A DNA stretch of 37,816 nt, from contig VGRQ01000004.1 of NCBI GenBank assembly GCA_016875315.1, positions 1 through 37,816 of the forward strand. The letters run 5' to 3'. A program made the position numbers and the translations under genes. This DNA comes from Deltaproteobacteria bacterium. GTDB lineage: Bacteria; Myxococcota_A; UBA796; SXON01. Every line of letters begins with the position of its first letter. The first letter of the stretch is position 1. This document shows positions 1 to 37,816 of the stretch, piece by piece. Under the pieces are notes generated by a model. That model was given only the letters and a program-made list of their open reading frames with translations, was not told the origin of the DNA and did no database searches.

Positions 1-72
1 CGCGTCGACCACCGGGGTGGCCACGCCCAGCTTCGGCGCGGCCAGTGACATCGATAACAACAGGGCGAGCAT
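1..72 (-). CDS. N-terminus of an exported protein (partial)
   Basis: The last gene of the leftward truB run begins at the ATG at 72 and leaves the window, so only 24 codons are visible. They read as a short hydrophobic leader (MLALLLSMSLAAP) with a plausible signal peptidase I site after SLAA, followed by KLGVATPVVDA. The start lies 15 bp downstream of the truB stop on the same strand. No function can be given. The leader has no basic residue before the hydrophobic core, like several other exported proteins in this window. The call rests only on the leader and the operon spacing, so a chance reading frame is possible. Confidence 0.5.
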   Translation of the reverse strand, partial: MLALLLSMSLAAPKLGVATPVVDA

Positions 73-87
73 CACGACGCCGCTAAC

Positions 88-762
88 TCACGGCCACGGC
101 CACGACGGTGGTCGGGCCCACCCGGGCTCGCCGCCGTGGTGCAGCCCCGGCTCGTCGACGTAGGGACCGATGCGGCTGCGCTCGAGCCGCGAGAGGTGCG
201 CCACCGTGCCGAGCCTAGCCGCCACGTCGCGGGCGAGAGCACGCACGTAGAAGCCACCCCCGCAGACAATCTCCAGTCGCGACCATGTATCACCATGTAT
301 CAGCCACCGCGCCGCGTGCAGGTACACCCGAGACGGCGGCAGCTCCACCGCCTCGCCCCGGTGTACGCGCGCGTAGGCCCGCTCCCCGCCCACGCGCTTG
401 GCGGAGGTGGCCGGCGGTACCTGCTCGGTGAAGCCGACGAAGGCAGACAGCGCCTCGTCGAGCCCCGCCCGCGGCACCGTCCCCTCGCGCACCACGGCGC
501 CGGTGGGATCGAGGTTGTCGGTCTCGATCCCCCAGCGCACGTCGGCCACGTAGGTCTTGGGCAGGCGATGGAGGGCTTCGAAGCTGTGTACAGCGTCGCC
601 CACCAGCACCAGCAACAGCCCCTCGGCGAAAGGGTCGAGGGTGCCCCCGTGGCAGGCCCGGAGGCGGCTGCCGGCCCGCACCTCGAGCTCGCTCACCACC
701 TCCTTGAAGCGCTCGAAGCTCGTGACGCCCGGCGGCTTGTGGACTCGCCAGGTGCCATCCAC
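88..762 (-). CDS. truB: tRNA pseudouridine(55) synthase TruB
   Basis: TruB converts U55 of the tRNA T-loop to pseudouridine in the cytoplasm. The 224-residue protein starts with the family KPPGVTSF motif (about residues 9-16). The catalytic motif HGGTLDPFAEG follows with Asp43 as nucleophile, then the pseudouridine synthase core block around CGGGFYVRALARDVAARLG near the C-terminus. It is shorter than the roughly 300-residue Escherichia coli protein and seems to lack most of the C-terminal PUA region. I chose the GTG at 762 because it puts the first conserved residues right after the start and has GAGAG about 10 nt upstream; the open frame extends to 843 into the preceding gene. It lies 32 bp after the small membrane protein gene, in a four-gene leftward run. 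Confidence 0.9.
   Translation of the reverse strand: MDGTWRVHKPPGVTSFERFKEVVSELEVRAGSRLRACHGGTLDPFAEGLLLVLVGDAVHSFEALHRLPKTYVADVRWGIETDNLDPTGAVVREGTVPRAGLDEALSAFVGFTEQVPPATSAKRVGGERAYARVHRGEAVELPPSRVYLHAARWLIHGDTWSRLEIVCGGGFYVRALARDVAARLGTVAHLSRLERSRIGPYVDEPGLHHGGEPGWARPPSWPWP
283..302. repeat. Tandem 10-bp repeat carrying TGTATCA
   Basis: CCATGTATCA occurs twice head to tail inside truB. Each copy holds the heptamer TGTATCA, which recurs (with its complement TGATACA) at 1428-1993 and 7825-7863. Confidence 0.7.
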
Positions 763-794
763 CGGCGAAACTCTCGCGCGCGGCCTGCCCCGCT

Positions 795-1223
795 TCAGCC
801 GATCACCTTCTGGAACACCATCAGCGCCAGGGTGGCAAACCACAGCGCGTGGAAAGCCGGGCCGAGCCAGCGCAGGCGCCCGAGCGCCACCGGGTCGGTG
901 CTGTTGGCGAGCAGCGCGTCGAGGGTGCGGAAGTAGGTGGCCTGTACCCCCACGAGCACCAGGGTGTTGAACAAGCCCACGTGTACCGCCACCGGCACGC
1001 TGCCAAGACCGCCCAGGGCGTAGACCAGGTAGAACCCTGTGAGTAACACCACGACCGAGGCGATCCGCGCCGCCCGCGCCACGCGACGTGCCCGGTCGGC
1101 GAGCCCGAGGAAGTCACCGAGGCGAGCCACGGTATAGCGAGTGTCGCCGGTGATGAACATCATCGCGCCAAACCACGCGGCGATGGCGGCGAGGTGCAAC
1201 AGGCGGGCGAGGTAGTAGTCCAC
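795..1223 (-). CDS. Small four-helix integral membrane protein
   Basis: A 142-residue hydrophobic protein with four likely transmembrane segments, at about residues 8-26, 52-72, 78-98 and 117-138. The first segment carries His10 and Trp17, and the last has His-Ala-Leu-Trp. This pattern is reminiscent of CopD-like or cytochrome b561-like membrane proteins, but there are too few conserved residues visible to claim heme or copper binding. It starts at a GTG 15 bp after the stop of the DUF455/ATP-grasp gene and ends 32 bp before truB, so the three are probably co-transcribed. Function unknown. Confidence 0.7.
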   Translation of the reverse strand: MDYYLARLLHLAAIAAWFGAMMFITGDTRYTVARLGDFLGLADRARRVARAARIASVVVLLTGFYLVYALGGLGSVPVAVHVGLFNTLVLVGVQATYFRTLDALLANSTDPVALGRLRWLGPAFHALWFATLALMVFQKVIG

Positions 1224-1238
1224 GGCTTGCGACCCGTA

Positions 1239-3173
1239 TCAGGTCGGCTCGACATCGAGCACGGTGTGTACCGTCTCCGCCGTGCCCGGGTCGGTGGTGA
1301 AGAGCCGCCCGCGCCGCATCCTTCCTTGCAGCATCTCCATCCCCGGCGCCTCGGGACGGCCCGCGCGCACCGGCACGAAGCGCCACCACGCGCGCGACCC
1401 CGAGTGTACCCGCGCGCCGATCGCCAGTGATACACGCCCCATCGTCCAGCGAGGGTTCACCTCGACGATCGGGTCGATGACCAGCTGATCGTCGTGTTGA
1501 TACACCAGTGTATCAACGCCCACCGGGCCCTCCACGCCGAGCGCGGCGAGGCGGCCGCCGAGGAACTCGCCCACGGCCACCACCAGCCGCTGGAGCCAGC
1601 GAGGGTCGCCCCCCTCGCCCCCGAGCCAGCGGCGCACCGCGCCGGGCTCCTGCTCCAGCCAGCGACTGGGCCGCGTGCCGGTGAACTGTCCCCGGGCGTC
1701 GGTGTCGAAGCGCACCACGCCGCGCGGATGGGCGCGCCCCCCGGCCACGTCGTAGTGAAAGCTCAGGTCGAGCACCCGCTCCACCCAGGGCTCGGCGCGC
1801 AGCCGGCCGTGCAGGGCCAGTTGTTTCTCCACCCAGGCCTCCACCGCCGGCGAGATCACCCCCCGCGCGCGGCCCCGTCCCGCCGTGGAGAAGGGGGCCT
1901 TTACCACCCATCCCCGGGCCAGCGCGGCCCCGGCCTCGGCCACCGTGGTCACCGCCTCACCGCTGATACATCGAACGTGTGTATCATGTATCAGACTTGA
2001 AAAGTCGTGCTTCCACATCATGTGTTGCACCTTGTCTGCTGCCACGCGCAAGCCGGGCTGGTAACGCCGCCCGTCGCGCACCAGCAGCAGGCCGTCGGCG
2101 GTGGTCCCAGGGCCCCAGCCCCAGGGTTCCAGCCGCCCGAGCTTGCGTGTCCCGAGCACGTCGAGACTGGCGACCGTCTCGGGCAGCGGGCAGCCGGCCG
2201 CCGCCATCTCGCCAGCCCAGCTCTCGGTCGGCTCGCGGGGCATCACCACCACGTCGTCGGGCGCGGCGAGGAAGCTGAGCAGGGGCGCTAGATCCGCGGC
2301 CAGAGATCGCGCGGCCCCGGTCGGCGCGTGCCCCGGCTTGCCGCGGGCCAGCTCGTCTTCTACCGAGGGGTTGAAGACCCACGCGGCAGGGGGCCGTCCC
2401 TTGGACGCCTGGTATCGCGACAGTCGCTCGATGAACTCCTCGCCGAGCCCCGCCTTACGACGGCCCTCCACGTCGAAGCTCGGCCCCTTGGCTCTCGCGA
2501 GACCAAGCGGAGGGGAGAGCGCCGTGGAAAGCACCTCCCAATCGCTGCGCGATGGATCTTTCCAACGGTGAAACCAGGACAACCCGAAACGAACGTGACC
2601 CACCTCGTCGTCGTGTACCTGCCGCAGCACCCCGGCGGTTTCCCCGTCGCCGACCTCGCGGAACAGGTGCTCGAAGTGCAGCGCGTAGTCGAGGTTGGCC
2701 TGCTCGAACACCAGCGCCATGCGCATCACGTAGTCGAGCGGCGAGCTCATCCCCTGGAGCGCACGCCAGAAGAAGTCGTTGAGCGGCAGCTCCCCAAGCT
2801 CGACGCCGAGCGCGGCCATGCGTCCGAGGTACAGCCGAAGGTGAACCTGCTCCTCCACCAGCGTGGTGGCGATCCCGGCACGGAAAGCCCGGGGCGCCTC
2901 GGGAAAGGCGAGCAGGGTGGCGGCCATCGCCTCCAGGGCGAGCAGCTCGTGGTTGGCGAAGCGGTGCAACAGCCGGCCGCGCGCGGCCTCGTCGTCGAGC
3001 CGACCCGGGAGATCCGCGCGCTCGCGGGCGAAGGCCAGGCCCGGGGGACGCGAGGGCTGGTCGACGCGGGTGGACGCGCCCGGCGCGTGGTCGGTCCACG
3101 CCGGTGGCGCCCAGAGCTTGCCGTCGAGCGTGGTGGCCCCGAGGATCGACTCCGCCCAGGCCCGCAGCTCCAT
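1239..3173 (-). CDS. DUF455-like ferritin-fold protein fused to an ATP-grasp-like domain
   Basis: A 644-residue two-part protein. Residues about 55-205 look like the DUF455/MiaE-like ferritin fold. Regularly spaced acidic and His residues could bind a di-iron centre: Glu76 and Glu81 (HELLALE), Glu108 and His111 (EEQVH), Glu157, and Glu190/His193 (DDEVGH). Residues about 375-605 look like an ATP-grasp ligase: Lys425 in VVKAPFSTAGRGRARG, then IVEVNPRWTMGR (569-580) with the Glu/Asn pair expected at the Mg site. The ATP-grasp call is less certain than the ferritin-like one. A role in modifying a peptide or small molecule is only inference. The ATG at 3173 starts just before the first conserved region and 56 bp from the divergent ABC-F gene; the frame stays open upstream but antisense to that gene. 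Confidence 0.75.
   Translation of the reverse strand: MELRAWAESILGATTLDGKLWAPPAWTDHAPGASTRVDQPSRPPGLAFARERADLPGRLDDEAARGRLLHRFANHELLALEAMAATLLAFPEAPRAFRAGIATTLVEEQVHLRLYLGRMAALGVELGELPLNDFFWRALQGMSSPLDYVMRMALVFEQANLDYALHFEHLFREVGDGETAGVLRQVHDDEVGHVRFGLSWFHRWKDPSRSDWEVLSTALSPPLGLARAKGPSFDVEGRRKAGLGEEFIERLSRYQASKGRPPAAWVFNPSVEDELARGKPGHAPTGAARSLAADLAPLLSFLAAPDDVVVMPREPTESWAGEMAAAGCPLPETVASLDVLGTRKLGRLEPWGWGPGTTADGLLLVRDGRRYQPGLRVAADKVQHMMWKHDFSSLIHDTHVRCISGEAVTTVAEAGAALARGWVVKAPFSTAGRGRARGVISPAVEAWVEKQLALHGRLRAEPWVERVLDLSFHYDVAGGRAHPRGVVRFDTDARGQFTGTRPSRWLEQEPGAVRRWLGGEGGDPRWLQRLVVAVGEFLGGRLAALGVEGPVGVDTLVYQHDDQLVIDPIVEVNPRWTMGRVSLAIGARVHSGSRAWWRFVPVRAGRPEAPGMEMLQGRMRRGRLFTTDPGTAETVHTVLDVEPT
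1496..1517. repeat. Perfect 10-bp inverted repeat inside a coding region
   Basis: Arms GTTGATACAC and GTGTATCAAC are separated by CA. Each arm holds one TGATACA/TGTATCA heptamer. The site is within the ATP-grasp part of the 1239-3173 gene and is much more AT-rich than its surroundings. Confidence 0.8.
1964..1993. repeat. Cluster of TGATACA/TGTATCA heptamers
   Basis: One TGATACA at 1964-1970 and two adjoining TGTATCA copies at 1980-1986 and 1987-1993. The outer copies form an inverted pair (arms CTGATACAT and ATGTATCAG). A further single copy is at 1428-1434. Confidence 0.75.
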
Positions 3174-3229
3174 GCCGGTCGCGTAGCCCCCCAGCCCGCG
3201 GGATAGCAACCCGGCCCCGAGGGTTCGCC

Positions 3230-5062
<1,833 letters not shown>

Positions 5063-5064
5063 GA

Positions 5065-5973
5065 CTACGCCGCCGACCAGGGCGTCGTGGGCCAGAGATC
5101 GCCGAGGAACTCGAGGCAGGCGCGCACGCGCGCGGGCAGGTGGGAGCGGTGTGGCCTCACCGCCCAGAAGTGTAGCGCGAGCGGCTCGTGCGACTTCAGC
5201 ACCGCGCGCAGGCGACCGCTGGCGAGGTGTTCGTGTACCTCGAAGTCCGGGAGGTAGGCCACGCCAAGCCCGGCGAGCGCACAGTCGAGGATCGCGTCGG
5301 TGGAGTTGGAGGTCACCGGCCCGTTGACGTTGACCACCGTCTCCTCCTTGCCCCGCTTGAAGCGCCACGCGCGCGGGTTCGCCATGCCCGAGTAGAGCAA
5401 GCAGCGGTGCCTCGACAAGTCGGCAGGTCGATTGATGGCATTGGCGTTGTCGAGGTACTCGGGGGCACCCACCGCCACGACCCGAAAGGGCCACAGGCGC
5501 TTGGCCACGAGCGAGTTGTTCTCCACCGCGCCTCCTCGCACGGCGAGGTCGTAGCCCTCGGCCACGAGGTCGACCTTGCGGTCGGTGAGGTCGACCAGCA
5601 CGCTCAACTCGGGGAAACGCTTCTGGAAGGCCGCGAGTTGTGCCGAGAGGTAGCGCCGCCCGAAGGACACCGGGAGCGATACTCGCAGCGTGCCCACCAC
5701 CTCGTCGCGCTCGGCGCTGGCGCGGGCCTCGGCGTGCTTCATCGACTCCAGGAGGGGGGAGGCCGCCTCGTAGAAGGTGAGCCCGGTGTGGGTGGTGGAG
5801 ATGCGACGCGTGGACCGGTGGAGCAGCCGGACACCCAGTCGAGTTTCAAGCTGTGTTATCAACCTGCTCGCGTGGCTCCGCGAGATGCCCATGTGCTTCG
5901 ACGCAGCCGCGTAGCTGCCCATCTCGACCACCCGTACGAACACCTCGACGTCTGTGAACTGCTTCAGCGACAT
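5065..5973 (-). CDS. LysR-family transcriptional regulator
   Basis: A 302-residue regulator. Residues 1-60 form the winged helix-turn-helix: FTDVEVFVRVVEMGSYAAAS, then a recognition helix with ISRSHASRLITQLETRLGVRLLHRSTRR. The remainder is the periplasmic-binding-fold effector domain, including VGTLRVSLPVSFG, DLAVRGGAVENNSLVAKRL and GLGVAYLPDF. It resembles the subgroup often found next to oxidoreductase or efflux genes, but the effector cannot be told. It is divergent from the 5-formyl-THF cyclo-ligase gene across 117 bp that contains a strong palindrome at 6026-6046, a likely site for this or another regulator. Its stop is 2 bp from that of the ABC-F gene. Confidence 0.9.
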   Translation of the reverse strand: MSLKQFTDVEVFVRVVEMGSYAAASKHMGISRSHASRLITQLETRLGVRLLHRSTRRISTTHTGLTFYEAASPLLESMKHAEARASAERDEVVGTLRVSLPVSFGRRYLSAQLAAFQKRFPELSVLVDLTDRKVDLVAEGYDLAVRGGAVENNSLVAKRLWPFRVVAVGAPEYLDNANAINRPADLSRHRCLLYSGMANPRAWRFKRGKEETVVNVNGPVTSNSTDAILDCALAGLGVAYLPDFEVHEHLASGRLRAVLKSHEPLALHFWAVRPHRSHLPARVRACLEFLGDLWPTTPWSAA

Positions 5974-6025
5974 GGAGCGAGCCTCGGCGGGAGCGAGCTA
6001 GGGGGAGTTCGGTGCGCGGCGGCAC

Positions 6026-6046
6026 CATGCGACGTATTGTCGCATG
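6026..6046. promoter_or_regulatory. Palindromic operator candidate between LysR and 5-FCL genes
   Basis: A perfect inverted repeat with arms CATGCGAC and GTCGCATG and a 5-nt centre (GTATT) lies between the two divergent start codons. LysR-type regulators usually bind such intergenic dyads, but the classic T-N11-A spacing is not present at its centre, so the assignment to this regulator is inference. Confidence 0.5.
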
Positions 6047-6090
6047 CATCGAGAGTGAGCCGCCACCACAATGTACGCGGAGATGTCGCC

Positions 6091-6654
6091 GTGGACCAGA
6101 CGCCATCGAGCCCTGACAAGAGCGCCCTCCGCCGCCGGCTGCGCGCCGAACTCGCCGGGCTCGCGCCAGGCGCGGTGGCCCGGCGGTCGGAGGCGGTGCT
6201 GGCGGCCCTGGTCCCGGAGATCGCGCGCGGCACCGTGCTCGCCTATGCGCCCTTGCCGCGCGAGGTGCAACTGGATCCCGTGCTCGTGACCCTGGCCACC
6301 GAAGGGCGACTGGTGCTCCCCCGCGTGGTGGGCGAGGAGCTCTCGCTGCACCGCGTGGCCGACATCGCCGGCCTGCGCCGGGGATCCCTCGGTATCCGCG
6401 AGCCGGGCGCCGACTGCCCCCGGGTGGAGCCCGGCGACATCGAAGTGGTGCTGGTTCCCGGCCTCGCCTTCGGGCGCGACGGCACCCGCCTCGGGCGGGG
6501 CGGCGGCTATTTCGACCGGCTCTTGCCCCGGCTGCGGGCGCGGCGCGTGGGGGCGTGCTTCGCCCTGCAGCTCTTCGACACCGTTCCCACCGAGCCCCAT
6601 GACGCGCGCGTGGATGCCGTCGTCACCGAGGAAGGCTGCTTGCGAGTGGGATAG
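6091..6654 (+). CDS. 5-formyltetrahydrofolate cyclo-ligase
   Basis: This enzyme uses ATP to convert 5-formyl-THF to 5,10-methenyl-THF in the cytoplasm. The 187-residue length is normal for the family. The N-terminal basic helix (KSALRRRLRAEL) and the C-terminal hallmark VPGLAFGRDGTRLGRGGGYFDR are both present; the latter binds the triphosphate and folate. The start is the GTG at 6091, with GGAG about 8 nt upstream and the conserved N-terminal helix immediately after; the same frame is open far upstream but runs antisense through the LysR gene. A small membrane protein gene follows 8 bp later. A LysR gene and a palindrome lie just upstream, so regulation by that protein is possible. Confidence 0.9.
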   Translation: MDQTPSSPDKSALRRRLRAELAGLAPGAVARRSEAVLAALVPEIARGTVLAYAPLPREVQLDPVLVTLATEGRLVLPRVVGEELSLHRVADIAGLRRGSLGIREPGADCPRVEPGDIEVVLVPGLAFGRDGTRLGRGGGYFDRLLPRLRARRVGACFALQLFDTVPTEPHDARVDAVVTEEGCLRVG

Positions 6655-6662
6655 CGGCGCGC

Positions 6663-7040
6663 ATGTCCCAGCCCGCCGCTCTCCCCGTTCCCATCGTGAT
6701 CTTCGCCGCGATCTTGATGTCGCAGCTCGTCCTCGTGGCGGTGTCCTTCGCGGTCCCGCCCGGAGGAAGCAACCCGTCGATTGGCCCCTTCCTGGTGCTG
6801 CCGGCGGCGGCCACGGCCGGCCTGTCGCTGGTGGCGCCGCACCTGTTCGGCCCCAAGTTCGACCGTCTCACCCTCCACATCCTGCGATGGGCTCTCGCCG
6901 AGTCCGCCACGATCCTCGGCTTCGTCGCGGCGTTCATGGGCGCGCCGCGGCTGTTCCAGGCCGCCTGCACGGCGATGGGCCTGGTGGCGATGTTCGCGGC
7001 CTTCCCGCCGCGCGATCTGGCCGGCCCGCCACGCCGCTAG
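6663..7040 (+). CDS. Small membrane protein
   Basis: A 125-residue hydrophobic protein with four probable transmembrane helices (about residues 8-30, 42-60, 74-95 and 98-114) and a short basic tail (PPRDLAGPPRR). The layout resembles small uncharacterised membrane proteins that follow housekeeping genes, but no motif gives a function. It starts 8 bp after the cyclo-ligase stop and is probably in its operon. The next gene starts 37 bp downstream. Confidence 0.7.
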   Translation: MSQPAALPVPIVIFAAILMSQLVLVAVSFAVPPGGSNPSIGPFLVLPAAATAGLSLVAPHLFGPKFDRLTLHILRWALAESATILGFVAAFMGAPRLFQAACTAMGLVAMFAAFPPRDLAGPPRR

Positions 7041-7077
7041 GGACGGCAGCCACCAGCGCGCGGGTTAGCGCCGGGCC

Positions 7078-7641
7078 GTGCTGTTCACTTTCGCCCTCGC
7101 CCTCGCCCAGCCCCCGGCCTTCCCCTCGCTCACTGCCGACGAGAAGGCAAAGTTCGACGCGGGCGAACTCGTCATCCGGGCCGACACCAGCTCCCCCACC
7201 ACGGTATCGACCGGCATCGTGAAGGTGAAGGCCCCGCCCGAGCTGCTCTGGACGGAAACCCTCGACTTCCCCGCGCGCCTGCCCGAGAACCCCACGCTCA
7301 AGAGCATCGAGGAGTACGGCCGCATCTCGCCCGACAACTGGTACGTGCGCTTCGAGATGTCGATCTTCGGCATCCACGTGACCATCCACGACCACTGGAC
7401 CTGCTTCCCCGCCGAGTCCTACTGCACCTGGGTGCAAGATCCCGACGCCAAGAGCGACGTGCGCGAGGAGAAGGGCTGGCTCCTGGTGGTGCCGCATCCC
7501 GAGGGAAGCGCCATCGCCTTCCACAGCGAGTTCATCTCCGAGGTGTGGGCGCCCTCGTGGATTCGCAAGTGGCTGGCCAACGACAGCATGGTCAACGTGC
7601 TCGACAAGCTCCGCGTCCGCACCGAGCGCAAGGCGAAGTAG
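7078..7641 (+). CDS. Exported START/SRPBCC-like protein
   Basis: A 187-residue protein beginning with a very short uncharged leader (MLFTFALALAQPP). The body looks like a helix-grip START/SRPBCC fold for binding a hydrophobic ligand: STGIVKVKAPPELLWTETLD near the N-terminus, a WTCFPAESYCTW strand pair in the middle, and a long final helix (about 155-185). The Val-Lys-Ala-Pro-Pro-Glu motif after the first strand is typical of SRPBCC proteins. The start is the GTG at 7078. It converges with a second START-type gene at 7644, with 2 bp between stops. A lipid-binding role is inferred from the fold only. Confidence 0.65.
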   Translation: MLFTFALALAQPPAFPSLTADEKAKFDAGELVIRADTSSPTTVSTGIVKVKAPPELLWTETLDFPARLPENPTLKSIEEYGRISPDNWYVRFEMSIFGIHVTIHDHWTCFPAESYCTWVQDPDAKSDVREEKGWLLVVPHPEGSAIAFHSEFISEVWAPSWIRKWLANDSMVNVLDKLRVRTERKAK

Positions 7642-7643
7642 GC

Positions 7644-8354
7644 TCAGGGCAGGCAGGGAATCGGCTTGCCGTCGCCCCCGAGCTGGGGCGTGCAGCCCGC
7701 GCCGTAGCGAGCCGCCACGTCGGCCGCGTGTACCTCCACCCCGCGCATGAAGCTCGCCATCGAGGCGCGGGTGTAGGCCTCGGCGGCCTCCGCGGGGATG
7801 TTCCCCCCGAGGTCGACCCGCACCTGATACACCGCCAGCGTATCGGCTGTATCAAGTGATACAAGCAACCATGAACCTGTGTTATCGGCCATGGTGATGG
7901 CGCCGTCGAAGGCGGCCGGGTCGGTACGCTCGCGTGACTCCGCCAGCCGGGCGTTGTCGATGCGCCACGCCCGCTCCCACACGCCGGTCGACAGGGCCAG
8001 GGCGGTGTTGTTGCGCAGCCGCAGCACCCAGTGACGGTCTTGCACCGGCCAGGGCATGTCGAGCCGCTGGTAGAGCAGCTTGGGTGACGACCAGCGCCCT
8101 TCCAGCGCGATCTCGGTGAGCCCCTCCACGTCTTCGCTCAGGCGATCGTCGGTGAGCGACAGCCACACCAGCGCCTGGGGCACGCGCATCAGGCCCACGC
8201 CCACGGCACTGTCGGCGCTGCTGATCCGTCCCACGCGACCGGCCGCCGCGTCGTCGAACACGGCGCGAGGCAAGCTCGGCGGCGGGTTCTCCGCCATCTG
8301 CCCCACCTGGGCCGCCACCTCCGCCCAGCTGGCGGCGAGGGCGGCCGCGTCCAT
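7644..8354 (-). CDS. START-domain protein
   Basis: A 236-residue protein with features of the START lipid-binding fold: the strand DMPWPVQDRHWVLRLR in the middle, GSWLLVSLDTADTLAVYQVR, then the characteristic DLGGNIPAEAAEAYTRASM leading into the C-terminal helix. It has no signal peptide or lipobox. It follows the AgmX-domain gene by 3 bp and is probably co-transcribed. The segment encoding the VSLDTADTLAVYQV strand carries three TGATACA/TGTATCA heptamers and is AT-rich for this genome. The ligand is unknown. Confidence 0.75.
   Translation of the reverse strand: MDAAALAASWAEVAAQVGQMAENPPPSLPRAVFDDAAAGRVGRISSADSAVGVGLMRVPQALVWLSLTDDRLSEDVEGLTEIALEGRWSSPKLLYQRLDMPWPVQDRHWVLRLRNNTALALSTGVWERAWRIDNARLAESRERTDPAAFDGAITMADNTGSWLLVSLDTADTLAVYQVRVDLGGNIPAEAAEAYTRASMASFMRGVEVHAADVAARYGAGCTPQLGGDGKPIPCLP
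7825..7863. repeat. Cluster of TGATACA/TGTATCA heptamers
   Basis: TGATACA at 7825-7831, TGTATCA at 7848-7854 and TGATACA at 7857-7863; the last two form an inverted pair with 2 nt between. It is inside the START-domain gene. Confidence 0.75.
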
Positions 8355-8357
8355 CGC

Positions 8358-8777
8358 CTAGTTGAACACGAAGGGGTGCGAGGTCACGACGGTACCGCCG
8401 CTCGGCGCGGGGAACTTCAGGCGTTTCACGCCCGCCACCACGCAGTCCTCGAGCATCGGGTTCTTGAGGTTCGACTCCGCCGTCTTGGCGTTGGCCACGG
8501 CGCCGGTGCTGGTGATCTCCCAGGACACCACCATCCGGCCCTGGGCGGCCGAGCCGCCGTAGCGCGTGACGCAGTCCTGCACGGTCCAGCTCCCCTTCTT
8601 GATCACGGCGGAGATCTGGCTGGGGAGCAGCTCGCCCTGGCCCTCGTCCATGTCGCGACCCTCGTCCATGTCGGCGGCGGCGGCGGCGGGCTCGGCAGCG
8701 GCCGAGGGCGGCGGCGCGTCCATGTCGAACTCGGCCTCGTCCTTGGCGAGCGCGGTCACGAAGAGGGCCATGAGCAT
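8358..8777 (-). CDS. AgmX/PglI C-terminal domain protein
   Basis: A 139-residue exported protein. A short leader (MLMALFVTALAKDE) is followed by an acidic Ala/Pro/Asp-rich linker with repeated DMDEG, then a domain that matches the AgmX/PglI C-terminal family of myxobacteria: VQDCVTRYGG, GRMVVSWEITSTGAVANAK, NPMLEDCVVAGVKRLKFP and the closing SHPFVFN. The domain resembles TonB C-terminal folds and occurs in gliding and envelope proteins. Here it stands alone on a leader, without TonB-like membrane anchor or GYF domains. A second start at 8771 is possible. It is first in a two-gene operon with the START protein. Confidence 0.75.
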   Translation of the reverse strand: MLMALFVTALAKDEAEFDMDAPPPSAAAEPAAAAADMDEGRDMDEGQGELLPSQISAVIKKGSWTVQDCVTRYGGSAAQGRMVVSWEITSTGAVANAKTAESNLKNPMLEDCVVAGVKRLKFPAPSGGTVVTSHPFVFN

Positions 8778-8829
8778 CGGTCACCCCGGGGCGGCGGAAT
8801 CCTAGCGCAATACGCGCGGCAGGAGAAGC

Positions 8830-9528
8830 ATGATCGACCCCTACGCGAAGATCGCCCGCTGGTACGACGCCGAGTTCGAGGGTGCGAGCGCCGACATCCG
8901 TAGCTTCGTGGCTAGGAACGCGGGCCCTCGTGTGCTCGTCCTCGGCTGCGGGACCGGCCGGGTGTGCCGGGGTTTCCCCGCTGATCGGAACGTGGTGGGC
9001 CTCGACTTGAGTGCCCCGATGATCGAGGCGGCGCGGGCCCGGGGCGGCGAGTACCACGTGGGCGACATGCGGGCCTTCGACCTCGGCAGCTTCGACGAGG
9101 TGATCATCCCCAATGGCAGCTTCGCCTTCCTTCGGAGCCGGGCCGACCGCGCCGCCTGCCTCGCCGCCTGCGCCCGCGCGGCGCCCGTGCTCACCATCGA
9201 CGTGCCCATGCCCGACTTCGCGCTCCTGGGACAGCCCCACACGCCCGAGCGACCGGCATGGTCGGGGCTCGTGGACGGCGTGGCGGTCGAGCGCACCCGC
9301 GAGGTGTTCCGCGAGCCGGTGGCCCAGCGCCTGCGCCTGGTGGACCGCTACCGCGCCGGCGGCGAGCCCATCGTGAGCGAGCTGGTGCTCCACCTCTTCA
9401 CCCGCGACGAGATGGAGTGGATGCTCGAGGCCAGCGGCTTCTACGTCGACGAGGCCTGGGGCGACCACGCCGGCGGGCCGGTGCGGGAGGGGTGCGACCG
9501 GCTGGTGGTGCGGGCCCTGCGGCTCTAG
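8830..9528 (+). CDS. Class I SAM-dependent methyltransferase
   Basis: A 232-residue cytoplasmic methyltransferase. The SAM-binding motif I is VLVLGCGTGRV (about 37-47), followed by an acidic residue at the end of strand 2 in VVGLDLSAPMIEAAR, then GDMRAFDLGSFDEVIIP as the motif II/III region. The C-terminal half (LVDRYRAGGEPIVSEL, FTRDEMEWMLEASGF) is like small-molecule methyltransferases of the Methyltransf_25/11 type. AGGAG lies about 6 nt before the ATG. Its TAG stop shares a CTAG with the convergent MopE-like gene. The substrate cannot be told. Confidence 0.88.
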   Translation: MIDPYAKIARWYDAEFEGASADIRSFVARNAGPRVLVLGCGTGRVCRGFPADRNVVGLDLSAPMIEAARARGGEYHVGDMRAFDLGSFDEVIIPNGSFAFLRSRADRAACLAACARAAPVLTIDVPMPDFALLGQPHTPERPAWSGLVDGVAVERTREVFREPVAQRLRLVDRYRAGGEPIVSELVLHLFTRDEMEWMLEASGFYVDEAWGDHAGGPVREGCDRLVVRALRL

Positions 9529-10655
9529 CGGATCGTCCCCACGATCCCCGTCCAGGACTGGTTGGTGCAGTCCACGCAGGCACGACCGGCGCCGGTGAAG
9601 GTGGCGGTGAAGGTGGCGGTGAAGGTGCCGTCGCCGGTGAACTCGCCTTCCAGCGTGTAGGCCTCCTCGCAGCTGCCCGCGAGCACGCGCTCCACCGAGA
9701 ACTCGGTGGTGCTGCTCCAGTAGCCGCTCATCGTGCCCGGCTGGGAGCCGGTGCCCACCGAGGTGATGTCGATCGCCGGGTAGCTGTCGAGGATGGACAC
9801 CTGGTCGAAGTCGATCATCACGTAGGTGTAGGCGCAGTCGTACTCGATGGTGGTGTCGAGGTCGTAGGTGCCGTCCACCGAGCACTCGTCGTCGCGACCG
9901 CTGCAGTCGTTGTCGATGCCGTCGTCGCACACTTCCTCGAGGTTCGGCGAGCGGGTGGCGTCGTTGTCGTCGCAGTCGGCGTCGCAGGCGGAAACGCCGT
10001 CGAGGTCGGCATCGGTCTCGTCGAGGGTGGCCGCGTCGCAGTCGTCGTCGATGCCGTTGCAGGCGGTTTCCAGCGCGCCGGGGCTCACCGTGGGCGAGAG
10101 GTCGGCGCAGTCCTCGCACTCGGTGTAGCCGTCGGCGTCGTGGTCGAGGCCGTCGGGGGTCTCGTCGTCGCAGTCGTTGTCGACCGAGTCGCAGCTCACC
10201 TCCGACGCGGTGGGGCTGATCAGCGCGTCGCTGTCGTTGCAGTCGGCGTCGTTCTCCACGAAGCCCTCGCCCAGCTCGCAGGCGCTGCCGGGGTTGTAGG
10301 GGTCGCCGAAACCGTCGCCATCGACATCCGCGAAGTAGGTGCTGCCGCCGCTGCCGTCGACGCTGTCGTCGGCGTCGTCGACGAGGTCGTCGCAGTCGTC
10401 GTCCACCTCGTTGCACACCTCCTGGCCGCCCGGGTTGATGGCCTCGTCGGCGTCGTTGCAGTCGAGCTTCTCGGCGGGGTACGTCGCCACGCAGTCGTCG
10501 TTGTCGCCGTCGAAGTAGCCGTCGCCGTCGCGATCGAAGGGGCCATCCACGTCTTTGCCCTCGGCGCCCTGGAGCACGCCGTCGCAGCGGGCGGTCTCGG
10601 TGACGGACACGTCGTTGGCGCAGCCCATGACGAACAGTAGAGCGAGGTGCCGCAT
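9525..10655 (-). CDS. MopE-like Asp/Cys repeat lipoprotein
   Basis: A 376-residue secreted protein. A short lipoprotein signal (MRHLALLFVMGCAN, Cys12) leads into about five to six repeats with the pattern D-x-D-x-D-G, D-C-x-D and EVCxxxDDDCD across residues 40-255. These are the putative metal-binding motifs common in Myxococcota and in the copper-binding MopE. Such Asp-rich loops likely bind calcium. Residues 256-376 form a separate beta-rich Thr/Ser domain with two Cys (RACVDCTNQSW) near the end. GGAG sits 4 nt before the ATG. The stop overlaps that of the convergent methyltransferase. The role in the envelope is unknown. Confidence 0.85.
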   Translation of the reverse strand: MRHLALLFVMGCANDVSVTETARCDGVLQGAEGKDVDGPFDRDGDGYFDGDNDDCVATYPAEKLDCNDADEAINPGGQEVCNEVDDDCDDLVDDADDSVDGSGGSTYFADVDGDGFGDPYNPGSACELGEGFVENDADCNDSDALISPTASEVSCDSVDNDCDDETPDGLDHDADGYTECEDCADLSPTVSPGALETACNGIDDDCDAATLDETDADLDGVSACDADCDDNDATRSPNLEEVCDDGIDNDCSGRDDECSVDGTYDLDTTIEYDCAYTYVMIDFDQVSILDSYPAIDITSVGTGSQPGTMSGYWSSTTEFSVERVLAGSCEEAYTLEGEFTGDGTFTATFTATFTGAGRACVDCTNQSWTGIVGTIR

Positions 10656-10687
10656 GGAGTCTCCGTGGCTAGGATAGCGTAGCGCAG

Positions 10688-10764
10688 GCCCTTGTAGCTC
10701 AGCTGGACAGAGCCGGGGATTTCTAATCCCCAGGTCGCAGGTTCGATCCCTGCCAAGGGCGCCA
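10688..10764 (+). tRNA. tRNA-Arg (anticodon UCU)
   Basis: A full cloverleaf can be drawn. Acceptor GCCCTTG pairs with CAAGGGC; the D stem is GCTC/GAGC; the anticodon stem GGGGA/TCCCC encloses loop TTTCTAA with anticodon TCT; the T stem GCAGG/CCTGC encloses TTCGATC. The discriminator base is G and the CCA end is encoded. It reads AGA codons, which are rare in this GC-rich genome. The MopE-like gene starts 32 bp away on the other strand and the TPR gene follows 29 bp downstream. Confidence 0.98.
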
Positions 10765-10781
10765 CCTCGCCCGCCGTGGTT

Positions 10782-10787
10782 TAGAAT
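10782..10787 (+). promoter_or_regulatory. -10 element TAGAAT, probable leaderless start
   Basis: TAGAAT ends 6 nt before the ATG of the TPR gene (spacer CGCGGC). There is no Shine-Dalgarno in between. The same 6-nt spacer follows the TATGAT before the Uma2 gene. Confidence 0.55.
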
Positions 10788-10793
10788 CGCGGC

Positions 10794-11417
10794 ATGTGGA
10801 AAGTCGTCGCCGCCGTGGTTGCGCTGCTGGTCCTCGCCTGCGCGGGCGCGCTCGTGCTGGGTGGCTACGGGGGCTTCGAGTACTTCCGGCTGGAGAAGGT
10901 GGAGGCCGAGCAGGAGGCGGTGGCCGCGCGCATCGAGGCCGCCGACGAGGCCGCCGGTGGCCGCCAGGCGGCAGCCTGCGAGCTAGGCGAGGTGGCCTAC
11001 GCGGCCCGCGATTTCGGCCGGGCCATCACCCACCTCGACGAGTGCCTCGAGCAAGCGCCCGGCAACGCTGCCGCCCTGTTGATGCGCGGCAAGAGCTACG
11101 CCCAGCTCGAGCGCTACGAGCGGGCGGAGATCGACATCGCCCTCGCCGCCGAGATCGACGGCACCAGCGTGGAGGCGTGGAGGACCCTCGCGTGGACGCG
11201 CGTGCGCACCGGCGACGACCGGGGCGCGATCGAGGCCATCGACCGCTGGCTGGCGCTGGTGCCCGGGGCGGCCGAGGCCCTGCACATGCGCGCCGACTGC
11301 GCCTACCGCCTGGGCTCGATGCAGGAGGCCCTCCGCGACGCGGCGCGGGCCTGCGATCTGGGCGCCCAGGAGGGTTGCGCGTTGCAGGAACGGATCAGGA
11401 GTGCGGGGCGGAGATGA
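10794..11417 (+). CDS. Membrane-anchored TPR protein
   Basis: A 207-residue protein with one N-terminal transmembrane helix (residues 4-28) and then tetratricopeptide repeats. A short coiled segment rich in Glu and Ala (35-55) links the helix to at least four TPR units between about 58 and 200; examples are GEVAYAARDFGRAITHLDEC, MRGKSYAQLERYERAEIDI and MRADCAYRLGSMQEALRDA. The C-terminal unit is Sel1-like (ACDLGAQEGCAL). TPRs bind other proteins, so it is probably a scaffold at the inner membrane. No partner is evident. It probably starts from a leaderless promoter 29 bp after the tRNA. Confidence 0.85.
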   Translation: MWKVVAAVVALLVLACAGALVLGGYGGFEYFRLEKVEAEQEAVAARIEAADEAAGGRQAAACELGEVAYAARDFGRAITHLDECLEQAPGNAAALLMRGKSYAQLERYERAEIDIALAAEIDGTSVEAWRTLAWTRVRTGDDRGAIEAIDRWLALVPGAAEALHMRADCAYRLGSMQEALRDAARACDLGAQEGCALQERIRSAGRR

Positions 11418-11427
11418 CGGACCGCCC

Positions 11428-11481
11428 GTGCGACGCGGCCTAGTCCTGCTGGTGGCCTGCGCCGACGCTCGACCGGGGTCC
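11428..11481 (+). pseudogene. Orphan lipoprotein signal peptide (possible gene remnant)
   Basis: From the GTG at 11428 the reading is MRRGLVLLVACADARPG, a textbook lipoprotein signal with Cys11. After 18 codons the frame runs into the inverted-repeat element at 11482 and codes for unremarkable low-information sequence until a stop at 11805. This looks like the start of a lipoprotein gene whose body was lost or replaced by the element, but a 125-residue intact protein cannot be excluded. Confidence 0.35.
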
Positions 11482-11716
11482 GCGTCGGCAGCGGTCGCTG
11501 CTCGAATGCACAGCGTCGTGAGCAGTCGCTGCTTGAGTGCACACCGCGCGGCGGTCGCCTTCCCAGAGGCGCGCACCGGGTACGGGCGAATCTGCGTTTT
11601 CGCCAAGGCGAAGGAAGCGCGCCCCCCGGGGAAAGCGGCCGCGAGGCCTCTGCGTGTGCACTCAAGTGTTATCCGCTTACGACGATGTGCACTCAAGTGT
11701 CATCCGCTTACGACGA
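11482..11716. repeat. 235-bp inverted-repeat element made of 31-bp tandem units
   Basis: The right arm holds two 31-bp units in tandem (11655-11685 and 11686-11716), identical except for one T/C change. The left arm (11482-11512 and 11513-11543) holds two diverged copies in the opposite orientation, all ending in the conserved 12-mer CTTGAGTGCACA or its close variant CTCGAATGCACA. The 111 bp between the arms are also partly self-complementary and contain a TTCGCC-AA-GGCGAA hairpin (11599-11612). The whole can fold into one long stem. It has no open reading frame of its own. A MITE-like or REP-like element is the best guess. Confidence 0.75.
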
Positions 11717-11934
11717 CCCCCCGGGGGCCGTCGGCGGCTCCCCCTTCGATGGCGCGGTCTGACTCCACCGCCGTGCTGTGCGGGCCAGGATCCAGCACCA
11801 GGTGACCCTGTCCCGAGCTGCGGCCCGCTCCACGCCACCGTGTCCCATCGCGACGGCATCGCGAGTGCAACCACGGTGAGGATCGCGAACAGCCCGAGGA
11901 TCGCGCCCAGCCCGGTCAAGAGTCGCCGTTTCAT
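11677..11934 (-). pseudogene. Orphan membrane leader, possibly truncated SRPBCC protein
   Basis: From the ATG at 11934 the protein starts MKRRLLTGLGAILGLFAILT and continues to ALAMPSRWDTVAW, a basic n-region plus one hydrophobic helix, as in membrane-anchored SRPBCC proteins that often begin with such a helix and a Pro-Ser turn. After about residue 36 the sequence becomes Gly/Pro/Arg-rich without family features and runs into the inverted-repeat element, ending at 11677. I read it as a truncated gene. An intact 85-residue protein is the alternative. It is divergent from the isoamylase gene (40 bp). Confidence 0.35.
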
Positions 11935-11960
11935 GGCTGCCCCCTGCCCGCCCGAGAGGC

Positions 11961-11966
11961 TAGGCT
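11961..11966 (+). promoter_or_regulatory. -10 element TAGGCT
   Basis: TAGGCT ends 8 nt before the ATG of the GH13 isoamylase gene, with no Shine-Dalgarno between. It fits the leaderless pattern seen at other genes here, but the hexamer is a weak match by itself. Confidence 0.35.
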
Positions 11967-11974
11967 GCCGCCCG

Positions 11975-14380
11975 ATGTGGTTTGCCCTCCTCCTCGCCTG
12001 CACCGGCTGCACCCCCACCGACGACTACACCCGGCTCTACCACACCGAGTCGGTGGCGCCGTCGCTCAGCGCCGACGCGGTGGCGGCGCTTGAGCACATG
12101 GGGCCCACCATCATCGACCGCGGCGTCAACTTCGCGGCCTACACCCAGGCCGCCGAGCGCGTGGAGCTGTTGCTGTTCGACGACCCCGACGCCGCCGAGC
12201 CGATCCAGCGTTTCGAGATGGACCGCTTCGGCGACGTGTGGAACCTCTACGTGGAAGGCGTGGGCGAGGGACAACTCTACGGGCTGGTGGCCTGGGGGCC
12301 GAACTGGAGCTTCAGCGACGACTGGTACTGCGGCGGCCAGGACGGTTTCGTGTCGGATGTCGATAGCCAGGGCAACCGCTTCAACCCCAACAAGTTGCTC
12401 ACCGACCCCTGGGGCCGGGCGCTCACCCGCGACCACGACTGGGGCGCGGGCTCCGCCGGGAGCGGCGAGTCGCGACGCAACCAGTGTACCTGGGGCGCGG
12501 CGGCGAAGTCGATCGTGGTGGAGAGTGACTACGCCTGGAGCGACAACGAGGCGTCCTGGCGAGCCGGTCGCGCCGACAACACCCTCGACCACCACGACTG
12601 GACCGACCTCATCCTCTACGAGGTACACCCCAAGGGCTTCACCGCCAACGGGGTCACCGGCGTGGATCACCCCGGCACCTACCGGGGTATCGCCGAGCAC
12701 GCGGGCTACCTCGCCGACCTCGGGGTCACCGCCGTGGAGCTGCTCCCGGTACACGAGAAGCCGGCCGACGGGGGCTACTGGGGCTACAACAACATCAGCT
12801 TCTTCGCCCCGGAGCTCACCTACTCGGCCGACTACGAGTACGGGGCCGTGTACGCCGCCGTGCTCGACGAGTTCAAGTTCATGGTCGACGCGCTCCACCA
12901 GGAGGGCATCGAGGTGGTGGTCGACGTGGTGTACAACCACACCGGCGAGGGCGGCCTCTGGCGCGACAAGGTGTACACCGACGACTTCCTCACCGACGAG
13001 GAGGCGATGGTCGACGCCTACAACCTCGACACCACCGAGGCCGCCACCATCTACAACATGCGCGGGCTCGACAACAACGCCTACTACGCCCTGTCGGAAG
13101 ACAAGACCGGCTACTGGAACAACACCGGCGTGGGCAACCAGACCCGCCCCAACTACACCCCCGTGCGCCGCCTCATCATGGACAGCCTGCACTTCATGGT
13201 GGAGGAGCTGCACGTCGACGGCTTCCGTTTCGACCTCGCCGGCATCCTCGGCGAGAAAGACGGCGACTACAACAACTGGGACGACCCGGCGAACACGGTG
13301 CTGCAAGAGATCGTCGACGACGAGGTGCTGCTCGCGCACAACACCCGGATCATCGCCGAGCCCTGGACGGCGGGCGGCTACTACAGCTCCATCGGCGCCT
13401 TCCCGGCTTCGACGGTCGACAGCGCCGTGGGCTGGGGGGAATGGAACGCGAGCTTCCGCGACTGGTGGCGCGACATCGTCAACAACGACGACTGGACGCT
13501 CAACAGCGCCGAGAACAGCATCGACGGCGGCGGGGTGATCACCGGATCCGAGCTGCGCTATGGCTGGAACCGGCGCCCGTACCACAGCACCAACTTCGTC
13601 ACCTGTCACGACGGCTTCACCATGTACGACCTGTTGTCGTACGACGAGAAGCAAAACTTCTGCGGCCCGCTCAACCCCACCTGTTGCGACGATCCCACGT
13701 CGAGCTGGTGCGAGACCGACAGCGGCGAGAGCAACAATCGTTCGCGCGACTGGGGGCAGGACGCCGAGGAGTTCAAGCGCCAGTTGATGCGCAACTTCTA
13801 CGTGGCGATGATGGTTTCGCAGGGCACGCCGATGCTCTACGGCGGCGACGAGTGGCTGCGCACGCAGTATGGCAACAACAACGCCTACAGTACCGCTGCC
13901 GACAACGAGTGGAACTGGTTCCGCTGGGGCGAGTGGCAGAGCCACGACGAGCGCTGGCGCATGATGGACTTCGTGTCGAAGATGACGCGCTTCCGCCTCG
14001 ATCGTACCTATGCCTTCTCCCCCAGCGAGTACGGCGGCGCCATGCCCCTGGCCTGGAAGAACGCGACCAACGACGGCGATCCGGACTGGGGTGGGCGTCA
14101 CCTGATGGTACACTGGCACGACGATGGCTCGGTCGGAAAGCCCGAGCTCCTGATGTTACTCAACATGGAACGCGGGGATGTCAGCTACACGCTCCCCGAG
14201 GGACGCGCCTGGGCCCGGGTGATCGACACCCAGCAATACTTCGACACTGACGAGTACGTGGCCACCGAGGGCCTCGACAGCCGCGCCAGCGCCAACTACT
14301 TCAACCCGGCCACGGCGATCACCGGCGGCAGCTACACCGTGCCCTCCACCAGCATCGTGATCCTCGAGGAAGCCGAATGA
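11975..14380 (+). CDS. GH13 isoamylase/glycogen-debranching-type lipoprotein
   Basis: An 801-residue lipoprotein predicted to hydrolyse alpha-1,6 branches of glycogen or starch. A very short signal (MWFALLLAC, Cys9, with Cys12 as alternative) precedes a CBM48-like N-terminal domain (about 40-190). The GH13 barrel starts at LILYEVHPKGFT. Visible motifs are VVVDVVYNHTGEG, GFRFDLAGILG (nucleophile Asp420), RIIAEPWTAGGYY (acid/base Glu462) and VTCHDGF (transition-state Asp546). The LDNNAYYAL segment and DGFTMYDLLSYDEKQN are typical of isoamylase and GlgX types. It is longer than TreX/GlgX mainly at the N-terminus. Its stop overlaps the start of the beta-barrel gene as ATGA, so they are translationally coupled. 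The lipid anchor suggests action at the cell surface or in the periplasm. Confidence 0.88.
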   Translation: MWFALLLACTGCTPTDDYTRLYHTESVAPSLSADAVAALEHMGPTIIDRGVNFAAYTQAAERVELLLFDDPDAAEPIQRFEMDRFGDVWNLYVEGVGEGQLYGLVAWGPNWSFSDDWYCGGQDGFVSDVDSQGNRFNPNKLLTDPWGRALTRDHDWGAGSAGSGESRRNQCTWGAAAKSIVVESDYAWSDNEASWRAGRADNTLDHHDWTDLILYEVHPKGFTANGVTGVDHPGTYRGIAEHAGYLADLGVTAVELLPVHEKPADGGYWGYNNISFFAPELTYSADYEYGAVYAAVLDEFKFMVDALHQEGIEVVVDVVYNHTGEGGLWRDKVYTDDFLTDEEAMVDAYNLDTTEAATIYNMRGLDNNAYYALSEDKTGYWNNTGVGNQTRPNYTPVRRLIMDSLHFMVEELHVDGFRFDLAGILGEKDGDYNNWDDPANTVLQEIVDDEVLLAHNTRIIAEPWTAGGYYSSIGAFPASTVDSAVGWGEWNASFRDWWRDIVNNDDWTLNSAENSIDGGGVITGSELRYGWNRRPYHSTNFVTCHDGFTMYDLLSYDEKQNFCGPLNPTCCDDPTSSWCETDSGESNNRSRDWGQDAEEFKRQLMRNFYVAMMVSQGTPMLYGGDEWLRTQYGNNNAYSTAADNEWNWFRWGEWQSHDERWRMMDFVSKMTRFRLDRTYAFSPSEYGGAMPLAWKNATNDGDPDWGGRHLMVHWHDDGSVGKPELLMLLNMERGDVSYTLPEGRAWARVIDTQQYFDTDEYVATEGLDSRASANYFNPATAITGGSYTVPSTSIVILEEAE

Positions 14381-15816
14381 TCCTGCTGGCGAGCGCGGCG
14401 CTGGCCGCCGACGTGGGTGGCTACCTGCGGGTGATGACCCGCCCGGACTTCGAGGGCGGCGACGGGCGCCTCGGCTACTGGAACCTCTACGGGCGCCTGC
14501 TCAACGAGGGGCCCTACGCGGCGCTGGAGCTGCGCCAGTCGGTGCTCGACCCGGTGCCCGGGAGCACCCAGCCCTGGACCGATCTCCACGCGAAGATCGA
14601 GGGCGGCACCGTCCAGAACGCCGACAGCGGGGGCGGCTCGCTGGCCTACCTTCGCCTGTCGCAGCTCTACGTGCAGGCCGGCAACGTGGGCCTGCGCGAC
14701 ACCACCTGGCGCCTCGGCACGCTGGAGTCGAACTTCGGCGACCTCGGCCTCTACGACATGCGGCCGGCGCAGGTGCTCTTCGACACGGTGGGCGCCCAGG
14801 CCCGCTACCAGACGCGCGCGCTGGAGCTCACCGCCGGCGCGGGCGACGCCGGCTTCAACCTCAAGGGCAGCGAGTACAACACCGTGCTCTCGGCCGGGGC
14901 CACGGCCCGGGTGAACATCGCGGGCAAGCTCGAGCTCGGCGTGGGCGGGCAGGGCTACTACGAGCCCGAGGTGGTGGGCAATCGTTACGCGCCCCACGAC
15001 ACGCCGGGTGTCAGCTACGAGGACTACCTCCGGGGCGAGGTGGTGCAGGCCTACCTCGACGAGAACCCGGGGCAGCTGGCCGACTTCCCCTCGCCGGCCG
15101 CCACCGACGCTTCCTCGTGGAAGATGGTGGGCTACCTTGGCTTCGGCAAGCTCGGTCCCCTGCGGTGGAACAGCCTCTACGCCAGCTACGCCCAGCTCCA
15201 CCCGGACAACTTCACCAGCGAGACGGTCGACGGCGAGACGGTCGACATCTACATCACCTCGCTCACCGACGAGCGCACGGCGCTCCTGGTGGGCGACGAG
15301 ATGCAGTGGCAGCTCGTCCCCGGGCGCTACGACGTGGTGCTCGCCGGGCTGTACGGCGTCCACCAGGACGGCGACAACGACCTCGCCCCCTCCGACCACG
15401 ACCGCACCTACATGTCGGCCGTGCTCCGCAACCAGGTGTACCTCTCGCCGGTGGTGCACCTCCTCGTGGAGGGCAGCGTGGCACAGGAGGTGTCGCACAA
15501 CGGCAACGCCTACCGCAACCACGTCGATAGCCTCTTCGAGAACACCGGGGGCAAGGCCGACAGCGAGGGCCTGGAGTACGGCGACAGCGACACTCGCTTC
15601 ACCTGGCAGGCCAAGGGCGGCGTGGTGCTCAACCCGCTCGGTCCGGGCATCTACACCCGTCCCTCGCTTCGATTGTTGTACGGGCTCCAGTACAGCACCC
15701 AGAACAACGCCTTCGGCAACAGCTTCGTCGAGTCGCTCGACGAGTACAACGACTTCGGCAACGTGGAGCGGCACTACCACAGCGTGCTGGCCCTGGAGAC
15801 GGAAGCATGGTTCTAG
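14377..15816 (+). CDS. Outer-membrane beta-barrel protein
   Basis: A 479-residue exported protein. A short leader (MILLASAALAADVGG) is cleaved probably after ALA. The rest consists of alternating polar/hydrophobic strands with aromatic girdle residues (YLRVMTRPDF, YWNLYGRLLNEGPYAALEL, WRLGTLESNFG, YTRPSLRLLYGLQYSTQ) and ends in ALETEAWF; a terminal Phe is the usual signal for the BAM machinery. The strand number looks like 16-18, as in porins, but I cannot assign a family. Coupling to the isoamylase gene (ATGA overlap) and 10-nt overlap with the next lipoprotein suggest it passes or binds maltodextrins. That role is inference. Confidence 0.75.
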   Translation: MILLASAALAADVGGYLRVMTRPDFEGGDGRLGYWNLYGRLLNEGPYAALELRQSVLDPVPGSTQPWTDLHAKIEGGTVQNADSGGGSLAYLRLSQLYVQAGNVGLRDTTWRLGTLESNFGDLGLYDMRPAQVLFDTVGAQARYQTRALELTAGAGDAGFNLKGSEYNTVLSAGATARVNIAGKLELGVGGQGYYEPEVVGNRYAPHDTPGVSYEDYLRGEVVQAYLDENPGQLADFPSPAATDASSWKMVGYLGFGKLGPLRWNSLYASYAQLHPDNFTSETVDGETVDIYITSLTDERTALLVGDEMQWQLVPGRYDVVLAGLYGVHQDGDNDLAPSDHDRTYMSAVLRNQVYLSPVVHLLVEGSVAQEVSHNGNAYRNHVDSLFENTGGKADSEGLEYGDSDTRFTWQAKGGVVLNPLGPGIYTRPSLRLLYGLQYSTQNNAFGNSFVESLDEYNDFGNVERHYHSVLALETEAWF

Positions 15817-16319
15817 GGCTATTGTTCGCGTGTATCAAGCCGACTCCGACGGCCACCGCCGAGGCGGTGCCGGTGGCGGTGGCCACCTTGATGCTCCCGG
15901 TGTCGGGCGAGGCGAGCGCGGCGCCGCCGGACTTCGAGATGGGCCTCGCCCCGGTGCTCAACGCTCACGGCACCATCCCCACCTTCAGCACCAGCGCCGT
16001 GGAAGCGGGGCGCCTCGCCGCCCGGGGCGACACCGCCCAGCGCATGGCGGTGCTTCGCGAGGTGTACCCGGGCGCCATCCTCCTGGTGGAGACGGAGCCC
16101 AGCTACTACTCCGAGATGAACGGGCAGTACCGCTGGACCGTGGGGGTGACGCTCACGATCACCGAGGGCAACGCGCCGCCGGTCGCGGCCGAGTTCGACG
16201 TGCCGGTCTTCCTCGCCTACCACCACGAGCGCGAGGCCGAGGCGGTGGCCGCCGCGACGCCGGTAGTGTCGCGACGCGTGGGACAGTTGCTCGACACGTG
16301 GATCGCCGGGCGAGAGTAA
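15807..16319 (+). CDS. Small lipoprotein of the glucan operon
   Basis: A 170-residue protein with an unusually short lipoprotein signal (MVLGLLFACIKP, Cys9), a Thr/Ala/Pro-rich linker and a compact domain with AVLREVYPGAILLVETEPSY, QYRWTVGVTLTI and a final helix SRRVGQLLDTWIAG. No family recognised. The start overlaps the beta-barrel gene by 10 nt, so it is probably made with it and may be its outer-membrane partner. The stop abuts the convergent Uma2 gene with no gap. Confidence 0.65.
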   Translation: MVLGLLFACIKPTPTATAEAVPVAVATLMLPVSGEASAAPPDFEMGLAPVLNAHGTIPTFSTSAVEAGRLAARGDTAQRMAVLREVYPGAILLVETEPSYYSEMNGQYRWTVGVTLTITEGNAPPVAAEFDVPVFLAYHHEREAEAVAAATPVVSRRVGQLLDTWIAGRE

Positions 16320-16883
16320 CTACACCCGGCCAAACAACCGCGTGATGTCGATCTCCACCGCGTGGAACGGCGGTAGCGGGGCCAGCTCGCCGTCGCCGGC
16401 CGCGCCCTGGGCCACCCAGAGACCGTCGCGATTGACGAAGGACTCCACGACGCGCGCCTCCGGATCGGCGGCCCAGAACCAGCCCACGCCGTGCTGGGCG
16501 TAGAGTGGGCGCTTGCGGAGCACGTCGTGACTCGCGGTGGAGGCCGAGCGAATCTCGCACACCCAGTCGGGCACGAGGTCGACCGGGCGGTCTTCGGGCA
16601 ACTGCCGCATGCGTTCCCGCCGCCAGCCCACCACGTCCGGCCGGACCGTGTCGTGCATTGAGAAGCGGACGTCGGTATCGACGAGGATCCACCAGCCACC
16701 GGGCTCGTCGTCCTGGTCGAACGGGCCGCCCACGTAGCGACCGAAGGCGGCCTGCACCCGCTGGTGGCGCGGCCGGGGGCTGGCGTGTTCGTAGAGCACG
16801 CCGGCGATCACCTCCGCCCGCGCGTCGGGCGGCAACCGGAGGATGTCGTCGTAGGTGGCGAGCTTGCGAGGGGGCTGGGCCAC
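16320..16883 (-). CDS. Uma2 family (DUF820) PD-(D/E)XK nuclease-fold protein
   Basis: A 187-residue cytoplasmic protein of the Uma2/DUF820 family, a restriction-endonuclease-like fold of unknown biological role. Visible family blocks are the N-terminal TYDDILRLPPDARAEVIAGVLY, the core VRPDVVGWRRER (with the PD motif Asp), VPDWVCEIRSASTASHDVLRKR and GWFWAADPEARVVE. The usual E-V-L-S-P/ExK region reads CEIRSASTA with a downstream Lys, still compatible with an active site. Such genes are often scattered singly in genomes. It starts at the GTG at 16883 with an excellent -10 six nt upstream, divergent from the cytoplasmic amylase. Confidence 0.85.
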   Translation of the reverse strand: MAQPPRKLATYDDILRLPPDARAEVIAGVLYEHASPRPRHQRVQAAFGRYVGGPFDQDDEPGGWWILVDTDVRFSMHDTVRPDVVGWRRERMRQLPEDRPVDLVPDWVCEIRSASTASHDVLRKRPLYAQHGVGWFWAADPEARVVESFVNRDGLWVAQGAAGDGELAPLPPFHAVEIDITRLFGRV

Positions 16884-16889
16884 GCCGCG

Positions 16890-16919
16890 ATCATACCCGC
16901 CACGCTCGCCGCGCTACAA
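16890..16919 (-). promoter_or_regulatory. Promoter of the Uma2 gene (leaderless)
   Basis: On the minus strand TTGTAG (16914-16919), an 18-nt spacer and TATGAT (16890-16895) form a good sigma-70-type promoter. TATGAT ends 6 nt before the GTG, so transcription should begin at or next to the start codon. Confidence 0.6.
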
Positions 16920-16928
16920 GGCAAGCCC

Positions 16929-18431
16929 GTGATCTACTTCCTCCTCGTCGATCGCTTCGCCAACGGCAACCCCGCCAACGATGGCGCCATCGACCTCGCC
17001 GACCCGCAGGCCTTCCACGGGGGCGACCTCGCGGGACTGACCGCGAAGCTCGACTACCTGCGCGACCTGGGGGTGGACACCCTCTGGCTCGGGCCGATCA
17101 CCCAGATGCGAACCGAGAAGTTCTTCCAGTGGGGCGCCTACCACGGCTACTGGCTCGACGACCCGGTGGCGCTGGAGCCCCGGTTCGGCACGCTCGACGA
17201 GCTGGCGACGCTGCGCCGTGAGGCCGAGGCGCGTGGCATCGGGCTGGTGCTCGACACCGTGTACAACCACGTGGCACCCGATCACGGGCTCGTGGCCCAG
17301 CATCCCGAGTGGTTTCACGCGCCGGGCAAGATCACCGACTGGAACGACCCCGGCCAGTTGCAGCGGGGCTGGGTACACGGGCTCCCCGACCTCGACCAGG
17401 ACAACCCCGAGGTACGCGGCTGGCTGGAAGCCGCCACCGACCTGTGGATCGAGCGCGCGGGCCCCGTGGCCCTGCGCCTCGACGCCGTGCGTCACATGGC
17501 GCCCGAGTTCGTGCGCGCCATGGGCGACCGGGCGCGGGCGCGCGGCGTGCAGACCTGGGGCGAGGTGTTCGACGGCAACGTGGCCGCCGTGCTCGACACC
17601 CGCGAGAAGGCCGGGCTCGACCGGGTGTTCGACTACCCGCTCTTCTACGCGCTCCGCGACGTGGCCTGCGGCGACGCGCCGCCTGCCGTGCTCGCCGCCG
17701 CCCTCGACCGGAGCAACGGCGTGCCCGGCGACACATGGCTCAGCTTCGTGGACAATCACGACACGCCGCGCATCCAGAGCGCCTGCAACGGCGACGCCTG
17801 GGCCGCCGAGGCCGCGATCCAGCTCCTGTTCAGTTTGCGGGGCCAGCCCGTCATCACCTGGGGCACCGAGTACCTGCCACTGGGCGCCGAGGAACCCGGC
17901 AATCGCGCCGACATGCGCTGGGACTCGCTCGATCGCGAGCGGGTGGCGTGGCTCGGCACGCTGGCCCGCGGGCGGCGCGAGAGCGAGGCCCTGTCGCGCG
18001 GCGACAGCCGAGTCATCGCCGTGGGCCAGGACTTCGTCGCCTGGGAGCGAGTGGCGGGTCGCGACCGCCGCTGGGTGGTCTACAACGAGGGGCCGGCGCC
18101 GGTGGAGATCGGGGGTGTCAGCTTCGACGGGCGCTCGGTCACCGCGTGGAACCCCGGGACCCACCGGGCGCCCCGAGTGCCCGCTGGCACCACCCGCTTC
18201 CGATCGGGCACCACGCTTCCCCCGGGCGACCGGCTAGTGGTGGTGGGCGACGCGCCGGAGCTGGGGAGCTGGGACCCGTCCCGGGGCGTGCCGGTGCCGG
18301 GCAAGGTGGCACTGGAAGCCGAGGTTTACCTCTACAAGACCGTGGTGATCCACGCCGACGGGCGCCCGCCCACCTGGAGCGAAGGGGACAACCGGTGGCT
18401 GGTGGGGGGAGGCGGGATGGTGAGGTTGTAG
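16929..18431 (+). CDS. Cytoplasmic GH13 alpha-amylase with CBM20-like tail
   Basis: A 500-residue enzyme without signal peptide, predicted to act on alpha-1,4 glucans or maltodextrins inside the cell. GH13 motifs: LVDRFANGN near the start, GIGLVLDTVYNHV, VALRLDAVRHM (nucleophile Asp185), WGEVFDG (acid/base Glu212) and FVDNHDTPR (Asp278). The final about 90 residues (LVVVGDAPELGSWDP, then VYLYKTVVIHADG and W-x-x-G-D-N-R-W) resemble a CBM20 starch-binding module. I chose the GTG at 16929 because it is just before IYFLLVDRF, where many GH13 enzymes of this type begin, and has AAGG 8 nt upstream; an upstream non-ATG start is possible. The Uma2 gene is divergent 45 bp away. Confidence 0.88.
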   Translation: MIYFLLVDRFANGNPANDGAIDLADPQAFHGGDLAGLTAKLDYLRDLGVDTLWLGPITQMRTEKFFQWGAYHGYWLDDPVALEPRFGTLDELATLRREAEARGIGLVLDTVYNHVAPDHGLVAQHPEWFHAPGKITDWNDPGQLQRGWVHGLPDLDQDNPEVRGWLEAATDLWIERAGPVALRLDAVRHMAPEFVRAMGDRARARGVQTWGEVFDGNVAAVLDTREKAGLDRVFDYPLFYALRDVACGDAPPAVLAAALDRSNGVPGDTWLSFVDNHDTPRIQSACNGDAWAAEAAIQLLFSLRGQPVITWGTEYLPLGAEEPGNRADMRWDSLDRERVAWLGTLARGRRESEALSRGDSRVIAVGQDFVAWERVAGRDRRWVVYNEGPAPVEIGGVSFDGRSVTAWNPGTHRAPRVPAGTTRFRSGTTLPPGDRLVVVGDAPELGSWDPSRGVPVPGKVALEAEVYLYKTVVIHADGRPPTWSEGDNRWLVGGGGMVRL

Positions 18432-18617
18432 GGGGTGGGTTCAGCCAGAGGTTCTACACGCCGACCGAGGGCGCGCCGGGTTGGATCAAGATCAAGCTTG
18501 ATTGTGCATCACCGTCGACGTGCGCGGCGCTCGATTCGACGACGGTGGCCTGTTTCGCTGCTCCCGTACCGACGTGTGCTGGGGGGCTCGCCGTCACCGA
18601 GCGCCGACTGCGAGTCC
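18432..18617. other. Intergenic stretch with a 12-bp palindrome
   Basis: No convincing gene lies between the amylase stop and the first antitoxin. The frame open here on the plus strand gives Cys-rich sequence with no start or homologous look. The only structure I see is the perfect palindrome ATCAAGCTTGAT at 18491-18502, preceded by a direct ATCAAG copy. The stretch is more AT-rich than its neighbours, which fits the edge of an inserted toxin-antitoxin segment. Confidence 0.4.
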
Positions 18618-18646
18618 TTGCCACGATCTGCACACGCGAGTATGCT
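18618..18646 (+). promoter_or_regulatory. Promoter of the PIN-type toxin-antitoxin module
   Basis: TTGCCA (18618-18623), a 17-nt spacer and TATGCT (18641-18646). The -10 ends 6 nt before the antitoxin ATG, so the mRNA should be leaderless. Confidence 0.65.
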
Positions 18647-18652
18647 CTTTGT

Positions 18653-18952
18653 ATGAACGCCAAGCGCCGACTCTCCGCTTCCGTGGATGCCGATCTGCTC
18701 CGGGCTGCCGAGGCTGCCGTTTCTGGGGGCGATGCCGACAGCGTGAGCGCCTGGGTGAACGCGGCGCTCCGTCTCAAGCTCACGCACGACGCCCGGCTGG
18801 CCGCGCTATCAAGCTTCATTCGCGAGTACGAGGCGGAGAATGGTGAGATCACCGCCGAGGAGATTCGGCAGGCCGGACGGCGCGCGAGCGCCACCGCGAT
18901 CCCGGTTCGCGGGCCGAGCGCGACGAGCGGCTCCCGGAGCGTCCCCCGTTGA
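18653..18952 (+). CDS. Type II antitoxin, ribbon-helix-helix/VapB-like
   Basis: A 99-residue antitoxin. The N-terminus (KRRLSASVDADLLRAAEAAV, then SVSAWVNAALR) is a ribbon-helix-helix-like DNA-binding domain, and ALSSFIREYEAENGEITAEE is the usual toxin-binding tail of this family. It would bind and block the PIN toxin encoded next and repress its own promoter. The ATG at 18653 follows a clear promoter with no Shine-Dalgarno. The last 20 residues are Ser/Arg-rich and may be an extension due to the overlap. Its TGA stop overlaps the TTG start of the toxin. Confidence 0.85.
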   Translation: MNAKRRLSASVDADLLRAAEAAVSGGDADSVSAWVNAALRLKLTHDARLAALSSFIREYEAENGEITAEEIRQAGRRASATAIPVRGPSATSGSRSVPR

Positions 18953-19329
18953 GCCTGGTGCTCGACGCTGGCGCCCTCGTCGCGATTGAGCGTGCGGATC
19001 GCGGCGTACTCGCCTTGCTGAAGCGGGAGTTGCTCGCCGGGCGAGCCCCGGTGACGCACGGCGGTGTGGTTGGGCAGGTGTGGCGGAGCGGGAGCGGTCG
19101 GCAGGCCAACCTCGCGAGGCTGCTGCGAGGCGTCGAAGTCCGCGCGCTCGATGGCCCGCTCGGGTGCCGAGCGGGCGAACTCCTCGGCATCGCCGGAGAG
19201 GACGACGTGATCGATGCGGCGGTGGCGTTGCTCGCGCTCGACGGGGACATGATCCTCACTTCCGATCCAGGCGATCTCGCCGCGCTCGTGGCCGCCGCTG
19301 GAACGCACGCGGACATCGTCCCGGTATAA
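18949..19329 (+). CDS. PIN-domain toxin, VapC-like
   Basis: A 126-residue PIN-domain ribonuclease toxin. Expected metal-binding acidic residues are Asp6 (SLVLDAGALVAIERAD), Asp86/Asp89 (GEDDVIDAAVALLA) and Asp106 (ILTSDPGDL). The position that is Glu in many VapC proteins is Gln43 in VVGQVWRSG; as I recall this is usual for the subfamily that pairs with this antitoxin type. The TTG start at 18949 overlaps the antitoxin stop (TTGA) and has GGAG about 9 nt upstream. Together with the preceding gene it forms a complete module. Confidence 0.85.
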   Translation: MSLVLDAGALVAIERADRGVLALLKRELLAGRAPVTHGGVVGQVWRSGSGRQANLARLLRGVEVRALDGPLGCRAGELLGIAGEDDVIDAAVALLALDGDMILTSDPGDLAALVAAAGTHADIVPV

Positions 19330-19393
19330 TCAGGCCTTGGCCCGCGCCTCGGGTGCACCGGTTTGTCCTTCACCTCCGCCGCTTGGCAGGGAT

Positions 19394-19406
19394 CGTAACC
19401 GTTACG
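19394..19406. promoter_or_regulatory. Inverted repeat upstream of the second toxin-antitoxin module
   Basis: Arms CGTAAC and GTTACG around a single C. It lies in the 175-bp gap between the two modules, about 100 bp before the second antitoxin, in locally AT-rich DNA. Could be an operator; nothing else is seen in this gap apart from the -10 at 19493. Confidence 0.35.
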
Positions 19407-19492
19407 CAAAGCGAAACTATTTCACGAGTTCTACAGGCCTACCGTACCTCCTGGTCACCGACCGCGTTCGGGACGAGCGCGCCGATCGCGGC

Positions 19493-19498
19493 TATGCT
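19493..19498 (+). promoter_or_regulatory. -10 element TATGCT of the RelE/ParE-type module
   Basis: The same TATGCTC as at 18641, at exactly the same distance (6 nt between hexamer and ATG) from the second antitoxin gene. No good -35 is seen. Confidence 0.5.
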
Positions 19499-19504
19499 CA
19501 TGGC

Positions 19505-19759
19505 ATGACCGCGTCGCCGCTCGCCCAGAAGGTCCTCTCCCTCCCGTACGACGAGCGGGAGCGTCTGCTCGCCGAACTAATCGACAGCCTCCACGACGGG
19601 AACACGGGGGAGGTCGTCCAGGGCGACGCCTGGGATCGTTCGTGGGCCGCCGAGTTGGACGCCCGCCTGAGCGGCGTCGAGGATGGGACCGTGGCGACCG
19701 TGCCCGCCGACCAGGTGCTCGCGGAGATGCGGGCGGGCATCCTGCCTGCTCGCCGTTGA
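19505..19759 (+). CDS. Addiction module antitoxin (PF09720-like)
   Basis: An 84-residue acidic antitoxin of the putative addiction module component family. It opens with SPLAQKVLSLPYDERERLLAELIDSL, the family hallmark, and ends with VPADQVLAEMRAGILPARR, where the usual W/V-x-E-V motif is represented by VPADQVLAEMR. It should bind the RelE/ParE-type toxin encoded next. The ATG at 19505 follows a -10 with a 6-nt spacer and no Shine-Dalgarno. The gene overlaps the toxin reading frame. Confidence 0.85.
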   Translation: MTASPLAQKVLSLPYDERERLLAELIDSLHDGNTGEVVQGDAWDRSWAAELDARLSGVEDGTVATVPADQVLAEMRAGILPARR

Positions 19760-20057
19760 GTTCCACCCCGAGGCCCGCACGGAGCTCCTCCACGAACGGG
19801 GATGGTACCGCGAACGGAGTGAGCAGGTTGCGCTCGGGTTCGACACTACCGTGGCCGCCGCCGTCTCGCTGATCGCGGAGACGCCGGAGGTCGCGCCGGT
19901 CTGGCCCCCGATGGCCCACCGGAGGGTTCGCAAGTGGGCGCTGCGGCGGTACCCGTTCTGCCTATTCTATGTCGTTCTAGACGCACGCCTGGTCATTCTG
20001 GCCGTTGCCCATGCTCGGCGTCGCCCGGGGTACTGGCGGAGCAGGTTGGGGACGTAG
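19683..20057 (+). CDS. RelE/ParE-family toxin
   Basis: The conserved part (VEFHPEARTELLHERGWYR, then VSLIAETPEVAPVWPP, RRVRKWALRRYPFCLFYVV and LVILAVAHARRRPGYWR) is a RelE/ParE superfamily fold, probably a ribosome-dependent mRNase or gyrase inhibitor. The homologous region begins at about 19755. The only ordinary start codon in frame is the ATG at 19683, which gives 124 residues with an atypical Cys/Arg-rich front. A CTG at 19746 would give a normal-looking 103-residue toxin and fits a short overlap with the antitoxin. The end overlaps the convergent GH15 gene by 81 bp. Confidence 0.8.
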   Translation: MGPWRPCPPTRCSRRCGRASCLLAVEFHPEARTELLHERGWYRERSEQVALGFDTTVAAAVSLIAETPEVAPVWPPMAHRRVRKWALRRYPFCLFYVVLDARLVILAVAHARRRPGYWRSRLGT

Positions 20058-22205
20058 CCCGGGGCGCTCCGCCGCCTCGACCTGGAAACGCCTCCAGGGC
20101 CCGTCCAGCCCACTTGAAGTACACCCCCGCCGCCGCCTCCACGCGGCGATCCCCAGCAACAGGACGCCCGCCGCCCCGGAGTCGCTGGCGTCCTCGCAGG
20201 AACAGGCCGGGGTGTAGACCGCCTCGATGGGGGTGTCAAAAACCGGGTCGACCGGCTCGGGACAGAAAGCGCTGTTGGCGGCCCGCTCCTGCATCGCGAG
20301 CACGTAGAGCCCCGCGCCGAAGCCCACCATCGGCACGGGGCCGGCGTACTCGCCCGTTTCCGGAATGAACAGCTCCGGGATCTGCCGGCCATTGAGCATC
20401 GCCTGCCCGGTGATCCAGTCCTCGAGTTCCTCGGCGCGGGCGGTGGCGCAGGCACGTCGCATGGCGGTAGCTACCCGGAGGTCGGCGAAGGCCCACTCCG
20501 CATTGTCATAATCGCTGCCGTCGTCGTTGCGGGCGTAGCCCACGCCGGACTCCACCCGGAGCACCTCGTCCCAGGCCGCGAGCGTGGGGCCGAAGGAGCT
20601 GCCCAGGGGGTCGAGCACGTCGAAGTTATAGGCCTCTACCGCAGAGATATCGAGATAGTCGTCACCCGAGTTGAGCTGGCCCTTGCTCGCGGCGAGCACC
20701 CCGTTCTCGTCGACCAGCTCCAGCGCCACCGCCGCGGCGATGCCCTCCGCCGACTGGAGGTAGCCGGTGGCGCGCGGGTCGCCGAGTTGCAGCGCGATCT
20801 CCGCGGCGGCGCGCAGGCCCGCCACCGCCATCACCGAGGTGTAGGTGTACTGGTCTTGCTGGCCCGACCAGTGGCGTTCCCAGATGGAGCTGTCGACCGC
20901 GATGAGGCCGTTGCTGGCCACGATCATCGCCTGGAGCGGGTCGGCCACCTCGTCGAGGGCGCGCGCGCCCACATCGCCGAGCAGGCCGGTCTCGTCGCCC
21001 TGGGCCAGAATCTCAGCCAGCGCCCAGAGGAACAGCCCCCAGTTGTCAAGTTCCACGTTGGGACCGGTGCCGTCGTCGTCCGACCACTCGGTGCCGTCGC
21101 CGTAGAGGCGACACACGCTCACGCCGTAGTCCTGCCCGTTGACATACGCCGAGTAGCCGCCCGCCTTGCCCTCCTGGAACAGGAACCGGAGCGCGTTGGC
21201 CGCCTCCTCGCCGTAGCCCGCGCGCGCCAGGGCCACGATGCTGTAGGCCGAGTCGCGCACCCAGGTGATGTTCCAGTAGTGCGGGAAGTCGTCCTGCGGG
21301 GCGGCCACCGGGAAGCTCGCGACGATCTGGCCAAAGGCGGCACCGGGCTCGCGCACCTGGGCCATCTTCAGGTAGGCCAACTGCTGGCGGAAGACCGCCG
21401 TCTCGTCGCTGCCGAGGTCGGCCGGTACCGAGGCCTCGGACTGGAACGCCGCCCAGCCCTGCAACTCGGCCACCAGCCAGTCGCGAGCGCCCGCCTCGAG
21501 CGGCGACCAGTCCGGCGTGGGATCGGTGGTGGTGAACACCCCGTGCCACGCCTCCTCGCCTGGCCCCAGCGAGGGCACGCTCCAGCCGAAGCCCGGGACG
21601 ATGCTCGACGCGTAGAAAGCGCAGTCACCAGCGAGCTTCCGCCCGGCGAGCACCGTGTCGTACACCTGCTCGCAGGTGTTGTCTGCGGCACCCGGCGCGT
21701 GGAACCAGAGCGCAATGTCGCTCGCCTCCTCCACCACGAGGTCGGCGGCGTAGGTGGCCACGGTCTCGCTGCCGCCTGCCTGCCAGTTGTGCAGCGAGGC
21801 CAGCTGGAAGGCCGGCACCCGCGCGCTGGCGCTCGGGTTGCGCACGCGCACCACCTGGGCCACGCCGAAGCCCTCGTAGGCCATCGGCATGAAGGCCCAC
21901 TGGGTGAACTCCAGGTTGCCCGCCACCTGCTTGCTGCCAATCACGCCCGTGCCGTCCTCGGTCCACACCGACTCGGGGTCGCTCAGCCAGTTGCCGGTGC
22001 CGTCGAGGTCGGTGTAGCCAAAGTAGGTGTCGTACAGGATGTCGTCGGTGTACTCGTAGGCGTCGTACTGGGAATAGGTGTGGTTCCAGGCCTGTGTGAG
22101 GCGGTCGCCGTCGTAGACGATCACCCCGAAGCCATTCCCGGCCGCGCGCGTGTAGAGCGACGTGAAGGGCTCCACCGCGAGCGCAGACAGGACGAGGAGC
22201 GTCAC
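19977..22205 (-). CDS. GH15-like glucoamylase/glucodextranase with MYXO-CTERM-like tail
   Basis: A 742-residue exported enzyme. A short uncharged leader (MTLLVLSALAVEP) is followed by a beta-rich super-sandwich-like domain and an (alpha/alpha)6-barrel region containing WNITWVRDSAYSIVALARA (Trp315-Asp318), a hallmark of GH15-type enzymes that release glucose from chain ends. Near the C-terminus CSCEDASDSGAAGVLLLGIA followed by AWRRRR is a MYXO-CTERM-like sorting signal (Cys, hydrophobic helix, Arg cluster). Such tails normally end right there, but 48 more codons follow and run into the toxin gene. The GTG at 22205 overlaps the stop of the upstream amylase as GTGA, which fixes the start. Third gene of a coupled operon. 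Confidence 0.8.
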   Translation of the reverse strand: MTLLVLSALAVEPFTSLYTRAAGNGFGVIVYDGDRLTQAWNHTYSQYDAYEYTDDILYDTYFGYTDLDGTGNWLSDPESVWTEDGTGVIGSKQVAGNLEFTQWAFMPMAYEGFGVAQVVRVRNPSASARVPAFQLASLHNWQAGGSETVATYAADLVVEEASDIALWFHAPGAADNTCEQVYDTVLAGRKLAGDCAFYASSIVPGFGWSVPSLGPGEEAWHGVFTTTDPTPDWSPLEAGARDWLVAELQGWAAFQSEASVPADLGSDETAVFRQQLAYLKMAQVREPGAAFGQIVASFPVAAPQDDFPHYWNITWVRDSAYSIVALARAGYGEEAANALRFLFQEGKAGGYSAYVNGQDYGVSVCRLYGDGTEWSDDDGTGPNVELDNWGLFLWALAEILAQGDETGLLGDVGARALDEVADPLQAMIVASNGLIAVDSSIWERHWSGQQDQYTYTSVMAVAGLRAAAEIALQLGDPRATGYLQSAEGIAAAVALELVDENGVLAASKGQLNSGDDYLDISAVEAYNFDVLDPLGSSFGPTLAAWDEVLRVESGVGYARNDDGSDYDNAEWAFADLRVATAMRRACATARAEELEDWITGQAMLNGRQIPELFIPETGEYAGPVPMVGFGAGLYVLAMQERAANSAFCPEPVDPVFDTPIEAVYTPACSCEDASDSGAAGVLLLGIAAWRRRRGCTSSGLDGPWRRFQVEAAERPGLRPQPAPPVPRATPSMGNGQNDQACV

Positions 22206-24559
22206 TCGGGCACCAGGACGCGGCTGTCGAGGGCACCCACGTACACCGAGAGGCTGTCGCCGTCGGGCTCGAAACGCTCGCCGGTGAAGATGTCGACGTA
22301 GCTGGCACTCGGCAGGCCGGCGAAACTGAGCCCGTTGCTCAGCGTGCGCGCATCGCCGCGGTTGAGGATCACCAGCACGGCGTCGCTGCCGTTCACCCGC
22401 GCGTAGGCCCAGGTGTCGGCCTCGTTTTCCCACCAGTCCACGCGCGTGCCCGTCGACATCGCCGGGTGCTCGCGACGGGCTTGCCCGAGCGCCTGGACGT
22501 GGGCCAGGACGCGCGACTCGTCGGCACTGAGATCGCTGCCGAAGCGCATCTGCTGCCGGTTGTCGGGGTCGGCGTAGCCGGGCAGGCCGATCTCGTCGCC
22601 GTAGTAGATGAGCGGGAGTCCCTCGGAGCTGAGCAGGAAGGTCCAGGCCAGGCTCAGGCGATCGTAGGGCTCCGACCAGCCCGGGGCGGCGGCCGGGTCG
22701 CGCAGGCTGCCGTCGTCGCCGCACGCGCCCACCGATCCCTCTCCCGAGGCCGCCGCGATGAACCGCGACACGTCGTGATTGCCGAGGAAGGGCGACATCA
22801 GCGCCCCCCCGTAGGCCGCCTGCGACGCGGCCCAGGACGCCTGGAGCGAGCCGTCGCCGTTGCTCAGCCCGGCGCTCCCCTCGGCGAAGGCGGCGATGAT
22901 GCTGTAGTACAGCGGGAAGTCGAACTGGGCGTCGAGCTTGCCGTCGCCGATGTACTCCGCGATCTTGGTGTAGCCGTCGAATGTCTCGCCAATGGTACGG
23001 AAGTCCTCGGTGCCACCCACGCCCGAGTGTTCGATTTCCCGGGCGATGCGGGCCTGGCTGTTGACCACCACCGACATCGGCATGTGTTTCACCGCGTCGA
23101 TGCGGTAGCCGTCGAGGTCGTAGTCCCTGGCGAAGTCGATCGCCGCGTCGACCGAGCGGACGAGGGGGTCGTCCTGGGTGTAGTCGATGTCGGGCAGGTA
23201 CTCAGCGAACCAGCAGGTTTCCGTGCGCTGGTCCCAGTTGAGCTCGCCGTCGCCGTCGTCGTCTTCCTCGCAGATGAAGCGGTCGTTGAACCACTCGGGA
23301 CGGGTGGTGTACCAGTCGTGGGTCTCGTGCACGTGGTTGGCCACCCAGTCGACCATCACCCGCATGCCGCGCGCGTGGGCCTCGTCGACGAGGAGGCGGA
23401 GGTCGTCGGCGCTGCCGAAGTGCTCCTCGGGATCGTCGCCCGACGGCCAGTAGCCGTGGTAGCCGGCGTAGCTGGCGTTGCACTGCCCGTCCCAGGGGCC
23501 CTCGGCGTTGTCTTGCGGGGCCGTCAACCAGAGCGCAGTGACGCCCAGGTCGTCGAGGTAGTCCAGCTTGGCCACCACCCCGGCCCAGTCGCCGCCCTGG
23601 TAGTCGACGTCGGCGCCCTCCGACTCGTTGAGCGCCGCGTCGCCATCGAAGAAGCGGTCGACGAACACGAAGTAGAGGAGTCCGCTCTCCCAGTCGCGCT
23701 CGTCGAGCCAGAAGGGCACGTAGAGATCCTCGGCTCCGTCGGCGCCGACGCGGATGACATGCCGCCCGCTGTCGAGACCGGACGTGGCGAAGTAGAAGGT
23801 CTGGTCGGTCCACCCGTCGATCGGCTCGCCATCGAGCGTGGCCCAGGCGCCCGTCACCTCGCGATCCGCCCGCGCGCCCACCTCGATGCCGCGCGTGTCG
23901 CGGTCGATCTTCACCCTCGTGGTTTCCAGCAGCGGATCGTCGCAGTCGTTGACCACGACGAGCGAGTTGCAGCCGTTGCCCCCGGGGGAGCACTCCGCGT
24001 CGTAGCTCTGGCCCTCGTCGCAGTGGATGAAGTCGGCCTCCGCGTCGCAGCGCCAGTCGCTTCCGTTCTCGACGTACTTGTACGCGTAGCTGCCCGGCGA
24101 GAGCACCAGCGTGGTGCTCCAGCTCCCGTCGGTGCCCTCTTCCAGCACGTCGGCCGTGGTCGACCAGCCGTTGAAGTCGCCCGCGATGGCCACGCTCTGG
24201 GCACCCGGCGCCTCGGTGGAGAAGATCATCGGGCAGCCGGAGATCGAGCCCGGCAGAACCTCCACGCTGAGGTTGGTCTCGGCATCCTGCCCGCAGGCGT
24301 CGGTGGCCACCAGTTGCACCGAGGCGTAGCCCACGTCGCTGCCGTTGCCGGTGAGGTGGAGCTTGGTGCCCCGCATCTCGGCGTTGACCTTGCCATCGGA
24401 CACGGCGGTGAAGCTGAGCGACTTGCCCTCGGCATAGTCGGCGAGGTCGAGGGGCACATCCACCCCCTCGGTGACGGTGACGGGCTCGAGCTCCGACCAG
24501 GCAGGCGGCGCCTCGCAGCAGGCCCCGAGGAGCAGCACGAGCAGGAGGCTCGACTTCAT
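22202..24559 (-). CDS. GH13 alpha-amylase-like lipoprotein with glycogen-binding domain
   Basis: A 785-residue lipoprotein: signal MKSSLLLVLLLGAC (Cys14), a beta-sandwich (about 25-105), an AMPK/CBM48-like glycogen-binding domain (SVAIAGDFNGWST at 122-134, GSYAYKYVENG), another sandwich (210-285) and the catalytic barrel. GH13 residues: nucleophile Asp488 (LDGYRIDAVKHM), acid/base Glu525 (RTIGETFDG) and Asp596 (FLGNHDVSR). An EEDDDGDGELNWD loop (431-443) probably binds calcium. The domain order resembles neopullulanase- and cyclomaltodextrinase-like enzymes of the envelope. It overlaps both neighbours by 4 nt (ATGA upstream, GTGA downstream), giving a tightly coupled three-gene operon. Confidence 0.9.
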   Translation of the reverse strand: MKSSLLLVLLLGACCEAPPAWSELEPVTVTEGVDVPLDLADYAEGKSLSFTAVSDGKVNAEMRGTKLHLTGNGSDVGYASVQLVATDACGQDAETNLSVEVLPGSISGCPMIFSTEAPGAQSVAIAGDFNGWSTTADVLEEGTDGSWSTTLVLSPGSYAYKYVENGSDWRCDAEADFIHCDEGQSYDAECSPGGNGCNSLVVVNDCDDPLLETTRVKIDRDTRGIEVGARADREVTGAWATLDGEPIDGWTDQTFYFATSGLDSGRHVIRVGADGAEDLYVPFWLDERDWESGLLYFVFVDRFFDGDAALNESEGADVDYQGGDWAGVVAKLDYLDDLGVTALWLTAPQDNAEGPWDGQCNASYAGYHGYWPSGDDPEEHFGSADDLRLLVDEAHARGMRVMVDWVANHVHETHDWYTTRPEWFNDRFICEEDDDGDGELNWDQRTETCWFAEYLPDIDYTQDDPLVRSVDAAIDFARDYDLDGYRIDAVKHMPMSVVVNSQARIAREIEHSGVGGTEDFRTIGETFDGYTKIAEYIGDGKLDAQFDFPLYYSIIAAFAEGSAGLSNGDGSLQASWAASQAAYGGALMSPFLGNHDVSRFIAAASGEGSVGACGDDGSLRDPAAAPGWSEPYDRLSLAWTFLLSSEGLPLIYYGDEIGLPGYADPDNRQQMRFGSDLSADESRVLAHVQALGQARREHPAMSTGTRVDWWENEADTWAYARVNGSDAVLVILNRGDARTLSNGLSFAGLPSASYVDIFTGERFEPDGDSLSVYVGALDSRVLVPE

Positions 24560-25746
24560 GCGCCCTTCACCGGCACGACCTCGCCGTCGGCGATGGTGGC
24601 GGGGCCCTGCACGGGGCGTGGCCAGCGGCGAGCGAGGTCGGCCGCAGGGGCAACGAGGAGGGCGTCGTTCGGCACGGCCATACCGTAGCCGAGCCGCACG
24701 CCCGCGCCGACCCTCGCGCGGTGGCCGACGCAACTGCCGAGGAAGTGTGTGCCCGAGGACGCGCGCTCCTGGCCGACATCGACACGGATCGGGCCGCCGA
24801 AGGACAGGTCGAGCGTCGTCACGCCCTGGGCGATGAAGCTGTCGCGACCAAACACGCAGGCCTGGTGGCCCCAGCCCTGGCTCACCAGCGCGCCCTCCGC
24901 GAGCACCGAGAGCGCCAGGTGCGCGCCGCGGCCCACCTGCGCGCGCGCCCCCACGCTGGAGGCCACCACGTGGGCCTGCGCGTCGATGCTGGCGCCCTCG
25001 CCCACCACCGAGCCACGCACCACCGCCAGCGGCCCGATCACCGCGCCCGCGCCCACCTCGCTCACCTCGACCACCGCCGAGGGGTGGATCTTCGCGCCTT
25101 TCCCGATGCGACAGACGGCCCGGTGGATACGCGCCTCGCTGGGCCATCCCGCCGCCCAGAGCACCTGCGCGACGCGCCCGAGTTTCCACCACCAGGGCGC
25201 GGTGTTGAAGTGCTCGGTGATCTCGGCCGCCTTGGCGGTGAGCCCCAGCAGGTTCACCCGGACGAGGTGGATCCAGTGCTCGATGTCGTGGGCGATGGCC
25301 GGGCCGGTGACCATGCCGCCCTCGGCCACCACGTGCGCGAAGGCCGGGTGGACCGTGGGCGGCGGCGTTGCCTGCAAGTTCAAGTCGAACTCGAGGTCGC
25401 CGAGACCGTCGAGGGTCGCGGGCTCGCCCTTGTTGACGAACCCGATACGCGGTCGCGACGGGTCGGCACAGAGGGGTGCCGCCATCCGCAGCCAGCCCTC
25501 GTCGCGGATGCGCAGTCGACCGGTCTGCCCGTTCTTGCGCAGTTTTCGCAGCAGCGAGGCGGTGAAGTAGGTACCCTCGCCGAACACGAGACGCGGTCGC
25601 GACAGGTCGTCGCCGAGGGTGAATCCCGCGGCGGCGAGGGCCTCGTCCTGCACGGCGCGGAGGGTACGCCCGAGCACGGGGAGCGAGCCCGGGCTCTCGC
25701 CGAAGGGCGCGATGGAACCGGCGCCCTGGACGCGAACGGCGAGCAC
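24556..25746 (-). CDS. Left-handed beta-helix (hexapeptide repeat) protein
   Basis: A 396-residue protein, first gene of the glucan operon. From about residue 225 it has hexapeptide repeats (IGKGAKIHPSAVVEVSEVG, VIGPLAVVRGSVVGEG, ASIDAQAHVVASSVG, ARVGAGVRLGYG) that form a left-handed beta-helix as in acyltransferases and in the C-termini of GlmU and ADP-glucose pyrophosphorylase. The N-terminus (AVRVQGAGSIAPFGE and SLPVLGRTLRAVQ) sits where a sugar nucleotidyltransferase would have GGxGTRL and PKPLLPV, so it may be a degenerate nucleotidyltransferase; this is tentative. The GTG at 25746 is 31 bp from the divergent kinase gene. The stop overlaps the amylase start (ATGA). Confidence 0.65.
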   Translation of the reverse strand: MLAVRVQGAGSIAPFGESPGSLPVLGRTLRAVQDEALAAAGFTLGDDLSRPRLVFGEGTYFTASLLRKLRKNGQTGRLRIRDEGWLRMAAPLCADPSRPRIGFVNKGEPATLDGLGDLEFDLNLQATPPPTVHPAFAHVVAEGGMVTGPAIAHDIEHWIHLVRVNLLGLTAKAAEITEHFNTAPWWWKLGRVAQVLWAAGWPSEARIHRAVCRIGKGAKIHPSAVVEVSEVGAGAVIGPLAVVRGSVVGEGASIDAQAHVVASSVGARAQVGRGAHLALSVLAEGALVSQGWGHQACVFGRDSFIAQGVTTLDLSFGGPIRVDVGQERASSGTHFLGSCVGHRARVGAGVRLGYGMAVPNDALLVAPAADLARRWPRPVQGPATIADGEVVPVKGA

Positions 25747-25751
25747 GGCGG

Positions 25752-25757
25752 AGTCTA
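25752..25757 (-). promoter_or_regulatory. -10 element TAGACT of the glucan operon
   Basis: On the minus strand TAGACT ends 5 nt before the GTG at 25746, with no Shine-Dalgarno between. No clear -35. Confidence 0.35.
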
Positions 25758-25777
25758 GCCCGTTAGCCGCCCCACCG

Positions 25778-28153
25778 ATGCCCAGCGCCAAGCCGCCCGC
25801 GCTGCCTACCCTGGCCCCGGGGGCCCTGGAAACGCTCCTCGATCGCTCCGGCGCGCTCATCTACTCGGTGGGCGCCGGCGGGAAGATCCTCTCGATCAAC
25901 CGCGCCCTCGTCGACCGGCTCGACCTCGACCCGGCGGCCCTGCCCGACCTTCGCGCCTGGACCCGATCGCTGATCGCCGAGCCCGCCCTGCGCGACGGCA
26001 TCATCGCCACCCACGAGCGTGCGCTGGCCGGGGAGAAGGTGCGCGAGGCCGAGTGGGTCCACACCAGCCGCGGCGGCGACGCGCGGCAAGTGCGCTGGCA
26101 GTTCGTGCCGCAGGGCGAGGGCGCGAGCCGGATGGTGGTGGTGGTCGGGGAAGACGTGACCGACCGTCGCAAGCTCGAGCACTGGGTGCGCTTGCAGGGG
26201 GGCTTGCTGGAGAGCGTGCCCGAGGCGGTGATCCTCGCCGACACCGAGGGACGCATCCTGCACTGGTCGGGCGGAGCCGAGCGCCTGCTCGGCTACTCGC
26301 CGCGGAGCGCGCTGGAGCGGCCGCTGTCCAACATCCTCGCCGCCGAGTCGCCGCGGGCGATGGTGCTCGCGTGGATCGACCGCGCCCGCACCGAGGGCAG
26401 CTTCCGTGAAACCCTGCCGCTGCGCCGCGAGCGTGGCGACAGCGTGGAGTGCGACGTGCAGGTGGCGCGCGTGGTGAACGACCGGGGCCAGTTGCAGGCG
26501 ATCGCGCTCATCGCGGCGCCCCCTCACGCCGCCGTGGCCACGGTCCCGGTGGCCAACGCCGAGGGCGACAAGGCGGTGCGCGAACTCGACCGCGCCGTGG
26601 GCTCGATCATCTCGGTGCCGGCCGTCGTGACCGCGCCCGACGGCACCGTGCGCGCCTGGAGCCGGGGCGCCGAGCGGCTCGGCGGCCTGTCCTCGGTCAA
26701 GGCGCGCGGGCAGAAGGTGCTCGACGAGGTGCTCGTCGTCCCCGAGCTGGGCTGGGACGGCCTGCTCACGCGCCTGGTGGCGCGCGGCAAGCACAGCCAG
26801 ACGGTCGAGGTGCGCCGGCCCAACGGCACCCGCTCGCGCGCCGAGCTCGACGCGGTGGCCCTCAAGGCTCCCGACGGCACCATCGACACCGTGCTCATGC
26901 TCTTCGTGGATCGCGCCGAGGCCGACGCGGTGATCGCCGAGTCGCGGCGAACCAAGGCGAGGGCGCTCGAGAGCGTGTTTGCCGAGGGCATGGTGAGCCG
27001 CCTGCTCGACGCGTTCGCGTACTTCGAACCCGACCACCGGGTGGTGCTGTCGCGACTGGCCGACCTGCGGACGATCGCGCGGCTGGTGTCGAGCGGGGCG
27101 AGCCTGCGCGAGTTCGACCAGGTCACGCGGCGCGCCCAGCTCGCCGACAAGGAGAAAGAACTCGACCTCGTGATCGACCGCCTGGGCGACGGCCTGTCGC
27201 GACTGCGCACGCTGGCGCACGACGTGCGCTCCTTCGCCGAGGCCGACCACGGCGCCCCGGAGCCGGTGCGCCTGTCCCGCGAGCTCGAGGCGGCGCGCGA
27301 CCTGCTCGCGCACACCTTCGACAATCGTCACGCGGTGGAATTCGTCGTGGAAGACCTGCCCGCCGCGCGGGCGGTCCGCGGCCCGCTCCTGCGCGGGCTC
27401 ACGCTCTTGTTGCTCGCCTCCATCGAGAGCTTCGGCCCCGAGGAGGAGGGCCGGATCCACGTGGAAGGCAAGGTCCAGGGCGGCTGGATCTGGCTGGAAC
27501 TGCGCGACAACGGGCAGGGCTACTCGTCGGAAGTGCAGACGCGCATCACCGACCCGGACTTCCTCGCCTCCTGCGGCGGCTACGCGCCGTTGTTCCTCGG
27601 CATGGCGCGCGAGGCGATCCGCGAGGCCGGGGGCACGCTCGACCTGGGCAGCGCCATCGGCACCGGCGCCAGGGTGCGCGTGAGCTTCCCCATCGCCGAG
27701 CAGGCGGCCGGCATCCGGCCGCTGGAGTCGCCGCGCCCGCCGATGGCGTCGCGGGGCAAGATCCTTCTCGTGGAGGAAGACGCGCTCCTGCGCCGGGCGC
27801 TGGAGCGCCACCTCGGCGAGATCTTCGAGGTGGTGGCCACGCCCACCGTGGCCGACGCCATCGCCGAGATCGGCAAGCAGCCCTTCGAGGTGGCCGTGGT
27901 GAGCTTCCCGCGCCCGGAGAGCTTCGGGCTGCGGCTCGTCACCCGGCTGGCAGAGGCCGCGCCCGACCTCGGCCGCAACATGATCGTCGTGGTACCCCCC
28001 GGGGTGCGCCACGCCACCCGCGAGCGCCTCGTCTTCCAGGGCGCCATCGTGCTCACCCGCCCCGCCGACTTCACCAGCATCCGCTCCATCTGCGAGCGCC
28101 TGGTGCCCGGCGAGATGGTGGTGGTCGAGGCGGAGGAGCTGGGGGAGGTGTAG
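25778..28153 (+). CDS. Multi-PAS histidine kinase/receiver hybrid, probably degenerate
   Basis: A 791-residue cytoplasmic signalling protein. Three PAS-like domains lie at about 12-125, 145-260 and 280-395 (for example LLESVPEAVILADTEGRILH). A helical stretch carries AQLADKEKELDLVIDRLGDG and RLRTLAHDVRSF, where His481 may be the phospho-site. The HATPase region keeps the G1 box RDNGQGY (Asp577) and a G2-like AIGTGARVRVSFP, but the N-box reads LLLLASIESFG and lacks its Asn. The C-terminal receiver (ILLVEEDALLRRALERHLG) has Ser709 in VVSFPRP where the phospho-acceptor Asp should be. It may therefore be a pseudokinase scaffold. Divergent from the glucan operon by 31 bp; control of that operon is possible but unproven. 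Confidence 0.82.
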   Translation: MPSAKPPALPTLAPGALETLLDRSGALIYSVGAGGKILSINRALVDRLDLDPAALPDLRAWTRSLIAEPALRDGIIATHERALAGEKVREAEWVHTSRGGDARQVRWQFVPQGEGASRMVVVVGEDVTDRRKLEHWVRLQGGLLESVPEAVILADTEGRILHWSGGAERLLGYSPRSALERPLSNILAAESPRAMVLAWIDRARTEGSFRETLPLRRERGDSVECDVQVARVVNDRGQLQAIALIAAPPHAAVATVPVANAEGDKAVRELDRAVGSIISVPAVVTAPDGTVRAWSRGAERLGGLSSVKARGQKVLDEVLVVPELGWDGLLTRLVARGKHSQTVEVRRPNGTRSRAELDAVALKAPDGTIDTVLMLFVDRAEADAVIAESRRTKARALESVFAEGMVSRLLDAFAYFEPDHRVVLSRLADLRTIARLVSSGASLREFDQVTRRAQLADKEKELDLVIDRLGDGLSRLRTLAHDVRSFAEADHGAPEPVRLSRELEAARDLLAHTFDNRHAVEFVVEDLPAARAVRGPLLRGLTLLLLASIESFGPEEEGRIHVEGKVQGGWIWLELRDNGQGYSSEVQTRITDPDFLASCGGYAPLFLGMAREAIREAGGTLDLGSAIGTGARVRVSFPIAEQAAGIRPLESPRPPMASRGKILLVEEDALLRRALERHLGEIFEVVATPTVADAIAEIGKQPFEVAVVSFPRPESFGLRLVTRLAEAAPDLGRNMIVVVPPGVRHATRERLVFQGAIVLTRPADFTSIRSICERLVPGEMVVVEAEELGEV

Positions 28154-28167
28154 CGGGTTGGGCTGGC

Positions 28168-29082
28168 CTACGGGTACTTCGTCTCGCCCAGGTCCGACAT
28201 GTCAACCACGTTGCCCGGGATGACACCCCACTCGCACTCGCCCACGCTGCCCTCGTCGCAGCCCCAGCAACTGATCTTGCCCGCAGTGGAGAGGGCGCAG
28301 AAGAAGCCGCCTCCGGCGCCAAGCGATCGGAAGGTGCCCGCGGGAGGCGAGAGCGAGGGCGTGTCCGATCCCCAACATTGCAGCGTGTCGTCTGACCGCA
28401 GCGCGCAGGCCGCGCCGCTCGCGACGGCGAGGGACTTGACACGCGCGAGCGCCGGGGGGAGGTTCACCGCTTCGTGGGCGCCCCAGCAACTTGGCTGCCC
28501 ACCGGGATCGAGCACGCAGGCAGCCCCGCCTCCTCCCGACACCATCACCCACGGCCCGGCGAGCGGCACAGTTGGCGGGTACGCGGCGTTGAATGCGCCG
28601 CTGCATGCCAGGAGGCCGCTGGGGTCGATTGTGCAGGTGTCGTTGGTGTACACCGCCAGCGTGGTAAACGGACCTTCGCCCGGCCGCGTCTCCCCGGCGT
28701 GGTCCGTCCCCCAGCACGTCACCTCGCCCTGCTCGTCCAGACCGCACCCGTGGTGCTCGCCGAGACCCACCTGCGTGAACTTCGTGCTGGGCGCGTCGGT
28801 CGCTCCGAACGCGGTGTTGCCCCAGCAGTACGGGACGCCCGCCGTCAGCGCGCAGGTGACGTAGGCGCTCAGCACCAGCGAGTCGAAGCCCTGCTCGGCA
28901 GGCAAGCCCAGCTGGGCGTAGTCCACGCCCGCGCGGAGGAACTGGCACTCGTAGCGGGGACCGTCGCGGGCGCAGGCGCCATAGCCGCCCACGTACAACG
29001 CGTCGTAGCCGCCGGAATCCGCCGGCTCCGCCGTCTCGCCCTCGCCATCGCAGGCGAGCAGGGGCACGAGGAGGAGGAACAC
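28168..29082 (-). CDS. RCC1-like beta-propeller lipoprotein
   Basis: A 304-residue lipoprotein with signal MFLLLVPLLAC (Cys11) and then repeats of the RCC1-like type common in Myxococcota surface proteins: about six units with C-x-L ... G-x-x-x-C-W-G, for example CALTAGVPYCWGN, CGLDEQGEVTCWG, CVLDPGGQPSCWG, CALRSDDTLQCWG and CALSTAGKISCWG. They probably form a disulfide-stabilised propeller. The function of such proteins is unknown; binding to other surface components is likely. It starts at a GTG 2 bp after the stop of the lipoprotein gene at 29085 and is probably expressed with it. Confidence 0.85.
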   Translation of the reverse strand: MFLLLVPLLACDGEGETAEPADSGGYDALYVGGYGACARDGPRYECQFLRAGVDYAQLGLPAEQGFDSLVLSAYVTCALTAGVPYCWGNTAFGATDAPSTKFTQVGLGEHHGCGLDEQGEVTCWGTDHAGETRPGEGPFTTLAVYTNDTCTIDPSGLLACSGAFNAAYPPTVPLAGPWVMVSGGGGAACVLDPGGQPSCWGAHEAVNLPPALARVKSLAVASGAACALRSDDTLQCWGSDTPSLSPPAGTFRSLGAGGGFFCALSTAGKISCWGCDEGSVGECEWGVIPGNVVDMSDLGETKYP

Positions 29083-29084
29083 GC

Positions 29085-30447
29085 CTACTCCGCCGGGATG
29101 CTGTAGGTCCCGGGCTGGCAGAGCTCCTCGCTGTCGAGTGTCAGCGCGTCGAGGCGGAGCGTCAAGGTGTCAGCCGATTGCGCGGTGATTGCGCCCCGCA
29201 GCTCGAGCGGCCCTCGCACCCACTCGAAGGTCTCCACGCCCTGCGCGGGCACCATGCTCGCCGACACGGCGAGCGCGGGCGCGCCGACAGGCTCGATCGT
29301 CAGGCGGTCGAGGCCGGGTTCCGGCCGCAGGACCACTTGCTGGATGGCATCGCACCCGAGCGCCGCGAGACTCACGCGATAGCCCGGCGGCGCGGGGAAC
29401 ACCGGCCCGCTCGCGTCGCAGGTCCAGTCCATCTCCACGCGGATGTAGGGAAAGAACGCCGGGTCGACCTCCTCGATCACGAAGGGCGACATGCCCTTCG
29501 GGCGACCGGAACCGAACCGCACCGTGCCGGTGATGGCCGTGGAGACGGCGCTGGCCTGGGCCACCGAGTCGGCGTGGGTGTAGGAGAAGGGCGACGTGCT
29601 GGTGATCACCCGCAACACGTTCGGCTCGGTCGACGCGCGGGTAACACGCGACACCCGCCCCCGGCGCGTGAGCACCCCGGAGCCCGAGAGCAACACCGGG
29701 GCCAGCGAGAAGGTGGCCTTGCCGTCATGGTCGCGATCCCGGCCGTAGGTGGGCACCAGCACGAACTCGCCCGTGCCCGGCGTGCACGTGGAGCTCTGCT
29801 CCACCGCGAGGCCGTCGGCGTTCTGCTTGTCGACGAGGTCGAGGCGCGTCGCCATGGGAACGAACTCGAAACAATCGTTCTCGGCGTTCTCGATGTGCGC
29901 GAGGTACTGCCCCGAGCAGGCCCCGGCGCTGCCGTAGCCGCAGTCGGTGCCCTGGTCGGTGTTGCACTGGTAGAGGCCGCACCACGACGTGCCCCCGCAC
30001 TCGGCGAAGCCGTTCTTCCAGGCCACGTTGCCCGAGGGCGCGTCGATCCAGCCCGACAGCGCGTGCTCCGTGACCGGGCAGGCACCGGTGCGCGACATGT
30101 ACGCGTCGACGCCGCTGCCGACCGGCACCTGAGCCTCGCCCGCCTCGTTGCGGAGGCCGAGCAACTCGCCGCCCACGACCTGGTTGCCCGAGAGGTCGGC
30201 GGAGCTGACGGTCGCGAACAGGCAGTTCCCGAAACTGCCCCCGTCGTCGTACATCGAGATCATCTCGCTGGCGTCCACGCTGTAGGCCACGCCGCCGGAA
30301 CCGCTCGGTGCGCAGGCGGTGTCGTGACAGTCTCGACCGCCCTTCGCGAAGTCGGGCGGGTCAACGGGGCAGCCCGCCCCCAGGAAGCCAGCGCCGAGCG
30401 AGAGTGCGGCTAGCGAGAGCGCGAGAACGCGAGAGCGCGAGAGCCAT
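29085..30447 (-). CDS. Lipoprotein, candidate phase-variable gene (currently out of frame)
   Basis: The continuous frame from 29085 up to about 30449 encodes a lipoprotein: leader VLALSLAALSLGAGFLGAGC, a Cys-rich start (GGRDCHDTACAPSGG), and about 430 residues with many Cys pairs (CGGTSWCGLYQCNTDQ) and a beta-rich C-terminal half. No family recognised. This frame has no ordinary start before the leader. The only start with a strong Shine-Dalgarno (GGAGGT, 4 nt away) is the ATG at 30447, one position out of frame; from there a 29-residue peptide is made. Four 8-bp repeats lie between. Two or five copies would join ATG and leader. Without switching, translation could start only at the GTG at 30290, giving 401 residues without a signal. 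A sequencing error is the main alternative. Confidence 0.7.
30413..30444. repeat. 8-bp tandem repeat x4 at a start codon
   Basis: Four adjoining copies of GCGAGAGC on the plus strand (second copy GCGAGAAC), directly after the ATG at 30447 when read on the minus strand as GCTCTCGC. A fifth, separated near-copy (GCGAGAGT) is at 30398-30405. A unit length not divisible by three means each gain or loss shifts the frame. Confidence 0.85.
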
Positions 30448-30451
30448 GATT

Positions 30452-30457
30452 ACCTCC
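30452..30457 (-). promoter_or_regulatory. Strong Shine-Dalgarno GGAGGT for the ATG at 30447
   Basis: On the minus strand GGAGGT is followed by AATC and the ATG. It is the best Shine-Dalgarno in the window and marks 30447 as a real start despite the frame break after it. Confidence 0.75.
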
Positions 30458-30617
30458 GGTATGGATGACCTATCGCAGCGCGTCGCATCGCGCAACCACG
30501 CCTCACGCCCAGCTGACCGATGCCACCCGCCCCGAGCCTGGCACCCTACCCGAGCTCACCCGGCCAGACCCGCGCGAGCTCATCCTCCACCCCCAACACT
30601 GCGGCCCGCCGCGCGAG

Positions 30618-31100
30618 TCACGCGCCGTCGAGCGCCGGGCCCTGGACGGCGACGATGCCCGCCGCGTCGCGGGGCTGGCGCTCGGACCCGGTGGACTTGG
30701 CCCACTCCAGCTTGGCGAGCAGCACGTCCTCGGGCGACGCCACCCATACCTCGACGCCATCCACGACCGCCCGGCGCCGACGCTCGAACTCGGCGCGGCT
30801 GAACTCGCGACCTTTCCGGAGGATAACGTCGACGTTCCACCCGGTTTCGAGCTCGATGAGGTTGAACATAGATTGCCGCCGGGCAGCGTCGATGACCATG
30901 TCGATGTCGGCGTACCAACGCTCGGCGGGCAGCGCGCGACACAGACTCACCTGCGACATCCGGGAGGCCACGATGTCGATGTCCTGCGTGGAGCGCACCT
31001 CGCCCCAGGTCGAACTCGCCGCCGAGCCCGCGAGCATCCACGGGATCTCGAGGCTGTCGAGGGCGGTGCCCACCTGCTCCAGCGCCCGGCCGAGGCTCAC
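30618..31100 (-). CDS. MNT/AbiEii-type nucleotidyltransferase
   Basis: A 160-residue protein of the DNA polymerase beta-like nucleotidyltransferase superfamily. Visible motifs are WMLAGSAASSTWGEVRSTQD with the Gly-Ser signature, then DIDIV (metal-binding Asp pair), VDVILRKG as the third strand, and SPEDVLLAKLEWAK as the C-terminal helix typical of the AbiEii/MNT toxin group. Such enzymes modify tRNA or proteins in toxin-antitoxin systems. The GTG at 31100 overlaps the stop of the upstream small gene as GTGA, which supports both frames. The upstream partner is frameshifted, so the pair may be inactive or unbalanced. A 170-bp gap without a gene separates it from the lipoprotein at 30447. Confidence 0.8.
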   Translation of the reverse strand: MSLGRALEQVGTALDSLEIPWMLAGSAASSTWGEVRSTQDIDIVASRMSQVSLCRALPAERWYADIDMVIDAARRQSMFNLIELETGWNVDVILRKGREFSRAEFERRRRAVVDGVEVWVASPEDVLLAKLEWAKSTGSERQPRDAAGIVAVQGPALDGA

Positions 31101-31341
31101 GGCGTCGGATCCCTCTGGCACACCCTGTCCGCGGTCTCGTCGCCATGAAGGCGCCGAATCAGCGCGAGGGCGACCTGCCACGGGGTCCAGCCAGGGTACG
31201 CGGCGGCAATCTGGTCGCAATCGTGCGCATCAGCGACTCGGACAGTGCCGCCGCGGCGCGACTCCGGCCCTCGGGGCCCATGCGCCGCCACGCCACCGCC
31301 TGCACGCGGGCGGCGCGGGGATCGGTGCCGGCAGGGTCCAT
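31097..31341 (-). pseudogene. Frameshifted small partner gene of the nucleotidyltransferase
   Basis: The front is in the frame of the ATG at 31341 and reads VAWRRMGPEGRSRAAAALSE. The back is in another frame and reads YPGWTPWQVALALIRRLHGD, ending at 31097 in a GTGA overlap with the nucleotidyltransferase start. Joined, they give the usual layout of the small helical proteins encoded before MNT-type nucleotidyltransferases (a GPEGR-like helix, then a His/Tyr-Pro-x-hydrophobic helix ending in L-x-G-D/E). One base appears to be missing around 31190-31230. A real mutation, a sequencing error or (less likely) programmed shifting could explain it. Confidence 0.65.
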
Positions 31342-31347
31342 CCGCCC

Positions 31348-31353
31348 AGTCTA
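31348..31353 (-). promoter_or_regulatory. -10 element TAGACT of the frameshifted pair
   Basis: On the minus strand TAGACT ends 6 nt before the ATG at 31341. Same geometry as the other leaderless candidates; no clear -35. Confidence 0.35.
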
Positions 31354-31489
31354 GCTTGGGGCGCTCGGACCCCCGGGGTCGCGTCCACCGCGCGGGAGCG
31401 CGGCTGCCATCGCCAGCGACGGCGGCTCCAGCGCTGGCCCGGTGTACCTGTTCCTCGCCGGCGGCGGGGAGCGGCGCTACATCGGCCGG

Positions 31490-31954
31490 ATGACCGTCAC
31501 CCCCGCCGACTTCAAGCAGACCCTCGGCCGCTTCCTCAGCGGCGTCACCGTGGTGAGCGTGGAGGTCGACGGCGAGGTTCACGGGATGACCGCCAGCGCC
31601 TTCCTGAGCGTGTCGCTCGACCCGCCGCTGGTGCTCGTCTCGGTGGCGCGCACCGCCCGGATGCACGCGCTCCTGGCGGCCGCCAGCCGCTTCGGCGTCA
31701 CCCTGCTCTCCTCGGCCCAGCAAGACCTCTCCAACCACTTCGCCGGCTACGGCGCCGCGATGCCGGTGTGGGATCGCTCGGTCGCGCCCCCGGTGCTCGC
31801 CAACGGCCTCGGCTGGCTCAGTTGTGTGACACACGCCGCCCACGAGGCCGGCGACCACACGCTCTACCTCGGGCGGGTGGAGGCGCTGGGCTACGGCGAC
31901 GGGGAGCCGCTGGCGTATTACCGGGGGAAGTACCGGGGGCTGGTGCCGGTCTAG
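31490..31954 (+). CDS. Flavin reductase-like FMN-binding protein
   Basis: A 154-residue protein of the flavin reductase-like domain family (HpaC type), which binds FMN/FAD and reduces it with NAD(P)H for partner monooxygenases. Visible motifs: FKQTLGRFLSGVTVVSVE at the front, GMTASAFLSVSLDPPLVLVS (flavin phosphate region), FGVTLLSSAQQDLSNHFAG, and the late HTLYLGRVEALGYGD and PLAYYRGKYRGL. I chose the ATG at 31490, which lies just before the conserved core; the frame is open to 31442. No monooxygenase is nearby. Its stop shares CTAG with the convergent membrane protein. Confidence 0.88.
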   Translation: MTVTPADFKQTLGRFLSGVTVVSVEVDGEVHGMTASAFLSVSLDPPLVLVSVARTARMHALLAAASRFGVTLLSSAQQDLSNHFAGYGAAMPVWDRSVAPPVLANGLGWLSCVTHAAHEAGDHTLYLGRVEALGYGDGEPLAYYRGKYRGLVPV

Positions 31955-32454
31955 GCGAGGGCGGCGAGAAACGCTTCCGGCTCCCGCGGCGAAACCACGT
32001 AGATCCGTCCCCCGGGATCGTACACGCGCACCGCCCGGGACGAGTCGGTCACGAAGGCCCGCTGCCGCTGGCGGCTCTTCCAGAACCAGCCATACCAGCC
32101 GTAGCCGCCGTTGATGGCGAACTTCGGGCCGAACAGGCCGCCGTGCCAGAGGGGCTCGGCGCGCAGGGCCTCGCTCACCTCCACCCGCACGGTTCGTACC
32201 CGGGTGACGATGTGCAGCGTGCGGCCATCCAGCCGGAGCACGGTGGGCTGGTCGACCATCACCCAGAGCAGGGCGAGCAGCACGGTGTTGACGAAGCCGG
32301 CCGCGATCCACGGCGGGCGTCCCTCGGCGAGGTCTTTCACCAGCGACTTCATCGCGGCGAGGCCCACCAGGAGCGCGAAGCTGCCGAGCGCCCAGGCGGG
32401 TGCAGGCAGGGGGGCAACGGGGAAGTCACGGCGCACGGCGAGTGGGGTATCCAT
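31951..32454 (-). CDS. Membrane protein with PH-like domain
   Basis: A 167-residue protein with two hydrophobic segments (about residues 15-36 and 50-66) followed by a beta-rich domain (TVLRLDGRTLHIVTRVRTVRVEV, then AFVTDSSRAVRVYDPGGRIYVVSP and a C-terminal helix PREPEAFLAAL). This layout fits bacterial PH-like proteins, in which the closing helix often reads P-x-x-x-x-F. The ATG at 32454 is preferred over upstream codons because it precedes the first helix; it lies inside a hairpin-forming inverted repeat. Function unknown. Confidence 0.65.
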   Translation of the reverse strand: MDTPLAVRRDFPVAPLPAPAWALGSFALLVGLAAMKSLVKDLAEGRPPWIAAGFVNTVLLALLWVMVDQPTVLRLDGRTLHIVTRVRTVRVEVSEALRAEPLWHGGLFGPKFAINGGYGWYGWFWKSRQRQRAFVTDSSRAVRVYDPGGRIYVVSPREPEAFLAALA

Positions 32455-32472
32455 GCCCCACCCCTGGGGCAT
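32453..32472. promoter_or_regulatory. Inverted repeat overlapping a start codon
   Basis: Arms ATGCCCCA and TGGGGCAT with CCCC between. One arm overlaps the start codon of the minus-strand PH-like gene, and the repeat sits in the 64-bp gap before the FG-GAP gene. It could be an operator for the divergent pair or an RNA hairpin limiting translation of the PH-like gene. Confidence 0.4.
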
Positions 32473-32505
32473 CCATGCCCAGTACCGGGTTGGCGCCCGG
32501 TGGTG

Positions 32506-32511
32506 TAGGGT
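32506..32511 (+). promoter_or_regulatory. -10 element TAGGGT
   Basis: Ends 7 nt before the ATG of the FG-GAP lipoprotein gene; no Shine-Dalgarno. Weak hexamer but in the recurrent position. Confidence 0.35.
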
Positions 32512-32518
32512 GCCGGCC

Positions 32519-34357
32519 ATGCGACTCGTTCCCATCGGCCTCCTGGCCCTCGGCTGCTCCGACTACAACCTCTCGTCGCCCGCCAACCTCGACGAGGGGA
32601 AGGACGGCGACACCGCCTTCGACCCCGGCGACGACACCGAGGACTACGGCGCCTGCGGCAACGCCGACAAGGACCCGCGCGAGGTGTCGCTGGCGGAGGA
32701 CTGCGAGGCCGAGGCCATCACCGGCACCTTCACGCCCGAGATCAAGTGGCAACAGACGTCCGTGGGCGACACCTACACCACACCCGTGGTCGGCCACCTG
32801 ACCGACGACAATGGCAATGGCATGCTCGACGGCGGCGACACCCCGGACATCGTGGTGTCGAACGTGGCCGGTGTCACCTTCGCCCTGTCCGGCGCCGACG
32901 GCGCCATCCTCTGGCAGGGCGGCAACCTCGGCAGCGAGCCGATGACGCCCGCCATCGGCGACCTCGACGGCGACGGGTGGAACGATGTGGTGGGCGGCGG
33001 CGCCAGCGCCACCATCGCCCTCGACGGGCGCACCGGCACCCAGCTCTGGCGCATCTCCGCCTACGCGGGTGGCCACACGCCGCAGTGCGGCGCGGTGGGC
33101 ATCTACGACCTCGACGGCGACGGCGCCGCCGAGGTGGTGATCGGCCGCGACATCTACGAGGGGAGCACCGGGGCGCTGGCGGGTCGAGGGTCGTACGGCG
33201 ACGGCGCCGGCCACGAGTGGGCGGCCCCGATGGGCGTGGCGGCCGACATCGACCGCGACGGCGAGCTCGAAGTGGTGGTGGGGAACGCGCTGTACGACAA
33301 GCGCGGCACCACCAAGTGGTACAACAACAAGTCCGACGGATTCGTGGCGGTGGGCAACTTCGACGCCGACGACTACGGCGAGATCGTGGTCACCAGCACC
33401 GGCGACATGCGCCTGCAAGATCACGACGGGACGGTGATCTGGTCGAAGTCACGGGTCACCGGCGACACCATCGGCCCGCCCACCGTCGCCGACTTCGACG
33501 GCGATGGCGAGCCCGAGATCGGCGTGGCGGGCCACGACGTGTACGTGGTGGTCGAGACCAACGGCTCGGTGAAGTGGAGCCGCAGCACCAACGACTACAG
33601 CTCGGGCTTCACCGGCTCCTCCGTGTTCGACTTCGAGGGCGACGGCAAGGCCGAGGTGGTGTACGCCGACGAGAACGACGTGTTCGTGTACGACGGGGCC
33701 ACCGGCGCCATCAAGATGCAGGAAACACGACACAGCTCCGCCACCTGCTCCGAGTACCCCTCGATCGCCGACGTCGACAACGACGGGCACGCCGACATCA
33801 TCTACAGCTCCGGGGCCTACAGCGGCCGCGAGACGGGCGTGACGGTGATCAAGGACCAGGACGACAGCTGGATGCCGGCCCGCGCCGTGTGGAACCAGCA
33901 CGGCTACGCGATCACCAACGTCAACGACGACGGCAGCATCCCCGCCTCGCCGAGTGTCAACTGGGACACCTACAACAACTTCCGCTCCGGCGACCTGTCC
34001 GCCGCCACCGGAGGCGCGCTGACCGACGCGGTGCCGGTGCTCCACGACGTGTGCAACGAGGAGTGCGACGCCGACATGCTCCGGGTGACGGTGTCGGTGG
34101 GCAACCAGGGCCTCGTCGACATGCCGGCCGGGGTGCCCATCTCCCTGTGGTCGAAGAAGGCGTGGCTGGCCACGGAGTACACCACCGAGGACATCGCCCC
34201 GGGGGAGACGAGCGAGGGCATGGTGTTCAAGCTCGACCCGGACGACGTGGGCAGCAGCATCATCGTGCGGGCCGACGACGACAACGGCACCACGGTGGTG
34301 TCGGAGTGCGACGAGGACAACAACGAGATCGAGATCGAGAAGGGCCTCTGCGAGTAA
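32519..34357 (+). CDS. FG-GAP/VCBS repeat lipoprotein
   Basis: A 612-residue surface lipoprotein with signal MRLVPIGLLALGC (Cys13) and an acidic linker. Residues about 70-450 hold at least six beta-propeller blades with calcium-binding loops of the FG-GAP/VCBS type: PAIGDLDGDGWNDVVG, GIYDLDGDGAAEVVIG, AADIDRDGELEVVVG, VGNFDADDYGEIVV, VADFDGDGEPEIGVAG and IADVDNDGHADIIY. Residues 490-612 look like a CARDB-type Ig domain (MLRVTVSVGNQGLVDMPAG). Such integrin-like propellers occur in adhesins and sugar-binding surface proteins. It is a single gene facing the convergent dehydrogenase gene 13 bp away. Confidence 0.88.
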   Translation: MRLVPIGLLALGCSDYNLSSPANLDEGKDGDTAFDPGDDTEDYGACGNADKDPREVSLAEDCEAEAITGTFTPEIKWQQTSVGDTYTTPVVGHLTDDNGNGMLDGGDTPDIVVSNVAGVTFALSGADGAILWQGGNLGSEPMTPAIGDLDGDGWNDVVGGGASATIALDGRTGTQLWRISAYAGGHTPQCGAVGIYDLDGDGAAEVVIGRDIYEGSTGALAGRGSYGDGAGHEWAAPMGVAADIDRDGELEVVVGNALYDKRGTTKWYNNKSDGFVAVGNFDADDYGEIVVTSTGDMRLQDHDGTVIWSKSRVTGDTIGPPTVADFDGDGEPEIGVAGHDVYVVVETNGSVKWSRSTNDYSSGFTGSSVFDFEGDGKAEVVYADENDVFVYDGATGAIKMQETRHSSATCSEYPSIADVDNDGHADIIYSSGAYSGRETGVTVIKDQDDSWMPARAVWNQHGYAITNVNDDGSIPASPSVNWDTYNNFRSGDLSAATGGALTDAVPVLHDVCNEECDADMLRVTVSVGNQGLVDMPAGVPISLWSKKAWLATEYTTEDIAPGETSEGMVFKLDPDDVGSSIIVRADDDNGTTVVSECDEDNNEIEIEKGLCE

Positions 34358-34370
34358 TTCCGGGCCGGGG

Positions 34371-35219
34371 CTAGTACTTGTAGAAGCCCTCGCCGCTCTT
34401 CTGGCCGAGCTTGCCCTCGGCCACCATCTTCCGCATCAGCGCGGGCGGCTCGAAGGCCGGGTTGCCCAGCTCTCGCGCCAGGTACTCGCCGATGGCCATG
34501 CGCACGTCGAGCCCCACCATGTCGGTGAGCTTGAGCGGCCCCACCGGGTGGCGGTAGCCGAGCACCATCGCCTTGTCGATGTCGTCTGCGCTCGCGACGC
34601 CCTGCTCCACCATGCGGATGGCCTCCATGCCGAGGCAAACACCGAGCCGAGAGGTGGCGAACCCGGGGAAGTCCTGCACGGTGATGCACTCCTTGCCGAT
34701 CGCCACACCCCAGGCGCGCACGCGATCGAGCGTCGTGGCGCCGGTGGCGCCGTGTACGACGATCTCCAGCAGCGTCATGATGTGGACGGGGTTGAAGAAG
34801 TGGGTGCCGATCACCCGGCTGCCGTCGGCCACGGCCTGGGCGATGCGCGCCACCGACAACGACGAGGTGTTGGTGGCGAGCACGCAGTCTGCGCCCACGA
34901 TGGGCTCGAGCTGGCGGAAGAGGTCTTGCTTCAGCTCGAGCCGCTCGGGCACCGCCTCCACCACCACGTCGCAGCCGCCGAGATCGCCGAGCGCCGTGGT
35001 CACCGCGATGCGCGCGATGCTCGCGTCGCGCTGGGCCGGGCTCAGCTTGCCCTTCTCCACGCCCTTGTCGAGGTTGGCGGCGATCTTGCGCAGGCCAGCT
35101 TCCACGCGGGCGTTATCCACGTCGAAGAGCACCACGCTCTGGCCGGCCAGGGCGCAGGCGTGCGCGATGCCGTGGCCCATGGTGCCGGCGCCCACGACGC
35201 CGACGGTGCGGAAGGACAT
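34371..35219 (-). CDS. hbd: 3-hydroxybutyryl-CoA dehydrogenase
   Basis: A 282-residue NAD(P)-dependent dehydrogenase that oxidises 3-hydroxybutyryl-CoA (or reduces acetoacetyl-CoA). The length is exactly that of the short bacterial enzymes. The Rossmann motif is VGVVGAGTMGHGIA (about 6-19) with FDVDNARVE closing strand 2. CDVVVEAVPERLELK, LATNTSSLSVARIA, GTHFFNPVHIM (catalytic His) and DFPGFATSRLG follow, and GLDVRMAIGEYLARELG with a C-terminal GEGFYKY completes the family. GGAG lies 5 nt before the ATG. No other butyrate or PHB gene is in view, so its pathway here is open. Confidence 0.95.
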   Translation of the reverse strand: MSFRTVGVVGAGTMGHGIAHACALAGQSVVLFDVDNARVEAGLRKIAANLDKGVEKGKLSPAQRDASIARIAVTTALGDLGGCDVVVEAVPERLELKQDLFRQLEPIVGADCVLATNTSSLSVARIAQAVADGSRVIGTHFFNPVHIMTLLEIVVHGATGATTLDRVRAWGVAIGKECITVQDFPGFATSRLGVCLGMEAIRMVEQGVASADDIDKAMVLGYRHPVGPLKLTDMVGLDVRMAIGEYLARELGNPAFEPPALMRKMVAEGKLGQKSGEGFYKY

Positions 35220-35261
35220 GCGGTCTCCGGGAAGCGGCCCCCGGCTAACCCAGCCGGCGCG

Positions 35262-35291
35262 TTGCGCAGCGGCGCCAGGAGACGGTAAACT
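35262..35291 (+). promoter_or_regulatory. Promoter of the PHP lipoprotein gene (leaderless)
   Basis: TTGCGC (35262-35267), an 18-nt spacer and TAAACT (35286-35291), which ends 8 nt before the ATG at 35300. The nearest Shine-Dalgarno-like AGGAG is about 20 nt from the ATG, too far for normal use. Confidence 0.55.
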
Positions 35292-35299
35292 GGCCCAAC

Positions 35300-37456
35300 A
35301 TGCGGAGCATACTGTCGCTCGCGACGCTGGGGCTGCTCGCCTGCCAGGGCGAAGCGCCAGGGGCGAGTGTGCGGCGACCGGACTACCACGGGGTCGTCCG
35401 GCCGCCTCCGGTCGACACCGGCACCGGCACCGGCGACAGCGCCGACACCGGCACCGACACCGGCGTGTTGCCGCCGCCGCCGTGGCTGCGTGTCGACGAG
35501 CTGCCCACCGAGATCTACGCCGACGGTCGCTCCTCGGGGCGCCTTCTCGTCTCGGCCTTCGACGGACTCGGCAACCCCCTCCCCGACGGCGCTCGCCTCC
35601 CGGCAAGCATCAGCCTCGGCCGGGTGACGCTCCACCCGGTGCAAGGCGGCGTGGCCGAGGGCCGGGTGACGGCGGGCACCTGGGCCGGGGAGGCCGAGCT
35701 CCAGTTCGGCGCCTTCGTCATCGAGGGGCCCAGCACCATCGCCTTCCGGCGCGCCCCTCCGGTGAGCGCCCAGCTCCACATCCACGGCTCGTTCTCCGAG
35801 GGCACCGCCTCGATGCAGAGCCACGCCACCCAGGCCGACGCCCTGGGCCTCGACGTGGTGTGGTGGACCGACCACGAGCTGTCCTACTACCCGAGGGCCT
35901 ACCTCGAGCTTCCCGGCTTCGACTTCGAGAACGGGAGCCTCCAGCACGCGCTCGAGGCCAGCTGGCACACCGACGGCGAGGTGGTGGCCGAGTGGCGTGC
36001 CTACGTGGGGAGCTTCGACGAGGCCAGCGCCACCGCCACGGCGGCCGCGGCGCGGCACGGCGACTACGGCCTCCGCCTCAGCGGCGACCGGATCGCGAGG
36101 CTCGACGGCCTCCAGCAGGTGTTCGGGGTCAGCGTCGTCAGCCAGCCGCGGGTGCAGACGCACCAGCTCATGGCCGGCGTCCACCTCGGCTTCAGCTACC
36201 GCCCGGTGGCCACCAGCAGCGACTCCGCCCTCCTCGTGGAGATCCCCATCGGCCTCGACGCCGAGGAGACAAGCAGCGTGAATCACGGCTATCGCGTGGT
36301 TCTCTACCACCCCGCCGACACCAGCCTCGCAGAGGACGATGGCCGCACCGCCTGGGTTCCCCTCGCGGGCGACACCGGCCGGTGGAGCGAGGTGTCGGTC
36401 AACCTCTCCGACGTGGTGCAGGACGCCTTCCCGGAACTCGCGCTCGACGCGCACGTCGACCTCGCGCGCGCCGAGATCCGCACCTTGCACCGAGGCACCG
36501 TCACCTACGATCTCGACGACTTCGTGTTCTCCCAGGATGTCCGGGGGACCGACCTCCTCGCCGTCCAGCAGGCCTACCTCGACGGCCTCGGCACCACCGC
36601 GCGGCACCACGTGGGGCTCGAGTGGAGCTGGCTCCACGACGGGCACCTCACCGTGTTCGGGGAGAGCTGGAGCTTCATCCCCTTCTGGGACGGCGACGAC
36701 CACGACCTGTACGAGGGTGTCGACCAGGCGCACGGCGAGGGCTCGATCGTGGCGCTGGCGCACATGTTCGGCTCGTCCGCTCGCGTGCTCGACGAGGCGG
36801 AACGCCGGTCGACGGTGATGCAGACGATGGCGGAGTTACTGACCGCCGAGGCCTACGGCTGCGACCTGCTGGAAGTGGGCTACCGCGAGCGGGGGGGCAC
36901 GCTCGACGACCACCTCGCGGTGTGGGACACGCTCACCGAGCACGGTATCTACCTCACCGGCACCGGCGTGAGCGACAACCACCAGGACGCGGAGTGGTCG
37001 CTGTTCCCCAACAACCTCGTCACCTGGGTGTCCTCGCCGTCCGACTCCCGCGACGACCTCGTGTGGAACCTCCGCCGCGGCGTCGCCTGGTTTGGCGACC
37101 CGAACTACTTTCCCGGCGCCGAGGCGGAGATGACCCTGTCGGCCCCCGACCTGCGCGCCGACATGGGACAGGTGGTGGTGGGCGCGTCCGGTCCCACGCC
37201 CCTGACGTTTTCCTTCTCCCCTTCCAACGCCGCGTGGAGCGTTCGCCTCGTGCGCGACGGCGAGGTGTACGGCGAGTGGCCCGCCAGCCACGGCAGCACC
37301 TGGGAGATGGTGGTGATCGACGCCGGCGAGCCGGCCGCCTACCGGGTGGAGGTGCTCGACGACACCGGCACCCCCATCCTTCTCTCCAACTGGATCGCGT
37401 TCGCGGCCGACGACGGCGGCCAGTCGGTGCCCGGCTGGCGCGTGCCCGAGCCCTGA
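35300..37456 (+). CDS. PHP-domain lipoprotein
   Basis: A 718-residue lipoprotein with signal MRSILSLATLGLLAC (Cys15), a Thr/Gly/Asp repeat linker (TGTGTGDSADTGTDTG, 40-55) and an Ig-like domain (60-150). A PHP phosphoesterase-like site then appears: QLHIHGSFSEGTA (His160, His162), VVWWTDHE (Asp191, His192), later IVALAHMFG and GVSDNHQD (about residues 490-560), the spacing expected for a trinuclear metal site. Between the second and third motifs lies an insert of about 230 residues with a jelly-roll look (GDYGLRLSGDRI, TVTYDLDDFVF), perhaps a carbohydrate-binding module. A C-terminal beta domain closes it. The substrate is unknown. Ends 4 bp from the next convergent gene. Confidence 0.75.
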   Translation: MRSILSLATLGLLACQGEAPGASVRRPDYHGVVRPPPVDTGTGTGDSADTGTDTGVLPPPPWLRVDELPTEIYADGRSSGRLLVSAFDGLGNPLPDGARLPASISLGRVTLHPVQGGVAEGRVTAGTWAGEAELQFGAFVIEGPSTIAFRRAPPVSAQLHIHGSFSEGTASMQSHATQADALGLDVVWWTDHELSYYPRAYLELPGFDFENGSLQHALEASWHTDGEVVAEWRAYVGSFDEASATATAAAARHGDYGLRLSGDRIARLDGLQQVFGVSVVSQPRVQTHQLMAGVHLGFSYRPVATSSDSALLVEIPIGLDAEETSSVNHGYRVVLYHPADTSLAEDDGRTAWVPLAGDTGRWSEVSVNLSDVVQDAFPELALDAHVDLARAEIRTLHRGTVTYDLDDFVFSQDVRGTDLLAVQQAYLDGLGTTARHHVGLEWSWLHDGHLTVFGESWSFIPFWDGDDHDLYEGVDQAHGEGSIVALAHMFGSSARVLDEAERRSTVMQTMAELLTAEAYGCDLLEVGYRERGGTLDDHLAVWDTLTEHGIYLTGTGVSDNHQDAEWSLFPNNLVTWVSSPSDSRDDLVWNLRRGVAWFGDPNYFPGAEAEMTLSAPDLRADMGQVVVGASGPTPLTFSFSPSNAAWSVRLVRDGEVYGEWPASHGSTWEMVVIDAGEPAAYRVEVLDDTGTPILLSNWIAFAADDGGQSVPGWRVPEP

Positions 37457-37460
37457 ATCC

Positions 37461-37816
37461 TCACAGCCGGTAGTGCATCGTGTAGCGCGCGATGAGCGCG
37501 TCGCGATCGGCACGGACGGCGCGTACCTCGAGTCCGGTGTGGTCGCGCACCGCCGCCATCGCGCCCTCCTTCGCCGGGTCGTCGATCGCCACCACCAGCG
37601 AGTTGCCCTCCTTCCGGAGCGGGATCACGAGGTACTGGCGCACCATCCAGGTGGGCAGGAGGTTGAGGATCTCCTCCGCGATCCGGACGCGCAGCAGGTC
37701 GATGTCGGGCGGCGGCTCGTCGTACTCCTCGGGCGGCACCGGCTCGTCCTCGAACACCGAGCCCTTCTCGCCGGTGCTCGGCTTGTCGACCGCGGAGGGC
37801 GCCGGCTTGACGGCCA
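37461..37816 (-). CDS. GspE/MshE N-terminal domain protein (5' end beyond window)
   Basis: The C-terminal 117 codons of a gene that continues past the window edge. A Pro/Lys/Ser-rich linker and an acidic PPEEYDEPPPDID stretch lead to a compact domain, LRVRIAEEILNLLPTWMVRQ followed by YLVIPLRKEGNSLVVAIDDP and LEVRAVRADRDALIARYTMH. This is the MshEN/T2SSE_N fold, found at the front of type II secretion and type IV pilus ATPases, where some members bind cyclic di-GMP. Here it is at the very C-terminus with no ATPase after it. What lies N-terminal cannot be seen. A GTG at 37757 could be an internal start but the frame is open throughout. Confidence 0.75.
   Translation of the reverse strand, partial: AVKPAPSAVDKPSTGEKGSVFEDEPVPPEEYDEPPPDIDLLRVRIAEEILNLLPTWMVRQYLVIPLRKEGNSLVVAIDDPAKEGAMAAVRDHTGLEVRAVRADRDALIARYTMHYRL

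Follow-up and report, generated by a model that had tools for sequence, protein, structure and literature searches.

The locus described here lies on the minus strand of the window, i.e., the whole 37,816-nucleotide stretch of DNA that was analyzed, and its first gene encodes a Cys-rich lipoprotein of 453 codons, named P0001 (29085-30446). In minus-strand order, the 5' end of this gene reads ACCGGAGGTAATC-ATG-GCTCTCGC-GCTCTCGC-GTTCTCGC-GCTCTCGC-TAGCC..., in which the Shine-Dalgarno sequence GGAGGT (30452-30457) is followed by four spacer bases, an ATG start codon (30445-30447), and an array of four GCTCTCGC octamers with GTTCTCGC as the third copy (30413-30444), the proposed slippage tract. 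TRF recorded the array as period 8, 4.0 copies and 91% match. Translation from the ATG gives the peptide MALALSRSRALASRTLARRWLPGGGLPR, which ends at a TGA after 28 residues (30361-30447); the lipoprotein signal peptide, WLSRSRVLALSLAALSLGAGFLGAGC (30369-30446), is in another frame, offset by +1 from the ATG. It ends in the lipobox LGAGC, the Cys codon of which occupies 30371-30369, and this motif, along with a Cys that is common to the homologues, marks the product as a bacterial lipoprotein, i.e., a substrate of signal peptidase II. The lipoprotein frame is closed upstream by a TAA (30452-30450), made up of the final T of GGAGGT and the next two A's, and has no ATG, GTG or TTG ahead of the GTG at 30290, which is already past the lipobox; in its present state, P0001 is thus left with no in-frame start. 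These findings agree with the preliminary description of this DNA as to the GGAGGT, the four-nucleotide gap, the ATG at 30447, the four units at 30413-30444 and the leader in a different frame, all of which were confirmed in the sequence and by TRF, but the translated peptide is one residue shorter than the 29 residues given there. The body of P0001 is intact over its 453 codons, and its coding signal is normal and reaches up into the leader. No match to P0001 was found in Pfam, NCBIfam or PDB; its AlphaFold model was all-beta, with a mean pLDDT of only 51.6. Upstream of the locus is a gene for a DUF6036-like nucleotidyltransferase (30618-31220).

The array thus places a unit not divisible by 3 (8 bp, four times) between a start codon and an ORF body, which is the layout of an SSR-type translational locus. 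Any change in unit number toggles the frame, and the body beyond the array is intact. Since the leader is offset by +1, the rule proposed earlier, that the ATG joins the leader only when 8n-1 is divisible by 3, is correct; n=2 or n=5 restores the frame (ON), and the present n=4 does not (OFF).

The second gene of the pair (28168-29082, minus strand) starts with a GTG 2 nt past the stop of the first and encodes another lipoprotein with RCC1-like repeats, as judged by its PF13540 match of 44.5 bits against a curated cut-off of 22. The gene pair is conserved: in those family members that were examined, the start of the following gene falls between 55 nt upstream and 6 nt downstream of the stop, and most of these genes again encode a lipoprotein. 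The partner is RCC1-like in the window and at loci L002, L003, L006 and L007 (PF13540), and several further partners look RCC1-like by eye. In a second subfamily (L005, L018, L015, L011, L016, L017), the partner is an unrelated lipoprotein that contains, by eye, an HExxH-type motif (e.g., LVHEAAH); the four of these that were tested had no Pfam match. In L016 (G028:C258), the likely start was also observed to be preceded by an array of a 13-bp unit, ACGGGGCCTCACC, in about 7-8 copies.

How often such an array would arise by chance was estimated in several ways. No second copy with one mismatch or less was found elsewhere in the 5.5-Mb genome. Only two period-8 arrays of equal score, the window array included, occurred in 1.12 Mb of this genome, and five simulated sequences of equal length (order-5 Markov) contained none. 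Synonymous recoding of the leader with the codon usage of the genome did not produce such an array in any of 20,000 trials, nor did recoding of gene starts in 19,600, which rules out the octamer as a by-product of codon bias. Overall, arrays of this kind occur about once per half megabase.

Close relatives of P0001 were absent from the GTDB contigs; the 11 homologues that could be aligned were mostly 24-33% identical to it (24-29% over the whole alignment). The lipobox Cys was invariant in all 12 aligned members (alignment A1), as were about 30 other positions. Profile search located the family in 11 of the 63 genomes of the order and in no other among the 379 genomes sampled from the phylum, and a further search with subset A2 retrieved no loci beyond those already found. 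Where family loci could be matched to named records, these were metagenome assemblies under the labels Myxococcota, Deltaproteobacteria or proteobacteria.

Examination of the 5' ends revealed that six of the 12 aligned members have a long simple repeat immediately past the start, and that four of these six were OFF, as read from genomes that are all assemblies, many of low coverage, in which some poly-C lengths may be wrong by one. The OFF members are the window gene itself (8-bp x4), G008 (C14; frame counted from the TTG that is best positioned with respect to the Shine-Dalgarno), G047 (ATGACCCG-C12-GCAG) and G007 (ATGCATA-C8); the ON members are G028 (C9) and G015, with ATGGCT-(TCCTC)x4. A seventh member (G028c), which is not among the six with long repeats, has a heptamer of about 2.3 copies and is OFF. 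By comparison, all four members that lack a long repeat and have an ATG that can be assigned (G029, G028a, G047a, G015b) are ON, and in one (G018) there is no clear start. When in frame, the four poly-C members would have in common a short n-region of proline and then arginine. The same detector, applied to 1.12 Mb of the window's genome, found a start-proximal repeat in 13 of 980 genes; against this background, the six in 12 of the family correspond to a P of about 5e-9, or about 5e-4 if the four poly-C cases are counted as one origin, i.e., as three independent repeat types in all. Both the repeat and the frame state therefore differ between homologues, it being noted that these are distant homologues and not strains. 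The preliminary description would have been refuted by relatives with a fixed in-frame copy number, and the opposite was found: at the same place, homologues from other genera and families carry repeats of other kinds, and most are OFF. We conclude that the lipoprotein locus has apparently been conserved while its repeat turned over.

These results bear directly on the possibility that the gene was recently lost, i.e., that an ordinary frameshift mutation created a young pseudogene in which the octamers are incidental. The frame is indeed broken in the one sequence at hand, and the repeat is short and imperfect. Nonetheless, the remaining ORF is intact throughout, homologues with repeats at the same place are a mixture of ON and OFF while the repeat-free ones are uniformly ON, and the rarity of such arrays speaks against an incidental presence at this very spot. 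We therefore consider recent loss improbable, although it is the strongest of the alternatives.

Less probable still is an error of assembly or sequencing, whereby the true sequence would be in frame and the gene always on. The host genome was assembled from a metagenome and is fragmented (881 contigs, 6% contamination), and one wrong base or unit would suffice. However, the deviant unit 3 limits the perfect stretch of the repeat to about 16-17 bp, which usual k-mers span; moreover, the other genes of the contig are intact. In the same assembly, poly-C/G tracts of 9 or more inside at least seven ordinary genes, the frames of which were read by eye, are all in frame, which is evidence against assembly error as a general cause. 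Homologues in independent assemblies show the same out-of-frame pattern, and an error here would leave unexplained why half of the family has repeats at this position.

Lastly, it is very improbable that the gene is on as it stands through unusual translation, be it a programmed +1 frameshift at the repeat or non-standard initiation. A strong Shine-Dalgarno and ATG are indeed present with the leader in another frame; however, the shift required in the homologues is +1 in some and +2 in others and the sequences to be crossed are unrelated, some homologues need no shift at all, and the leader frame offers no ATG, GTG or TTG before the lipobox.

The lipoprotein gene is thus very probably a slipped-strand phase-variable (contingency) locus, a reading that the preliminary description had offered and that is supported by the start-proximal repeats, which differ among the homologues and are mostly out of frame. 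Distant homologues carry unstable repeats of other kinds at this position, and the most likely behavior of the gene is therefore random alternation between ON and OFF, as is known for surface genes of some pathogens. In the proposed mechanism, ribosomes would start at the ATG at 30447 behind the strong Shine-Dalgarno, and slipped-strand mispairing in the octamer array would add or remove 8-bp units between the start and the core of the signal peptide. Each unit would change the reading frame by -1, such that about one in three tract lengths would join the start to the lipoprotein frame. The four-unit state that was assembled would be OFF and yield the 28-residue peptide only, while the ON state would result from five units (MALALSRSRVLALSLAALSLGAGFLGAGC...) or from two. 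In the OFF state, expression of the RCC1-like lipoprotein would probably fall too, through translational coupling or polarity, and a joint switch of the two genes is plausible. The sequences themselves show the anatomy, the frames, the conserved gene pair and the repeats of differing unit at one place in the homologues, mostly out of frame, and from these we infer slippage, its reversibility, and the effect on the second gene. Slippage should be slower here than in the C12-C14 tracts, given the few units of the array and the deviation in the third; the shortness is no strong objection, however, because a four-unit pentamer at the hsdM of H. influenzae switches at a high rate (Zaleski 2005, reported in PMC2651432).

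Known systems offer a close parallel in architecture. In the gonococcal pilC1 and pilC2 genes, translation is turned ON and OFF by slippage of a poly-G tract in the region coding for the signal peptide (Jonsson et al. 1991; PMC13190605). Here too, a surface-protein gene has a repeat in its signal-peptide region in a translational ON/OFF arrangement, but the repeat is built of octamers (of poly-C or pentamers in homologues) and not of poly-G, the lipoprotein is unrelated to PilC, the host is an uncultured member of Myxococcota, and the switching is deduced. The contingency loci of H. influenzae comprise tetra-, penta-, hepta- and octanucleotide repeats, including the (GACGA)4 of hsdM, and its octamers range from 1 to 6 units and differ between strains (PMC2651432). 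Like the present locus, these are short arrays with units not divisible by 3 that shift a reading frame, and homologous genes are served by different repeat classes, although in H. influenzae this is seen in different strains. Unlike the octamers reported in H. influenzae, which are upstream or intergenic, that of the window lies between the start codon and the signal peptide. In the same phylum, the yellow/tan phase variation of Myxococcus xanthus is likewise a reversible heterogeneity of the population, but it is a global regulatory phenotype, unlike the window locus, and its description makes no mention of repeats or slippage (PMC3986340). Our literature search retrieved no report that phase variation in Myxococcota is driven by repeats, although this does not prove that none exists; among papers touching on both subjects, one treats repeat slippage for gonococcal pilC only and another just cites the M. 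xanthus work. Overall, the slippage mechanism is known, as in gonococcal pilC, while the lineage, the protein family and the apparent extent look undescribed.

The layout of Shine-Dalgarno, ATG, poly-C and signal peptide, often OFF, recurs in other secreted proteins of the order. In its 63 genomes, the pattern SD-ATG-N0-21-C9+ occurred 71 times, compared to 14 for the reversed pattern. Among the fetched cases with a clear frame, 8 signal-bearing bodies were ON and 13 OFF, compared to 12 ON and 3 OFF for the others (Fisher P=0.019), a statistic that was computed after the family had been seen and with a stricter signal-peptide filter chosen post hoc, and that is therefore supportive only; under a looser filter the difference was not significant (P=0.12). 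The proportion OFF among the signal-bearing proteins (62%) is close to the two-thirds expected of a free-running tract. A count of all poly-C runs of 11 or more in the relatives was uninformative, as overlapping matches inflate the counts.

Individual cases illustrate the recurrence. In the window's own genome, by eye, a C11 tract frameshifts the N-terminus of L074 (G000:C2:13139) and a C9 tract the Sec leader of L086 (G000:C125). L074 is a large lipoprotein in which the tract lies about 20 residues past the lipobox, with about 1238 codons downstream, and the frames of the leader and the body differ. A gene that by eye resembles the DUF6036-like nucleotidyltransferase of the window (L075, G000:C2) was observed upstream of a C11 tract elsewhere in this genome. 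L086 and L093 (G000:C202, at a contig end) have nearly identical starts (GAGGAGAGT.GTCCATGCGC.AGCTT..CCTGCATTTT) with C9 and C17, respectively; their bodies resemble by eye secreted proteins of the SpvB/RHS type, and the start of L210 (G010), with C12, is possibly related to theirs. Secreted proteins with MopE-type metal-binding motifs (L198-L204, in G008 and G005; PF11617 in L198) have an ATG and C9-C11 ahead of the signal peptide, and six of the seven copies are out of frame (L198-L200 and L202-L204), L201 being ON. The starts of L200 and L201 are paralogous and differ by one base in length just past the tract. In other Myxococcota lineages, lipoproteins or Sec proteins with an out-of-frame ATG and C9-C12 were also noticed (L176, L179, L193); as these are outside the order, the habit may be wider.

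Taken together, we favor, with some reserve, the reading that this order of uncultured, large-genome, high-GC Myxococcota has a lineage-wide phasome of secreted proteins and lipoproteins, in which start-proximal repeats are kept while their unit turns over. Its members would be the octamer/poly-C lipoprotein with its RCC1 partner, the MopE-motif proteins and the large secreted proteins, and possibly poly-G promoter spacers as well. Repeat-driven contingency loci have been described mainly from small-genome, host-adapted pathogens, and are usually taken to switch a surface antigen or receptor. If the reading is true, random surface switching would pay in large-genome relatives of myxobacteria also, possibly against phages, predators, prey or kin-recognition partners.

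As to the promoter spacers, poly-G tracts (G9-G12) were seen about 37-60 nt upstream of the start codons of L017 (G008:C112), L080 (G000:C48), L099 (G000:C247) and L089 (G000:C150), and two of them directly follow a TTGACA/TTGTCA-like hexamer; it is possible that these tracts are phase-variable promoter spacers. Elsewhere in the window, two different 31-bp tandem repeats of 2-2.5 copies (11482-11558 and 11655-11716) were observed about 700-900 bp beyond a tRNA-Arg gene (10688-10764).
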